Source: Sphingomonas sp. SORGH_AS_0950
Lineage (GTDB): Bacteria > Pseudomonadota > Alphaproteobacteria > Sphingomonadales > Sphingomonadaceae
Assembly (NCBI RefSeq): GCF_030818415.1
Contig: NZ_JAUTAE010000001.1
Coordinates: 560,501-624,500, forward strand
Reading direction: 5' to 3'
Length of the DNA: 64,000 bases
This document shows, piece by piece, positions 1-64,000 of the stretch. The notes beneath the pieces are model-generated. The model made no database searches and had not been told where the DNA came from. It saw only the letters and a program-made list of their open reading frames with translations. Each line of letters opens with the position of its first letter. The first letter of the stretch is position 1. A program made the translations under genes and the position numbers.

Positions 1-153
1 GCCGACGCGGGTTGGAGAGCAGCCGCGTCCGCAATTCTTACGATGGCATCGGGAGCATTGCTTCAAGCTCTGAAGAAATCAAACTGCGTAACAGACGCGG
101 TGGATTTGTTCGAGAAAACTGACCAGTTGGCGAAAAGTTTGCTTAAGCTTTGA
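1..153 (+). CDS. C-terminal fragment of an unrecognised protein (5' end outside window)
   Basis: Frame 1 is open from the first base to a TGA at 151-153 and encodes about 50 residues with a helical, Ala/Leu/Lys-rich character ending ...TDQLAKSLLKL. I do not recognise the family. Base composition is visibly more AT-rich than the catabolic genes that follow, and the reading frame enters the window from the left, so it is presumably the tail of a gene belonging to a neighbouring, possibly horizontally acquired segment. A minus-strand ORF over 63-347 covers the same DNA but shows no recognisable signature. Confidence 0.35.
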   Translation, partial: ADAGWRAAASAILTMASGALLQALKKSNCVTDAVDLFEKTDQLAKSLLKL

Positions 154-405
154 CAGGCGACTGTGCCTTGGCGGCCGCTGGCAGCGGCCAGACTGATGGC
201 CAGCCGCATAGGACACGGGATAGCGAGGCCAATTAGCGATGCCTGCGGCGCCCACGTAGGGCTACCGACTTGCGCCTTTGTACGCCCTACTGTACCCCTC
301 ACTGCGCAACTCGCTGACAGACGGGTTGCACGGTGACGTAAAATCAATGACTTAGCGCGCGGAAGAAATAGGTCAGGAATCCTGTCTTCTTATCGGTGCT
401 GAATT
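154..405. other. Gene-poor junction with one copy of a 97-bp direct repeat
   Basis: About 250 bases between the truncated left-edge ORF and the end of the carboxylase operon. I see no convincing gene. The right half (291-387) is one copy of an imperfect direct repeat whose partner lies at 27411-27507. Confidence 0.5.
291..387 (+). repeat. Left copy of 97-bp imperfect direct repeat (att-like)
   Basis: Bases 291-387 align without gaps to 27411-27507 (constant offset 27120) with roughly 13 mismatches by eye; the last part, from AATGACTTAGCGCGCGGAA to GGTCAGGAATCCTGTCT, is nearly identical. The two copies bracket the whole P450/beta-oxidation block. The sequence contains TGTACCCC and ends in AATCCTGTCT, which in the right copy continues like a tRNA 3' end. 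An attachment-site origin is inference. Confidence 0.6.
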
Positions 406-2403
406 TCACTCCAGTTCGAGGATGACGGCATCCACCGCCAGGCTGTCACCGGTCCTGGCGGTGATGGTCTTGACGGTGCCGGTCTTGGCGGCGCGCAGGA
501 TGTTTTCCATCTTCATCGCCTCGACGACGGCGAGCGGCTGGCCCGCCTCGACCTTGTCGCCCTCGGCCACGTCGAGGCGGACGAGCAGGCCGGGCATCGG
601 CGCGATCAGGAACCTGGACAGGTCGGGCGGGACCTTCTCGATCAGGTGCCGGGCGTAAGGCGCCGCGCGGGCGGGGAGGACGCGGATAATGTGGCTGGCC
701 CCGCGTGTGGTCAGGCGAAAGCCGGTGCGGGTCCTGGCGATCCGGACGTGGAGGGTTTCGCCCGCTTCGTCTTCGACCGCGATCATCCGGTTGCCCGGCG
801 TATAGGCGATGGCGAGGTCGAGCTCCGCGCCGTCGACGCGGAGCCCGTCGGTCGCGACGTGGACCGCATGGTCCTTGCCCCCGATCCGCACCGTCCAGTC
901 GGCTGGCGGTTGCAGCCGGTGGCCGAGCTGCCCGTCGATCCGCCGCGCGCGGTCCGCCTCGGCGGTGGCGGCGAAGGCGGCGACGGCGGCGAGCGTACGG
1001 GTCAGGTCAGCGCTCGCGGGTGCGCCGTGGAAGCCTTCGGGATATTCCTCGGCGATGAACCCGGTCGTGAGCGCGCCCGCACGAAAACGCGGATGCTGCA
1101 TCAGCGCGGAGACGAAGTCGATATTCGTCCCCGGTCCGACGATCTCGAACGCGTCGAGGGCTGCGATCTGCGCGTCGATCGCGGCCTCGCGGGTGGGGGC
1201 CCAGGTGACGAGCTTGGCGATCATCGGGTCGTAGAACATACTGACCTCGCCGCCCTCGGCGACGCCGTCATCGACGCGGACGCGCACCGACTCATCGGAA
1301 TGTTCGGCGGGCGGATTGTAGCGCACCAGCCGCCCGGTCGAGGGGAGGAAGCCGCGATACGGGTCCTCGGCATAGACCCGGTTCTCGATCGCCCAGCCGG
1401 TCAGCGTCACATCGTCCTGACCAAACGCCAGCGGCTCGCCTGCCGCAACGCGGATCATCTGCTCGACCAGATCGAGCCCGGTGATCTCCTCGGTGACGGG
1501 ATGCTCGACCTGGAGCCGGGTGTTCATCTCCAGGAAGTAGAAGCTCTCGCCTGTGGGGTCCGCGCCCGACACGATCAGCTCGACGGTGCCTGCCGAATAA
1601 TAGCCGACCGCGCGGGCCAGCGCGACCGCCTGCTCGCCCATCGCCCGGCGCATCGCGGGGGTGACGAAGGGCGACGGGGCCTCCTCGACCACCTTCTGGT
1701 GGCGGCGCTGGACCGAGCATTCGCGCTCGCCGAGATAGACGATATTGCCGTGCTGGTCGCCCAGAACCTGGATCTCGATATGGCGGGGGGACTCGATGAA
1801 CTTCTCGATGAAGACGCGGTCGTCGCCGAAGCTGGCCAGCCCCTCGCGCTTGGTCGCCTCGAAGCCCTCGCGCACGTCCGCTTCCGACCAGGCGAGCCGC
1901 ATGCCCTTGCCGCCGCCACCGGCCGACGCCTTCATCATGACGGGGAAGCCGATGTCGGTGGCGATGCGAACCGCCTCCTCGGTATCGGCGATCTCGCCCA
2001 GATAGCCGGGGACGACATTGACGCCCGCCGCCTTGGCGAGCTTCTTCGATTCGATCTTGTCGCCCATCGCGGCGATGGCGTTCGGCGGCGGGCCGATGAA
2101 CGCGACGCCCGCCCCGGCACAGGCGCGCGCGAAGCTCTCGCGCTCGGACAGGAAGCCGTAGCCGGGATGGATGGCATCCGCGCCCGTCGCCTTGGCGGCG
2201 GCGAGGATCAGCTCGGCCTTGAGATAGCTCTCGGCGGCGGGGGCGGGGCCGAGGCGCACCGATTCATCGGCCAGCCGGACATGCGGCGCGCCCGCATCGG
2301 CGTCGGAATAAACCGCGACCGTCGCGATGCCCATGGCCCGTGCGGTACGGATCACCCGGCACGCGATTTCCCCGCGATTGGCGATCAGGATTTTCTGGAA
2401 CAC
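406..2403 (-). CDS. pccA: Acetyl/propionyl-CoA carboxylase, biotin-containing alpha subunit
   Basis: ATP-dependent carboxylation of biotin and carrier function for an acyl-CoA carboxylase, most likely propionyl-CoA carboxylase given the adjacent beta subunit and methylmalonyl-CoA mutase. The protein (665 aa) opens with FQKILIANRGEIACRV, has the ATP-grasp glycine loop GGGGKG near residues 162-167, the EMNTRLQVEHPVTE catalytic segment near 292-305, a BT linker region, and a C-terminal biotinyl domain with AMKM, biotin acceptor Lys about 631. I place the start at a GTG (2403) preceded by AAAGGAGAG; the longer open frame to 2529 runs back through a palindromic repeat and is not protein-like. It is the last gene of the minus-strand operon. 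Length fits the family. Confidence 0.95.
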   Translation of the reverse strand: MFQKILIANRGEIACRVIRTARAMGIATVAVYSDADAGAPHVRLADESVRLGPAPAAESYLKAELILAAAKATGADAIHPGYGFLSERESFARACAGAGVAFIGPPPNAIAAMGDKIESKKLAKAAGVNVVPGYLGEIADTEEAVRIATDIGFPVMMKASAGGGGKGMRLAWSEADVREGFEATKREGLASFGDDRVFIEKFIESPRHIEIQVLGDQHGNIVYLGERECSVQRRHQKVVEEAPSPFVTPAMRRAMGEQAVALARAVGYYSAGTVELIVSGADPTGESFYFLEMNTRLQVEHPVTEEITGLDLVEQMIRVAAGEPLAFGQDDVTLTGWAIENRVYAEDPYRGFLPSTGRLVRYNPPAEHSDESVRVRVDDGVAEGGEVSMFYDPMIAKLVTWAPTREAAIDAQIAALDAFEIVGPGTNIDFVSALMQHPRFRAGALTTGFIAEEYPEGFHGAPASADLTRTLAAVAAFAATAEADRARRIDGQLGHRLQPPADWTVRIGGKDHAVHVATDGLRVDGAELDLAIAYTPGNRMIAVEDEAGETLHVRIARTRTGFRLTTRGASHIIRVLPARAAPYARHLIEKVPPDLSRFLIAPMPGLLVRLDVAEGDKVEAGQPLAVVEAMKMENILRAAKTGTVKTITARTGDSLAVDAVILELE

Positions 2404-2440
2404 GGGGATACCTCTCCTTTTATGTCGTTGGTCCGTGTCG

Positions 2441-2575
2441 CCTGTTCCCCGGCAAAGGCCGGGGTCCAGTTTCCAAGACGCTGATGGCGCGCCGTGCCGC
2501 CTCGGGGGGAGGCCTCTGCCACGCGCCATCGATGGTTCACCGCCGCTGGGCCCCGGCCTTCGCCGCGGAACAGGG
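2441..2575. repeat. Inverted pair of GC-rich palindromic repeats between bioB and pccA
   Basis: A hairpin CCCCGGC-AAAG-GCCGGGG lies at 2447-2464 inside the unit CCTGTTCCCCGGC...; the reverse complement of nearly the same unit, with a CCGGCCTTCGCCG core, lies at 2547-2575. The two units face each other across about 75 bases, so a transcript could form a long stem-loop between bioB and pccA. This is the REPIN type of arrangement (two inverted REP units). Confidence 0.75.
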
Positions 2576-2586
2576 CGGTGGAAGCC

Positions 2587-3615
2587 TCACTCCGCCGCTT
2601 CCAATTCCACCTTGCACTCCGCCGCCATGGGGGTGAGCCCCAGCCGGGCGAAGAGTGCGGCATCCTTGTCGTCGCCCGCATTGCCCGCGGTCAGCAGCTT
2701 GTCGCCGGTGAAGATCGAATTGGCCCCCGCCAGGAAGCACAAAGCCTGGGTCGCATCCGACATGCTCTCGCGCCCCGCCGACAGCCGGACCATCGAATGC
2801 GGCATGGTGATGCGCGCGACCGCAACGGTGCGAACGAATTCGATATCGTCGATCTTGGCGAGTGGCGTGTCGGCCAGCATATCGCCCAGCACCGTGCCCT
2901 TGACCGGCACCAGCGCGTTCACCGGCACGCTGCCCGGATGCACCGGCAGGGTGGCGAGCGCATGGATGAAGCCGACCCGGTCGCCGCGCGTCTCGCCCAT
3001 GCCGACGATGCCGCCGCAACACACGTTGATGCCGGCGTCGCGGACATGCTCCAGCGTCTCCAACCGCTCGCCGAAGCTGCGCGTGGTGATGACGTCGCCG
3101 TAACGCTCGGGCGAGGTGTCGATATTGTGGTTGTAATAGTCGAGCCCCGCCTCGGCCAGCGTCTGCGCCTGCGCATCGGTGAGCATGCCCAGCGTCATGC
3201 AGGTTTCCATGCCCATGGCGCGCACGCCCTTCACCATCTCGACGATGGCGGGCATGTCGCGGTCCTTGGGATTGCGCCAGGCCGCGCCCATGCAAAAGCG
3301 CGTCGAGCCGTGATCCTTTGCCTGCGCCGCCGCCTGCAGCACGGCGCGCGGGTCCATCAGCTTGGTCGCCTTCAGCCCGGTATCGGCATGCGCCGACTGG
3401 CTGCAATAGCCGCAATCCTCGGGGCAGCCGCCGGTCTTGATCGACAGCAGCGTCGACAACTGAACCTGATCGGCAGCATGATGCGCGCGGTGCACCTCGG
3501 CGGCGCGGAACAGCAGCTCGGTGAAGGGCAGGTCGAACAGTGCGGCGATCTCGGCGCGGGTCCAGTCGGTGCGCGGGGTTGCCGTCTCGGCGCTCAGCGC
3601 GGTGGTCGTCGTCAT
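2587..3615 (-). CDS. bioB: Biotin synthase
   Basis: Radical-SAM enzyme that inserts sulphur into dethiobiotin. The protein (342 aa) has the signature [13 protein letters not shown], with the CxxxCxxC cluster cysteines near residues 64, 68 and 71, and the family blocks [14 protein letters not shown] and [13 protein letters not shown] (auxiliary cluster/substrate region). I prefer the ATG at 3615 (MTTTTALS...), which has AGGAC upstream; an in-frame ATG at 3633 forms an ATGA overlap with the mutase stop and is the alternative. It is unusual to find bioB embedded between a B12-dependent mutase and the biotin carboxylase gene; supply of the cofactor for PccA is the obvious reason. Confidence 0.96.
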
Positions 3616-3629
3616 CACGTGTCGTCCTG

Positions 3630-5876
<2,247 letters not shown>

Positions 5877-6032
5877 GCGCGCCTCCAGCCGGTTTGCAAC
5901 TGGAGAACGCCAGCCCTCCCTCGGCCCCTCCCGCCCGCGGGAGGGGAGAGGCTCTGGGCGAGCGCTGGCCCCAGGCACGCCCCTCCCGCAAGCGGGAGGG
6001 GATGGGGGAGGGCTACCCCATTCGCGACCATC
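5877..6032. repeat. Palindromic repeat pair between mutase and carboxylase beta genes
   Basis: Two near-identical hairpins, CCCCTCCCGC-CC-GCGGGAGGGG at 5925-5946 and CCCCTCCCGC-AA-GCGGGAGGGG at 5980-6001, fill the 156-base gap. The unit differs in sequence from those at 2441-2575 and 4255-4372, so three repeat types occur in this one operon. They may act as mRNA stability or attenuation structures; that is inference. Confidence 0.75.
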
Positions 6033-7559
6033 TCAGAGCGGCAGGTTGTCATGCTTCTTCCACGGGTTGGCCAGGTCCTTGTTGCGCAGCTTGCGCAGGC
6101 CCAGCGCGATGCGGCGGCGGGTCGAATGCGGCTGGATCACCTCGTCGACGAAGCCCTTTGACGCCGCCACGAACGGATTGGCGAAGCGCGCCTCATATTC
6201 GGCCGTCCGCTCGGCGATTTCTTCCGGCGTCCGCCCCCGGAAGATGATCTCCACCGCGCCCTTCGCGCCCATCACCGCGATCTCGGCGGTGGGCCAGGCA
6301 TAGTTGAGGTCGCCGCGTAAGTGCTTGGAGGCCATCACGTCATAGGCGCCGCCATAGGCTTTCCGCGTGATGACGGTGATCTTCGGGACCGTCGCCTCGG
6401 CATAGGCGAAGAGCAACTTGGCGCCATGCTTGATGATGCCGTTATGCTCCTGTGCCGTGCCGGGCAGGAAGCCCGGTACGTCGACAAAGGTCACGATCGG
6501 AATCTCGAACGCATCGCAGAAGCGCACGAAGCGCGCCGCCTTGCGGCTGGCATTGATGTCGAGCACCCCCGCCAGCACCATCGGCTGGTTGGCGACGAAA
6601 CCGACCGTGCGCCCCTCGATCCGGCCGAAGCCGGTGATGATGTTGGCGCCGTGGGCGGGCTGGACCTCGAAGAAATCGCCTTCGTCCACGACCTTGGCGA
6701 TCAGCTCGTGCATGTCATAGGGCTGGTTGGCGCTGGCGGGGATCAGCGTGTCGAGGCTTTCCTCGATGCGGTCCCAGGCGTCCGCCGTCGGCCGTTCGGG
6801 CACGCCCTCGCGGTTGTTGGCAGGCAGGAAGTCGATGAAGTCGCGCGCCGCCAGCAGCGCCTCGATATCGTCCTCGAACGCGACGTCGGCGACGCCGGTC
6901 TTGGTCGTGTGGGTCACCGCGCCGCCCAGCGCTTCCTGGGTCACGACCTCGTTGGTCACCGTCTTCACCACATCGGGGCCGGTGACGAACATGTAGCTCG
7001 AATCCTTCACCATGAAGATGAAGTCGGTCATCGCCGGCGAGTATACCGCGCCGCCCGCGCAGGGGCCCATGATGAGCGAAAGCTGCGGCACCACGCCGCT
7101 GGCCAGCACATTGCGCTGGAACACCTCGGCATAGCCACCCAGCGATGCCACGCCCTCCTGGATGCGCGCGCCGCCGCTATCGTTCAGGCCGATGACGGGC
7201 GCGCCGACCTTCATCGCCATGTCCATGATCTTGCAGATCTTCTGGGCATGGCGCTCCGACAGCGAGCCGCCGAAGACGGTGAAGTCCTGGCTGAAGACGA
7301 AGACCAGCCGCCCGTTGATGGTGCCGCTGCCGGTCACCACGCCGTCGCCGGGGACGATCTGTTCGGTCATGCCGAAGTCGGTGCAGTTATGCTCGACGAA
7401 CATGTCGAGCTCCTCGAAGCTCCCCTCGTCCAGCAACACGTCGAGCCGCTCGCGCGCGGTCAGCTTGCCCTTGGCATGCTGCGCGGCGACGCGCTTCTCG
7501 CCACCACCGGCCCGCGCGGCCGTGCGGCGGCGTTCCAGTTCGATCGACGGGAATCCCAT
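6033..7559 (-). CDS. pccB: Propionyl-CoA carboxylase, beta (carboxyltransferase) subunit
   Basis: Transfers the carboxyl group from carboxybiotin to propionyl-CoA, giving methylmalonyl-CoA. The 508-aa protein has both halves of the carboxyltransferase fold: N-terminal [23 protein letters not shown] and [21 protein letters not shown], and C-terminal [25 protein letters not shown] and [15 protein letters not shown]. The Asp of GGAYDVM is the position associated with propionyl-CoA preference in characterised PccB enzymes. Its ATG lies one base after the upstream aldehyde dehydrogenase stop (TGA-G-ATG), so translation is coupled. Length matches the family (about 510 aa). Confidence 0.95.
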
Positions 7560-7560
7560 C

Positions 7561-8976
7561 TCAGCGCCGCCGGGTGATGGTCTGAGCGTTGGTATATTCC
7601 ATCAGGCCTTCGGTGCCGCCTTCGACGCCCAGCCCGGATTGCTTCATGCCTCCAAAAGCGGCGAGGGGGGTGAGGTGCTGGGTCTCGTTGATCCAGACGG
7701 TGCCGCTGGCGATCCGGGCCGCGAGGTCCATGGCGGCGTCGGGATCGCCGGTCCAGATCGAGGCGCCGAGGCCATATTCGCTGGCGTTCACCCGCTCGAT
7801 CACCTCATCGACATCATCGAAGCGGAGCAGGGGAAGGATCGGGCCGAATTGCTCTTCCTGCACGATACGGCTGTGCTCGGGCGGATTGTCGAGGATGGTG
7901 ATGGGGACGAAATATCCGGGTGTGTCGGCCGCCTCGCCACCGAGCAGGAAGCGATAGCCCTTGTCGCGCGCGTCTCGGATCAGGTCCAGGACGCGCTTAT
8001 ATTGCAGGCTGTTATTGATAGGGCCGAGCCGCACGCCCTGTTGCGCTCCGTCGCCGATCTGCACGGTCCGGGCATAGGCAACCAGCGCGTCTTTCAGGGG
8101 GTCATAGACGTCGCGGTGGACATACATGCGCTTCGTCGCGATGCAGATCTGGCCGTTGTTCGTGAACGCTGCCCAGAACAGCTGTTCCGCCAGTGCCTCG
8201 ACATCCGCATCGGGCAACACGATCGCCGCGTCGTTGCCGCCCAGTTCCAGAGTCACCCGCTTCAGCGTGGCGGAAGCGCTCTGCATCACCCGCCGTCCGG
8301 TCGCGGTCGAACCGGTAAAGCTGACCTTGTCAATGCCGGGATGCTCGGTCAGCCAGGGGCCGAGGCTGTCCCCGCCGGTCACGACGTTCAGCACGCCGGG
8401 GGGCAGGATGGTCGCCGCCAGTTCGCCGAACTTCAGCGTCGTCAGCGGCGTGAAGGGGGAGGGCTTGAGGACCATCGTGTTGCCCGCCAGCAGTGCAGGC
8501 CCCACCTTGAACATGGCCAGGATCAAGGGAAAATTCCACGGCGCGATGGCCCCGACCACGCCGATCGGAACGCGGCGCGTCTCGCTATAGCGGTCTGCGG
8601 AATCCTCGTTGACCGTTACCGGCAGGTCGAGCGTGGCAGCGCCTTTCAGCCAGAACCCGGCCCCCATCACCTCGTTAAAGGCATCGGCATGGGGTTTGCC
8701 CTGCTCGGCGGTGAGAAGGCGCTTGAAGTCCTCGGCATGGGCGATCACCGCGTCACCGAGCTTGTCGATCAGCGCGCAGCGCTCGGCGATGGGCGTGGTG
8801 GCCCAGCCGGGAAAGGCGGCACGGGCGGCGGCCACGGCGGAGTCGAGCTGGTCACGGGTGGCGTCCGGGGCCTGGGCCAGCACCTGCTCGGTCGCGGGGT
8901 TGAGCACATCGAACAGACTATCCGAGGACACCGGCTTGCCGCCGATCGTCATGTGGAACGACGTATCGAAGTCCAT
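7561..8976 (-). CDS. NAD(P)-dependent aldehyde dehydrogenase
   Basis: Oxidises an aldehyde to the carboxylic acid; here probably the aldehyde made by the alcohol dehydrogenase at 13590. About 471 aa from ATG 8976 ([14 protein letters not shown]...), chosen because GGAGA lies six bases upstream; ATGs at 8988 and 9003 are alternatives. Visible blocks: [32 protein letters not shown] (cofactor binding), [22 protein letters not shown] (catalytic Glu) and [15 protein letters not shown] (catalytic Cys). It is related to the second aldehyde dehydrogenase at 52714. It is the first gene of the minus-strand operon and diverges from the TonB receptor across a promoter region with the shared 40-bp motif. 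Confidence 0.93.
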
Positions 8977-9069
8977 CTCGCTCTCCATATCCGGCGGTGC
9001 CATCCATTGCGGCCTGCTCTGTCGTGAAACCGGCGCTATCAGATCGTGCGCAAGGAACGCATGGCCTCC

Positions 9070-9109
9070 GCAAGAAATGTCAAAAAGCGCGACAGGTCCA
9101 TGCAAAGCC
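9070..9109. promoter_or_regulatory. Copy 1 of conserved 40-bp site (candidate AraC-regulator operator)
   Basis: GCAAGAAATGT-N-AAAAAGCGCG-N-C, then nine variable bases, then GCAAAGCC. The same bases at the same spacing recur at 17507-17546, in the only other divergent promoter region of this catabolic block. It lies between the aldehyde dehydrogenase and TonB receptor genes. Assignment to the AraC-family regulator at 12710 is inference. Confidence 0.65.
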
Positions 9110-9183
9110 GCCCGCCCGGACCTGATCTACACATAATCCAGCAAGAGGCCGTCACAGAGTCTCTGCGGAAAAAGGAGAGGTCT

Positions 9184-11472
9184 ATGAGGGCCAGGATCAG
9201 CGCGGCGCTGCTTGTCGGCGCGGCATGCGTGTTTCCGTTCGCGGCACAGGCGCAAAGCGCCGACGCGGGGCAGGGCACGCCCCCCACCACCGATGCAACG
9301 CCCCAGGCGGATGCCGCCACGCCCATACAGGACGGCGTATCATCGGGTGACATCATCGTGACCGCGCAGCGGCGCGCCCAGTCGATCCTCACCGTTCCCA
9401 TCGCCATTTCCGCGATCGGCGGCGATGCGCTGGTGACGAAGGGCATTACCAATTCGGCCAATCTGGCGGTCGCGGTGCCCAACCTGCAAGTCAGCAGCCC
9501 ATATGGCCAGACCCAGCCGAATTTCTCGCTGCGTGGGATCAGCGTCGCGAACGAGTACAATTCCAACCAAGCGTCGCCGATCGGCGTTTATATCGACGAC
9601 GTCTATCTCGCCAGCCGCACCGCGCATGGCATGGGTCTGTTCGACCTGGACCGGGTGGAGGTGCTTCGCGGGCCGCAGGGTACGCTTTTCGGCCGAAACA
9701 CGACGGGCGGCGCGATCAACTTCATCACCAAGGCGCCGAGCCTGCATGGCAATGAAGGCTATGCCGAAGCGGGCTACGGCAATTTCAACACCCTCACCGC
9801 GCAAGGCGCGGTCGAGGCGACGATGGTCGAGGACCAGCTGGGCGTCCGCATCGCCGGAAACTACGCCAAGGGCGATGGGCAGATCCACAACGTCTATCCC
9901 GGTGGCCGCGACGGCAATTCGCAGGACACGTTGCAGGGGCGGGTGTCGCTGCGGCTGCGGCCCGGCAATGGCCCGCTCGACATCAAGCTGAAAGTCTATG
10001 GCGGGCGTGACCAGGGCACGCAGGCGGCGATCCATGGCCTGGGCGCGTTTCGTACCGGCCTCGGCTTCTTCGAGACCAATGAGAACCGGATCGGGCTGAA
10101 CCGGACCGAGGCCTATGGCGGATCGGCGACCATCGCCTATGACGTGTCACCGACCGTCGTCTTCACATCGATTACCTCGCGCGATGGGGGTAAGCAGAAT
10201 CTACAGCAGGCGGCGGACGGATCGCCGCTGGACATTCTCGACATCAACTGGCGGTCGAGCTTCCAGCAGTTCAGCGAGGAGGCGAGGTTCAATTATAATG
10301 GCACCCGGCTGAAACTGGTGGGTGGCGGCTTTTACGGCTGGGACGAGGTGATTACCGACAACCGGTTCAACATCGGCCAAGCGATCGCCCCGTCGGTCAA
10401 TGGCGGCTTCTTCCAGCATTATCGCCAGGTCCGCCGTTCCTATGCCGTCTTCGCGCAGGGCGATTACGACCTCACCGAGCGATTGAGCCTGACGTTGGGT
10501 GCCCGCTACACCTGGGATCGCAGCCAGTATCGCGACGGCTATGCCTATCTGTTTGCGGGCGACATCGGCGGCCCGGAGACGCCACTGGCGACCACCGTGC
10601 CCTGTGCGGGGGTGCCCGGCACCTGCCCGTACAACTCCAATGCTCGCTTTGTGCTGGACGGCCGCAACAATGCGCTGACCGGGCGGGTGTCCCTGAACTA
10701 TACGTTCGAGGGCGGTACACTGGTCTATGCCAGCTATAATCGCGGCTATCGTTCGGGCGCGTTCAATGGCGGGGGTTACACCTCGTCGGCCGGGATCAAC
10801 TATATCGCGCCCGAGCGGGTCAACGCCTATGAAGTCGGGCTGAAGGGACGCTATTTCAACAATGCCCTGACCCTCACCATGTCGGGCTTCTATTACGACT
10901 ATATCAACCAGCAGGTACAGGATACCCGGCCGGGCCCCGTATCCTTCCTGGTCAACGCGCCGAAGGCCGAGGTTTACGGCGTCGAAGGCGAGGCGCGGTG
11001 GCGGCTGACCCCGGCGGTGACGATCAACGCGTCGGCGGGCTATCTCCATGCGACCTACAAGGAACTGACGCTCCAGAATACCCGGCTGGACGGCAACGAC
11101 CTGCCTTTCGCGCCGCGCTTTACCGCGCAGGGCGGGGTGGACCTGACCTTGTTCAAGGTCGGCAATAACGGGCTGACCGTATCACCCAGCGTCGCCTATT
11201 TCTCGCGCCAGTATTTCTCGCCGTTCAACGACATCAACGCGGTCGGCACCGGCCAGCAGAACAGCGAGTTGCAGCAAAAGGGCTTCGCCAAGGTCAACCT
11301 GACCGCCGCGCTGACCACCGGCCGCTTCACCATCAAGGCGTTCGCCACCAACCTGCTGAACGCCAAGACCTATGCTTACGGGCTCGACCTGCGCGGGGCG
11401 GGCTTCCCTTACAATTTCCTTGTTCCCGCCGCACCGCGCACCTTCGGCGGCTCTGTCCGGGTGGCATTCTGA
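9184..11472 (+). CDS. TonB-dependent outer-membrane receptor of the P450 operon
   Basis: Energised uptake of a substrate across the outer membrane. The 762-aa protein starts at ATG 9184, after AAAAGGAGAGG, with a Sec signal peptide (MRARISAALLVGAACVFPFAAQAQS). A TonB-box-like DIIVTAQRR, a plug domain with RGPQGTLFGRNTTGGAINF, and a long beta-barrel ending in an aromatic strand (FGGSVRVAF) follow. It is similar in architecture to the receptor at 44724. It is the first gene of the operon with P450, AraC regulator, alcohol dehydrogenase and ferredoxin reductase (the P450 ATG overlaps the stop region as TGAGATG), so the imported compound is probably the P450 substrate or a precursor. Confidence 0.93.
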   Translation: MRARISAALLVGAACVFPFAAQAQSADAGQGTPPTTDATPQADAATPIQDGVSSGDIIVTAQRRAQSILTVPIAISAIGGDALVTKGITNSANLAVAVPNLQVSSPYGQTQPNFSLRGISVANEYNSNQASPIGVYIDDVYLASRTAHGMGLFDLDRVEVLRGPQGTLFGRNTTGGAINFITKAPSLHGNEGYAEAGYGNFNTLTAQGAVEATMVEDQLGVRIAGNYAKGDGQIHNVYPGGRDGNSQDTLQGRVSLRLRPGNGPLDIKLKVYGGRDQGTQAAIHGLGAFRTGLGFFETNENRIGLNRTEAYGGSATIAYDVSPTVVFTSITSRDGGKQNLQQAADGSPLDILDINWRSSFQQFSEEARFNYNGTRLKLVGGGFYGWDEVITDNRFNIGQAIAPSVNGGFFQHYRQVRRSYAVFAQGDYDLTERLSLTLGARYTWDRSQYRDGYAYLFAGDIGGPETPLATTVPCAGVPGTCPYNSNARFVLDGRNNALTGRVSLNYTFEGGTLVYASYNRGYRSGAFNGGGYTSSAGINYIAPERVNAYEVGLKGRYFNNALTLTMSGFYYDYINQQVQDTRPGPVSFLVNAPKAEVYGVEGEARWRLTPAVTINASAGYLHATYKELTLQNTRLDGNDLPFAPRFTAQGGVDLTLFKVGNNGLTVSPSVAYFSRQYFSPFNDINAVGTGQQNSELQQKGFAKVNLTAALTTGRFTIKAFATNLLNAKTYAYGLDLRGAGFPYNFLVPAAPRTFGGSVRVAF

Positions 11473-11473
11473 G

Positions 11474-12703
11474 ATGGCGACGATCACGACCCCTGACCTG
11501 AAGGACCCCGGCCTCTATGAGGCGGGGGTTCCCTGGGATCTATTCGCGGCGCTGCGCCGCGACGATCCGGTGCACTGGAACCCGGAGACGGATGGCGCGG
11601 GCTTCTGGTCCGTGATGCGCCATGCCGATATCGTGGAGGTATCGCGCCAGCCGCTGCTATTCTCCTCGGCGCACGAGAATGGCGGCCACCGCATCTTCAA
11701 CGAAAATGAAGTCGGGCTGACGGGCGCGGGCGAGTCCGCCATCGGCGTCCCCTTCATTTCACGCGATCCGCCGGTCCATACCCGCTATCGCAAGTTCATC
11801 ATGCCCGCGCTGTCGCCGGGGCGGCTGGGCGATATCGAAACGCGCATCCGCGAGCGGGCGACAAGGTTGATCGACGCGATCCCGCTGAACGAAGCGGTGA
11901 ATATCGTGCCGCTGCTGTCGGCTCCACTGCCGCTGATGACGCTGGCCGAATTGCTGGGCGTGTCGATCGACCTCTGGCCCAAACTCTACGACTGGACCAA
12001 TGCGTTCGTCGGCGAGGACGACCCCGAGTTCCGCCAGAGCCCCGAGGCGATGGCGGCGACCCTGGGCGAGTTCTTCGCCTTCGGACAGGAGCTGTTCGAG
12101 GCGCGGCGCGCGGAGCCGACCCCCGACATCGCCTCGCTCCTCGCCAATGCGGAGATCGATGGGCAGGCGGTGCCGTTCCGCGACTTCATCGGTAACCTGA
12201 TCCTGGTGCTGGTCGGCGGCAACGAGACGACGCGCAACTCGCTCAGCCATAGCATCGTCGCCCTGTCCCAGAACCCGGACCAGTGGGAGACCATCCGCGA
12301 GAACCGGGACGTGCTGAAGACCGCGACGCCGGAGATGGTGCGCTATGCCAGCCCGGTCATGCATATGCGCCGTACCGCGATGGACGATACAGTCATCGGT
12401 GGCCAGCGTATCGCCAAGGGCGACAAGGTCGTCCTCTGGTACATCTCCGCCAATCGCGACGAGGGCGTGTTTCCCGAGGCCAACCGTTTCCTCGTCACCC
12501 GCAAGGGCGCGCAGCATGTCGGTTTCGGGTCGGGACAGCATGTCTGCGTCGGCTCGCGGCTGGCGGAAATGCAGCTGCGCGTCGCGTTCGACTTGTTGGC
12601 GGATCGTGTTACATCTTTCGAGGTGCAAGCACCGCCGCGACGGTTCCGGTCGAACTTCATCAACGGCCTCAAGAACCTCGACGTCATTTTGCGGGCTGTA
12701 TGA
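11474..12703 (+). CDS. Cytochrome P450 (class I bacterial type)
   Basis: Haem-thiolate monooxygenase that hydroxylates a hydrophobic substrate using electrons from a ferredoxin and ferredoxin reductase, both present in this block. The soluble 409-aa protein has GGNETT in helix I (residues 248-253), the ExxR pair E287-R290, the MHMRRTA block typical of terpene-, alkane- and steroid-hydroxylating bacterial P450s, and the haem ligand loop FGSGQHVCVG with Cys358. The ATG at 11474 follows the receptor stop by one base. The subfamily (for example CYP153, CYP111, CYP125-like) cannot be fixed by eye, so the substrate is open. Confidence 0.95.
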   Translation: MATITTPDLKDPGLYEAGVPWDLFAALRRDDPVHWNPETDGAGFWSVMRHADIVEVSRQPLLFSSAHENGGHRIFNENEVGLTGAGESAIGVPFISRDPPVHTRYRKFIMPALSPGRLGDIETRIRERATRLIDAIPLNEAVNIVPLLSAPLPLMTLAELLGVSIDLWPKLYDWTNAFVGEDDPEFRQSPEAMAATLGEFFAFGQELFEARRAEPTPDIASLLANAEIDGQAVPFRDFIGNLILVLVGGNETTRNSLSHSIVALSQNPDQWETIRENRDVLKTATPEMVRYASPVMHMRRTAMDDTVIGGQRIAKGDKVVLWYISANRDEGVFPEANRFLVTRKGAQHVGFGSGQHVCVGSRLAEMQLRVAFDLLADRVTSFEVQAPPRRFRSNFINGLKNLDVILRAV

Positions 12704-12709
12704 GGAGAG

Positions 12710-13576
12710 ATGGACGTGGCAGAGCTTTCGCCCAGCAACGAGAAGATCATCGCCAACACGCTCGGCCGCGCGCCGGACCGCAGCGTCAACCTGGGCTCCT
12801 GGCAGTTCGCGCGGTGGCGGCAGTTCATCGGCAGCTATGAATTGCCCGCCCTCGTCGATCCCGTCTTCGTCGTCCATGTCGGCGGCAAGCCCGACACGCG
12901 GCTGTGGGAAGCCGATCAGTGGAGCCAGTCGCGATCCATTCCGGGCTGCGCGACCATCGTCCCCGCCGGGTGCAGTACGGGATGGCGGATCGACGGGGAG
13001 CTGGACGTCGTCACCGTCTCGATCCCGATGGACCAGTTGCAGGACCAGCGCGCGGTCGCGCGGTTTCGGGAAATGCGCTTCGCCTTTGCTGATCCACTGG
13101 GCATCGCGCTGACGCGGCAGATCCTCAGCGAGCTCTATGCGGCGCAGACGGTCGAGCGGACCGCCTATATCGGTACGCTGCTCGACGCGCTGAAGATGCA
13201 CACGCTGCGCAGCTCGCCGCCGAGCAGCGAGGGCGCGTTCCCCAGCGCGGACTTCTCCGCCTATCGCATCCACCAGATCATGAACGATATTCTCGGGCGC
13301 CCCGAGGAGGATCACAGCCTGGAGACGCTGGCGGCGCAGGCGGGGCTGACGCCCTCGCATTTCTGTCGCGTGTTCAAGCGGGCGACGGGCGTGACGCCGC
13401 ATCAGTATGTGATGAAGGCCAGGCTGGATCGCGCCCGCGACTTGCTGGGCCAGTCTGACCTTTCCATCGCGCAGGTGGCGGAGATGACCGGCTTCACCAG
13501 CCAGAGCCACTTCACCCGCGCCTTTCGCCAATATGCCGGGGACACGCCCAGCGGTTGGCGCCACACCATTCAATAG
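12710..13576 (+). CDS. AraC-family transcriptional regulator
   Basis: Likely substrate-responsive activator of the catabolic block. The 288-aa protein has an N-terminal ligand-binding region of the AraC-binding type (about residues 20-170) and a C-terminal pair of helix-turn-helix motifs: LETLAAQAGLTPSHFCRVFKRATGVTPHQYV and IAQVAEMTGFTSQSHFTRAFRQYAGDTPSGWR. It is the third gene of the receptor operon, six bases after the P450 stop. A 40-bp sequence repeated in both divergent promoter regions of the block is the best candidate operator, which would place its own operon under autocontrol. Confidence 0.93.
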   Translation: MDVAELSPSNEKIIANTLGRAPDRSVNLGSWQFARWRQFIGSYELPALVDPVFVVHVGGKPDTRLWEADQWSQSRSIPGCATIVPAGCSTGWRIDGELDVVTVSIPMDQLQDQRAVARFREMRFAFADPLGIALTRQILSELYAAQTVERTAYIGTLLDALKMHTLRSSPPSSEGAFPSADFSAYRIHQIMNDILGRPEEDHSLETLAAQAGLTPSHFCRVFKRATGVTPHQYVMKARLDRARDLLGQSDLSIAQVAEMTGFTSQSHFTRAFRQYAGDTPSGWRHTIQ

Positions 13577-13589
13577 ATCGAGGCCATAT

Positions 13590-14696
13590 ATGCAGACCAT
13601 TGCCGCCGTCGCGCGCGAGCCAAAGGGCGATTTCACCCTGGAGACGGTCGAAGTCGAGGCGCCCCGTGCGGGCGAGGTACGGGTCAGGATCGCGGGGGTC
13701 GGCCTTTGTCACACCGACCTGATCTTTCGCGACCAGTTCGTACCCTATCCGCTGCCCGCCGTACTGGGTCACGAGGGCGCGGGGGTTATCGAAGCGCTGG
13801 GGCCGGACGTCGAGGGGCTGACGGTCGGCGATGCGGTGGTGCTAGGCTTTTCAAGCTGCGGGCATTGCTCGCGGTGCGACGAGCATCTGCCCAGCTATTG
13901 CCGCGACTTTCCGCCGCTCAACTACGCGGGAATGCGGCTGGAGGACGGGTCGAAGGCCTATTCCAAGGACGGCGAGGCGATCTCCTCGCACTTTTTTGGC
14001 CAGTCGAGCTTTGCCGCCCATGCCATCGTCCGGGCGCGCAATGTGGTGAAGGTCGATGATCCGGCCGCACCGCTGGCGATTTTGGGACCGCTGGGTTGTG
14101 GGTTCCAGACCGGGGCGGGGGGCGTGATGCGATCCATGGCTTGCCGTGCGGGGTCGTCGATCGTGATAGTCGGCGGCGGGCCCGTCGGGCTGGCGGCCGT
14201 GATGGGGGCGAAGATCCGGGGCTGCGCGACGATCATCCTGGTCGAGCCGGTCGAGAAGCGCCGCGAACTGGGACGCGAACTGGGCGCGACCCATGTGATC
14301 GACCCGATGGCGGGTGACGTGCCCGCCGCCATCCGCGAGATCGTGGCCGAGGGCGTGGATTACGCCTTCGACACCAGCGGCCGTGTCGAGATGATGGAGG
14401 CGGTGCTGGCCGCGCTGACCCCGCGCGGGATGCTGGGGCTGGTCGGCGTGCCGGGCAAGGCCGATGCGGCGTTGAGCATCAACATCGCGGGCATGATCAC
14501 CTATGGCCAGCGCGTCGTCGGCATCATGGAAGGCGACAGCGATCCGCAGAGCTTCATCCCCGAACTGATCGCGGCGCATCGTGACGGACAATTCCCCTTC
14601 GACAAGCTGGTCCAGACCTTCCCGCTGACGGAGATCAACGCGGCGATTGAGGCGCAGAAGCGCGGCGATTGCGTCAAGGTGGTGCTGATCCCGTGA
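13590..14696 (+). CDS. Zinc-dependent alcohol dehydrogenase (aryl/terpene alcohol type)
   Basis: NAD-dependent oxidation of the P450-derived alcohol to an aldehyde. The 368-aa MDR protein has catalytic-zinc ligands in GVGLCHTD and GHEGAGVIE, four structural-zinc cysteines in [15 protein letters not shown], and the Rossmann loop [16 protein letters not shown]. The blocks [31 protein letters not shown] and [13 protein letters not shown] resemble aryl-alcohol (XylB) and geraniol (GeoA) dehydrogenases, which suggests an allylic or benzylic-type alcohol; this is a family resemblance, not proof. The start at 13590 is preceded by GATCGAGG. Its stop overlaps the GTG start of the reductase gene. Confidence 0.92.
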
Positions 14697-15925
14697 GCGC
14701 TGTGCACTATGATGTCCTGATCGTCGGCGGCGGTCATGCTGGGGCGCAGGCGGCGGTGGCGTTGCGGCAGGAAAAATTTGATGGCTCCATCGCCATCCTG
14801 GGAACCGAGCCACACCCGCCCTACGAACGTCCGCCCCTGTCCAAGGAATATCTGGCCGGGACAAAGCCGTTCGAACGTATTCTCATCCGTCCCGAGACGT
14901 TCTGGGCCGAACGCGGCGTCTCGCTGGTGCTGGGCGAGACGGTGGAATCGGTCGATCCCGTCGCCCGGTCGGTTCGAACCAAGAGCGGCCGGTCCATCGA
15001 TTACGGCGAGCTGGTCTGGGCGACCGGCGGCGAGCCGCGACGCCTGACCTGTGCCGGGCATGATCTGGCGGGGATCCACGCCGTTCGCACGCGGGCCGAT
15101 GTCGACCGGATGCTGGGCGCACTGGCCGAAGCGGAGCGGATCGTCGTGATCGGCGGGGGCTATATCGGGCTGGAGGCTTCGGCCGCGCTTACGAAGTTCG
15201 GCAAGAGCGTGACGCTGGTCGAGGCGCAGGACCGGGTGCTGGCGCGAGTCGCGGGCGAGCCGCTGTCCCGCTTTTACGAGGCGGAGCACCGGGCGCATGG
15301 CGTCACGCTGATGCTGGGCGTCGGCATATCCTGTATCGAGGGCGAGGACTGGGTGACCGGCGTCCGCCTAGACGACGGCGCGCTGCTGCCTGCGGACATG
15401 GTGATCGTCGGCATCGGCATCATCCCCGCCGTCGAACCGTTGGTGCTGGCTGGGGCGGAGGCGGGCAATGGCGTGGTCGTCGATGGCTATTGCCGGACGA
15501 GTCTGCCGCATATTCACGCCATTGGTGACTGTGCCGCACATGCCAACCGCTATGCCGACGGCGCGATGATCCGGTTGGAATCGGTCCAGAACGCCAATGA
15601 CCAGGCCGTGACGGCAGCGCGCGATATTGTCGGGCGGCCGGTCCCCTATGACGCGGTGCCCTGGTTCTGGTCCAATCAATATGACCTGAAGCTGCAGACC
15701 GTGGGCCTGTCGACCGGGCATGACGCGGCGGTGCTGCGGGGAGATCCGGCGGCGCGCAGCTTTTCGGTCGTTTATCTGAAGCAAGGAAAGGTGATCGCGA
15801 TCGACGCGGTGAATGCGGTCAAGGATTATGTCCAGGGCCGAGCACTGGTACAGGCCGGGGCGACGATCGCACCGGAAGTCCTGGCCGACGCCCGAAGGCC
15901 GCTGAAAGACCTCCTCTCAGCCTGA
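14693..15925 (+). CDS. FAD-dependent NAD(P)H:ferredoxin reductase (P450 partner)
   Basis: Passes electrons from NAD(P)H to the 2Fe-2S ferredoxin that feeds the P450. The 410-aa protein belongs to the putidaredoxin/rubredoxin reductase group: N-terminal FAD loop [31 protein letters not shown] loop [21 protein letters not shown], and a second FAD motif [13 protein letters not shown]. The start is a GTG at 14693 overlapping the dehydrogenase stop as GTGA. The gene ends convergently with the acyl-CoA ligase, the two coding regions overlapping by nine bases. Confidence 0.94.
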
Positions 15926-17440
15926 CGCAGCATAGCGGTCGCGCAGCAGCCGCTTGAACAGCTTGCCGGTCGGTTCGCGGGGCAGTTCGTCCAGGAATGC
16001 GAACCGGCGCGGCGTCTTTACCCCGCCCAGTTCGCGTCGGGCAAAGGCTTGGAGATCGTCGGCCAGCGTCTCGTCGCCGGTGAGCCCGGCGGCGGGCTGG
16101 ACGATGGCCATGACCAATTCGCCCATCTCTTCGCACGGCACGCCGATCACCGCCGCGTCCGCGACCTTCGGGTGGGTGACGAGCAAATTCTCGATCTCCT
16201 GCGGATAGATATTTACGCCGCCCGAGATGATCATGAAGCTCTTGCGGTCTGACAAATACAGATAGCCATCGTCATCGACCCGCCCGATATCGCCCAGCGT
16301 CGCCCAGCCTTGTGCGTTATGGGCCTCGGCGGTCTTGGCCGGGTCGTTGAGGTAGGAAAAGGTCGGGCCGTCGCTGAAAAAGACATTCCCCGTCTCTCCG
16401 GCCGCCAACTCCCGGCCCTGATCGTCCAGAATGTGCAACGTGCCCAGAACGGCCCGCCCGACCGATCCCGGCCGGTGCAGCCATTCCTCGCTGCTGAGTG
16501 CGGTGATCCCGCAGCATTCGGTGCCTGAATAATATTCGTGCACGATCGGACCCAGCCAGTCGATCATCGCCTGCTTGACGGGCACGGGGCAGGGCGCGGC
16601 GGCATGGACCACCGCGCGCAGCGAGGACAGGTCATGGCCCAGCCGTTCGGCATCGGGAAGCTTGAGCATCCGCACGAAATGCGTGGGCACGAATGTCGCA
16701 TGGGTGACCCGGTAACGCTCGATCAGGACCAGCGCCGCCTGCGGCTCGAACCGCTCCATGACGACGACCGTCCCGCCCAGCTGCTGCGCCGCCATCGCCC
16801 AGCGCAACGGCGCGGCATGGTAGAGCGGCGAGCTGGAAAGATAAATCATGTCCGGGCCCATGCCGTAGAGCGTCTGCCCCATCCGCATCAGCGGCGTCGG
16901 CGCATCGATCGGCCCGGTCGGCAATGGCGGCATCACGCCCTTGGGCCGCCCGGTCGTCCCCGACGAGTAGAGCAGATCGGTCCCCGCGCTTTCGTCCGCG
17001 ATCGGCGTTGCCGGATAGCCGCTGGCAGCAAGGCTCCAATCGGCGAACCGGGTATCCGATGCCGTCCAGCGATAGGTCAGCAGAGTTGGTAAATGCGCCA
17101 CGGCCTCCCGCGCCAAATCGGCATAAGCGGGTGACACGACCAGCAATTTGGCCCCGGAGTCCCGCAGGATATAAGCCATGTCGCGCGCACTCAGCTTGCA
17201 CGAGATCGCGGTCTGGTAGAGCCCCGATCGCTGCGCCGCCCAGCCGAGGATGAAGGCCTCGGGCGCATTGGCGAAGACCGTGGCGACGACATCGCCGCGT
17301 TTCAGCCCCAGCGCCCTGAGCAGGTGCGCGCTGCGGTTCGAGGCGGCGTCGAGCTCGGCGAAACTGATCGATTCGCCACTCCCTCCCATGATGATGGCAG
17401 GCTTGTCGGGATGGCGTGCGGCATGGTTTGCCGGGTGCAT
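15917..17440 (-). CDS. AMP-forming acyl-CoA synthetase
   Basis: Activates the acid produced by P450/ADH/ALDH to its CoA thioester. The 507-aa ANL-superfamily protein has the phosphate-binding loop [15 protein letters not shown], the adenylate motif [45 protein letters not shown], and the C-terminal catalytic lysine region [10 protein letters not shown]. The start ([16 protein letters not shown]) gives a full-length family member. It is a single-gene unit that diverges from the beta-oxidation operon across a region carrying copy 2 of the 40-bp motif, so it is probably co-regulated with that operon. Confidence 0.92.
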
Positions 17441-17506
17441 CGGGCCTCTCCTTATATCTTATGGTGCCTTGCGAACCACGGTCGCCGCCCGCTCGGCAAC
17501 GGGCGC

Positions 17507-17546
17507 GCAAGAAATGTGAAAAAGCGCGCCGATGCCGGGCAAAGCC
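17507..17546. promoter_or_regulatory. Copy 2 of conserved 40-bp site (candidate AraC-regulator operator)
   Basis: Matches copy 1 (9070-9109) at GCAAGAAATGT, AAAAAGCGCG and GCAAAGCC with identical spacing (constant offset 8437). It lies between the divergent acyl-CoA synthetase and acyl-CoA dehydrogenase genes. Confidence 0.65.
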
Positions 17547-17615
17547 TGTCGCGGCTTTGTCGGCTATCCATGGGGCAACAGGCATCCCGGCGAACGGGAG
17601 CATGGGAGAGGCCCT

Positions 17616-18758
17616 TTGGTTCTGACCAACGATCAGGTCGCGATCCGCGACACCGTCCGTGATTTCGCGCAGGAACGTATCCGCCCCAATTCGGCGGCGT
17701 TCGAGGCGGCGGGCGGCTATCCTCCCGAGCTGTTCCGCGCGTTGGGCGAAATGGGCCTCATGGGCATGACCGCGCCCGCCGAACTGGGAGGGGCGGGGGC
17801 CGACTATGTTTCCTATACGCTGGCGCTGATCGAGGTCGCGGCGGCGGACGGCGCGCTGTCGACCATCGTATCGATCCAGAATTCGATCATGGTCAACGGC
17901 CTGATTGCCTTCGGTTCACCGGCACAGCGCGAACGCTGGCTGCCGGATCTGGTCAATGGCTTGGCCATCGGCGCCTTTGCCTTGACGGAGGCCGATGCCG
18001 GGTCCGACGCTGCCGCCATCCGCACGCGGGCGCAGCGGACGCAGGACGGCTGGCGTATCGACGGGGCGAAGCAGTTCATCACGTCGGGCAGGATCGCCTC
18101 GGTGGCGATGGTGATCGCGGTCACCGACCCGGCGGCGGGACGCAAGGGCATGTCCGCCTTCCTCGTGCCCACCGACGCGCCCGGCTATGCCGTGGACAAG
18201 GTCGAGCACAAGTTGGGGCAGGGCGCGTCCGACACTTGCGGCCTGCGCTTCGAGGATTGCCGGGTCGGTGCCGACGCCCTGTTCGGCGAGGAGGGGCGCG
18301 GCTATGCGATAGCGCTCGCCAACCTGGAGTCCGGGCGGATCGGCATTGCGGCCCAGTCGGTCGGCATGGCGCAGGGCGCGCTGGACATCGCTATCGCCTA
18401 TGCTCGTGACCGCAAGAGCTTCGGCAAGCCGATCGTCGAGCATCAGGCGGTCGGCTTCCGTCTGGCCGACCTCGCCACCCGGCTGGAGGCCGCGCGCCAG
18501 ATGGTCCTGCATGCTGCCGCACTGAAGGACGCGGGGCTTCCCGCTTTGCAGGCCGCGTCCATGGCGAAGCTCTTTGCGTCCGAAACTGCCGAGGCGGTGG
18601 TGTCGGGTGCGATCCAGACGCTGGGCGGCTATGGCTATCTGGAGGAATTCGGGCTCGCCAAAATCTACCGCGATGTCCGTGTCTGCCAGATCTATGAGGG
18701 CACGTCCGACATACAGCGGATGGTGATCGCCCGTGGTCTGGGAGAGCATCATGGTTGA
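17616..18758 (+). CDS. Acyl-CoA dehydrogenase (first)
   Basis: FAD-dependent alpha,beta-desaturation of an acyl-CoA. About 380 aa. Visible: FALTEADAGSDAAAIRTRA (flavin/substrate loop), GAKQFITSG, and YGYLEEFGLAKIYRDVRVCQIYEGTSDIQRMVIARGL, where Glu of YEGTSD is the catalytic base in this family. I place the start at TTG 17616, seven bases after GGAG; the open frame continues upstream to 17532 but reads through the promoter with the conserved 40-bp site. It is the first gene of a ten-gene operon; its end overlaps the thiolase start by eight bases. Confidence 0.93.
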   Translation: MVLTNDQVAIRDTVRDFAQERIRPNSAAFEAAGGYPPELFRALGEMGLMGMTAPAELGGAGADYVSYTLALIEVAAADGALSTIVSIQNSIMVNGLIAFGSPAQRERWLPDLVNGLAIGAFALTEADAGSDAAAIRTRAQRTQDGWRIDGAKQFITSGRIASVAMVIAVTDPAAGRKGMSAFLVPTDAPGYAVDKVEHKLGQGASDTCGLRFEDCRVGADALFGEEGRGYAIALANLESGRIGIAAQSVGMAQGALDIAIAYARDRKSFGKPIVEHQAVGFRLADLATRLEAARQMVLHAAALKDAGLPALQAASMAKLFASETAEAVVSGAIQTLGGYGYLEEFGLAKIYRDVRVCQIYEGTSDIQRMVIARGLGEHHG

Positions 18759-19932
18759 TCCGATCGTCATTCTGGGCAGCGCCCGGACGCCGATGGGCGG
18801 GTTTCAGGGCGCCTTCGCCACACTGACCGCGGTGGAGCTTGGTGCGGTCGCGGTGGCCGCCGCGGTGGAACGTGCCGGTGTCTCGCCGGACCGGATCGAG
18901 CGCATCACAATGGGCTGCGTCCTCCCCGCCGGATTGGGCCAGGCACCCGCGCGGCAGGCGGCGCTCAAGGCGGGCCTGCCGCAATCGGTCGAGGCTACCA
19001 CGATCAACAAGATGTGCGGATCAGGGATGCAGGCCGTCATCATGGCGGCCGAGGCGCTGACCGCCGGGGCGGCGCGGATCGTCATCGCGGGCGGCATGGA
19101 AAGCATGACCGGCGCGCCCTTTCTGCTGCCCAAGCATCGCGGCGGCGCGCGGATCGGCCATGACCGGGTGATCGACTCGATGATGATGGACGGGCTGGAG
19201 GACGCCTATGATCGCGGCAAGCCGATGGGGGCTTTCGCCGAAGACTCCGCGAGGGACTATGGCCTGACCCGCGAGGCACAGGACGCCTATGCCTTGGAAA
19301 GCCTGGCACGGGCACAGGCGGCGATCGAACAGGGCGCATTCGCCGGGGAGATCGCGGCGGTTGCGGTGCCCGGCCGTGGCAGCACGGTGCTGGTCGACCG
19401 CGACGAACAGCCGGGCAAGGCGCGTCCTGACAAGATAGCTGGCCTGCGCCCCGCCTTCGCGGCTGAAGGAACCATTACGGCGGCCAGTTCCGCTTCGATC
19501 TCGGACGGTGCCGCCGCGCTGGTTCTGGCACCGCTCAGTATCGCCGAGGGTGAGGGGCTGAACCCGCAGGCCCGGATCGTCGCCACCGCCGCTCACGCCC
19601 ACGCGCCCGCCCTGTTCACCACCGCGCCGGTCTTCGCGATCCGCAAGGTGCTGGAGCGGGCAGGCTGGAGCGTCGCCGATGTCGATCTGTTCGAGGTCAA
19701 CGAGGCCTTCGCCGCCGTCGCCATGATCGCGATGCGGGACCTGGGTATCCCTCGCGACCGGATGAACGTGAACGGCGGCGCGACCGCGCTGGGCCATCCG
19801 ATCGGGGCGAGCGGCGCGCGGATCATCGTCACGCTGATCGCCGCGCTGAGGGCGCGCCGCCTCAGGCGCGGTGTGGCGGCACTGTGCATCGGCGGCGGCG
19901 AGGCGACCGCCATCGCCATCGAACTCATCTGA
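18751..19932 (+). CDS. Acetyl-CoA acetyltransferase/thiolase (first)
   Basis: Thiolytic cleavage of a 3-ketoacyl-CoA. The 393-aa protein carries the nucleophilic Cys in INKMCGSGMQAV, the His motif NVNGGATALGHPIGASGARI and the second catalytic Cys in ALCIGGGEATAIAIEL, with the VNEAFA block between them. It starts with an ATG inside the 3' end of the dehydrogenase gene. The pattern resembles acetoacetyl-CoA/short-chain thiolases more than long-chain FadA. Confidence 0.94.
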   Translation: MVDPIVILGSARTPMGGFQGAFATLTAVELGAVAVAAAVERAGVSPDRIERITMGCVLPAGLGQAPARQAALKAGLPQSVEATTINKMCGSGMQAVIMAAEALTAGAARIVIAGGMESMTGAPFLLPKHRGGARIGHDRVIDSMMMDGLEDAYDRGKPMGAFAEDSARDYGLTREAQDAYALESLARAQAAIEQGAFAGEIAAVAVPGRGSTVLVDRDEQPGKARPDKIAGLRPAFAAEGTITAASSASISDGAAALVLAPLSIAEGEGLNPQARIVATAAHAHAPALFTTAPVFAIRKVLERAGWSVADVDLFEVNEAFAAVAMIAMRDLGIPRDRMNVNGGATALGHPIGASGARIIVTLIAALRARRLRRGVAALCIGGGEATAIAIELI

Positions 19933-19950
19933 TATCGAAAGGATAGGATC

Positions 19951-20712
19951 ATGGATATTCGGGGCGTCGCGGCGATCGTGACGGGGGGCGCATCGGGGCT
20001 GGGCGGCGGCACGGCCGAGCGGCTGGCGCGGGCGGGAGCGAAGGTTACCATCTTCGACGTGAACGCCGATCTGGGCACGGCGCTGGCCGAGCGGATCGGC
20101 GGGCACTTCATCCGGGTCGACGTGACGGACGAAGATGCCGTCGCCGCCGCGATCCAAGAGGCGGAGGGACTTCACGGCAAGGCGCGTATCCTGGTCAATT
20201 GCGCCGGGATCGGCCCGCCCGCCAAGGTCATCGACCGCGAGGGTCAGGCCTTGCCGCTCGCCGCCTTCTCGAAGATCGTGACGATCAACCTGATCGGCAG
20301 TTTCAACGTCCTGTCCAAATTCGCCGCAGCCCTGCACGCCGCCGATCCGCTAGGGGAGGAGCGGGGCGTCGTCATCAACACCGCCTCGGTCGCGGCCTAT
20401 GACGGGCAGATCGGGCAGGCGGCCTATTCGGCGTCCAAAGGCGGCGTGGTCGGTATGACCCTGCCCATCGCGCGCGAGCTGGCGCGTTATGGCATCCGGG
20501 TGATGACGATCGCGCCGGGCATCTTCATGACCCCGCTGCTCGCCACCCTGCCGCAGGAGGCCCAGGATTCGCTCGGCGCGCAGGTGCCGTTTCCCTCGCG
20601 CCTCGGCCAGCCCGACGAGTATGCCCAGCTGGTCGAGGCGATCGTTACCAACCCGATGCTGAACGGTGAGACGATCCGTATCGACGGTTCCATTCGGATG
20701 GCCCCGCGATGA
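19951..20712 (+). CDS. SDR-family 3-hydroxyacyl-CoA dehydrogenase (HSD17B10-like)
   Basis: NAD-dependent oxidation of a 3-hydroxyacyl-CoA (or related secondary alcohol). The 253-aa short-chain dehydrogenase has the cofactor loop IVTGGASGLGGGTAERLA, NCAGIGPP, and the catalytic Ser/YxxxK in NTASVAAYDGQIGQAAYSASKGG. The block PLPLAAFSKIVTINLIGSFNVL is characteristic of type II 3-hydroxyacyl-CoA dehydrogenase. AAAGGATAGG lies upstream of the ATG. It could serve as the LvaD-like SDR in a 4-hydroxyacid route, given the adjacent kinase and ACAD11-like gene. Confidence 0.9.
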   Translation: MDIRGVAAIVTGGASGLGGGTAERLARAGAKVTIFDVNADLGTALAERIGGHFIRVDVTDEDAVAAAIQEAEGLHGKARILVNCAGIGPPAKVIDREGQALPLAAFSKIVTINLIGSFNVLSKFAAALHAADPLGEERGVVINTASVAAYDGQIGQAAYSASKGGVVGMTLPIARELARYGIRVMTIAPGIFMTPLLATLPQEAQDSLGAQVPFPSRLGQPDEYAQLVEAIVTNPMLNGETIRIDGSIRMAPR

Positions 20713-21887
20713 GCCTGACCGGCCCTGCGCCCTCCGAACGCGCCGGGGCAATCGGCGGGGCGGTGGCGGCGTTCGTGCGCGAGGTGGTCGTGCCATATGA
20801 GCGAGATCCCCGCCGCGACGCGCACGGCCCCACCGATGCGCTGGTGGCCGAGCTACGCGCCAAAGCACGGGCGGCGGGTGTGCTGACCCCGCATATCCTG
20901 GGGGGGGACGAACATCTCAACCAGCGCGAGACGGCCTATGTCCTGCGCCAGTCGGGCCTGTCGCCGCTGGGGCCGCTGGCGGTCAACACTGCCGCCCCGG
21001 ACGAGGGCAATATGTACCTGCTCGGCAAGGTCGGCAGCGCGGAGCAAAAGCAGCGTTTCCTCGAACCACTGATCCGCGGCGACGCGCGCTCGGCCTTCTT
21101 CATGACCGAGCCGGCGGAGGAGGGCGGGGCGGGTTCCGATCCTTCGATGATGAAGACCAGCGCGGTCCTCGACGGCAATCACTGGGTCGTGAACGGGCGC
21201 AAGGCATTCATTACCGGCGCGCAAGGGGCGCAGGTCGGCATCATCATGGCAAAGTCCGATGATGGCGCCTGCATGTTCCTGGTCGACCTGCCCGACCCGG
21301 CCATCACCGTCGAGCGGGTGCTGGATACGATCGACACCTCCATGCCCGGCGGCCATGCGGTCGTGCGCATCGAGAATTTGCGCATCCCCGCCGACCAGAT
21401 GCTGGGTCAGAGTGGCGAGGGCTTCAAATACGCCCAGATCCGCCTCGCCCCCGCTCGCCTGTCGCACTGCATGCGCTGGCTGGGCGCCTGCCTGCGCGCG
21501 AACGAGATTGCGACCGATTATGCCTGCCGCCGCGAAGCCTTCGGCAAACCGATCATCGACCATGAGGGCGTCGGTTTCATGCTGGCGGAAAACCGGATCG
21601 ACCTGAAACAGGCCGAACTGATGATCGACTGGTGCGCAGGCGTGCTCGACGCGGGCGAGAGCGGCGGCACGGAGAGCTCCATGACCAAGGTCGCGGTGTC
21701 GGAGGCGCTGATGCGCGTGGCCGACCGCTGCGTTCAGGTGATGGGGGGGACCGGCGTCACCGGCGACACCATCGTCGAGCAGGTGTTCCGCGAGGTGCGG
21801 GCCTTCCGAATCTATGACGGCCCGACCGAGGTCCACAAATGGAGCCTCGCCAAGACGATCAAGCGGGATTGGAGAGCCGCACAGTGA
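20709..21887 (+). CDS. Acyl-CoA dehydrogenase of the ACAD10/ACAD11 (LvaC-like) type
   Basis: The 392-aa acyl-CoA dehydrogenase-fold protein has FFMTEPAEEGGAGSDPSMMKTSA near residues 130-155 and a C-terminus GGTGVTGDTIVEQVFREVRAFRIYDGPTEVHKWSLAK. The YDGPTEVH block, with Asp where ordinary acyl-CoA dehydrogenases have the catalytic Glu, is typical of the ACAD10/11 branch, which acts on 4-hydroxyacyl-CoAs after phosphorylation. The start overlaps the SDR stop as ATGA and the end overlaps the hydratase GTG as GTGA. A kinase of the matching type is two genes downstream. Confidence 0.9.
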   Translation: MSLTGPAPSERAGAIGGAVAAFVREVVVPYERDPRRDAHGPTDALVAELRAKARAAGVLTPHILGGDEHLNQRETAYVLRQSGLSPLGPLAVNTAAPDEGNMYLLGKVGSAEQKQRFLEPLIRGDARSAFFMTEPAEEGGAGSDPSMMKTSAVLDGNHWVVNGRKAFITGAQGAQVGIIMAKSDDGACMFLVDLPDPAITVERVLDTIDTSMPGGHAVVRIENLRIPADQMLGQSGEGFKYAQIRLAPARLSHCMRWLGACLRANEIATDYACRREAFGKPIIDHEGVGFMLAENRIDLKQAELMIDWCAGVLDAGESGGTESSMTKVAVSEALMRVADRCVQVMGGTGVTGDTIVEQVFREVRAFRIYDGPTEVHKWSLAKTIKRDWRAAQ

Positions 21888-22660
21888 CCTATCGATATAT
21901 CACCGTTGCGCGGGAAGGTCGGCTGACGATCGTGACGATCGACCGGGCCGAGGCGCACAACGCCTTGAATGCCGCTGCGCATGAGGAGCTCGCGGCGGCT
22001 TTCGACGCCTTTGCCGCCGATCCCGACCAATGGGTCGCGATCATCACCGGCGCGGGCGAAAAGGCATTCTGCGCGGGTCATGACCTGAAGCAGCAGGCGT
22101 CGGGTGGCGGCATGGCCACCCCGCCCAGCGGGTTCGGCGGACTGACCGCGCGGTTCGACATGGCCAAGCCGGTGATCGCCGCCGTCAACGGCATCGCGAT
22201 GGGCGGTGGGTTCGAGATCGTCCTCGCTTGCGATATCGTCGTCGCGAGCGGTCGCGCCGTCTTCGCACTGCCGGAACCGAAGGTCGGGCTGGCGGCGCTG
22301 GCGGGCGGGTTGCAACGCCTGCCCCGCACCATCGGACTGAAGCCTGCAATGGGCATGATGCTGACCGGACGGCGGGTGAGTGCCCAGGAAGGGCAACGGC
22401 TGGGCTTCGTCAACGAGGTGGTGGAGGGCGACGTGCTGTCTGCCGCGCGGCGCTGGGCCGACGAGATATTGGCGTGCAGCCCGATGTCGATCCGCGCGAC
22501 CAAGGAGGCGGTGCTGCGCGGGCTGGACACGGCCCCCGATCGCTTCCTGCGCGAGCAATGGGATTATCCGGCCGTCGCGACGATGATGGCCTCACAGGAC
22601 GCCATCGAGGGGCCCGCCGCCTTCGCCGAGAAGCGGCCGCCACAGTGGAAGGGCTGCTGA
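21884..22660 (+). CDS. Enoyl-CoA hydratase (first)
   Basis: Hydration of an enoyl-CoA. The 258-aa crotonase-fold protein starts at a GTG overlapping the previous stop. Oxyanion-hole segments are GEKAFCAGHDLKQQ and NGIAMGGGFEIVLACDIVVAS, and the region RAVFALPEPKVGLAALAGGLQRLPR supplies the expected glutamate (LPEPKVGL). The pattern is that of a true hydratase. Two bases separate it from the kinase gene. Confidence 0.93.
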   Translation: MTYRYITVAREGRLTIVTIDRAEAHNALNAAAHEELAAAFDAFAADPDQWVAIITGAGEKAFCAGHDLKQQASGGGMATPPSGFGGLTARFDMAKPVIAAVNGIAMGGGFEIVLACDIVVASGRAVFALPEPKVGLAALAGGLQRLPRTIGLKPAMGMMLTGRRVSAQEGQRLGFVNEVVEGDVLSAARRWADEILACSPMSIRATKEAVLRGLDTAPDRFLREQWDYPAVATMMASQDAIEGPAAFAEKRPPQWKGC

Positions 22661-22662
22661 CT

Positions 22663-23733
22663 ATGGCCAGTGCCCTCGATCACGTCGCCAATGCCGGAAC
22701 CACGCCTGTCCGGGAAGTGCATCGCTTCGATGAAACGGCGCTGACGGCCTGGATGGACGAAGCCATAACCGGTTTCGATGGTCCGTTGACGGTCGAACAG
22801 TTCAAGGGCGGCCAGTCCAACCCGACCTATCGCCTGTCTACGCCAAACGCCCGCTATGTCCTGCGCCGCAAGCCGCCGGGGCCGCTGGCAAAAGGCGCGC
22901 ATGACGTGCTGCGCGAAGCGCGTATCTTGACCGCGTTGGCGGATACCCCGGTACCGGTCGCGCGGGTGCACGGCATGTGCTCCGACGAAAGGGTGATCGG
23001 CACGCCCTTTTTCGTGATGGAGATGGTCGAAGGCCGGATATTCTGGGACGCAAGCTTCGCCGAGATCGAACAGGCCGGGCGCGCCGCCTATTTCGACGCG
23101 ATGAACGCGACGATCGCGGCGCTGCACGGCATTGATCCGATCGCGGTCGGGCTGGGCGATTATGGGCGGCCGGGCAATTATTTCGCGCGGCAGATCGCGC
23201 GCTGGTCCGGCCAGTATCTGGACGACGCCGATGCCGGGCGAAACGAGGATATGGATGCTCTGGTCGCGTGGTTGCCCGAGCACATACCGGCGGGGGACGA
23301 GAGTAGGATCGTGCATGGCGACTTCCGCTGCGACAATCTGATCTTCCATCCCGGCGAGCCACGTATCCTGGCGGTGCTGGACTGGGAATTGTCGACCCTG
23401 GGCCATCCGCTGGCCGACTTTGCCTATCACGCCATGATGTACCGGATGCCGCCCGACATCGTCGCGGGGTTGGGCGGGGCGGATGTCGCGGCGCTGGGGC
23501 TGCCCGGCGAGGCCGATTATGTCGCCGCCTATTGCGCGCGGACCGGGCGCGACGGGATCGCCGATTACGAATTCTACATCGCGTTCAACTTCTTCCGGCT
23601 CGCCGCGATCTTCCACGGGATCAAGGGGCGGGTGATCCGGGGCAATGCCTCGTCCGCCCATGCCCGAGAGCGTGCGGAGAGCTTTCCCCGGCTGGCGCGG
23701 CTGGCACGGGAAGCCATGGAGGCGTGCCGATGA
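22663..23733 (+). CDS. APH-fold phosphotransferase (LvaA/ACAD10-11 kinase-domain type)
   Basis: The 356-aa protein is of the aminoglycoside-phosphotransferase/choline-kinase fold, not an antibiotic resistance gene by context. Visible motifs: KGGQSNPTYRLSTPNARYVLRRKPPGPLAKGAHDVLREARIL (ATP-binding lobe), VHGDFRCDNLIFHPGEPRILAVLDWELSTLGHPLADFAYHAM (catalytic HGDxxxxN and metal-binding DWE). In mammals this domain is fused to ACAD10/11; in the Pseudomonas levulinate pathway LvaA phosphorylates 4-hydroxyacyl-CoA. Here the kinase and ACAD11-like dehydrogenase are separate genes in one operon. The actual substrate is unknown. Confidence 0.9.
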   Translation: MASALDHVANAGTTPVREVHRFDETALTAWMDEAITGFDGPLTVEQFKGGQSNPTYRLSTPNARYVLRRKPPGPLAKGAHDVLREARILTALADTPVPVARVHGMCSDERVIGTPFFVMEMVEGRIFWDASFAEIEQAGRAAYFDAMNATIAALHGIDPIAVGLGDYGRPGNYFARQIARWSGQYLDDADAGRNEDMDALVAWLPEHIPAGDESRIVHGDFRCDNLIFHPGEPRILAVLDWELSTLGHPLADFAYHAMMYRMPPDIVAGLGGADVAALGLPGEADYVAAYCARTGRDGIADYEFYIAFNFFRLAAIFHGIKGRVIRGNASSAHARERAESFPRLARLAREAMEACR

Positions 23734-24512
23734 GTTCCGTTCTGGTCCGCAAGGAAGGTGGGGCCGCCTGGTTGACGCTGAACCGTCCCGAGGCAGGCAA
23801 TGCCGTCAATCCGGCCATGGCGTGTGAACTGGCCGAAGCCGCACGGGACGTGGCAGCCGATCCAGCGATACGCTGCGTCGTGCTGACCGGGGCGGGACGA
23901 CTATTCTGCGTCGGCGGCGATGTCGCCACGATGGCGGCGGCGGGGCAAGAGGCAGGGCCTTTCCTCCGCGACCTGGCCGATACGCTGCACGGTGCGATCG
24001 TCACGCTGACGGACATGGCCAAGCCCCTGGTCGTGCTGGTCAACGGCCCGGCCGCGGGCGCGGGGCTGAGCCTGGGAATCATGGGCGATGTCGTGCTCGC
24101 CGTGCGCTCGGCGCATTTCACCGCCGCCTATACGGGGGTCGGCCTCAGTCCCGATGGCGGCATGAGCTGGCTGCTGCCCCGGCTCGTCGGGCTTCGCCGG
24201 GCGCAGGCGGTCATCCTCACCAATCAGCGGATCGGGGCGGAAGAAGCCGAGCGGATCGGCATGGTGACGCGCACGGTCGATGATGCCGACCTGATCCCGG
24301 AAGCCCAGGCGGTGGTCGCCCGCCTGATCGCGTCGCCGACGGCTGCGCTGGGGGCTGCCCGTCGCCTGCTGATCGATGGCGCAACCGCGACCCTTCCCGA
24401 TCATCTCGACCGCGAGGCACAGAGCATCGCCCGCGCCGGGGCGCATGCCGAAGCGCGTGAGGGGATCGCCGCTTTCGTGGAACGCCGCAAACCCGATTTT
24501 CAAGGAGCCTGA
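23730..24512 (+). CDS. Enoyl-CoA hydratase/isomerase family protein (second, PaaG-like)
   Basis: The 260-aa crotonase-fold protein overlaps the kinase stop as ATGA. Oxyanion segments are GAGRLFCVGGDVATMAAAGQ and NGPAAGAGLSLGIMGDVVLAV. The active-site segment reads AYTGVGLSPDGGMSWLLPRLVG, with Asp in SPDGG but no hydratase-type Glu, a pattern of delta3-delta2 isomerases and PaaG-like ring-opening isomerases. A double-bond-shifting step is therefore more likely than plain hydration; this would suit an unsaturated or branched substrate. Confidence 0.88.
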   Translation: MSSVLVRKEGGAAWLTLNRPEAGNAVNPAMACELAEAARDVAADPAIRCVVLTGAGRLFCVGGDVATMAAAGQEAGPFLRDLADTLHGAIVTLTDMAKPLVVLVNGPAAGAGLSLGIMGDVVLAVRSAHFTAAYTGVGLSPDGGMSWLLPRLVGLRRAQAVILTNQRIGAEEAERIGMVTRTVDDADLIPEAQAVVARLIASPTAALGAARRLLIDGATATLPDHLDREAQSIARAGAHAEAREGIAAFVERRKPDFQGA

Positions 24513-24513
24513 C

Positions 24514-27049
<2,536 letters not shown>

Positions 27050-27213
27050 ATCTCGCACGACCTTTCGGGACATCAGCGGGCAGTCGTAGAGGCCAATGTC
27101 CATAACAAGGAAGACTTGAAGACGGTGAGTCTGACGTCCGTCCGAGCGCCGCACTGCATCGACATAACGTCGGCGACGAAGCGGATTGGCAACGCGTTAT
27201 GAATCATGTCCGA

Positions 27214-27241
27214 TTGTGACATGTGGCTTGTGACATGTGGC
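27214..27241 (+). repeat. Perfect 14-bp tandem duplication
   Basis: TTGTGACATGTGGC occurs twice without a gap. No gene overlaps it. Confidence 0.8.
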
Positions 27242-27410
27242 GGCTTGACGTGCCCGTGAACTGCGCGGGCATCATGCTCACCCTCGGCTTCGGCTACCAA
27301 AATCCACACGCGCCCGACTGAGCGGCCTGATCCGAACGTGTCGCAGCTGCTGCCGTGCAGTCTTCGACCTTTGACGCGATTCAATGGACTTGCCTCATTG
27401 TACCCGCAGC

Positions 27411-27507
27411 TGTACCCCTTGCTGTACAACTCGCGGACAGACGAGCTGCATGGCGACGCAAAATTAATGACTTAGCGCGCGGAAAAAATTGGTCAGGAAT
27501 CCTGTCT
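27411..27507 (+). repeat. Right copy of 97-bp imperfect direct repeat (att-like)
   Basis: Partner of 291-387. Immediately upstream TGTACCC/TGTACCCC/TGTACAAC recur at about 12-base spacing (27398-27430), like integrase arm sites. The copy runs into AATCCTGTCTCCCCGACCA, which would fit the 3' part of a tRNA (T-loop end, CCTGT stem, CTCCCCG acceptor strand, A, CCA), most like tRNA-Pro. There is no complete tRNA here. Confidence 0.6.
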
Positions 27508-27567
27508 CCCCGACCATTTCCAAGAATTTCAGTTTTCCGCCGTTTTTTGATGGCCGGGCCGACGCTG

Positions 27568-27589
27568 TACGTAGCACATTTACGTAGCA
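27568..27589 (+). repeat. Direct repeat TACGTAGCA x2 with 4-base spacer
   Basis: Two exact copies of TACGTAGCA separated by CATT, just beyond the att-like repeat. They may be protein-binding sites of a lost integration module. Confidence 0.5.
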
Positions 27590-27694
27590 GTCCAAAAAAT
27601 GGTCGCTCATCCCGGCTTCTTCGCGAGGCGTGAATCAGATCGCGACGCTCACATCAATCAGGCCCGCTCGCGGTGGGTCGGTCGCATCGGTGGT

Positions 27695-28390
27695 CTACTC
27701 CAGATTACGGCCAGAGGTGATGGAGATTGGGCGCAGGCGCCAATGGCTCTGCGTCGTGCGAAAGGCGAACCAGCCTTGCCGATAGGGCGCCGCGTCACGA
27801 TAGGCGAAGAGCAGGCGGCCGTCGCGCGTCACGGAAATCCCCTCGTGATCGGCGGTCAGCACGATCCGGGTCCATCGATTGGGGTATAGCAGGTCGCGCG
27901 AGCGGGCGGGCGCACGCTCGCCGATCAGCGGCCGGTTGCCATGCTGACCCACATAACGCCGCATCCGAACGGTCGTATTCCGATTGCCGCCGATGCCGAT
28001 ATAATAGGTGGCCAGCGCATCATAATCCTCGAACCTGCCATGGCGTCCGGCGGCCAACACCGAACCGTCCGCAACGGCGGGGTCGGTTGCCATCCAGAAG
28101 GCGTTCAGGTCGCTCACCTGATCGTTCGGCCCACCCGCCGCGACCGCCTTCGCCTCGAACGCGATGCGAACCGGCATCGCCAGACGGCGGGCGTACCACA
28201 AGGTCAAACCGCGCGCCGTGTCGATCTCGACTCCGCCTCCACCGAGGAAGGTGACACGCGCCGCCGGGTCCTCCGCCTCGATTCGCCATGCGGACAGCGG
28301 CGGCGTTCTGCCCCGAACACAGGCGGCAGACGCACTCGTCGGGAGCAGCGCAAGACCGACCAGCCCGGCTGCGATCAGAACCACCCGCAT
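27695..28390 (-). CDS. Exported DUF6250-like protein
   Basis: The 231-aa protein has a Sec signal peptide (MRVVLIAAGLVGLALLPTSASA) and a beta-sandwich-like body with WRIEAEDPAARVTFLGGGGVEIDTARGLTLWY and LNAFWMATDP...YYIGIGGNRNTTVRMRRY, which resembles DUF6250 (concanavalin-like) proteins found next to TonB receptors in polysaccharide- or glycoside-degrading loci. Family assignment is by recollection of pattern. The start at 28390 is two bases after the receptor stop, so the two form one operon. No catalytic residue set is obvious to me; a glycan-binding or lyase role is possible. Confidence 0.65.
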   Translation of the reverse strand: MRVVLIAAGLVGLALLPTSASAACVRGRTPPLSAWRIEAEDPAARVTFLGGGGVEIDTARGLTLWYARRLAMPVRIAFEAKAVAAGGPNDQVSDLNAFWMATDPAVADGSVLAAGRHGRFEDYDALATYYIGIGGNRNTTVRMRRYVGQHGNRPLIGERAPARSRDLLYPNRWTRIVLTADHEGISVTRDGRLLFAYRDAAPYRQGWFAFRTTQSHWRLRPISITSGRNLE

Positions 28391-28392
28391 AT

Positions 28393-31300
28393 TTACAGTT
28401 TCAGCTGCGCGCCAAGGAACACGCGCCGTCCGACATCGGTGAATTCGATCGGCCGCGCATCGTCGATATAGGATCGCGTCAACTGATTGGTCAGGTTCAG
28501 CGCCTCGACAAAGACCGAATAATGGGCGCCCAGGCGAAGCTGTACCTTGGCATCGACATAGGTTTCGCCGCGTCGGTACACGGGGCTGTTGCCGTTGTTC
28601 GCACTGGCGGCCTGATAAAGCCAACTGCTCCGCCGGTTGTAATTGATCCGGGCGTTGAGCCAGTCGCGGTCGAAGAAGATGCTGGCATTGTAGGTGAATT
28701 TGGACAGTCCGGGGAATTCGGACAGCGGCTCGCCCGTCGCCTGGTTGGTGAGGCCGCTGTTGATCGAGCGGCTATAGGTGATGTTCCCGCTGAGCCCGAA
28801 GCCGTCAAATGGCGCGGGCAGGAAGCCGAGCACGGTCTGGGCGCTCGCCTCGATCCCGTCGAGCTTCGCGCCGAAGCCGTTGAGCGGCTGGCGTACCGTG
28901 TACAGCGTGCCGTCGCGGAAAAGGTCTACGCCCGACACCGTCGCGGCGGGCAGCACGAAGCTCTGGATGTCCTTGTAGTAATAGCCGATACTGATCGCGG
29001 TATCGCGGTTGGGATACCAGGCGGCATTCAACTCATACTGGTCGGCACGATAAGGTTTCAGATAGGGATTGCCTGCCGAGCAGGTGTCTTCACCCGCGAT
29101 CGTATTCGCCGTGTCGATCACGCAGTTGATCGCGGGGGAAAGATCGCTGGGCTTGGGCCGTGCCAGGTTCTTGGCATAGCCCAGTCGGATGAAAAGGTCG
29201 GGCTGCACTTCCAGCGCGGCATTCGCGGCGGGCAACCAGTCATGATAGTGATTTTGCAGCGTGATCTGCTGAACCGCGACCGTCGCGGTTTCGATCACCG
29301 CCGGGACGGTGCCGACCCCGGTTCCCGGCCGTACGCGATTTTCGCGCCGCGTGTTGCTGCTGACCGAACGGTCGCGTGTCGCCGTATAGCGCACCCCGAC
29401 ATTGCCCGTCAGCGGCATTCCGAAGAGACGTGTGTCGATATCGGCCTTCAGATAGCCCGCGACGATACGCTCGTTGATGACGTAATCGGGAATTTGGGGA
29501 AGGCCGTCTGCAAAGCGCACGCGATCCTGGTTGAATCCCGACAGGTCATAGTAACGCGACAGATTGGCGTAGTCGAACAATGGGATGGCCAGTCTCTGCG
29601 GCGCGCCCTCCGCTCCTGAAATCCCGGTGAACAGCGGCGCTCCACCGGTCAGCCCGCTATTGGCCGCGAGGAACTGCTGATACTGCGCTGCAGTCAGGTA
29701 ATAGGTATTGGCCGCCGCTCCGCCCGCAGGAACCGGGCCGATCACGGTCGTATAGGATATGTTGTTGTTATACTGGTAGATGGCGGGCGATGCGGCGATC
29801 CCGGCAGACGGAACCGCGGTCACGGCCGCCCTCAGCAGGCGGGCGCCACCCGCCCCATAGGATACCAGGTCCTGATCCCGAAACTGACCACCAAAGGCGA
29901 TGGCCTTGAGCGGCCCCCAGTTGACGGCATAGGTCGCATCCAGCTTCAACTGGTCTTCCGAGGCATCGTTCTGGCCGGGGCGATATTGCAGCACGGGGCC
30001 CGTCTGGTTGAGCAACTGCCCATTCGCGCCGCGCCGCGTGGCGTCGGCATAGCTGGATATGTCGGCGGGATCGAACGCCGCCGGAAACTGAAGGATGGGC
30101 AGACCGTCGGGGTTGCGCCGGTCGATCTTGATACCCGGTACGCCCGTGGTGATCCCCACCAGGTTCGTCTCATCGATCCGCGACGCCCTGGAGGTCGAGG
30201 CCAGGCCGATCAGGTGCAGCCGGTCCAGATCCCATTCGAACCCGGTCTGGAAATAGCGGCTTTCCTCGTCGTAGCGAAAGTCGCGGCGCTGCACCCCGAC
30301 GATGCCGTTCGCGCCACGATAATTAGCGGTCGCGCCGTCGGTGGCGGCGTTTACGCCGTTCAGCGCGGTCAGCACGCTGGTCAATACATGGTTCTCGGTC
30401 GTGACCGTTCCCACGGTCGGACGCGGACGGGAAGCGCCACCGGCGGCGTTGGTGGCCAGCGGCGCGTCCAGGTTATAGCGAGTCAGGTCCAGGGTCCTGC
30501 CGGTCCCGCTGCTCAGATTGACGGTGTAGTTGGTGTCGCGCATCCGTTGGTTGCGCCAGTTGAGCTGCGCCTGGGTCCAGATGGTGAAGTTATCGGCGAC
30601 GCGATATTGCAACTGCCCGTCGAACGAGGTCCGGGCGTCGAATCGGTCCAGCACCCGGTATCGTGCGGAGTTGGGAGCCCAGTCAAAGAACTGGGTCTCG
30701 CACGCCAGCCGCGCGGCGGTGGCCTTGGCGGCGGTTCCGCCCGTCGTGCCCGCACAGCTTTCATAGGTCGAATAGGCAGCATAGTCCGGGTCGGCGACGG
30801 TCTTTTCGCTCGACCGGTCGAGATCGAAATACCGCCGCCAGTCGGTATTCGCGATGGAATCGCCGCGCGTGTCGACCTGACTGTGCGTCACGTTGAGCAG
30901 CACGCCCAGTCGACCGTCGAGCAGGTCGGCGCGGCCCGCGGTAAGATTGACGCGCGGGCGCCATTTCTGCGCCAGGTTCAGCCGCTGCGCCTCGCCCTTG
31001 ATGCTGAAGATGGGCTTGAGCAGTTCGAGCGGACGACGGGTCTCGACGCGCACCGTCCCGCCGATACCCCCCTCGGTCAGATCGACCGTATAGCCCTTAT
31101 AGACATCGATTGACTTAACCAGCTCGACCGCCAGTTCCCGAAAGTCGCCGCTCCGCTCGCCGCCGGCGCTCTGCTGGCTGACGCCGTTGATCTCGATGCG
31201 GTTCAGATCGGGCTCGACGCCGCGGATCGACACTTTGCTGCCTTCGCCGAAGTCGCGCTGCAACTGCACGCCGGTGATCCGGGCCAGCGCCTCGCCGACA

Positions 31301-31578
31301 TTCTTGTCGGGAAAGCTGGCAATGTCGTCGGCGACGATCGAATCGACCACCGTATCCGCCTGCTTCTTGCGCGCGATCGCCGAGCGTAGCGAGGCCCGCG
31401 TCCCGACGACCGTGATGTCGGCTGCGGTGGCCAGGGGATCGGTCGGAGAAATCTGATCATCGGCGGGGGGCGCCAAACGCCCATTTTGCTGTGCCAGTCC
31501 CGGTTGCGCCATCGCGATCAGCGCCGCACCGGACATGGCGAATTGTACCGCTCGACGGCGGCCGATGACCAACGACAT
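28393..31578 (-). CDS. Large TonB-dependent receptor (Caulobacter-type)
   Basis: The 1061-aa receptor has a signal peptide (MSLVIGRRRAVQFAMSGAALIAMAQPGLAQQ), a TonB-box-like DITVVGTRASLRSAI, a plug with SIVADDIASFPDKNVGEALARITGVQLQRDFGEGSKVSIRG and a long barrel ending RRVFLGAQLKL. The FPDKNVGEALQR-type plug is characteristic of the large TonB receptor class common in Caulobacter and sphingomonads and often linked to carbohydrate uptake. It is the first gene of a two-gene operon with the DUF6250-like exported protein and is divergent from another receptor at 31977. Confidence 0.93.
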   Translation of the reverse strand: MSLVIGRRRAVQFAMSGAALIAMAQPGLAQQNGRLAPPADDQISPTDPLATAADITVVGTRASLRSAIARKKQADTVVDSIVADDIASFPDKNVGEALARITGVQLQRDFGEGSKVSIRGVEPDLNRIEINGVSQQSAGGERSGDFRELAVELVKSIDVYKGYTVDLTEGGIGGTVRVETRRPLELLKPIFSIKGEAQRLNLAQKWRPRVNLTAGRADLLDGRLGVLLNVTHSQVDTRGDSIANTDWRRYFDLDRSSEKTVADPDYAAYSTYESCAGTTGGTAAKATAARLACETQFFDWAPNSARYRVLDRFDARTSFDGQLQYRVADNFTIWTQAQLNWRNQRMRDTNYTVNLSSGTGRTLDLTRYNLDAPLATNAAGGASRPRPTVGTVTTENHVLTSVLTALNGVNAATDGATANYRGANGIVGVQRRDFRYDEESRYFQTGFEWDLDRLHLIGLASTSRASRIDETNLVGITTGVPGIKIDRRNPDGLPILQFPAAFDPADISSYADATRRGANGQLLNQTGPVLQYRPGQNDASEDQLKLDATYAVNWGPLKAIAFGGQFRDQDLVSYGAGGARLLRAAVTAVPSAGIAASPAIYQYNNNISYTTVIGPVPAGGAAANTYYLTAAQYQQFLAANSGLTGGAPLFTGISGAEGAPQRLAIPLFDYANLSRYYDLSGFNQDRVRFADGLPQIPDYVINERIVAGYLKADIDTRLFGMPLTGNVGVRYTATRDRSVSSNTRRENRVRPGTGVGTVPAVIETATVAVQQITLQNHYHDWLPAANAALEVQPDLFIRLGYAKNLARPKPSDLSPAINCVIDTANTIAGEDTCSAGNPYLKPYRADQYELNAAWYPNRDTAISIGYYYKDIQSFVLPAATVSGVDLFRDGTLYTVRQPLNGFGAKLDGIEASAQTVLGFLPAPFDGFGLSGNITYSRSINSGLTNQATGEPLSEFPGLSKFTYNASIFFDRDWLNARINYNRRSSWLYQAASANNGNSPVYRRGETYVDAKVQLRLGAHYSVFVEALNLTNQLTRSYIDDARPIEFTDVGRRVFLGAQLKL

Positions 31579-31976
31579 TATAATACCCCCTTATTCAGAT
31601 GGGAGTTAGGTAGAAAAGCGGTGAGCGGTCCCGCGACAAAGTTTTTCCTGCGTCCGAGCAGCTAATAGTTGGGACGGGGGAGGGGGCATGGTCTGACACG
31701 GTACTCGGCCGAATGCGTGCAAGCCTCCGCTGAAGATCGGCTTCAAGCCTTCTGTATACCGGCCAAGTCCCGTTTGAGCGCGGATGCTCGCATGGGCTGG
31801 AAGCAGCCTGAGCGCCTGGCGGAAAGGACATTCCAAGGCAGCGGCGTGGCAGGAGCGAAAGGTGGGCCTGAGCTTGCCCGTACACAATCATTTCTATCAA
31901 ATCCTATCGACTCGATGGGATATTATGTCGATGCGAATGCCAACAGGCGTCGCAGGGTCGGCAAGGGGGTTGATGG
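31579..31976. promoter_or_regulatory. 398-bp divergent region between two TonB receptor genes
   Basis: No coding region supported; short open frames on both strands lack ribosome sites or family features. The region must hold the promoters of both receptors. I could not identify a shared operator with the other receptor promoters in the window. Confidence 0.5.
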
Positions 31977-34616
31977 ATGAAGATCGTCGTGATGAGTCTG
32001 TTGGTCGGCGCATCACCCATGGCGACCGCAGCGGCACAAGATGCGGCCCCTCGGGCGAGTGTAGGAGAGTCGAAGACGGGCGACGAGATCGTGGTCACCG
32101 GGACGCGCACCGGCGAACGTACCGTCACGACTTCACCGGTGCCGATCGACGTGCTGCGCGGCGACGAATTGCGCGCTTCGGGTTATCAGGAGACGAGCGA
32201 GGTGCTCCGCCAGCTTGCGCCGTCCTTCTCCTTCGCCAATCCGACGACGCCGGACGGCAACACCCATATCCACTCCGCCTCGCTGCGGGGGCTGTCACCC
32301 GACGAGACGCTGGTGCTGGTCAACGGCAAGCGGCTTCACGGTGCGGCCTGGGTCAATACCGGCGGCACGATCGGGAAGGGCGCGACGCCGACCGACCTCA
32401 ACCAGATCCCGGCGGCAGGGATCGGCCGTATCGAGATCCTGCGCGACGGTGCCTCGGCGCAATATGGCTCCGACGCGATCGCGGGCGTCATCAACATCCT
32501 GCTTCGGACCGATACCGCGCTGCATGCCACGGCCAGCGCGGGCACGACCTATGACGGCGGTGGCGACACCTATGAGGTCTCGCTGGGTGGCGGGCTGAAG
32601 CTGGGGGAGGACGGCTTCGTCAACGTCACCGGCTATTATCGCGATCATCAGGCGGCGAACCGTGCGCAGCCGGACACGCGGCAATTCTATTTCGGCCTCT
32701 CGCCCACGGGCGCGCCGCAGCCATTGTCGTCGCGCTATGGGGCGGGGATCGGGCTCAATCCGCCCGGCGGTGTCACGGGAACACGGCTTGACCCGCGCGA
32801 GGCCAGCGTCGACCGCAACGTCTGGCGCTTCGCCGATCAGGGCGACATCAAGGACGGCTCCGTCCTGGTCAATCTCAGCAAGCCGCTCGGCAGCGTCGAA
32901 CTCTATGGCTTTGGCGGCTATCGCTTGAGCAGGGCGAAGAGCAACGCCTCGTTCCGCCGTCCGGGGCAGGACGAGAATGTCCGTGCGATCTACCCGAACG
33001 GCTTCCTGCCTTTCGTCGATACCGAAAGTACAGACTATACCGGCGCGCTCGGCCTGCGCGGCGATCTGGCCGGTTGGAAGTGGGACCTGTCGAGCGTCTA
33101 TGGCGGCAACCGCATCGCATATCGGACACGGAACACGCTCAACGCCACGCTGGGGACCGCCAGCCCCACGCGCTTCTATAACGGCCGCTATGGCAATTCG
33201 CAGTGGACGACCGACCTGACCCTCTCGAACAGTGTCGAGGCGGGGCTGGCTGCGCCGATCGACGTCGCGATCGGGGCGGAATATCGCCGTGACGGGTACA
33301 AGATCGGCGCCGGCGAGCTGGCCAGCTATCAATATGGGCCCGCACGCGTACTCGACGGCCCGAATGCCGGCGCGATCCCGACGATCGGGTCGCAGGGTTT
33401 CGCGGGCATTCAGCCAAGCGACACGGTCGATGTCCACCGCGACGCGATCAGCGCCTTCGCGGAAGCCGGACTGGAACCGCTGCACGGCTGGACGGTCGAT
33501 CTCGCCGGACGCTATGAGCATTATTCGGACTTCGGCGACACCTGGAACGGGCAGGCGTCGACGCGCCTCGCCCTGCCGGCGGGGTTCGCCCTGCGCGGGT
33601 CCATCGGCACCGGCTTCCACGCGCCCAGTCTTGCCCAGCAATATTTCAGTTCGACCAGCAGCCGGACGATCGTCAACAACACGACCGGTTTCCCCGAATT
33701 CGTCCTCGTCCGCACCGCGCCGGTCGGCTCGGCCCTCGCCAAGGCCCTCGGCGCCCAGGCCTTGAAACCCGAGACGTCGACCAACTTCGGCGGTGGCCTG
33801 ACGTACGCGGCTGGCCGTCTGACGGCGTCGGTCGACTATTATCATATCGACATCGACGACCGGATCATGCTGTCGTCCAACTATGTCGATGCGTCGGGCA
33901 GCCGCCGTTTGCGCGACTATCTCGCCGGTATCGGTATTCCGGGCGTGACCAGCGTCCGCTACTTCACCAACGCGGTCGACACCCGGACGCAAGGTGTCGA
34001 CGTGACCGCGGCCTATGCAACCCCGCTGGGCGGGTGGGGCGACCTGAAGCTGACGGCGGCGTATAATCATAACCTGACACGGCTGCGTCGTATCGCGGCG
34101 ACGCCCCCGCAAATTACGGCGCTGGGTATCACGACACCGCTGTTCGACGTCGTCGAACGGACGCGCGTCGAGCGCGGCCAGCCGCGCGACAAGGTAGCGC
34201 TGGGGACGACCCTCCGGACCGGGCCGATCACCTTCGATGTGCGCGCCACCCGCTATGGCCGGGTCGAGCAAGTGGCGCTGACCAACCAGACGCCTGCCGC
34301 CGTCGCCCTGATCGCGCAAGGATCGACGCCCTATCGCACATTGCCGACCGAATCCGGGACGCGGGGCAATGTCGATGTCATCCAGCAGCTGGAGCCGAAA
34401 TGGGTGACGGATTTCAGCTTCACCGGGCAGGTCAACCGCAACCTGGCGGTGACGGTGGGCGCCAACAATCTGTTCAACGTCTACCCGACCGAGAACATCC
34501 GGTCGACCGCCGCGCTGACCGGCGCCGATACGTTCGGTGTCTTTCCGTACAGCGAATTCTCACCCTTCGGCTTCAGCGGTGCCTTTTATTATGTTCGCGC
34601 CGGAGTGAGCTTCTGA
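31977..34616 (+). CDS. TonB-dependent receptor coupled to a Tat-type aminotransferase
   Basis: The 879-aa receptor has a short signal peptide (MKIVVMSLLVGASPMATAAAQ), a TonB box DEIVVTGTRTGERTV, a plug with LRGLSPDETLVLVNGKRLHGAAWVNTGGTIGKG and DGASAQYGSDAIAGVINI, and a barrel ending FYYVRAGVSF. The LVNGKR/GSDAIAG pattern places it with the sphingomonad/Xanthomonas receptor class distinct from the 9184 and 44724 receptors. AAGGGGG precedes the ATG. Its stop overlaps the next gene start (TGATG), so the following aminotransferase is co-translated. Confidence 0.92.
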   Translation: MKIVVMSLLVGASPMATAAAQDAAPRASVGESKTGDEIVVTGTRTGERTVTTSPVPIDVLRGDELRASGYQETSEVLRQLAPSFSFANPTTPDGNTHIHSASLRGLSPDETLVLVNGKRLHGAAWVNTGGTIGKGATPTDLNQIPAAGIGRIEILRDGASAQYGSDAIAGVINILLRTDTALHATASAGTTYDGGGDTYEVSLGGGLKLGEDGFVNVTGYYRDHQAANRAQPDTRQFYFGLSPTGAPQPLSSRYGAGIGLNPPGGVTGTRLDPREASVDRNVWRFADQGDIKDGSVLVNLSKPLGSVELYGFGGYRLSRAKSNASFRRPGQDENVRAIYPNGFLPFVDTESTDYTGALGLRGDLAGWKWDLSSVYGGNRIAYRTRNTLNATLGTASPTRFYNGRYGNSQWTTDLTLSNSVEAGLAAPIDVAIGAEYRRDGYKIGAGELASYQYGPARVLDGPNAGAIPTIGSQGFAGIQPSDTVDVHRDAISAFAEAGLEPLHGWTVDLAGRYEHYSDFGDTWNGQASTRLALPAGFALRGSIGTGFHAPSLAQQYFSSTSSRTIVNNTTGFPEFVLVRTAPVGSALAKALGAQALKPETSTNFGGGLTYAAGRLTASVDYYHIDIDDRIMLSSNYVDASGSRRLRDYLAGIGIPGVTSVRYFTNAVDTRTQGVDVTAAYATPLGGWGDLKLTAAYNHNLTRLRRIAATPPQITALGITTPLFDVVERTRVERGQPRDKVALGTTLRTGPITFDVRATRYGRVEQVALTNQTPAAVALIAQGSTPYRTLPTESGTRGNVDVIQQLEPKWVTDFSFTGQVNRNLAVTVGANNLFNVYPTENIRSTAALTGADTFGVFPYSEFSPFGFSGAFYYVRAGVSF

Positions 34617-35695
34617 TGGCGGCGCTGCTCAACCGGCGCGAGTGGATCGCGATGGGCGCGGCGGTGGCCGCGACACCGGCGATCGGCACTGGTCTTGCCG
34701 CACGGACCCGGCTGTCACTCAACGAGAACGCCTGGGGGCCGTCGCCAAACGTCGCGCCCGCCATCCGTGCGGCGGCGATTGGCGTGGAGCGCTATGTCGA
34801 GCAGGCTGAGGTGGACGCGCTCGCCCGGCAGATCGCCCGCCTCGAAGGCGTCGCGCCCGAGCAGGTCGTGATCGGCGAAGTGCTCGAAGCACTCGGGCTG
34901 TTCCTGGCGCGCAGGCGGGCAGGGGGTGGCGAGATCGTCTTCTCGGCACCCGGCTATACGGCGCTGGTCGATGCCGCGGCCCCGCTTGGTGGGCGGGGCA
35001 GGCCGGTGCCGCTCAATGGGCGGTTGGAGAACGACCTGCCGGCATTGTCGCGTGCGGTCGGCGGGGACACATTGGCCGTGTCGCTGGTGAACCCTCACAA
35101 TCCTTCCGGCACAGTGAGCGAGGCGGGGGCGTGGCATGCCTTTCTGGCCGACGTGTCCCGCCGGACTCTGGCCGTAGTGGACGAGGCGTATCTCGAATAT
35201 GACGACCTCGCCGGGCTGTCGGCGATCCGGCACGTGCGGGCGGGGCGCAACGTGCTCGTCTTCCGCACCCTCGCCAAGATCTATGGGCTGGCGGGACTGT
35301 CGGTCGGTTATGCCGTTTCGCAGGCGCCGCTGGCGACCGCCTTGCGTCAGGCGGGGATCGGCGCGCCGCATTCCCTGTCCCGCCCTGCGCTTGTGGCGGC
35401 CGGCGCGGCGCTGGCGGATCAAGACCATGTCGCCATGGTGCGCGACCGGACGGCGGGGGAGCGGCGGCGGCTTCACACGGCGCTCGACGCGCTGTCGCTC
35501 CGCCACACCGATGCGCGCGGGAACTTCGTCTTCTTCCGCACGCCGGCAGCAGGCCGCCTTCGCGCTGCGGCCGCCACGCCAGGCATCGAGATTGCCAAGC
35601 CGTTCCCCCCGCTCGATGACTGGGTACGCGTGACGGTCGGACGACCGGCGGAGAACGACCGCTTTCTTGCCGTGCTGCGGCAGGTGGCCGGATGA
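34616..35695 (+). CDS. Tat-exported HisC-like PLP aminotransferase
   Basis: The 359-aa fold-type I aminotransferase of the histidinol-phosphate aminotransferase group has NPHNPSG (residues 159-165), DEAY (189-192) and the PLP lysine K221 in FRTLAKIYGLAGLSVGYAV. Unlike cytosolic HisC it begins with MAALLNRREWIAMGAAVAATPAIGTGLAA, a twin-arginine type signal (R7-R8) with hydrophobic stretch, so it is probably folded in the cytoplasm with PLP and exported to the periplasm. It is translationally coupled to a TonB receptor, which suggests it transforms an imported amino compound. Its substrate is unknown. Confidence 0.85.
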   Translation: MAALLNRREWIAMGAAVAATPAIGTGLAARTRLSLNENAWGPSPNVAPAIRAAAIGVERYVEQAEVDALARQIARLEGVAPEQVVIGEVLEALGLFLARRRAGGGEIVFSAPGYTALVDAAAPLGGRGRPVPLNGRLENDLPALSRAVGGDTLAVSLVNPHNPSGTVSEAGAWHAFLADVSRRTLAVVDEAYLEYDDLAGLSAIRHVRAGRNVLVFRTLAKIYGLAGLSVGYAVSQAPLATALRQAGIGAPHSLSRPALVAAGAALADQDHVAMVRDRTAGERRRLHTALDALSLRHTDARGNFVFFRTPAAGRLRAAAATPGIEIAKPFPPLDDWVRVTVGRPAENDRFLAVLRQVAG

Positions 35696-35751
35696 CAAAC
35701 GCTCCGGATCTGGCGGCGATTGCCGATGGCTTCTGGAAGCTCGAAGCATAA
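35692..35751 (+). pseudogene. Truncated 5' remnant of a further operon gene
   Basis: An ATG overlapping the aminotransferase stop (ATGA) opens a 19-residue frame, MTNAPDLAAIADGFWKLEA, ending TAA just before the convergent LysR gene. The IADGFW start is reminiscent of metallo-beta-lactamase-fold hydrolases. The abrupt stop suggests a gene cut off by the rearrangement that placed the LysR unit here. Confidence 0.4.
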
Positions 35752-35753
35752 CC

Positions 35754-36647
35754 CTATGCATCGTCGCTGAACGCCGAGACCGCCATGTCGACAAAGGCGC
35801 GCAGGCCTGCCGTCATGCGACGATCGGGCAGGCGGACGAGCGTCAGCGGACGAGGTTCGGGCGCGTAATCCGCCAGGACGGGGATCAGGCGCCCTGACGC
35901 CAGATCACCGTCCAGCGTCACGCGCGATTGCAGGATGATGCCATAGCCCGCGACCGCCGCCTGCCGCAGGGCGGCTGCGTGATTGATGCGCAGGCGGGGC
36001 GGGGGCAGCGGTACGACATGCTCACCGCCCGGACCGACCAGCGTCCAGCGGTCGTCCGCACCGAATTGCGCGAAACCGATCAGCCGATGTTCGAGCAAGT
36101 CGTCGGGCGTCTCCGGATGACCGTGCCGTTCCACATAGCCCGGCGCGGCGGCGAGTATCAGCCGATAGGGAGCGAGCGGATGGGCGACCAGCCAGTCGTC
36201 CTCCAGCGCACCGATCCGAAAGGCCAGGTCGAAGCCTTCCTCGATCAGATCGACCTTGCGGTCGCCCAGCACCAGTTCCGCCTGCATGTCCGGAAAGCGG
36301 TCGAGATAGGTGGCCAGCAAGGGCGCGACCCGTTCGGTGCCGAAGGCGATCGGTGCGGCGATGCGAAGCCGACCGACCGGCGTCTGCGCCACCTCGGCCC
36401 CCACCGCCTCCGCGATCGCGACATCCGCCAGCACGCGGCGACAGGATTCGGCGAAGCGCCGACCGGCCTCGGTCGGCGACAACCGCCGGGTCGTCCGGTG
36501 CAGCAGACGGGTGTCGAGCCGCGCTTCCAGTGCATTGACGTGCTTGGCCACCATCGTTGCCGAAATGTCGTGCGCCTTGGCCGCGGCGGTAAAGCTGCCG
36601 AGGTCGACCACGGATACGAAGATCGCCATGCTGGTCAATCGGTCCAT
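35754..36647 (-). CDS. LysR-family transcriptional regulator
   Basis: The 297-aa protein has an N-terminal winged HTH (MDRLTSMAIFVSVVDLGSFTAAAKAHDISATMVAKHVNALEARLDTRLLHRTTRRLSPTEAG) and a substrate-binding domain (VGRLRIAAPIAFGTERVAPLL...). It resembles the DsdC/CrgA-like subgroup that regulates a divergent oxidoreductase. The quinone oxidoreductase gene starts 126 bases away on the other strand, the usual LysR-target arrangement. Confidence 0.93.
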   Translation of the reverse strand: MDRLTSMAIFVSVVDLGSFTAAAKAHDISATMVAKHVNALEARLDTRLLHRTTRRLSPTEAGRRFAESCRRVLADVAIAEAVGAEVAQTPVGRLRIAAPIAFGTERVAPLLATYLDRFPDMQAELVLGDRKVDLIEEGFDLAFRIGALEDDWLVAHPLAPYRLILAAAPGYVERHGHPETPDDLLEHRLIGFAQFGADDRWTLVGPGGEHVVPLPPPRLRINHAAALRQAAVAGYGIILQSRVTLDGDLASGRLIPVLADYAPEPRPLTLVRLPDRRMTAGLRAFVDMAVSAFSDDA

Positions 36648-36773
36648 TGCAAACCCCTGGTTCGAAGACGTCGTAGCCTATGCGGCTGTTTCCGACACTG
36701 TCCAGCAGGCATCCTCCGTTCATTGGCAACCGAGACAAGGATGATCGGCGATGGGTGTGTCGAGGATAGTGCG

Positions 36774-37745
36774 GTGAAGGCGTTGTTTTTCGATCGGTTC
36801 GGGGGCCCCGAGGTCCTGCGCTATGGCGATCTTTCGGATCAGGCTCTCGACGCTGGTTCGGTGTTGGTGGAGACCAGCGCGGTCGGCCTGAACTTCGCCG
36901 ACATCTATCGCCGTCAGGGCGTCTATGTGCTGGACGGCGAGGCGCCATGGATCGGCGGCTATGAGGGTGCCGGGCGCATCGTTACGGTCGGGACCGGCGT
37001 GGATCGCTGGCGGGTCGGGCAGCGGGTCGGGTTTCTCGACGTGCCGCGCGCCCATGCCGAACGGGTGTACGCGCCCGCCGATCGTCTGGTCGCACTGCCG
37101 GACGATGTCGATGACCGCACGGCCGCCGCGCTGTTGCTGCAAGGCGTGACGGCGCAATATCTGGTCGAGGATAGCGGCAGGCTGTCGGCAGGCGACCGGG
37201 TGCTGGTCCAGGCCGCATCGGGCGGCGTCGGGCGGCTGCTGACCCAGATGGCGGCGGCGCTGGGCGCCGAGGTCCATGCGCTGGCCTCGACGCCGTCCAA
37301 GCGCGAACAGGCGCGGTCGAATGGCGCAAGTGCAGTCTATGGCTATGACGATTGGGTGGCGCAGGTGCGGCGGGCGACCGGGGACGGCGTCAATGTGGTC
37401 TATGATTCGATCGGCACCACGCTCCACGACAGCCTCGCCGCCTTGCGTCCCGGTGGCCGCGTGGTGATCTTCGGCAAGGCGGGTGGTACGCCGCCCGCGA
37501 TCGATCCGCTGTCGCTGATGGAGCATTCCAAGGGTGTCGTTGGCGGCGATCTTTGGACCTATCTCAACCGCGCCGAAAGCCGACAGAGCCGCGCCGACCG
37601 GCTGTTCGCGGCCTTGCGGGCTGGCACCATCACTGCGCCTGCGATCACCGCTTTCCCGCTGAGCGAAGGCGCCGCCGCCCATCGACTGCTGAAGGATCGC
37701 AGCTTCGCGGGCAAAATTGTCCTGATCCCCGACGGTCCACGGTAA
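36774..37745 (+). CDS. NADPH:quinone oxidoreductase-type zinc-free MDR
   Basis: The 323-aa medium-chain reductase has SAVGLNFADIYRRQGVY, GYEGAGRIVTVGTGV and the cofactor loop VLVQAASGGVGRLLTQMAAALGAEV; it lacks zinc ligands, as in quinone oxidoreductase (QorA/zeta-crystallin). The start is taken as GTG 36774 with GAGGA upstream; ATG 36741 in the same frame is the alternative but has AAGG too close. It is probably regulated by the divergent LysR. Confidence 0.9.
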   Translation: MKALFFDRFGGPEVLRYGDLSDQALDAGSVLVETSAVGLNFADIYRRQGVYVLDGEAPWIGGYEGAGRIVTVGTGVDRWRVGQRVGFLDVPRAHAERVYAPADRLVALPDDVDDRTAAALLLQGVTAQYLVEDSGRLSAGDRVLVQAASGGVGRLLTQMAAALGAEVHALASTPSKREQARSNGASAVYGYDDWVAQVRRATGDGVNVVYDSIGTTLHDSLAALRPGGRVVIFGKAGGTPPAIDPLSLMEHSKGVVGGDLWTYLNRAESRQSRADRLFAALRAGTITAPAITAFPLSEGAAAHRLLKDRSFAGKIVLIPDGPR

Positions 37746-38678
<933 letters not shown>

Positions 38679-38679
<1 letters not shown>

Positions 38680-38993
38680 TGGTAACGATCGAGGTCATTA
38701 CCCGTGACGGCAACCATACCGAGGTCGAGGCCGCCGCAGATGTCAGCGTCATGGAAGCGATCCGGGATACCGGTATCGGCGAGTTGCTGGCGATGTGCGG
38801 CGGATGCTGTTCCTGCGCGACCTGCCACGTCTATGTTGAGGCCGGGGGAGGGGACTTGCCGCCGCCCGGCCCCGACGAAGACGACCTGCTCGACAGCAGC
38901 GCCTATCGCACTGACCGATCCCGCCTGGCCTGCCAACTGACCATGCGGGATATGGGCACGGGATACCGGATACGCATCGCGCCCGAGGATTAG
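38679..38993 (+). CDS. 2Fe-2S ferredoxin (second copy)
   Basis: The 104-aa paralogue of the ferredoxin at 26663 differs at 14 positions by eye and keeps all four ligands (C40, C46, C49, C85). It has lost the Cys in the C-terminal TSCQ of copy 1 (here TGYR). The frame has stayed open while the flavoprotein gene in front of it decayed, so it may be under selection, for example as an alternative P450 partner; whether it has a promoter is unclear. TAATG coupling to the pseudogene is retained. Confidence 0.85.
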
Positions 38994-39195
38994 GGTGGGC
39001 GCGATCTCATCCGCCGCGCTCCCTGGCCGGACTGCGGGACGTCGGGTCCGTCGGCATCGGCCCCCAATGAGAAAGGCTTTAAAGACGGTTCGACGTTTTT
39101 TTAGAGCTACTTACGGCTCGCCTTTGCCCGTTTCACGTCAAATCCGCACTACCATCCTCCGAGACCAAACACCTACTGCGCGCGGGTACTGCGGA

Positions 39196-41649
39196 TCAGA
39201 GGCGACCGCGCACCGTGATCCCGAAAGTTCGGGGTGCGCCCGGATACCCCTGCACGATCCCGGTCGACTTGGTCACTCCCAGCAGGTTCACGTAATAGGC
39301 CTTGTCGAACAGATTCTCGACCCAGAGCTGAACCTCCAGCCGCTTGTCATCCATCAACATCCCGACCCGCGCCGAGGTCAGCGCATAGCCCGCAATCTCC
39401 GCCGCCGGATCGAGCGTGATCGTCGTGTTCTGCCGGGTCCGCCAATTGACGTCGACCAGACCATAGACCGCGCTATGGTCCGACACCGGCCGGGTATAGT
39501 CGGCGGTGATGTCGGCAGTCCATTTCGGCGCCCAGGCCACCTGTCGCCCGGTCAGGTCGCAGGTCGGCGCGCTGATCTGCACCGGGCAAACCGAATTGCG
39601 GAACGAGGCATAGATCGCCCGGTTATAGGCAAGGAACCCCTTCAGGTGTAGCGGGCCCATAAACGCCTCGCCTTCGCTCTCCACGCCCTCGGACACCAGC
39701 GCGCCGACATTGGCCAGGAACTTGGTGGCGGTGTTGCCGACACCGATCGACTGGTTGGCCTGATAATTCTTCACATAGGTATGGAAGGCGGTCAGGTTGA
39801 AGACCAGCCTGCGATCGAACCACTCGGTCTTGATCCCCGCCTCGATATTATCCGCCTGTTCGCCGTCGATGTGCTGGCCCGCGCCCAGCGCGATCGCCGT
39901 GGCGATGCCCTTGTCCGGATTGCTGCTGTTATAAGGCAGCAGGTTGAACCCCTTGGATTTATAGCCTCGCGCGCCGGTGACATAGACCATGACCGTATCG
40001 ACCGGTTTCCAGTTCACGCCGACCTCGCCCGACAGCGAATTGTCGGTGACATGGTCGGCCGCCGAACCGAGCTGTGCATTCGCGCCGCTGGACGACAAGG
40101 CGAGGAGCTGCGCGGTGCTCAGGCCACCACGATTGGCAATGACGCCGTCATAGCGCATCCGCTTTTCCTCCCAGGTCTGACGAAGCCCCAGGTCGAAGGC
40201 CAGGCGACGGGCTTCGTCCGGATGCCATGTAGCATGGCCGAATACCGCGCTGGTCCGGGTGTTGAACACCGCATGGCTGTCAAAGCCCGCGCCGGTCAGC
40301 GCCGAGGCCCAGCCGCCCTTGCCCCACATCAGGCCATTGGCCGGATTGGTGCCGAACAGCGTCGCGTTCGGATTGCCCGCCCAGAGATGATATTGCGACC
40401 CGAAGCGGATGCGCGAGTCGACATCGAGCTGCTGCCGCGAGAAGAAGGCACCGACCAACCCCTCCAAGGGATGGCCGGTGATCGAGGCCCAGCGCACCTC
40501 CTGCGACCATTGCTGGACCCGGTTGCACGAACCGTAATCGCGGATCGCATCCAGCTGGGTATAATCGTTGTCGTTGTTCGTGAAGCAGGACCAGCGGCTC
40601 CACGCGCCGATCGAGGTGATGGTGCCGAGCGCGTGCAGATCGATGTTCTGCTGCAGACTCAGCGCATCGGTCTTGGTCTGCGCGTTCAGCGGGGAGTCTA
40701 TGTTCATCTCCCGCTTTTCCTTGGAGCTGACGAGCAGCGTGTAACCGGCCGCCGCCATTCGCGCCTGCAGGGCGCTCGGGTTGTACACGCCCAACGTGAT
40801 CGGCCCCATGGAGGGGAAAGCCTGGGTCGCATGGGTGCCGATCACGCGGATCGTCCAATCCTCGGTCGGATTGGCCAGCAATTGTGCACGCGCGCCCTCG
40901 CCCTGCCGGGCATTCTGCCAGCGACCATTATAGACGTTGCGGTAATAGCCGTCGGTGCTGCTGGAAAAGGCCGAGAGCCGCAGCGCCAGCTTGCCGTCGA
41001 TCAGCGGGCCGGTGACGGTCCCCTTGATCTGGCGGAACCCCTGATTGCCGATGGTGAACTCGGTCGCGGCGCCCAAGGTATAGCTGGGCTTCAGCGTGTT
41101 GATCAGGACCGCGCCCGCCGTCGTGTTCTTGCCGAACAATGTGCCCTGCGGCCCACGCAACAGCTCGACGTCGGCGATGTCGTTGAAGTCGTTCGACACC
41201 ATGCCGAGCCGCGCATTATACACCCCGTCGACGAACACACCGACCGAGGCGTCGATGCCGTCGGTGTTGAAGCCGTTATTACCGATGCCTCGAATGCCGA
41301 GGTTCAATTGCTTCGGGTTGGTCAGATAGACCGAGAAGGACGGAAATTTGGTCTGGAAATTGGTGAAGTTGACCAGGTTCTGCCGCGCCAGTTCCTGCGA
41401 GGTGATGACGGTAACGGGGATCGGCACCGATTGGATATGCTCGTCCCGCCGACGTGCGACGACGACCAGGTCGCCCTGATCCGGGGCGGCGGCGTCCGAA
41501 CCGGTATCGGCGGCGGCGGGCGAAGCCGGAGCTTGCGTCGTCTGTGCCTGAAGCGGCATGGCCCAGAGCGCCACACCCGCCAGCGACAGGGACGCGACAC
41601 TATAGCCCGTGCGGCCCCCGCCGCGCGAAGTCTTGACCACCATTTTCAT
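39196..41649 (-). CDS. TonB-dependent receptor divergent from phoD
   Basis: The 817-aa receptor has a signal region (SVASLSLAGVALWAMPLQAQ), a TonB box GDLVVVARRRDEHIQ, a plug with GIRGIGNNGFNTDGIDASVGVFVDGVY and LLRGPQGTLFGKNTTAGAVLI, and a barrel ending RTFGITVRGRL. It faces the PhoD gene across 210 bases that include a Pho-box-like site reading toward this receptor and a separate palindrome. A role in uptake of a phosphorylated compound is a reasonable inference; architecture alone does not show the ligand. Confidence 0.92.
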   Translation of the reverse strand: MKMVVKTSRGGGRTGYSVASLSLAGVALWAMPLQAQTTQAPASPAAADTGSDAAAPDQGDLVVVARRRDEHIQSVPIPVTVITSQELARQNLVNFTNFQTKFPSFSVYLTNPKQLNLGIRGIGNNGFNTDGIDASVGVFVDGVYNARLGMVSNDFNDIADVELLRGPQGTLFGKNTTAGAVLINTLKPSYTLGAATEFTIGNQGFRQIKGTVTGPLIDGKLALRLSAFSSSTDGYYRNVYNGRWQNARQGEGARAQLLANPTEDWTIRVIGTHATQAFPSMGPITLGVYNPSALQARMAAAGYTLLVSSKEKREMNIDSPLNAQTKTDALSLQQNIDLHALGTITSIGAWSRWSCFTNNDNDYTQLDAIRDYGSCNRVQQWSQEVRWASITGHPLEGLVGAFFSRQQLDVDSRIRFGSQYHLWAGNPNATLFGTNPANGLMWGKGGWASALTGAGFDSHAVFNTRTSAVFGHATWHPDEARRLAFDLGLRQTWEEKRMRYDGVIANRGGLSTAQLLALSSSGANAQLGSAADHVTDNSLSGEVGVNWKPVDTVMVYVTGARGYKSKGFNLLPYNSSNPDKGIATAIALGAGQHIDGEQADNIEAGIKTEWFDRRLVFNLTAFHTYVKNYQANQSIGVGNTATKFLANVGALVSEGVESEGEAFMGPLHLKGFLAYNRAIYASFRNSVCPVQISAPTCDLTGRQVAWAPKWTADITADYTRPVSDHSAVYGLVDVNWRTRQNTTITLDPAAEIAGYALTSARVGMLMDDKRLEVQLWVENLFDKAYYVNLLGVTKSTGIVQGYPGAPRTFGITVRGRL

Positions 41650-41700
41650 TGCTCCCCCAAGGACTCATGTCCGCATTTCGGGGGCGGATAGGCACGGTCA

Positions 41701-41718
41701 GGGTCAGTTTCATGACAG
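41701..41718 (-). promoter_or_regulatory. Candidate Pho box upstream of the TonB receptor
   Basis: On the minus strand the sequence reads CTGTCAT-GAAA-CTGACCC, two 7-base direct repeats with 4-base spacing as in PhoB sites (consensus CTGTCAT); the first repeat is perfect, the second matches at 4 of 7. It lies about 50 bases upstream of the receptor ATG. Confidence 0.45.
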
Positions 41719-41739
41719 ATTTGCGGACGCTATGATGAC

Positions 41740-41762
41740 AATGTTGTCGTATCGGCAACATT
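41740..41762. promoter_or_regulatory. Palindromic operator-like site between receptor and phoD
   Basis: AATGTTG and CAACATT form a perfect 7-base inverted repeat with 9-base spacer; the centre extends it to TGTTGyCG-TAT-CGrCAACA with one mismatch. The 19-base core is the size of a LacI- or TetR-type operator. Confidence 0.5.
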
Positions 41763-41859
41763 TTCTTCATCTCCCTATCACTGGTGGTCGGATACTCTGG
41801 CGAGCGAGCAAAATGGGGCGTAAAGCGCAGCCATATCTTCCTTCAGGAACCGTGATCCC

Positions 41860-43434
41860 ATGACCTTTCGTCCCTCGCGTCGGCAGATCATCGGCGCCCC
41901 CATGGCGATGGCTCCGTTCGTCATCGCATCGGGGGGCATGGCGCTGGTGCGCGGCCCTGCGGCTCCCCTTTTCTCACTCGGCGTCGCATCGGGCGAGCCA
42001 AGCGCCGATGGCGTCGTCCTGTGGACGCGGCTCGCCCCCGAAGCGCTGGCGCCCGGCGGCGGCCTGGGCGACGCTCGCGTGCCCGTCCGCTGGGAAGTCG
42101 CCGAGGACGAACAGTTCCGCCGCATCGTCCGTCGCGGTGAGGTACGCGCGACGCCCGAGGACGGCCACAGCCTGCATGTCGAGGTCGGCGGCCTGCGCCC
42201 CGCCCATGTCTATCATTACCGTTTTCTCAGCCTGGGGCAGGTCAGTCCGGTCGGCCGCACCCGGACTGCGCCCGCCGCCGACGCGACGGTCGATCGGCTG
42301 CGCATCTGCTATGGCTCGTGCCAGAAATATGAGGTCGGCCATTATGCCGCCTGGACCCATGCGATCGCGGAAGACCCTGACCTGATCCTGTTCCTGGGCG
42401 ACTATATCTACGAAGGTGCACCCAATCCCAAGGCGCTGCGCCCCCATCTGAACCCCGAGCCGTTCGACTTGCCCGGCTATCGGCTGCGTTATGCCAGCTA
42501 CAAGCTCGATCCGCTGCTTCAGGCCGCCCATGCGGCGGCACCCTGGATGACGATTTGGGACGATCACGAGGTCGCCAACGACTATGCCGGACAATGGGAC
42601 CAGCATTATGGCGATCCTGCCCGCTTCCTCGCACGGCGGGCGGCCGCCTATCAGGCCTATTGGGAGCATATGCCGCTGCGCCGGGTATCGCATCCCGCCG
42701 GGCCATGGGCGCGTCTCTATCGTCGGCTGGACTGGGGGCGGCTGGCGCGGATCGTCATGCTCGACGACCGGCAGTATCGCGACGATCGCCCGTGCCAGCC
42801 AGCCCCCGATGCCAACGGCCAACGCCGGTACGACTATCTGGTGGCCGATTGCGCGGCCCGGCACGCCCCGAAACTCTCCATGCTCGGCGCGCGGCAGGAA
42901 GGCTGGCTGAACGAGGAACTGGGCGGGCGACAGGCGCGCTGGAACCTGCTCGCACAGCAGACCCTGATGACGCCCTTTCCGACCATCGATCCCAAACAGC
43001 CGGACAAGGGGGCAATGTTCCACTCGGTCGACCGCTGGGAAGGCTTCCCGGCGGCGCGGGACCGCATCTTCCGACGCTGGGTCGCGGCGGGGACGGCCAA
43101 TCCGATCGTGTTGAGCGGCGACATCCATGCCTTTGCCGCGACCGATCTGCGCGACCCCGACCGGCCGGACGGCGCGCCCATCGCGTCGGAATTCGTCGGC
43201 GGGTCGATTACCTCGCTCAACCCCGATCCGCTGTTCAAATCGACGGCCGCGGCGACGACCGGCTTCCACTATGCCGAAAATCTGGTGCGCGGCTATGGCC
43301 GAATAGACTTGTCGGGCGGCCATTGCCACGTGACCTTTCGTGGCCTGGCCGACGCGCGTGATCCGCGATCAGCCATCGCCGACCTGGCGCGGTTCACCGT
43401 AGAGGCTGGAAGGCCGGGGCTTCAGATGGCCTGA
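41860..43434 (+). CDS. phoD: PhoD-family alkaline phosphatase/phosphodiesterase
   Basis: Extracytoplasmic release of phosphate from mono- or diesters, a calcium/iron metalloenzyme in characterised members. The 524-aa protein begins with a Tat-type signal (MTFRPSRRQIIGAPMAMAPFVIASGG), has FSLGVASGEPSADGVVLWTRL at the N-terminal domain and metal-binding blocks GSCQKYEVGHYAAW, FLGDYIYEG (Asp), WDDHEVANDYAG and VLSGDIHAFAATDL. AGGAACC precedes the ATG. It is divergent from a TonB receptor with a Pho-box-like site, consistent with phosphate-starvation control. Confidence 0.93.
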   Translation: MTFRPSRRQIIGAPMAMAPFVIASGGMALVRGPAAPLFSLGVASGEPSADGVVLWTRLAPEALAPGGGLGDARVPVRWEVAEDEQFRRIVRRGEVRATPEDGHSLHVEVGGLRPAHVYHYRFLSLGQVSPVGRTRTAPAADATVDRLRICYGSCQKYEVGHYAAWTHAIAEDPDLILFLGDYIYEGAPNPKALRPHLNPEPFDLPGYRLRYASYKLDPLLQAAHAAAPWMTIWDDHEVANDYAGQWDQHYGDPARFLARRAAAYQAYWEHMPLRRVSHPAGPWARLYRRLDWGRLARIVMLDDRQYRDDRPCQPAPDANGQRRYDYLVADCAARHAPKLSMLGARQEGWLNEELGGRQARWNLLAQQTLMTPFPTIDPKQPDKGAMFHSVDRWEGFPAARDRIFRRWVAAGTANPIVLSGDIHAFAATDLRDPDRPDGAPIASEFVGGSITSLNPDPLFKSTAAATTGFHYAENLVRGYGRIDLSGGHCHVTFRGLADARDPRSAIADLARFTVEAGRPGLQMA

Positions 43435-43538
43435 CGCCATGATTGGAGCAGCCGGTATCGGACAGCGGCATGGCTACTCCGCCCAGAGGTTCCGCGACAA
43501 TCACCGCACGTGCGGTGCGCTGCGGGGCCGCTACAATG

Positions 43539-44651
43539 CTAAAACAGTACGACCGAGCGGATGCTTTCGCCCTTGTGCATCAGGTCGAAGCCCTTGTTGA
43601 TCTCCTCCAGCGTCAGCCGGTGGGTGATCATCGGATCGATCTCGATCTTGCCGTTCATATACCAGTCGACGATCTTGGGCGTGTCGGTCCGCCCGCGCGC
43701 GCCGCCGAACGCGGTGCCGCGCCAGTTGCGGCCCGTCACCAGCTGGAACGGCCGGGTGCTGATCTCCTTGCCCGCCTCGGCCACGCCGATGATGATCGAG
43801 GTGCCCCAGCCGCGATGGCACGCCTCCAGCGCGGTACGCATCACCTCGGTATTGCCGGTCGCGTCGAAGCTGTAATCCGCGCCGCCATCGGTCAACTCCA
43901 GGATCTTGGCGATCGTCTCTTCGCGCGACAGGCCCTTGGAATTGAGGAAGTGGGTCATGCCGAAGCGGCGGCCCCATTCCTCGCGGTCGGGGTTGATGTC
44001 GACGCCGATGATCCGGCCCGCGCCCGCCAGCTTGGCACCCTGGATGACGTTCAGGCCGATGCCGCCCAGACCGAAGACGACGATATTCTCGCCCGGCTGA
44101 ACCTTGGCGGTGTTGACCACCGCGCCCACGCCCGTCGTCACGCCGCAGCCGATATAGCAGCTGGTGTCGAACGGCGCGTCTTCACGGATCTTGGCGACCG
44201 CGATTTCGGGCAGGACGGTGAAGTTCGAAAAGGTCGAGCAGCCCATATAATGGAAGATCGGCTGGCCCTTATAGCTGAACCGGGTCGTGCCGTCGGGCAT
44301 CAGCCCCTTGCCTTGCGTCGCGCGGATCGCGGTGCACAGGTTAGTCTTGCCCGACAGGCACGACTTACACTGGCGGCATTCGGGGGTGTAGAGCGGGATG
44401 ACATGGTCGCCCGGCACGACGCTGGTCACGCCCGCACCCACCTCGCGCACGATGCCGCAGCCTTCATGGCCGAGCACGCTGGGGAAGATCCCCTCGCTGT
44501 CCAGGCCGTCCAGCGTATAGGCATCGGTGTGGCAGATGCCGGTCGCCATGATCTCGACCAGGACCTCTCCGGCCTTGGGTCCTTCCAGATCGAGTTCGAC
44601 GATTTCGAGCGGCTTCTTCGCTTCGAAGGCGACGGCGGCGCGGGTCTTCAC
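43539..44651 (-). CDS. frmA: S-(hydroxymethyl)glutathione dehydrogenase / class III alcohol dehydrogenase
   Basis: Glutathione-dependent formaldehyde oxidation. The 370-aa zinc MDR has [31 protein letters not shown], the structural-zinc segment [41 protein letters not shown] and the class III signature [14 protein letters not shown]. The start codon is GTG (44651) with GGAG ten bases upstream. It is a single-gene unit; no formylglutathione hydrolase is seen next to it. A formaldehyde-yielding demethylation in the neighbouring MocR system is conceivable but unproven. Confidence 0.95.
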
Positions 44652-44695
44652 GACAAGAATACTCCAGTGACAGAATAGGAAGGTCGTTGGGGAAG

Positions 44696-44718
44696 GGGGG
44701 ATCGCGGTGCGATCCCCC
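44696..44718 (-). terminator. Strong hairpin after the TonB receptor gene
   Basis: GGGGGATCGC-GGT-GCGATCCCCC, a perfect 10-bp stem, lies six bases beyond the receptor stop on the minus strand. No clear U-run follows, so it may be a transcript-end stabilising structure rather than a classical intrinsic terminator. Confidence 0.5.
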
Positions 44719-44723
44719 TGTCG

Positions 44724-47306
44724 TCAGAAGCGAACAGTGGCTTCCACGCCGAAGGTCCTGGGCAGGGCCCGAACCAGATAGCCCGCTCCGGTGATGCCCT
44801 CATTGGGATAGCCGCCCGGGAAATAGAGCCTGTTCGACAGGTTCTTGCCCCACACCGAAAGGGTGTAGCGATCCGTCACATAGCTGATACGGCTGTTGAA
44901 CACCCAGTAATCGCCCTCGCCATTTGTATAGACGCCCGTCGCAAGGTTCTTCAGGACACCGCGACTATAGTCCTTGAACGAGTCGTAATAGAAGCGGCCG
45001 GAATAGGCGGTGTCGCCATGTACCTTGATCGTGCCAGCCCCGACATCCGCCGCATCCCAGTCGAAGCCCAGGTTGATCGACGACTTTGGTGCATAGGGGA
45101 AGGGGTTGCCGCCGACGCTGACACTGCCCGCGCCCGATTGTACGCAAGACCCTTTCTGTGCCGGATACAGGCCGCTGAGGTTCAGCGCTGCGCAGCTTGC
45201 CTGATCCAAATCCTTATACTTGCTGTCGAGCAGGCCGAGCGATGCGCTGAGCGTCAGGCGATCGGTGGCGGCGAATTCGACATCCAGTTCCAGCCCCTTC
45301 ATCGTGCCGTCGAGCGTGATGACGTTCGCCGTCACGCTCTGGTCGACGACCTGGCTCTGCTGGTTCTTGTAGTCATAATAGAAGAAGCTGCCGTTGACCT
45401 GCAGCCGGTTGTCAAGGAACCGGGTCTTGAACCCCACCTCATAGGCGTTCACTTCTTCCGGTTTGACGAAATAGACCTGCGGCGAGCTGATATAGGCGAG
45501 GCCGTTGAACGTTCCGGCGCGATAGCCGCGACTATAGCTGGCATACAGCATGACGCCGTCCACCGGCTTCCAGTCCAGTATGGCGCGGCCCGAGATGCGG
45601 CTGGTCTTGCCGTCCTTGTTGATGCCGCCGGGCACGCTTCCCCCGGTTGCCGGGATCACCACGGCCCCGGCCTCGTTATAGACCGGCGACAGGAAATAGG
45701 GCGCGCCATAGGCGGAAACGGCGAGCATTCGCGCATTGCCCGCGTCGTCATAATAGGTGGTGATGCCATCGCGATATCGGGTGATGTCGGTCGTGTAGCG
45801 CAGGCCCGCCGTGACCTTCACCGTCGGGGTGATTTCATAGCTGCCTTCGCCATAGACGGCCCAGCTTTCGCGTTCCTGCCGGAAATGCTGCTTGCCCAGA
45901 ATGCCGGTCGGGACCGAACCGGCGGACAGCACCTTTCCGTTGAAGCCGCCCGCCGGGTTGAACCAGGTCGCGGGCAGGCCGACGGCGGCACGCACGTCGC
46001 TCAGCAGGTTGAAGATGTCGATGGCGTTGTTCGACGTGACCGAATCCCAGCCATAATAGGCGCCCGCGATCATCTTGAACGGGCCGCTGCTGTAATCGAG
46101 CCGCATATCCTGATTGAAGGCCTTGAAATCGGACCGATAGCCATTCGAACAGAGGCGCAGCGGGCTGCTGTCGCAATCCGTCTGTGTCTGGAGATAGAGG
46201 CCGGAATCATAGCCGGTGATCGAAGTGAGGCTGAGCCGGTCGGCAAGGTCGGCCTTCACCGTCAACACCGCCCCCTCGGTGCGGGTAACGGCGCGGCCGA
46301 CGGTATCCTGTTCGATCTCGGTATCCGACAGCCCCGCCCGGCTGTAGCTGCTCGGCAGTAGACCGGCGCCCTTGGAGCCCAGTGCCTGGAACAGGGGCGA
46401 AAGGATGAAATTGGGGTTTTCATAGTCGAACAGGCCCGGATTGGACTTGTACGGGCCAGCACCGAGAGAGGCCGCCGCGCCTCCGGTCGATTTGGACGCA
46501 TAACCCTTCAGCGTGATGTCAAGCGCGTCGACCGGCTTGAACCGCATCGTGCCGCGAAACGCGTAGCTCTCATCGCCGCCGGGATCGCGACCCGTCGCGA
46601 AATTCCGCCCGGATGCGCCGCCCGCCGCCGTCTTGTTCAGACCGGCAGGCATCAGATTATGGATATAGGGATCCATTTTGACATAGGTGCCCGCGATGCG
46701 GATGCCGAACCGGTCTTCGACGGGGGTCAGTTCGATCGCGCCTTCGAAATTCCAGCGGTCGTAATTGGCATAGCCCACCGTCAGATACCCATTGTCGCCC
46801 TTCAGGGCGGGCTTGCGGGTGATGAAGTTGATCGCGCCGCCGGTGGTGTTGCGGCCATAGAGCGTCCCCTGGGGCCCGCGGACCACTTCGACCTGGTTCA
46901 GATCATAGAGTTGCTGGCCCTGGCTCGCGCGGAAGGTCTGATAGACCTCGTCGACATAGACGCCGACCGGCGATGCCGCGCTCGCGCTGAGTTCGGTGCC
47001 GACACCGATACCGCGCAGCGTGAAATTGGGCTGTTGCGAACCATAAGCCGATGACACCTGCAGATTGGGCATCGAACCGTTCAGGTCCGACGTGTCGAAC
47101 ACGCCCTGAGCGGCGAGTTCCGACGACGAAATGGCCGACACGGCAACCGGAACGTCCTGGAGGTTCTCCGACCGCTTGGTGGCGGTTACGACGATCTCCT
47201 CCAATCCTCCGGCCTGCGTCTGCGCCTTGCTCGCATCCTGCGCGGATGCCGGCATCGCCGTGCATGTCGCGATGGCGAGAATGCTGATGCCCCCGACCCT
47301 TTTCAT
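44724..47306 (-). CDS. TonB-dependent receptor of the MocR-controlled system
   Basis: The 860-aa receptor starts at ATG 47306 (AGGGAGC upstream) with signal peptide MKRVGGISILAIATCTAMPASAQ, TonB box LEEIVVTATKRSENLQDVPVAVSAIS, a plug with LLPNLQ-like block SMPNLQVSSAYGSQQPNFTLRGIGVGTELS and VRGPQGTLYGRNTTGGAINFIT, and a barrel ending RTFGVEATVRF. The open frame extends to 47408 but the extra residues lack signal character. Copy A of the 35-bp bipartite site lies about 150 bases upstream, so this receptor belongs to the MocR regulon. Confidence 0.93.
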   Translation of the reverse strand: MKRVGGISILAIATCTAMPASAQDASKAQTQAGGLEEIVVTATKRSENLQDVPVAVSAISSSELAAQGVFDTSDLNGSMPNLQVSSAYGSQQPNFTLRGIGVGTELSASAASPVGVYVDEVYQTFRASQGQQLYDLNQVEVVRGPQGTLYGRNTTGGAINFITRKPALKGDNGYLTVGYANYDRWNFEGAIELTPVEDRFGIRIAGTYVKMDPYIHNLMPAGLNKTAAGGASGRNFATGRDPGGDESYAFRGTMRFKPVDALDITLKGYASKSTGGAAASLGAGPYKSNPGLFDYENPNFILSPLFQALGSKGAGLLPSSYSRAGLSDTEIEQDTVGRAVTRTEGAVLTVKADLADRLSLTSITGYDSGLYLQTQTDCDSSPLRLCSNGYRSDFKAFNQDMRLDYSSGPFKMIAGAYYGWDSVTSNNAIDIFNLLSDVRAAVGLPATWFNPAGGFNGKVLSAGSVPTGILGKQHFRQERESWAVYGEGSYEITPTVKVTAGLRYTTDITRYRDGITTYYDDAGNARMLAVSAYGAPYFLSPVYNEAGAVVIPATGGSVPGGINKDGKTSRISGRAILDWKPVDGVMLYASYSRGYRAGTFNGLAYISSPQVYFVKPEEVNAYEVGFKTRFLDNRLQVNGSFFYYDYKNQQSQVVDQSVTANVITLDGTMKGLELDVEFAATDRLTLSASLGLLDSKYKDLDQASCAALNLSGLYPAQKGSCVQSGAGSVSVGGNPFPYAPKSSINLGFDWDAADVGAGTIKVHGDTAYSGRFYYDSFKDYSRGVLKNLATGVYTNGEGDYWVFNSRISYVTDRYTLSVWGKNLSNRLYFPGGYPNEGITGAGYLVRALPRTFGVEATVRF

Positions 47307-47459
47307 GTGAAGCTCCCTGATAAGGTCACTGCATCTGAGTGCATTGGTGACCCGTTGCGCCTGGGCATCAGCAGTCAGGGATAAAGGGGTGCGTGGATCC
47401 TGTCGCACAGCCCCGAACGCTGGTGCCAGGGCTCAAGGTGCCGGATATCTGCCCCTCTT

Positions 47460-47494
47460 CTTAGGACCTGTTCGCCGCTTTTTGATGGGGCCAG
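47460..47494 (-). promoter_or_regulatory. MocR-type bipartite operator, copy A (upstream of TonB receptor)
   Basis: On the minus strand: CTGGCCCCA, 17 bases, GGTCCTAAG. It fits CTGGnnCCA-N17-GGnnCTA. It lies directly after the stop of the ligase gene. Confidence 0.7.
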
Positions 47495-47495
47495 T

Positions 47496-49154
47496 TCAAC
47501 TTTGGTCCTGTTCCATGGCGCGCAGCATGAAGCGTTGTATCTTGCCGCTGGGGGTTTTCGGCAGTTCCGGCAGGAACGCGATCAGCCGGGGATAGGCATG
47601 CGCGGACAGCCGGGTTTTGACATGCGCTTTCAGGGCATCGGCCAGCGCGGGCGTCGGCGCAAATCCCGCGTTCAGGACGATGAAGGCCTTGACCAGCTCG
47701 GTGCGGTCCGGGTCCGGCACGCCGACCACCGCGGCCTCCATCACGGCGGGATGTTCGATCAATGCGCTTTCGACATCGAAGGGGCCGATCCGATAGCCCG
47801 ATGAGGTGATGACGTCGTCGGCACGCGCGATGAAGCTGACACTGCCGTCGGGGCCCAGTTCCACCGTATCCCCCGTCCGGTAATAGCCGCCACGGATGGC
47901 GGGCGTCGGTTGTTGCCAATAGCCGCCAAACCAGAAGAGGGAAGACCGGGCGATGTCGATCGCCAGTTCGCCCGGTTCGAAGAAGCCCCGTTCGTGGCCG
48001 TCCTCATCCAGCACCGCGACCCGGTAGCCGGGCATCGCGACTCCGGCCGAGCCGATGCGGACGGCGTGCGACAGGCCGTGATGGTTGTTCACGAGCATGC
48101 CCGTTTCCGTCTGGCCGTAATGATCGTGTACCGGCACCGCGAGCTGGGCATCGAACCACCGGATGACTTCGGGATTCAGCGGCTCGCCCGCACTGCTGAC
48201 GACGCGCAGCATGCCCTTTATCTTGGAAGCGGCCGCGCCGCCCCCCGCCATCAGCAGGCGATACGCGGTGGGCGAACCGGCGAGATTGGTGACGCCGAGT
48301 CGGGCGATAAGATCGATGGCTGCCTCGGCGGAGAAGACGCCATCATGCAGGATCGTCGCCCGGCCGAGCAGCAACGGCCCGGTGATCCCGTAATAGAGAC
48401 CATAGGCCCAGCCGGGATCCGCGATATTCCAGAAAAGGTCTTCCGCTCGCAGGTCAATCGCCCATCGCATATAGGCGCCGACCGCGATCAGCGCCTTCAG
48501 GGGCACACCCACGCCTTTTGGGAGGCCCGTGGAACCCGATGTCGACATCATGAGGAAAAGATCGTTGCCCGTGCGCAGGACCGGTACGAAATCGGTCGAC
48601 ATCCCCGCCACCTCGGCCCGGAAGTCGATATCGCCCGCCACGAGCGGCTCGTCCGGCGTGCGGACGACTGCAATCGGTGGACATTGCGCGATGTCCGTCA
48701 GCTTCGGGCGATTGGCGCTGTCCGTCACGACCAGCACGGCGTTGCCGATGCCCAGCCGGTGCGCGATCGCCTTGGGGCCGAAGGCGGTGAACAGCGGTTG
48801 ATAGATCGCCCCGATCCGCCAGACGCCCAGGATCGTCGCGACCAGCTCCAGCCTTCGCGGCAACAGGCCCGCTACGACGTCGCCGGGCCGGACGCCGTGC
48901 GCCGCCAGCATATGCGCCACCTGGGCGGACAGGTCGCGCAACGCGGCGAAGCCATGATCACAACGCGTGCCATCCGCCGCGATCGTGATGAGCGCCAAAT
49001 CGTCGCTATCGGCATAGCGGTCGCAGCATTCGACACAGGCGTTGATGCCGTCCGACAGATGGCCCGAAAGCCGTGCACGCTCCCGTTCAATGCAAAATTC
49101 CTCGACCGCCTCCCTGTAATCAGGGACGGCGACCGATGCCGATAGGCTGGTCAT
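47496..49154 (-). CDS. AMP-forming acyl/aryl-CoA synthetase of the MocR system
   Basis: The 552-aa ANL enzyme, similar in layout to medium-chain/benzoate-type acyl-CoA synthetases (ACSM-like), has the loop LMMSTSGSTGLPKGVGVPL, adenylate motif DHYGQTETGMLVNN, YYRTGDTVELGPDGSVSFIARADDVITSSGYRIGPFDVESAL and the C-terminal lysine region KTPSGKIQRFML. The start at 49154 (MTSLSASVAV) has GGAGAGG upstream; the frame to 49334 has no supporting features. It is probably transcribed with the bicupin gene 200 bases upstream. The carboxylate substrate is unknown. Confidence 0.9.
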   Translation of the reverse strand: MTSLSASVAVPDYREAVEEFCIERERARLSGHLSDGINACVECCDRYADSDDLALITIAADGTRCDHGFAALRDLSAQVAHMLAAHGVRPGDVVAGLLPRRLELVATILGVWRIGAIYQPLFTAFGPKAIAHRLGIGNAVLVVTDSANRPKLTDIAQCPPIAVVRTPDEPLVAGDIDFRAEVAGMSTDFVPVLRTGNDLFLMMSTSGSTGLPKGVGVPLKALIAVGAYMRWAIDLRAEDLFWNIADPGWAYGLYYGITGPLLLGRATILHDGVFSAEAAIDLIARLGVTNLAGSPTAYRLLMAGGGAAASKIKGMLRVVSSAGEPLNPEVIRWFDAQLAVPVHDHYGQTETGMLVNNHHGLSHAVRIGSAGVAMPGYRVAVLDEDGHERGFFEPGELAIDIARSSLFWFGGYWQQPTPAIRGGYYRTGDTVELGPDGSVSFIARADDVITSSGYRIGPFDVESALIEHPAVMEAAVVGVPDPDRTELVKAFIVLNAGFAPTPALADALKAHVKTRLSAHAYPRLIAFLPELPKTPSGKIQRFMLRAMEQDQS

Positions 49155-49354
49155 GCGTTCGATCCTCTCCACGATCACGCCGCATCTATGCGGTCTCTCG
49201 GGCTTCCCACCTTGATTATCGAATTGCCGCTGCGCCTGGCGGGAGGAGGCGTCGGCCTGGATCCATGATGATGCGTTCGCCCCTGCGGACGGCGTCTGCC
49301 GGACCGGAGTGGCGGCCCCCAGAGGTCCCGCCACCCGTCACCGCGATCCCGGCG

Positions 49355-50221
49355 TTATTCGGGCAGTACGTCCCGCGTGATGACCCACAGCTTCTTCGAG
49401 AAGGGGCCCTTCGACGTCCATGTGATGTGCATGCCGGAAGACAGACCGATCGTATCGCCCGCCTTGAAATTGTGGACCTTGCCGGTGTCGGTTTCCACCA
49501 CCTCGACCTCGCCTTCGAGCAGCAGGATCGTCTCGTCGCCCAGCACGCCGGTATAGGGGGTCTTGAGCGCGCCCTTTCCATCGACATCGCTGCCCGCGAT
49601 GCCCTTGCCCGACCGCCAGACGCCGCTCATCATCGTGCCCGTCGAACCGCCGGAGCGCAGGAAATAGAGTTCGCCCGCGACCAGGGGACCTTCGGCGGGT
49701 TCGTCGAAATGATATTCCAGCCAATCGGCGGGATTGTCGCTGGTGTGCGAGATCAGCAAATCCTGCGGCGCATTGCTCGTCGGTTCGCTGCCGTTCCAGA
49801 TGCACCACCATTTCTTGAACGATGGCCCCTCGATCTCCCACTGCACTTCCAGCCCCTTGGGCGAGTTGATGATGGAACCGGGGCCGACTTTGTAGCGCTT
49901 GCCGGTGGAAAGGACGGTGAGCACGGCGGTGCCGTCGATCACGCAGGCGACTTCGTCGCCCAGGGGCGAGGAATAGACGATGGTATGCGACCCGTCCGCC
50001 GTCGCGCCCGGGGCGGTGGGGCCGGTGCGCCAGAAGCCGGCCGACAGCGATCCCGACATACCCTCGGTCCGGGTCACCACATATTCGCCGTGCACCTGCA
50101 TGCCGAAACGGGGCTCGACCCATTCGAACGGCAGCCATTTCTCATTGGGTTCGTTCTGCACGCCGCCATGAACCGCGTAACGCGGCAATTCCTGCACTTG
50201 CGCCGCCAACTGCGTTGCCAT
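49355..50221 (-). CDS. Bicupin protein (two tandem DUF861-like cupin domains)
   Basis: The 288-aa protein is an internal duplication: residues about 40-140 (WVEPRFGMQVHGEYVVTRTEG...SHTIVYSSPLGDEVACVIDGTAVLTVLSTGKRYKVGPGSIINSPKGLEVQWEIEGP) and 180-288 (LISHTSDN...YTGVLGDETILLLEGEVEVVETDTGKVHNFKAGDTIGLSSGMHITWTSKGPFSKKLWVI). Each half has the cupin order of a GDE block followed by a KxGDxI/GPGSI turn. The usual HxH metal ligands are not evident, as in the cupin_3 group around ureidoglycine aminohydrolase. It may be a binding or isomerase-type protein. Copy B of the operator lies upstream. Confidence 0.8.
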   Translation of the reverse strand: MATQLAAQVQELPRYAVHGGVQNEPNEKWLPFEWVEPRFGMQVHGEYVVTRTEGMSGSLSAGFWRTGPTAPGATADGSHTIVYSSPLGDEVACVIDGTAVLTVLSTGKRYKVGPGSIINSPKGLEVQWEIEGPSFKKWWCIWNGSEPTSNAPQDLLISHTSDNPADWLEYHFDEPAEGPLVAGELYFLRSGGSTGTMMSGVWRSGKGIAGSDVDGKGALKTPYTGVLGDETILLLEGEVEVVETDTGKVHNFKAGDTIGLSSGMHITWTSKGPFSKKLWVITRDVLPE

Positions 50222-50330
50222 GCCAAATCTCCCTTGAACGAGATTGAACCGTAACCGGCCGATCGGGAAAACCATTCGGTTCCCCCCGAACGTCGACCAG
50301 GCTTGAATATCAGAGCATCACGACCGACGG

Positions 50331-50365
50331 CCTAGCGCCATCCCTGGCCCTTTTGATGGGGCCAG
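50331..50365 (-). promoter_or_regulatory. MocR-type bipartite operator, copy B (upstream of bicupin)
   Basis: On the minus strand: CTGGCCCCA, 17 bases, GGCGCTAGG. It fits CTGGnnCCA-N17-GGnnCTA and lies 110 bases upstream of the bicupin start. Confidence 0.7.
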
Positions 50366-50395
50366 ATGGCCACATTCGACCGCCGTCTCCGCCGT

Positions 50396-50902
50396 TCACG
50401 CCTCCATCGACGGGGCGGTCAGCGAGATGGTCTCCGCGAGGAGCGGCACATCCTTGAACACGGCGAAGCTGCTGGGCGTGTTCGGCATGACGGGGAAGTT
50501 GAAATTGCACTGGGGGCAGGGTTCGGCGAGAACCTTCTGCTCTTCCTGCAGCTCGAACGCCTTGTCCTCGACCAGCCCGCAATTGGGGCATACGCGGAGA
50601 AGCCGCGTGTTGGTCAGTTCGAAATTGGTGATGATGTCTTCCATGATCGCACCACGCGCCGCCCATGCCTTGGCGTGCTTGTGGTAGGTCGCCTGGTGCC
50701 AGTCCTTGAGCGCCGCGCGGTTCACCCAGAAGCTGACCTCGTTGAACCAAGTCGGATCTTCGGGATGGACCCACCATGTCAGATGGAGGAAGCCGGGCAG
50801 CTTCATCAGGTGATTGCGCGTATCGGCGAAAATGACCTTGAACTTCTCGTATCCGTCCGGGCTGGAAAAGCGCACGCGCTGCATACTGAGATAGATGGAC
50901 AT
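50396..50902 (-). CDS. ABM-like domain fused to a C-terminal zinc ribbon
   Basis: The 168-aa protein: residues 1-95 resemble a dimeric alpha-beta-barrel (antibiotic-biosynthesis-monooxygenase type) protein (YEKFKVIFADTRNHLMKLPGFLHLTWWVHPEDPTWFNEVSFWVNRAALKDWHQATYHKHAKAW). Residues 100-135 carry CPNCG (C105, C108) and CPQCN (C129, C132), a four-cysteine zinc-ribbon or rubredoxin-like pair. I know no characterised member with this combination. It diverges from the MocR regulator with operator copy C between them, so it is probably an enzyme or accessory factor of the same pathway. Confidence 0.75.
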   Translation of the reverse strand: MSIYLSMQRVRFSSPDGYEKFKVIFADTRNHLMKLPGFLHLTWWVHPEDPTWFNEVSFWVNRAALKDWHQATYHKHAKAWAARGAIMEDIITNFELTNTRLLRVCPNCGLVEDKAFELQEEQKVLAEPCPQCNFNFPVMPNTPSSFAVFKDVPLLAETISLTAPSMEA

Positions 50903-50971
50903 GGGATTCTCCGCTCAATGAGTCCAGCCCGATAAGCTGTGCGGTGAGGATGAAGAGCGACTTGGCCAGTC

Positions 50972-51006
50972 GGTAGGGCCAGTATAGCGGAAGATGATGG
51001 TGCCAG
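50972..51006 (-). promoter_or_regulatory. MocR-type bipartite operator, copy C (ABM/MocR divergent promoter)
   Basis: On the minus strand: CTGGCACCA, 17 bases, GGCCCTACC. It fits CTGGnnCCA-N17-GGnnCTA. The position allows control of the ABM-like gene and autoregulation of the MocR gene. Confidence 0.7.
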
Positions 51007-51081
51007 ATGCCGACGGCTCTATCATTGGCGCGACCGTGCGATAGGATCGGTGCAGCTGGGGTAGCGAAGGCATGCCTGACG

Positions 51082-52575
51082 ATGACGATGAACCTGATCA
51101 TTCGTATCGACCGCGAAGACGAGCGATCGCTGCAGGTGCAGATTTACGAGGCGGTCCGCGATCAGATCCTGCAAGGCACATTGGCCGCGGGCAAGCGACT
51201 GCCCTCGACGCGCAGCATGTCGGACCAGCTGGGCATCGCCCGCAACACCGTGACGCTGGCCTATGAACGCCTCGCCGCAGAGGATTATATCACCTCGCGG
51301 GCCAAGGCGGGCATCTTCGTCAACGACCGGCTGCCCGACGCGACCGTCCTGCTGCGCAATGGCCATTCATCGGTTCAGCCCAGCCGCAAGCGGCTCCGGT
51401 TGGGCAAGAATCCCAGCTTTTCCGGGCGGGCGCCCCGCTTGTGGCACGAAAGGCGATCGCGGCCGCAGTTCGATTTCTTCGTCGGACGACCGCGCCCCGA
51501 CAGCTTCCCGACCAGCTTCTGGCAACGCACGATCGCGCGGCATCTCGCTTATGCCCATGGCATCCAGACCGAATATAGCGATCCGCGTGGACTGGCCGCG
51601 CTGCGCGAAGCGATTGCGGCGCATCTGGGCGAAACGCGCGGGATGGAAGCCAGCGCCGATCAGATCATGGTCACCTCCGGCATCCAGGGGGCGCTCAACC
51701 TGCTCGCCCGCATCTTCATCACCGATCGTACGAAGGCGAGCGTGGCGGTCGAGAATCCCTGTTACCAGGGTGCCGCCTTTCTCTTCGGCAGCTATGGTGC
51801 CAGCATCCGTCCGATCGACGTCGACGAACAGGGTATCGTCGTCTCGCAACTCGAAAGCTTCATGGGCAATCTCGTCTATGTGACGCCGTCCCACCAGTTT
51901 CCGACCGGCTGCACGCTCAGCCTCGACCGCCGCCTGCATCTTCTCGACTGGGCCTATCAGACGGGCAGCTATGTCATCGAGGACGATTATGACAGCGACT
52001 TCCGCTACGACGGACCGCCGCTGACCGCGCTCGCCGGATTGGATCGCAGGGGGCACGTCATCTATCTCGGCACCTTCTCCAAATCGATCGGCGCGGGGCT
52101 GAGAGTGGGTTATGCGGTCATGCCGCGTCATCTTCTCGATCAGGCGCGATTGGTGAAGACATTGACCGACCATGGCGCGCCATGGCTGGAGCAGGCAGTG
52201 ATCGCGGATTTCCTGAAGGAAGGCGCGTTTCTCCGCCATCTGCGCCGGATCCGCCGGTCCTATATGGGCGCACGAGACCAGGTGATCCGGTCGATCGAAG
52301 AGCATTTCCCCGGCGGCGTGCTGATGGGGCGCGAATGCGGGATGCACATGATGTGGACGCTGCCGCCCGATCTCCCCGCCGCGAATGATATGCAGCGTAT
52401 CGCGCTGAACTGCGGCGTCGGCCTGTATCCGTTCGCAGGCGCTGCTACGCAGGAATATGGTAACCCCGGCCGCTTTCGCGAACGCTCGCTGGTACTCGGT
52501 TATACCGGGCTGTCGGAGGAGGCGATCCGCGAAGCCTTTACCCGTGTCGCCACGGTGGTCGGCCAGCGGCGCTAG
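51082..52575 (+). CDS. MocR-family (GntR-HTH plus aminotransferase-like) transcriptional regulator
   Basis: The 497-aa protein has an N-terminal GntR winged helix (DERSLQVQIYEAVRDQILQGTLAAGKRLPSTRSMSDQLGIARNTVTLAYERLAAEDYI) joined through a linker to a fold-type I aminotransferase-like domain with VENPCYQGA, VTPSHQFPTGCTLS, DDYDSDFRYDG and the PLP lysine in YLGTFSKSIGAGLRVGYAV. Such regulators sense PLP adducts of amino compounds or PLP itself. ATGs at 51082 and 51088 are both possible; GAAGG lies upstream. Operator copies A-D around it define its probable regulon. Confidence 0.93.
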   Translation: MTMNLIIRIDREDERSLQVQIYEAVRDQILQGTLAAGKRLPSTRSMSDQLGIARNTVTLAYERLAAEDYITSRAKAGIFVNDRLPDATVLLRNGHSSVQPSRKRLRLGKNPSFSGRAPRLWHERRSRPQFDFFVGRPRPDSFPTSFWQRTIARHLAYAHGIQTEYSDPRGLAALREAIAAHLGETRGMEASADQIMVTSGIQGALNLLARIFITDRTKASVAVENPCYQGAAFLFGSYGASIRPIDVDEQGIVVSQLESFMGNLVYVTPSHQFPTGCTLSLDRRLHLLDWAYQTGSYVIEDDYDSDFRYDGPPLTALAGLDRRGHVIYLGTFSKSIGAGLRVGYAVMPRHLLDQARLVKTLTDHGAPWLEQAVIADFLKEGAFLRHLRRIRRSYMGARDQVIRSIEEHFPGGVLMGRECGMHMMWTLPPDLPAANDMQRIALNCGVGLYPFAGAATQEYGNPGRFRERSLVLGYTGLSEEAIREAFTRVATVVGQRR

Positions 52576-52585
52576 GCCGCCCGAA

Positions 52586-52620
52586 CTGGTACCACTCTTA
52601 AGGCCGGATTTGGCTCTAGG
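52586..52620 (+). promoter_or_regulatory. MocR-type bipartite operator, copy D (upstream of aldehyde dehydrogenase)
   Basis: CTGGTACCA, 17 bases, GGCTCTAGG on the plus strand, about 95 bases before the aldehyde dehydrogenase ATG. It fits CTGGnnCCA-N17-GGnnCTA. Confidence 0.7.
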
Positions 52621-52713
52621 GGATGGACCGAAAGCTTCTTAGCCTTCCTGAAATTCCTCGACGTTCGCTTCGCCCAGCTGGCCGACGTCGACGACAATGC
52701 AGGAGGATGGGAT

Positions 52714-54120
52714 ATGCCTGGTTACCGGCTTCTGATCGACGGTCGATTGGTCGATGGCGCGGATAGGATGGAGGTCATCAACCCCGCGACCGAGGAGGTG
52801 CTGGCCTTATGCCCGCGCGCCTCGACAGGGCAGTTGGATGAAGCGGTCCGGGCGGCGAAGCGCGCCTTTCCGGCCTGGGCGAAGACCCCGATCGCGGAGC
52901 GGCGCGCGCTGATCCTCGATCTTGCCGATTGCATGGAGGTGCATGCGGAAAGCCTGGCGCGTCTGCTGACCCAGGAACAGGGCAAGCCATTGAGCGAAGC
53001 CACCGCCGAGATCGCCTATAGCATCGCCTTCATCCGCCAGCTCGCGACCCATGACCTGCCGGTCGGGGTGTTGGAGGACAATGACAGCCGCCGGGTCGAA
53101 CGGCATCGCCGCCCGCTGGGGGTGGTCGGCGCGATCATTCCCTGGAACTTCCCGGTGCTGATCGTCGCCTTCAAACTGCCATTGGCGCTGCTGGCGGGCA
53201 ATACGCTGGTCATCAAACCGGCACCCACCACGCCCTTGTCGACGCTGCGCCTGGGCGAGATGATGGCCGGCATTTTCCCGCCCGGCGTGGTCAACGTCAT
53301 CACCGATCAGAACGATCTGGGCACCCGTCTGACGTCGCATCCCGATATCGCGAAAATCAGCTTCACCGGATCGACCGCGACCGGTCGGAAGGTGATGGAA
53401 AGCGCGGCGGCGTCGATCAAGCGCCTCACGCTGGAACTGGGCGGCAACGACGCGGCAATCGTCCTGCCCGATGCCGACCCGGTGAAGGCGGCGACGGGCA
53501 TCTTCGGCGGCGCGTTCCTAAACGCGGGACAGGTCTGCATCGCGATCAAGCGCGTCTATGCCCATGCCGACATCTATGATGCGCTCTGCGCGGAACTGGC
53601 CAAGCTCGCCGAAGAAGCCGTTGTCGATGATGGGTTGAAGCAGGGCGCACAGATCGGACCGCTCCAGAACCGGGCGCAATATGACAAGGTGAAGGCGATC
53701 ATCGAAGCGGCGCGATCGGACGGCACGATCATCGCCGGGGGCGAAGTGCTGGACCGGCCGGGCTATTTCATCCGGCCGACCATCGTGCGCGACATCAACG
53801 ACGGTGCGCGGCTGGTGGACGAGGAACAGTTCGGCCCCGTGCTTCCCGTCATCCGCTATGACGATCCCGAAGACGCGCTGGCGCGCGCCAATGCGTCCGA
53901 TATGGGGCTGGGCGGCTCGATCTGGTCGTCCGACCGCGATGCGGCGCGTGACCTCGCCATGCGCATGGAGGCGGGCACGGTCTGGATCAACAAACATCTC
54001 GATTTCGGGCCCGGCATTCCGTTCGGCGGCGCGAAACAATCGGGGCTGGGCGTCGAATTCGCGGAGGAGGGATTCCACGAATTCACGCAGGTTCATGTCA
54101 TCAACGAGGCGAAGGCCTGA
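52714..54120 (+). CDS. NAD(P)-dependent aldehyde dehydrogenase of the MocR system
   Basis: The 468-aa enzyme has IIPWNFPVLIVAFKLPLALLAGNTLVIKPAP (cofactor), [27 protein letters not shown] (catalytic Glu), LNAGQVCIAIKRVYAH (catalytic Cys) and the C-terminal [15 protein letters not shown]. An AGGAGG at 52701-52706 decides the start. It is a paralogue of the 7561 enzyme. With the AMP-forming ligase it would convert an aldehyde to acid and then to a CoA ester; MocR control suggests the aldehyde arises from an amine or amino acid. Confidence 0.93.
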   Translation: MPGYRLLIDGRLVDGADRMEVINPATEEVLALCPRASTGQLDEAVRAAKRAFPAWAKTPIAERRALILDLADCMEVHAESLARLLTQEQGKPLSEATAEIAYSIAFIRQLATHDLPVGVLEDNDSRRVERHRRPLGVVGAIIPWNFPVLIVAFKLPLALLAGNTLVIKPAPTTPLSTLRLGEMMAGIFPPGVVNVITDQNDLGTRLTSHPDIAKISFTGSTATGRKVMESAAASIKRLTLELGGNDAAIVLPDADPVKAATGIFGGAFLNAGQVCIAIKRVYAHADIYDALCAELAKLAEEAVVDDGLKQGAQIGPLQNRAQYDKVKAIIEAARSDGTIIAGGEVLDRPGYFIRPTIVRDINDGARLVDEEQFGPVLPVIRYDDPEDALARANASDMGLGGSIWSSDRDAARDLAMRMEAGTVWINKHLDFGPGIPFGGAKQSGLGVEFAEEGFHEFTQVHVINEAKA

Positions 54121-54167
54121 CCGACCATGGCATAGGCCGCAAACAGGATCGATACCGGCGGTCACGA

Positions 54168-54224
54168 CCTTCATGGCCGCCTATAACTCAAGAGGCTCAG
54201 CGGCCTCCTACCCTACGAATACAA
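54168..54224 (+). pseudogene. Left fragment of an older IS481-type transposase gene
   Basis: CTTCATGGCCGCCTATAAC followed by AAGAGGCTCAGCGGCCTCC and CCCTACGAATAC matches the FMAAYNF...KTLSGLTPYEYI coding region of the neighbouring IS transposase, but on the opposite strand and with a small internal deletion. Its continuation lies at 55348-55419. Confidence 0.65.
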
Positions 54225-54225
54225 C

Positions 54226-55204
54226 CTAGGTGTTCAGTCCCGACATCTGGTGGATCGGGTTGACGATGAACCGGTCTGGCTCTGACGTCCAGATCTTGGC
54301 GATGTATTCGTAGGGTGTGAGCCCGCTGAGCGTCTTGAGCCGTCGGGCGAAGTTGTAGGCGGCCATGAAGTCGGCGAGGTGCGTCCGGAGCTGGTCGTGG
54401 CTCTCGTAATGGAAGCGTTTGACGGTCGCCTCCTTGATGGTGCGGTTCATCCGTTCGACCTGTCCGTTGGTCCACGGATGGTTCGGTTTGGTGAGCCGGT
54501 GCTCGATATCGTTTGCCTCGCAGATCATGTCGAAGCGCATTTGGCGGGACCAGGCGGTGTTGCGGTTGCGGGGCTGCTCGGCGAACTGGATGCCATTGTC
54601 GGTCAGGATAGTGTGGATGCGGTACGGCACGGCTTTCAGCAGATGTTCGAGGAACTCCCACGCTGTGCGTCTGGCAGCCTTGTCGACCAGTTGAGTGACC
54701 GCGAACTTGCTGGTGCGGTCTATGCCGACGAACAGGTAGAGCTTGCCTTCGGCAGTCTGCACTTCGGCAATATCGATGTGGAAGAAGCCGATCGGGTAGC
54801 GTTTGAAGCGTTGCCGCTTCGGTTTGTCGCCTTCGATGTCCGGCAGCCGGGAGATCCCGTGCCGCTGGAGGCATCGGTGCAGCGCTGAGCGCGTCAGATG
54901 CGGGAGCGACGGTTGCAGGGCGTAGAGGCAATCCCCCGCCTACGCGGGGGCAGGCTGGCGGCAGCAGCGTGTGCCGCCGGAACGCCACAACCATTGCCTC
55001 CTCGGCCTCGGACAGGGTTGTCGAATGAGGGGCCTTCGGCCCTGTCTTCATATCCTCGACCGTCGCCCGCTTACGCCACTTCGCGACCGTCTTCGGGTTG
55101 ATCCCCAACTCACGGCTCAGCGTCGAGAGCGAAGCTTGCGATCGCTGTATTGCTGCTCGGACGGCGTGCGTGGTCGTGGCGCTTCCGTGACGTACCTGTC
55201 CCAT
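54226..55204 (-). pseudogene. IS481-family transposase gene, frameshifted by a palindromic insertion
   Basis: N-terminal part (MGQVRHGSATTTHAVRAAIQRSQASLSTLSRELGINPKTVAKWRKRATVEDMKTGPKAPHST) with HTH and C-terminal DDE catalytic part (GKLYLFVGIDRTSKFAV, LTDNGIQFAEQ, HPWTNGQVERMNRTIKEATVKRFHYES) are in different frames. The break lies at 54933-54957, where a family-typical LLPLDDCLYALQ stretch is replaced by a GC-rich palindrome. The stop codon (TAG) lies outside the element in the CTAG target. The transposase should be inactive unless frameshifting occurs. Confidence 0.85.
54933..54950. repeat. Small palindrome inserted in the transposase gene
   Basis: CCCCCGC-CTAC-GCGGGGG, a perfect 7-bp stem, sits inside about 25 bases that replace roughly two codons of the transposase and shift its frame. 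Confidence 0.8.
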
Positions 55205-55262
55205 ACGGCATCCTTCCATTCCAACGAAAGGATCGCACCATCAAACCGTGGGATCAAACACC

Positions 55263-55347
55263 TAGGGCCGATAATGCCTTTCCCTCCCTCGCCCCTTGCA
55301 GAGGGGAAGAGGAAAGAAGAAGCAATCCTGAATGTCGATCGGCCCTA
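55263..55347. mobile_element. 85-bp element with perfect 10-bp terminal inverted repeats
   Basis: TAGGGCCGAT at 55263-55272 and ATCGGCCCTA at 55338-55347 are exact reverse complements. The interior carries a second, imperfect hairpin centred on CCCCTTGCAGAGGGG. The element separates the two halves of the older transposase remnant, so it looks like a miniature inverted-repeat element or a REPIN with long ends. The IS481-type copy landed on its left terminus. Confidence 0.7.
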
Positions 55348-55419
55348 AAAGTCTGTACGTCAGAGCAAGACCGGTTCATCGTCGATCCGATCCGCCAGAT
55401 GCCGGGACGGAACACTTAA
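55348..55419 (+). pseudogene. Right fragment of an older IS481-type transposase gene
   Basis: The plus-strand frame KVCTSEQDRFIVDPIRQMPGRNT-stop matches KIWTSEPDRFIVNPIHQMSGLNT at the C-terminus of the neighbouring IS transposase. It is the end of the gene whose preceding part is at 54168-54224. Its TAA overlaps the TAA of the convergent nucleotidyltransferase gene in a TTAA. Confidence 0.75.
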
Positions 55420-56138
55420 GCGTCGACTACGCCAAGACGACTTGATGCCATCCATGTTTCTGCAATGTGCCATGCCCGCTCATCGTCCACATCGATCCAT
55501 CCCAGATCGCTGCAATCCGTGATGCCAGCGGCCCGATCGGTTGCCAGGCACCGCATTCCCTCGGTGAGCGAGGGCCTGTCCAATCCGCGGAGGGCGTCGA
55601 ACAGACCCCTGCCTACCTTGAACACCCCCGTATCGAAGCAGTCATAGAGGGCGAGACCCTTGCCGATGCCGACCAAGCGGTCGCCCTCCGTCTGAACGCA
55701 CGTCACGTCGTCAAGATCGATCCAATCGCTATCGATCCGACGGTCGATCCCGAGCGACGCGCCACCGCCCGTATCGGCGGCGGCCATTCGCCGATAAAAT
55801 GCGGGTTCGACCAGATGGTCGCACATCGCCAGGATCGCCTCCTCACCGCCCAGCAGCGGTTCGGCCGCCAGCAATGACGAGCCGTTGGGATGCCGATAAT
55901 CCTTTACCCGTACTGTTTCGACCTCGATCGGCCAGTCCTGTGCCGCGACATAGGCTTCGATCGTCTCTGCCTCATAGCCGACGACCACGACCGTTCGGGC
56001 CAGCCCTGCCTGCGCCATACCGGACACGGCATGGGCAAGCAGTGTCCGCCCGTCGACCAGGCAAAGGGGCTTGAGCGCGGCGACAGCGCGAAGGCGGGAG
56101 CCTTCGCCTGCCGCGAGAACGATACCGGTCTCGATCAT
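55416..56138 (-). CDS. Nucleotidyltransferase, probable inositol-1-phosphate cytidylyltransferase
   Basis: The 240-aa NTP-transferase has the nucleotide loop IVLAAGEGSRL, the lysine in AALKPLCLVDGRTLL, and NGSSLLAAEPLLGGEEAILAMCDHLVEPAFY with the metal-binding Asp of MCDH. It lies directly after myo-inositol-1-phosphate synthase (ATGA overlap) and before nothing else; the operon also has a CDP-alcohol phosphotransferase, the gene set of the CDP-inositol routes in thermophiles. CTP and inositol phosphate as substrates are inferred from this context. The gene end abuts the transposase remnant, and the C-terminus appears complete. Confidence 0.82.
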   Translation of the reverse strand: MIETGIVLAAGEGSRLRAVAALKPLCLVDGRTLLAHAVSGMAQAGLARTVVVVGYEAETIEAYVAAQDWPIEVETVRVKDYRHPNGSSLLAAEPLLGGEEAILAMCDHLVEPAFYRRMAAADTGGGASLGIDRRIDSDWIDLDDVTCVQTEGDRLVGIGKGLALYDCFDTGVFKVGRGLFDALRGLDRPSLTEGMRCLATDRAAGITDCSDLGWIDVDDERAWHIAETWMASSRLGVVDA

Positions 56139-57232
56139 TCCGCCGCTTCGGCAATGAACTCATCGACAGCCTGCGCCGCCAGGTCATCGGTCATCTGGAA
56201 ACGCGGATGCTTGCAGAAATACGCCGATGCCGCATCGATCGGTCCCGCCAAACCGCGATCCTTCGCCAGCTTGGCGCACCGAATCATATCGATGGCGACA
56301 CCGGCACTGTTCGGGCTGTCCTCGACCGACAGTCGCAATTCCAGGTTCATCGGCACACCGCCGAACATCGTCCCTTCCATCCGCAGGAAGCAGATCTTGT
56401 TGTCGTTCTGCCAGGGCACATAGTCGGACGGGCCGATATGAACATTGTCGTCATGCAGCCGCTCCGCAGCGACCGACTGCACCGCCTCGGTCTTCGAGAT
56501 TTTCTTGGAGGCGAGGCGGCGATGATTGGACATGTTCAGGAAGTCGGTGTTGCCCCCGGTGTTGAGCTGATAGGTCCGCTCCAGCTTGACGCCCCGCTTC
56601 GCGAACAAATCGGTCAGCACGCGATGAACGATGGTGGCACCGAGCTGCGCCTTGATGTCGTCGCCAATGATCGGCACGCCAGCCTGGGTGAAGCGTTCCG
56701 CCCATATGGGATCACTCGCGATGAACACGGGAATATTGTTCACGAACGCCACACCCGCCTCGAGCGCGCATTCGGCGTAGAACTCGCTGGCGGCCTGCGA
56801 ACCCACCGGCAGATAGTTCATCAGCACATCGGTCTTGGTCTCGCGCAGGGCGGCGACCACTTCCGCTTTGGACGCCTCCTTTTCATGCGCGAGCAGGAAT
56901 GTCCGATTGTCGTCATAATCCGACATATGTTCGGCGACGCCGTCAAGCACATGCCCCATCCGTACCTTGGTCCCAGTGGCAGGCACGGTTTCGCAAAAGA
57001 CGGCGGTGCAATTGGGCTTGGCGAAAATCGCCTCTGATACGTCCTTGCCGACTTTCCGTTGATCGACGTCCCAAGCCGCGACGACGCGGATATCGCTCGG
57101 CTTATACCCGCCAAGGTCCCAGTGCATGAGCCCGACGGTCTCATTTGCGCCCTCGCGATAATAGGAAAGACCCTGCACGAGAGAACTGGCGCAGTTTCCT
57201 ATTCCAACGATAGCGATATTAATGGCCGACAT
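56135..57232 (-). CDS. ino1: myo-Inositol-1-phosphate synthase
   Basis: NAD-dependent conversion of glucose 6-phosphate to myo-inositol 1-phosphate. The 365-aa protein matches the bacterial/actinobacterial form: IAIVGIGNCASSLVQGLSYYR (Rossmann loop), MNYLPVGSQAASEFYAECAL, GDDIKAQLGATIVHRVL, LNTGGNTDFLNM and the conserved SKTEAVQS and IGPSDYVPWQNDNKICFLRMEG blocks. Start ATG at 57232. It is the middle gene of the inositol operon, six bases after the CDP-alcohol phosphotransferase stop. Confidence 0.95.
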   Translation of the reverse strand: MSAINIAIVGIGNCASSLVQGLSYYREGANETVGLMHWDLGGYKPSDIRVVAAWDVDQRKVGKDVSEAIFAKPNCTAVFCETVPATGTKVRMGHVLDGVAEHMSDYDDNRTFLLAHEKEASKAEVVAALRETKTDVLMNYLPVGSQAASEFYAECALEAGVAFVNNIPVFIASDPIWAERFTQAGVPIIGDDIKAQLGATIVHRVLTDLFAKRGVKLERTYQLNTGGNTDFLNMSNHRRLASKKISKTEAVQSVAAERLHDDNVHIGPSDYVPWQNDNKICFLRMEGTMFGGVPMNLELRLSVEDSPNSAGVAIDMIRCAKLAKDRGLAGPIDAASAYFCKHPRFQMTDDLAAQAVDEFIAEAAE

Positions 57233-57238
57233 TATTTC

Positions 57239-58087
57239 TTATTCCCTCTTATTTACTAGAAAAGGATCTGCCGGGACTGCACTCAGACGATTTTCGACGA
57301 TGCGGTGCTGGAAAAGTCCGAAGATAAGGATGATGTTCATTGGGATGAGTTCAAACCACCAGAACAGGCGGGGATTGGCGAAAAGGCAGGCAAGAAAAAT
57401 CGCGTAGACCCGCACATTGGCGGACAACAGGCTCATCAGCCGCATAGGTCCAACGGCCTGGACGGCATATCTTGCCGCAAACTCGGAGGGCGCATGGTGC
57501 TGGCCCAGCACATGATCGAACCGCGCGGCGACGCGGTCCAATAGTCCCCAGCAAAGGTCATAAAGTCGAACCAGCGGATTGCGGCTCGGGGCAGGAGGGG
57601 CGATCATCGCCACCGCATTGCGGCGACGGTGAAAGCGGGCCCGCTCGCTCTCGTACATGTTCGACTGGACCATGTGCGCAATGCCTGCCGCCACGGCCAG
57701 CGCCCAACCTTCCAATGTGCCAATCGACAAGGCCAGCGAAACATAGATCAGGATGAAAACGCCGTGATCGCACAACCCGTCCAGCACGCGTCCCAGCGGA
57801 CTGGCGGTGCCCGTGGCCCGCGCGATCATCCCGTCCAGGCCGTCGGCGACAAGCCAGCCGACCGACAGCAGCAAGCCGACCAAGGCAAAAGGCCACATTT
57901 CCCACTGGATGTAAGCCAGCGCCGCCAACGTGCCCAAAGCCAGCCCGGCCAGGGAAACGGCATTGGCCGAAATTCCGCGCGCAATGAACCAGGGCAAAAG
58001 AAAGCGCGCCGCTGGATGAATAATCCAGAGATTTGTCGGATCTTCTATCCGGCGGTCCCGTGACATGTCGGGGATGGTGAGCGTCAT
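57239..58087 (-). CDS. CDP-alcohol phosphatidyltransferase-family membrane enzyme
   Basis: The 282-aa membrane protein carries the CDP-alcohol phosphotransferase motif DGMIARATGTASPLGRVLDGLCD (DGxxAR-x8-G-x3-D-x3-D), with hydrophobic segments on both sides (for example SANAVSLAGLALGTLAALAYI and the C-terminal FLACLFANPRLFWWFELIPMNIILIFGLF). It would join CDP-inositol, or CDP-diacylglycerol, to an alcohol or phosphate acceptor. The operon context favours an inositol phospholipid or phosphodiester product. ATG at 58087 is used; the TTG one codon earlier is less likely. Confidence 0.88.
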   Translation of the reverse strand: MTLTIPDMSRDRRIEDPTNLWIIHPAARFLLPWFIARGISANAVSLAGLALGTLAALAYIQWEMWPFALVGLLLSVGWLVADGLDGMIARATGTASPLGRVLDGLCDHGVFILIYVSLALSIGTLEGWALAVAAGIAHMVQSNMYESERARFHRRRNAVAMIAPPAPSRNPLVRLYDLCWGLLDRVAARFDHVLGQHHAPSEFAARYAVQAVGPMRLMSLLSANVRVYAIFLACLFANPRLFWWFELIPMNIILIFGLFQHRIVENRLSAVPADPFLVNKRE

Positions 58088-58286
58088 CAAATCGTAATGT
58101 ATGGACTAAGCCCTACGAATAGCAAGCGATTTGCAAAGGGCCTGCCACGCGTCGATTCAGGCCGGTGGGCGTGACGGACTTGCATCCGCCGAAATGCGCA
58201 AAATCAACGTGCTACACTCGGGATCCCTTGCTGTGAGCGGGGACCGCGTGCCTCAGCTCGGCTTCCCAAAAGACCGGTTCCGCCGG

Positions 58287-60617
58287 TCATGCCGTCGAAC
58301 GATCCTCCATCCCCGGCTCGACTATCGCATCGCCGTCGCTCTCGACCGTCACGGGAATGGATTTGGCGGCGGGCGTCTTGCTGCCCACGGCATAATGCCA
58401 CACCGGCATCAGGACGTTGCACTCGGGATAATAGCCGCCGATGCATCCGACCGGGATGTCATAGGCGACGACGATCATCCCCGACAAATGCCGGTCGACC
58501 CCGTCATCGGCGACGGTGCGCAACGTCACCGCCTGCCCGACCTTCAGGCCCCGGCGTTCGATGTCGGAGCGGTTCATCAGCACGATGTTGCGGATGCCGT
58601 CGATACCCCGAAAACGATCGCTATAGCCATAGACAGTAGTGTTGAACTGGTCGTTGCTGCGCAATGTCATCAACCGCAGCACGTCATGGCCGACGTCCGG
58701 CATATCGAGGTCTTCGTCGAGTGCCCCAGGCGTAACGAAATTGGCGCGGCCGGTATCGGTCTGCCATTCGCGCCGCTTGGCCGGCAGATCGCGCTGGAAA
58801 CCGCCGGGCTCCCACATCCGCGTTTCATAGTCGTGGAAGTTGTCGGGAAGCGTATGGGCGATCTCCCGCCGGATCTCGGCATAGTCGGTCATATAGTCGT
58901 CCCACCGCACCTTGGGATGGGGCTCGAGCACCTGTTTGGCGAGTTCGCATAGCAGTCGTATCTCGCTGATGAGATGCGGAGAGGCCGGCGTGCGGATTCC
59001 GCGATTGCCGTGTACGCAGCCAGAGGTGTCTTCCATCGACAGCGCCTGCTGCCCGGCCGCCGTCTCGTCTATCTCCAGCCGCCCGATCACCGGCAGGATA
59101 TAGCTGATCTCGCCGGGGAGCAGGGCGGTGCGGTTGAGCTTGGTCAGGACGTTGACGGTCAGCCGCATACGGCGCCAGGCAGGCTCCATCCGGCCCTGGT
59201 CCGGGATGGCACGGGCGAAATTGCCACCCAGCATGAAGAACGCCTTCACCCGCCCTTCGAGGATCGCTTCGCACGCTTCGACCGTGTTGTACCCCGCCTC
59301 GCGGGGTGGCTCGAAGCCGAATTGCTCACCCAGCCGGTCAAGCGGGAAAAGCTCGGGCTTCTCCGTGATGCCGACCGTCCGTTGGCCCTGGACATTGCTG
59401 TGGCCGCGCACCGGACAGATGCCCGCGCCGGGCCTTCCGATGTTGCCGCGCATCAGGAGCAGGTTGACCAGCATCTGCACCGTCTCGACCCCCGCACGGT
59501 GCTGCGTCAGGCCCATGCCGTAAATGCCGATGGTCGACGGCGCACGGGCATAGATGAGTGCCGTCGCCTCGAGGTCGGCACGGTGCAGTCCGGAACGCCG
59601 CTCCAACTCGTCCCAATCCTGCGCCCGCAGCCAGTCGGCGAAGCGCGCGAACCCATGCGTGTGCTCGTTGATAAAGGCGAGGTCGAGGATCGGCGGCTCA
59701 CCCGCCGCCAGGGCGTCGTCGTGCAGCGTCAGCACCGCCTTGCAGATGCCCGCGATCGCGGCCAGATCGCCGCCATTCTTGACCTGATGATAGTCCGAAC
59801 TGATCCGCGTGTCCTTGCCGGTCAGCATCTCGGTCGGCGACTGGGGGTTCAGGAAACGCTCCAACCCGCGCTCATGAAGCGGGTTGAAGGTGATGATCGG
59901 CACCCCGCGCTGGCTGGCTTCCTGAAGCGGGTGCAGCATGCGGGGCGAGTTGCTCCCCGGATTCTGGCCGAAGAACATCAGGCAGTCGGTCTTGGCGAAG
60001 TCCCCCAGATCGACCGTGCCGACGCCCTGGCCGATACTGGCGGGCAGCGCGACCGAGGTCGTTTCGTGGCACATGTTCGAGCTGTCGGGCAGGTTGTTGT
60101 TGCCATAAAGCCGGGCGAACAACTGATAGAGATAGCTGCCTTCGTTCGACAACCGGCCGGAGCTGTAAAAGACGGTGCCGTGTTGCTTGTCATCCACCGC
60201 GCGAAGTTCGCGGGCGATCTCCGCGATGGCATGGCCCCAGGATACCGGCACATATTTGTCGGTCGCGGGATCATAGCGTAGCGGATGGGTCAGCCGCCCC
60301 GGCTGCTCCAGATGATAATCGTCCCATCCCAGCAATTCGCTGACCGTATGTTCGGCGAAGAAGGCGGGCGTACAGCGGTGCGCGGTCAACTCCCACGCCA
60401 CCGCCTTCACCCCGTTCTCACAGAACTCGAAGGGCAGCGGCGTAGCCGGTTTGACCCAGGCGCAGCTGTTGCACTGATAGCCGTCGACCTTGTTGTGGCG
60501 CGACAGCGCGATGCTGGCGCTGCCGAGCACGCCTTCCCGGCGCAGGATATTGCCGACCGATCGGGCCGATCCCCACCCACCGGAGGGGAGGCGATACGGC
60601 TTGTAAGTGGCTTTCAT
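58287..60617 (-). CDS. FdhF/YdeP-family molybdopterin oxidoreductase
   Basis: The 776-aa molybdoenzyme of the formate-dehydrogenase-H-like YdeP group has an N-terminal CNSCAW segment in place of a full 4Fe-4S cysteine set, SWGHAIAEIARELRAV, SSGRLSNEGSYLYQLFARLYGNNNLPDSSNMCHETTSVAL (pterin and active-site region), MFFGQNPGSNSPRML, GIYGMGLTQHRAGVETVQMLVNLLLMRGNIGRPGAGICPVRGHSNVQG, and a C-terminal dinucleotide-binding domain (LMNRSDIERRGLKVGQAVTLRT). YdeP-type proteins are linked to acid resistance and formate-like oxidation, but their physiological substrate is poorly known. No FdhD or Mo-cofactor gene is adjacent. Confidence 0.9.
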   Translation of the reverse strand: MKATYKPYRLPSGGWGSARSVGNILRREGVLGSASIALSRHNKVDGYQCNSCAWVKPATPLPFEFCENGVKAVAWELTAHRCTPAFFAEHTVSELLGWDDYHLEQPGRLTHPLRYDPATDKYVPVSWGHAIAEIARELRAVDDKQHGTVFYSSGRLSNEGSYLYQLFARLYGNNNLPDSSNMCHETTSVALPASIGQGVGTVDLGDFAKTDCLMFFGQNPGSNSPRMLHPLQEASQRGVPIITFNPLHERGLERFLNPQSPTEMLTGKDTRISSDYHQVKNGGDLAAIAGICKAVLTLHDDALAAGEPPILDLAFINEHTHGFARFADWLRAQDWDELERRSGLHRADLEATALIYARAPSTIGIYGMGLTQHRAGVETVQMLVNLLLMRGNIGRPGAGICPVRGHSNVQGQRTVGITEKPELFPLDRLGEQFGFEPPREAGYNTVEACEAILEGRVKAFFMLGGNFARAIPDQGRMEPAWRRMRLTVNVLTKLNRTALLPGEISYILPVIGRLEIDETAAGQQALSMEDTSGCVHGNRGIRTPASPHLISEIRLLCELAKQVLEPHPKVRWDDYMTDYAEIRREIAHTLPDNFHDYETRMWEPGGFQRDLPAKRREWQTDTGRANFVTPGALDEDLDMPDVGHDVLRLMTLRSNDQFNTTVYGYSDRFRGIDGIRNIVLMNRSDIERRGLKVGQAVTLRTVADDGVDRHLSGMIVVAYDIPVGCIGGYYPECNVLMPVWHYAVGSKTPAAKSIPVTVESDGDAIVEPGMEDRSTA

Positions 60618-60745
60618 CGGGCATCTCCGGCCGGGGCGGCGGGCGTTTCCTTGCGAAACATTCGCCGGGTCCTGTCGTTAACCCTGTATCGGCGGCGGCT
60701 ATCCCAGATTTAACCTAAGATACGGATTTAAAAAGGAGAAATGCC

Positions 60746-60991
60746 ATGACGGTCGGTCGCGACTATATGCTGAAAAAGACGACGGGGCCCTCGGCTCCGA
60801 AATGTTTCATCGACACGCAAATTGTGCCGCGACTGGTCAACGCCGTCGGTCGAGGGGAGGTGTTGCTCGACCGTTCGGCTGTCCGCCTTGGTATCCGACC
60901 GTCGATGCTCGTCGGCGGCGCGGCGTGTATCATGGCAGGGCTGCTCTGGAATATGCGGAGCGGCCGGTCAGGGACGACGGATCGAGCGTAG
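60746..60991 (+). CDS. Small predicted membrane protein, unknown function
   Basis: The 81-aa frame has a strong ribosome site (AAAAAGGAGAA, five bases before ATG 60746), which supports a real gene. Residues 1-50 are polar (MTVGRDYMLKKTTGPSAPKC...VLLDRSAVRLGIRPS), followed by one hydrophobic segment MLVGGAACIMAGLLWNM and a basic tail. I recognise no family. It is divergent from the molybdoenzyme and convergent with the efflux operon. Confidence 0.55.
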   Translation: MTVGRDYMLKKTTGPSAPKCFIDTQIVPRLVNAVGRGEVLLDRSAVRLGIRPSMLVGGAACIMAGLLWNMRSGRSGTTDRA

Positions 60992-61084
60992 CACAGCTGA
61001 TCGGCAGGGTGATCCTTATTGAAAGCTGGAATTCCTGTTGCCCGGCCATATCTCGGAAAACCCCCGGTTTTGCTGTCCGGAAGG

Positions 61085-62506
61085 CTAAATCTGCCAGCCG
61101 CCCCCCAATGCCAGGAACAGCTGCACTTGGTCCGCCGCCAGCCGACTGTCCGCCGCCGCGAGCGTCTGCTCTGCGCCGATCAGCGTACGTTGGGCATCGA
61201 GGACGGACAGGAAACCCGTGCGTCCCGCTTTGAACAGCCGTTCGGCATCATTCGCAGCGCGAGCCGACTGATCGCGGGCGGCGGTTAGGGCCGCGCGGCG
61301 ATCCAGGTCCCGCGCGTAAATGGTCAGGGCAGTTTCGGTCTCTCGCAACGCGGCGAGAACCGTCCCGTCGAACCTGGCATAAGCGGCGTCGGCGTCGGCC
61401 TGCGCGCTGGCGATGCGCGCTCGGACCCGTCCACGGTTTGGAAACTCCCAGCTGATCAGCGGCCCCAGCGAGAATTTATAGGTGTCGCTGCCGAGCGCAT
61501 TGCGCAGCAGGCCGACCGAGCCCACCGAGGCACCGAGGGTGATGCGCGGATAGAGTTCCGCTTCCGCAACCCCGATCCTGGCCGTGGCGGCATGCAATTC
61601 CAATTCGGCGCGGCGCACGTCCGGACGACGTTGCAGCAGGGCCGCGCCGTCGCCGATCGGAATGGCCCGGTCGAGACGGGGCTCCTGCGTACAGGCCGCG
61701 ACCTGGCGATCGAACTCGGCGGGCGGGCGGCCGGTCAGCGTCGCCAGGCGGAACAGCGCGACCTGCTTGGCCCCGAGCAAGCTCGGCAAGGTGGCCCGGA
61801 CCTGTTCCTCCTGCGCGAGCGACCGGGTCGCGTCGAGCGCGATGCCGCGTCCGGCGCGGATCAGCCGCTGCGTCAGGGTCGTCGTGCGCGCCTGAAGGGC
61901 TACCGCCTGCTGCGCGATGCCGATCTCCCGCCCGGCGGCACAAGCATCGAGATAGGCGCGGGTCGTATCCGCCACGACGGTGGCGCGGGTCGCGTCATAG
62001 GCGGCCTGGGTCGCTGCGACATCCGCCCCCGCCGCTTCGATGGCGCGCCGGATCTGCCCGGCAAGGTCGACCTGATAGGAGATACCCGCCCGCGCCGAAT
62101 AGACGAAGGACGAGGGCAGGGGCGTGCCCGGCAGCAACTCTTCCTCGGCCGATCGCTGGGCATAGCCGGGCGCCGCCTCGATCTCGGTCCTGGGCTGGCG
62201 AGCCTGCTCCGCAAGGCCGAGCGCGGCATTGGCGCGTGCGATATTGGCGCTGGCAACGCGCAGGTCCGTATTATGGGCGAGCGCGTCCTCGACCAGTCGA
62301 TCGAGCACCGGATCGCTGTACAACTTCCACCAATGGTCCGGCAGCGGGGCAGGGGCGAAGGCCGTGGAAGAGCCGCTGACAAAGCCGCCGGTTGCACTGG
62401 GGCGTTCCGCAACGGCCGTGGCGGGCCTGTGATAATCGGGGCCCGCCGCTGCACAGCCCGCAAGCAGGGCCGCCATGAGGGAAGAGGCAAGCGGGTGGCG
62501 TTTCAT
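61085..62506 (-). CDS. Outer-membrane efflux lipoprotein, NodT/OprM family
   Basis: The 473-aa TolC-type channel subunit has a lipoprotein signal (MKRHPLASSLMAALLAGCAAAGPDYHRP; lipobox LLAGC, Cys18), the PDYxRP start typical of NodT proteins, and two homologous helical hairpin halves (for example VLDRLVEDALAHNTDLRVASANIARANAALGLAEQARQPRTE and LLQRRPDVRRAELELHAATARIGVAEAELYPRITLGAS). It overlaps the membrane-fusion gene as ATGA and forms the outer part of a tripartite pump. Confidence 0.93.
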   Translation of the reverse strand: MKRHPLASSLMAALLAGCAAAGPDYHRPATAVAERPSATGGFVSGSSTAFAPAPLPDHWWKLYSDPVLDRLVEDALAHNTDLRVASANIARANAALGLAEQARQPRTEIEAAPGYAQRSAEEELLPGTPLPSSFVYSARAGISYQVDLAGQIRRAIEAAGADVAATQAAYDATRATVVADTTRAYLDACAAGREIGIAQQAVALQARTTTLTQRLIRAGRGIALDATRSLAQEEQVRATLPSLLGAKQVALFRLATLTGRPPAEFDRQVAACTQEPRLDRAIPIGDGAALLQRRPDVRRAELELHAATARIGVAEAELYPRITLGASVGSVGLLRNALGSDTYKFSLGPLISWEFPNRGRVRARIASAQADADAAYARFDGTVLAALRETETALTIYARDLDRRAALTAARDQSARAANDAERLFKAGRTGFLSVLDAQRTLIGAEQTLAAADSRLAADQVQLFLALGGGWQI

Positions 62507-63396
62507 GCCCGCACCCCCTTCGGTCGAGCCGGTGCCACCGACGGCAATATCTCGACGGTCGCGGTTCGACCGACCACCAGCGCGATCCCGGCGGGCAGAC
62601 GATCGATCGTCACGCGGACGGGGATGCGCTGTGCCAGCCGGACCCAGCTAAAGGTCGGGTTCACATTGGCAAGCAGGTTCGCGCCCGAATTGCGATCGCG
62701 ATCCTCGATGCCGCCAGCGATGCTCTGCACATGCCCCGCAATGGTCGATCCTTCACCCATCAGGCGGATCTGCACGGGATCGCCGACATGGATGCGGGGC
62801 AGCTTCGTCTCCTCGAAATAGCCGATGATGTGGAGCGAACTCCGGTCGATGATCGCAAATTCGGGGTGACCGGCGCTCGCATAGTCGCCGGGGCGGAGCT
62901 CCAAATTGGTGACCGTGCCCGCGACGCTGGCGCGTACCATCGTTCGGGCCAGGTTGAGGCGGGCGGTGTCCAGCGCCGTGCGGGCCTGGGCCAGCGAAGC
63001 ATCGAGCTGGGCGACCTTGGCCATGCTCTGTTCGCGGACTTCCCCGGCGACCAAATCCCCCAGCGACTGGTTGCGTCGGGCCTCGCGTCGGGCCTGGGCA
63101 AGCTGCACCTGCTGGGCGGCGACCGCCGCCTGCGCCTGCGCCACGGCCAGTCGGTAACGCGGCCGGTCGACCTCGAACAACGGCGTGCCGACGGCCACCT
63201 GCTGGTTGTCGCGGACGAGGACCGAGGTGACCAGCCCGGACACATCGGGCGCCACCTGAACCACATCGGCGCGAACCCGGCCGTCGCGGGTCCAGGGGTC
63301 TTGCTCGTAATGCGCCCATAGCCGTTGCCCGGCGAACCCGGCGAGGGCGACGACCATCAGCGTCACGGCGACGCGCAGAAATGCAGTCTTCTTCAT
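62503..63396 (-). CDS. HlyD/EmrA-AaeA-type membrane-fusion protein
   Basis: The 297-aa periplasmic adaptor has an N-terminal anchor (KKTAFLRVAVTLMVVALAGFAGQRLWAHY), the AaeA/DUF1656-operon signature DPWTRDGRVRADVVQVAPDVSGLVTSVLVRDNQQVAVGTPLFEVD, a coiled-coil hairpin (VAQAQAAVAAQQVQLAQARREARRNQ), and the lipoyl/barrel return VRASVAGTVTNLELRPGDYASAG. ATG 63396 is chosen because the upstream extension has no signal character. It lies between NodT and DUF1656 genes. Confidence 0.93.
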   Translation of the reverse strand: MKKTAFLRVAVTLMVVALAGFAGQRLWAHYEQDPWTRDGRVRADVVQVAPDVSGLVTSVLVRDNQQVAVGTPLFEVDRPRYRLAVAQAQAAVAAQQVQLAQARREARRNQSLGDLVAGEVREQSMAKVAQLDASLAQARTALDTARLNLARTMVRASVAGTVTNLELRPGDYASAGHPEFAIIDRSSLHIIGYFEETKLPRIHVGDPVQIRLMGEGSTIAGHVQSIAGGIEDRDRNSGANLLANVNPTFSWVRLAQRIPVRVTIDRLPAGIALVVGRTATVEILPSVAPARPKGVRA

Positions 63397-63400
63397 TTCA

Positions 63401-63625
63401 CTAACCGAAAAGAGCGGCCACATCGCCGCCGTTGAGGAGCGCGGCAAAGCCCGCCCAAAGGAGAATGGTAAGCGCCACATCGAACAAGCCGCGATGCCAG
63501 ACGAAACGATACAGTCGCAGCCGCCCCAGCACCCAGGCGATCGCTTCCGCGGCGACGAACGCCAGAATGGCGGCGATCAGCAGCGGGTGGACATAGACCC
63601 CGGCAAGATCGACTTCCCCCGTCAT
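63401..63625 (-). CDS. DUF1656 small inner-membrane protein
   Basis: The 74-aa protein with two hydrophobic segments (GVYVHPLLIAAILAFVAAEAIAWVLGRL and WHRGLFDVALTILLWAGFAALL) matches DUF1656 (AaeX-like) proteins, which sit between FUSC permeases and HlyD adaptors. The ATG at 63625 overlaps the FUSC stop as ATGA. Confidence 0.88.
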   Translation of the reverse strand: MTGEVDLAGVYVHPLLIAAILAFVAAEAIAWVLGRLRLYRFVWHRGLFDVALTILLWAGFAALLNGGDVAALFG

Positions 63626-64000
63626 GCCGCTTCCTCCCGCATGTCCCAGGGAGCGGCCCCTGGAAAGAAATTGCGCCGTAGCCCGGTCAACGCGGCAAGC
63701 TCGTTCCACCGGCCTTTGGAAACCGGCAGGTCGATCGCGGAGGCGATGGCGGCATCGATCCTGTCGAGCAGGGCGGATGCGGGTATCGCCGTCGTGTCGG
63801 GGTCGCCGTTGCGGAAATGCACGGCGATCTCGTTGCGCAACGCGGCCAGCGCTGCGTTATCCTCGCTCCCGTCCGGCGCCAGCTGGGCCACATTCACGCC
63901 CACCCGCAAATCGCGCAGGGTCGCCATGGCGACATCGCGGTCCGCCTGGTCGACATCACCGACGCGCGCGGCGAGCAGCCCCACCCGGTCGAGCATCCGG
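63622..64000 (-). CDS. FUSC/AaeB-family aromatic-acid efflux permease, C-terminal part (cut by window edge)
   Basis: The minus-strand frame is open from a TGA at 63622 to the right edge. About 125 residues of the cytoplasmic C-terminal domain are visible (MLDRVGLLAARV...VAMATLRDLRVGVNVAQL...VSKGRWNELAALTGLRRNFFPGAAPW), which matches FUSC-type permeases. With DUF1656, HlyD and NodT genes it makes a complete AaeXAB-like pump plus channel. The 5' part lies outside. Confidence 0.85.
   Translation of the reverse strand, partial: RMLDRVGLLAARVGDVDQADRDVAMATLRDLRVGVNVAQLAPDGSEDNAALAALRNEIAVHFRNGDPDTTAIPASALLDRIDAAIASAIDLPVSKGRWNELAALTGLRRNFFPGAAPWDMREEAA

Follow-up and report, generated by a model that had tools for sequence, protein, structure and literature searches.

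The closest known systems to the locus analysed here are those of the rhizopine MocR, TauR, GabR and PdxR. In published MocR operators the repeats are direct, inverted or both, and most have TGG or TGT as their core (PMC5320631). The rhizopine system, as described in PMC10107442, has divergent mocR and mocB genes and two inducible catabolic promoters, the mocR promoter itself not being inducible; the inducible promoters carry 11-bp repeats with a 13-bp spacer, giving a period of 24 bp. TauR operators are given as direct repeats of CTGGACYTAA (Wiethaus 2008, as cited in PMC5320631 and PMC4494728).

Our locus lies in a 64,000-nucleotide stretch of DNA from Sphingomonas sp. SORGH_AS_0950, referred to below as the window. 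With the rhizopine system it shares two direct repeats of 24-bp period and a divergent mocR, but the rhizopine boxes read AAAGYGGYTCT rather than the TGGnnCYA seen here, and the target genes are others (PMC10107442). With TauR, an activator, it shares the use of direct repeats and a CTGG core near the TGGnnCTA of box 2 (PMC5320631, PMC4494728); there are, however, no taurine genes here, and box 1 is CTGGnnCCA. GabR of Bacillus subtilis has the same domain make-up, its K312 corresponding to K334 and its PLP-stacking Tyr205 to Y228, whereas its operator, made of ATACCA repeats according to PMC4494728, differs from our sites. PdxR is similar in that its NCBIfam model scores the regulator here above the cut-off, and PdxR operators are described as mixing direct and inverted repeats (PMC5320631). 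Unlike PdxR, the present system has no PLP genes among its operator-bearing genes.

Sphingomonads also possess a PEG operon in which a receptor, an aldehyde dehydrogenase and an acyl-CoA ligase stand under one regulator. It differs from the present cluster in the family of that regulator and in its alcohol dehydrogenase, no such enzyme being encoded among the operator-bearing genes here. Judged from sequence comparison, the present locus is a real, conserved and local MocR regulon with a family-typical operator, a known, vitamin-B6-dependent type of switch with a new gene set.

The gene cluster and its probable regulator

The cluster comprises the following genes, with positions given in the window:

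44724-47306, minus strand: TonB-dependent receptor (PF00593, PF07715), start taken at MKRVGG, which is common to loci L017 and L018
47496-49154, minus strand: acyl-CoA synthetase/ligase, AMP-binding (PF00501, PF13193), without a separate operator in the window
49355-50221, minus strand: bicupin (PF05899), predicted fold nearest to DUF861 bicupins
50396-50902, minus strand: ABM-domain protein (PF03992) with a C-terminal four-cysteine zinc-ribbon-like part (ABM-zinc)
51082-52575, plus strand: MocR-type regulator, GntR winged helix-turn-helix and fold type I PLP domain (PF00392, PF00155)
52714-54120, plus strand: aldehyde dehydrogenase (PF00171)

In the regulator, PF00392 covers residues 43-105 and PF00155 residues 178-469 of the 522-aa open reading frame. 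The PLP lysine K334, within the sequence GTFSKS, corresponds to GabR K312 in the alignment and is kept in 9/9 aligned sequences, the window included. By contrast GabR Arg207 and Arg430, described as the ligands of the GABA carboxylate (PMC6917764), align with G230 and A455, positions at which Gly and Ala are found in 9/9 aligned sequences; the pairing of A455 with Arg430 is less certain, as it falls in a poorly aligned stretch, and Arg430 is placed outside the conserved blocks in PMC6677901. Because the carboxylate-binding arginines of GabR appear to be missing from this MocR, its effector is probably something other than a GABA-like amino acid.

The protein scores 436.1 bits with the NCBIfam PdxR model (cut-off 320) and 362.5 bits with the rhizopine MocR model, below the cut-off of 650. 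The PdxR model is broad, since it matched all 14 control genomes and exceeded its cut-off in 5 of them. It also matches 18 places in the genome of this strain at E ≤ 0.001, most of them in part only, and no full operator motif was found within about 4.3 kb of the three other MocR genes of this genome that match nearly the whole model.

Occurrence of the operator motif

The initial annotation had described a bipartite motif, CTGGnnCCA-N17-GGnnCTA, at four places in the window, outside coding sequence and with its two parts 24 bp apart. The predicted MocR operators are as follows:

47460-47494, minus strand: TonB receptor gene; box 1 47486-47494, box 2 47462-47470
50331-50365, minus strand: bicupin (probably plus ligase) transcript; box 1 50357-50365, box 2 50333-50341
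50972-51006, minus strand: ABM-zinc gene, in the divergent mocR/ABM region; box 1 50998-51006, box 2 50974-50982
52586-52620, plus strand: aldehyde dehydrogenase gene; box 1 52586-52594, box 2 52610-52618

A pattern search of the 64-kb window found the 33-bp motif with zero mismatches at exactly these places (47462-47494, 50333-50365 and 50974-51006 on the minus strand, 52586-52618 on the plus strand) and the 24-bp period was as described. With the gene starts used here none of the sites falls inside the six genes; three of the four lie in purely mechanical ORFs (one in 47461-47919, two in 50310-51101), which we take to be non-genes. Spacers vary between the sites, the boxes being constant. 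Only the perfect copies stand out in the window, since a search allowing up to three mismatches gives 53 matches where 52 would be expected.

The whole genome (4,389,989 bp, 3 contigs) contains four perfect matches, which are the four sites of the window, all within 5.2 kb, and 12 further places with one mismatch; among places with at most one mismatch no wider regulon was found. A reversed-pattern control outnumbered the motif (132 against 16 matches in this genome); this count reflects composition and was therefore not used as a null. Across 100 relatives including this strain, perfect motifs were found four times in this genome, four times in genome G052, which apart from this strain is alone among the 100 in having an ABM-zinc gene, and once each in 7 of the 98 others, which lack that gene. 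Three of the four G052 copies lie within about 3 kb of the ABM-zinc gene; the fourth, away from the gene cluster on another contig, is at G052:C45:167406-167438.

A position matrix, the check proposed in the initial annotation, was built from 22 orthologous sites of loci L019-L026, leaving out the window and the near-identical L017 and L018; the consensus had been picked after the sites were seen, and this orthologue matrix is independent of the window. Core scores of the four window sites were 41.0, 38.5, 33.5 and 24.7. The runner-up in the 64 kb, a place within the ABM gene, reached 9.1, and scores from -13.4 to 12.2 were obtained for the 12 places in the genome with one mismatch.

Conservation at orthologous loci

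A search with the MocR protein gave 10 loci (L017-L026) whose MocR is 60-98% identical, with hosts in Sphingomonas, Novosphingobium, Sphingobium, Bradyrhizobium, a Xanthobacteraceae MAG, Methylobacillus and two gammaproteobacterial MAGs; L017 and L018 are almost identical to the window and add little. In all 10, spanning three proteobacterial classes, the motif adjoins cluster genes with at most one mismatch, and 9/10 have it in perfect form, L025 having one-mismatch copies only. The site upstream of the TonB receptor is kept in 5/5 sphingomonad loci (L017-L021). In L023 mocR and the ABM-zinc gene are the only cluster genes found, and the motif is present.

Orientation is equally constant. In window positions 40001-64000 and the ten loci taken together there are 36 sites with at most one mismatch, and 34 of these have a cluster gene no more than 400 bp downstream, each facing that gene on the same strand (34/34). 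The other two face no counted gene: one is a one-mismatch place at window position 57542; the other, in L021, is a perfect site directed at a bicupin-like fragment.

The initial annotation expected sites at orthologous genes and assigned six genes to one regulator. Sites are indeed present at orthologues, and for the receptor, bicupin, ABM-zinc and aldehyde dehydrogenase genes they stay with the gene even when gene order changes, as in L020, where the aldehyde dehydrogenase and ligase genes are relocated, each with its own one-mismatch site. The assignment is less direct for the other two: in the window no site belongs to the ligase itself, and the site between mocR and the ABM-zinc gene faces the latter.

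Some further features of these loci were noted. The Methylobacillus mocR orthologue (L025:10001-11454) is not readable in one frame over the matched range, its operators being kept with one mismatch. Neighbouring genes that might hint at the substrate are two UbiD genes in L023, a CobW gene in L022 and a DUF1329 gene in L024.

Promoter architecture and reading of the operator

The promoter alignment comprised 26 sites, L017, L018 and the ABM site of L026 having been dropped as near copies; the 26 are related promoters and not independent. Conservation covers box 1 and, within box 2, GGnnCTA; box 1 is followed by an A-rich stretch, and a -10-like nAnnnT occupies columns 55-60 (A in 23/26, T in 21/26). 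The mean hexamer score peaks at columns 55-60, a peak unmatched in 1000 shuffles. Putative -10 hexamers of the window, and a further half-box, are placed as follows:

47435-47440, minus strand: weak -10-like CACCTT, TonB promoter (columns 55-60)
50306-50311, minus strand: -10-like GATATT, bicupin promoter
50947-50952, minus strand: -10-like CATCCT, ABM promoter
52640-52645, plus strand: -10-like TAGCCT, aldehyde dehydrogenase promoter
50963-50965, minus strand: third, inverted half-box CCA of the ABM operator (columns 42-44), weak

These four -10-like hexamers are weak, and the best-scoring hexamer lies exactly at this offset in 11/26 sites; the TonB and bicupin promoters of the window have a better-scoring hexamer elsewhere (for TonB, TATCCG at offset 14). 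When the pattern was lengthened to 59 bp so as to take in the -10, the genome gave four perfect matches, all in the cluster, and five more with one mismatch. In distant relatives the -10 frame was not significant, with 4/12 at offset 21, tied with offset 9, and a shuffle 95th percentile of 4. No clear -35 element was found at columns 31-38 (spacer 16-18), where TTGACA is matched at 2.46/6 on average, random hexamers giving 2.20. A sigma-70 consensus scan detected no promoter at these sites. If the spacer were 17 bases long, a -35 would take in the final two bases of box 2.

The third half-box at columns 42-44 is found in 6/7 ABM, 1/10 bicupin, 0/4 TonB, 0/4 aldehyde dehydrogenase and 1/1 ligase operators. 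An inverted half-box at column 42 or 43 accompanies 6/12 distant pairs. The fixed orientation, the -10 at fixed offset, the missing -35 and this inverted half-box at the ABM promoter did not figure in the initial annotation.

The operator is best read, as far as sequence conservation goes, as a tandem MocR operator of two direct repeats 24 bp apart. The two half-sites had been described initially as near-palindromes; we prefer direct repeats, as in other MocR operators, because the palindromic TGGnnCCA form of box 1 is kept in only 2 of 12 distant 24-bp TGGnnC pairs that face away from mocR, and palindromic half-sites were thus rejected as a general rule. Pairs of TGGnnCnA with period 24 occur in 7/9 core, 0/12 mid and 0/58 far loci, the corresponding numbers for TGGnnC being 7, 5 and 13.

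The 24-bp spacing in the MocR family

The wider family was represented by 80 MocR homologues with 54 non-redundant upstream regions, which possibly include some coding sequence; the core word TGGnnC was chosen after the cluster was seen. Repeats of TGGnnC 24 bp apart are present in 20/54 regions, the next most frequent period reaching 5, and 500 shuffles gave a mean of 0.78 and a maximum of 5. Fourteen of the 20 are among the 46 regions with less than 60% identity. The 24-bp pairs face away from mocR in 17 regions and toward it in 4, one region having both. This suggests that 24-bp TGGnnC spacing is common among MocR proteins well beyond the cluster, both in Proteobacteria and in some Bacillales. 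A feature of the MocR subfamily, an operator in which a box with a TGG or TGT core is repeated two to four times close to the regulator's own gene, is found here too.

In three alphaproteobacterial loci the ABM-zinc gene lies beside a different MocR, 40-43% identical (L034:5540-5890, L035:9730-9960 and L028:11440-12130). These loci have CTGG-type repeats with 24-bp spacing (in L035 as judged by eye) and not the core motif. Homologous genes are also found near MocR homologues in L027, L029, L036 and L075, the L027 copy, which is the one that was checked, being a multihaem cytochrome (PF13447); it is possible that these genes form a second target family of related MocR proteins.

The probable target genes and their possible pathway

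The ligase gene shares its strand with the bicupin gene and lies behind it. The interval between them showed no terminator-like site, and the ligase probably rides on the bicupin transcript. Cysteines C105, C108, C129 and C132 of the ABM-zinc protein are invariant in 25 sequences. Within the class, 24/385 genomes gave an ABM-zinc match at E ≤ 0.001, 23 of them weak (E 4e-6 to 9e-4), and this strain alone among the 385 holds a close relative. A sequence search of the PDB gave best E values of 0.014 for the bicupin and 0.089 for ABM-zinc. The predicted ABM-zinc fold (mean pLDDT 80, pTM 0.67) is nearest to SnoaB-type ABM proteins, and that of the bicupin (pLDDT 91, pTM 0.88) to the DUF861 bicupins, with quercetinase, oxalate decarboxylase and ureidoglycine aminohydrolase as close runners-up; these two folds do not name a substrate.

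Homologues of ABM-zinc and the bicupin that are about 65-75% identical occur in ascomycete fungi (Fusarium, Clonostachys, Cercospora, Neonectria), which suggests that this enzyme pair was transferred between kingdoms. The module would likely begin with uptake, followed by one or two unassigned steps by the bicupin and ABM-zinc; an aldehyde would then be oxidised and the resulting acid activated with CoA. A literature search for the regulon or module, judged from its listings, found no description of this gene set.

Two neighbouring genes were noted. A zinc-type alcohol dehydrogenase gene (43539-44651; PF08240, PF00107), presumably similar to class III formaldehyde-linked enzymes, lies downstream of the receptor gene, and is in the same place in L017 and L018. 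Downstream of the aldehyde dehydrogenase, at 54197-55219, is an apparently broken transposase-like gene in two overlapping frames (HTH; rve integrase core). A related open copy is found at L017:1416-2351, and a short piece resembling the transposase end was seen by eye at about 54160-54230.

Discussion

We think it probable that the four sites are operators of the MocR encoded among them, which would bind the direct repeats as a dimer and activate four transcripts together. A MocR dimer, arranged head to tail via its aminotransferase-like domains, would set one winged helix on each direct repeat, wCTGGnnCCAT and TGGnnCTA, 24 bp apart, the second repeat ending where a -35 element would begin. 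With PLP and an effector, MocR would most likely recruit RNA polymerase next to the missing -35, and the receptor, bicupin-ligase, ABM-zinc and aldehyde dehydrogenase transcripts would be switched on together as an uptake-and-oxidation module. The fixed direction of the sites, the -10 at fixed offset and the missing -35 point to activation; from this layout we infer an activator bound next to the -35 position. That this MocR binds the four sites is likewise presumed, as are the effector and the pathway in the scheme.

Rather more tentatively, and with some doubt, the protein may represent an undescribed sensor class for a catabolic module built on two orphan proteins, the bicupin and the ABM-zinc-ribbon protein, the nearest solved fold to the latter being that of the cofactor-independent oxygenase SnoaB. 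Because the pair is common to proteobacteria and ascomycetes at about 65-75% identity, one widespread natural compound might be degraded by this so far unassigned enzyme pair, and the effector would not have the carboxylate that GabR needs.

On the same operators, MocR might instead be mainly a repressor released by its effector, as EnuR is for the ectoine genes. Given a 17-base spacer, a -35 would start within box 2, and EnuR is described as a repressor whose predicted operators overlap core promoter elements (PMC8739950). We nevertheless find this unlikely, since the fixed direction of 34/34 sites and the lack of a clear -35 suit an activator, and TauR, GabR and PdxR are described as activating (PMC5320631), as is the rhizopine MocR (PMC10107442).

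A second alternative, which we regard as improbable, concerns the signal: the regulator would be a PdxR sensing PLP itself, and the cluster would serve vitamin B6 homeostasis. A PdxR score of 436 bits over a cut-off of 320 is in keeping with this, and the apparent absence of the GabR carboxylate arginines would allow a plain PLP sensor. The model is broad, however, matching 14/14 control genomes (5 over the cut-off), no pdx gene or other gene of PLP synthesis or salvage is found among the operator-bearing genes, and the regulated receptor, aldehyde dehydrogenase and ligase look catabolic.

It is very improbable that the sites belong to another regulator which merely shares the locus. Other GntR-type proteins could use the motif, the genome having the 18 mostly partial PdxR-model matches (E ≤ 0.001), but the motif tracks this MocR over 10 loci in three proteobacterial classes, even L023 with mocR and ABM-zinc alone, and has the geometry of a MocR operator. 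An origin of the sites by chance or as a dispersed repeat deserves almost no credit even with a pattern picked after the fact, given that 4/4 perfect genome copies lie in the cluster, 98 relatives lacking the ABM-zinc gene have 7 perfect copies in all, 34/34 sites face the cluster gene downstream, matrix scores run at 24.7-41.0 against 9.1, sites recur at orthologous genes, and spacers differ between sites while boxes do not.

With MocR in control of these four transcripts, five structural genes would be tied to one regulator, and an operator-reporter would offer a direct route to a substrate screen. In a family with few characterised members, an operator at the -35 contact position would be a concrete mechanistic prediction.
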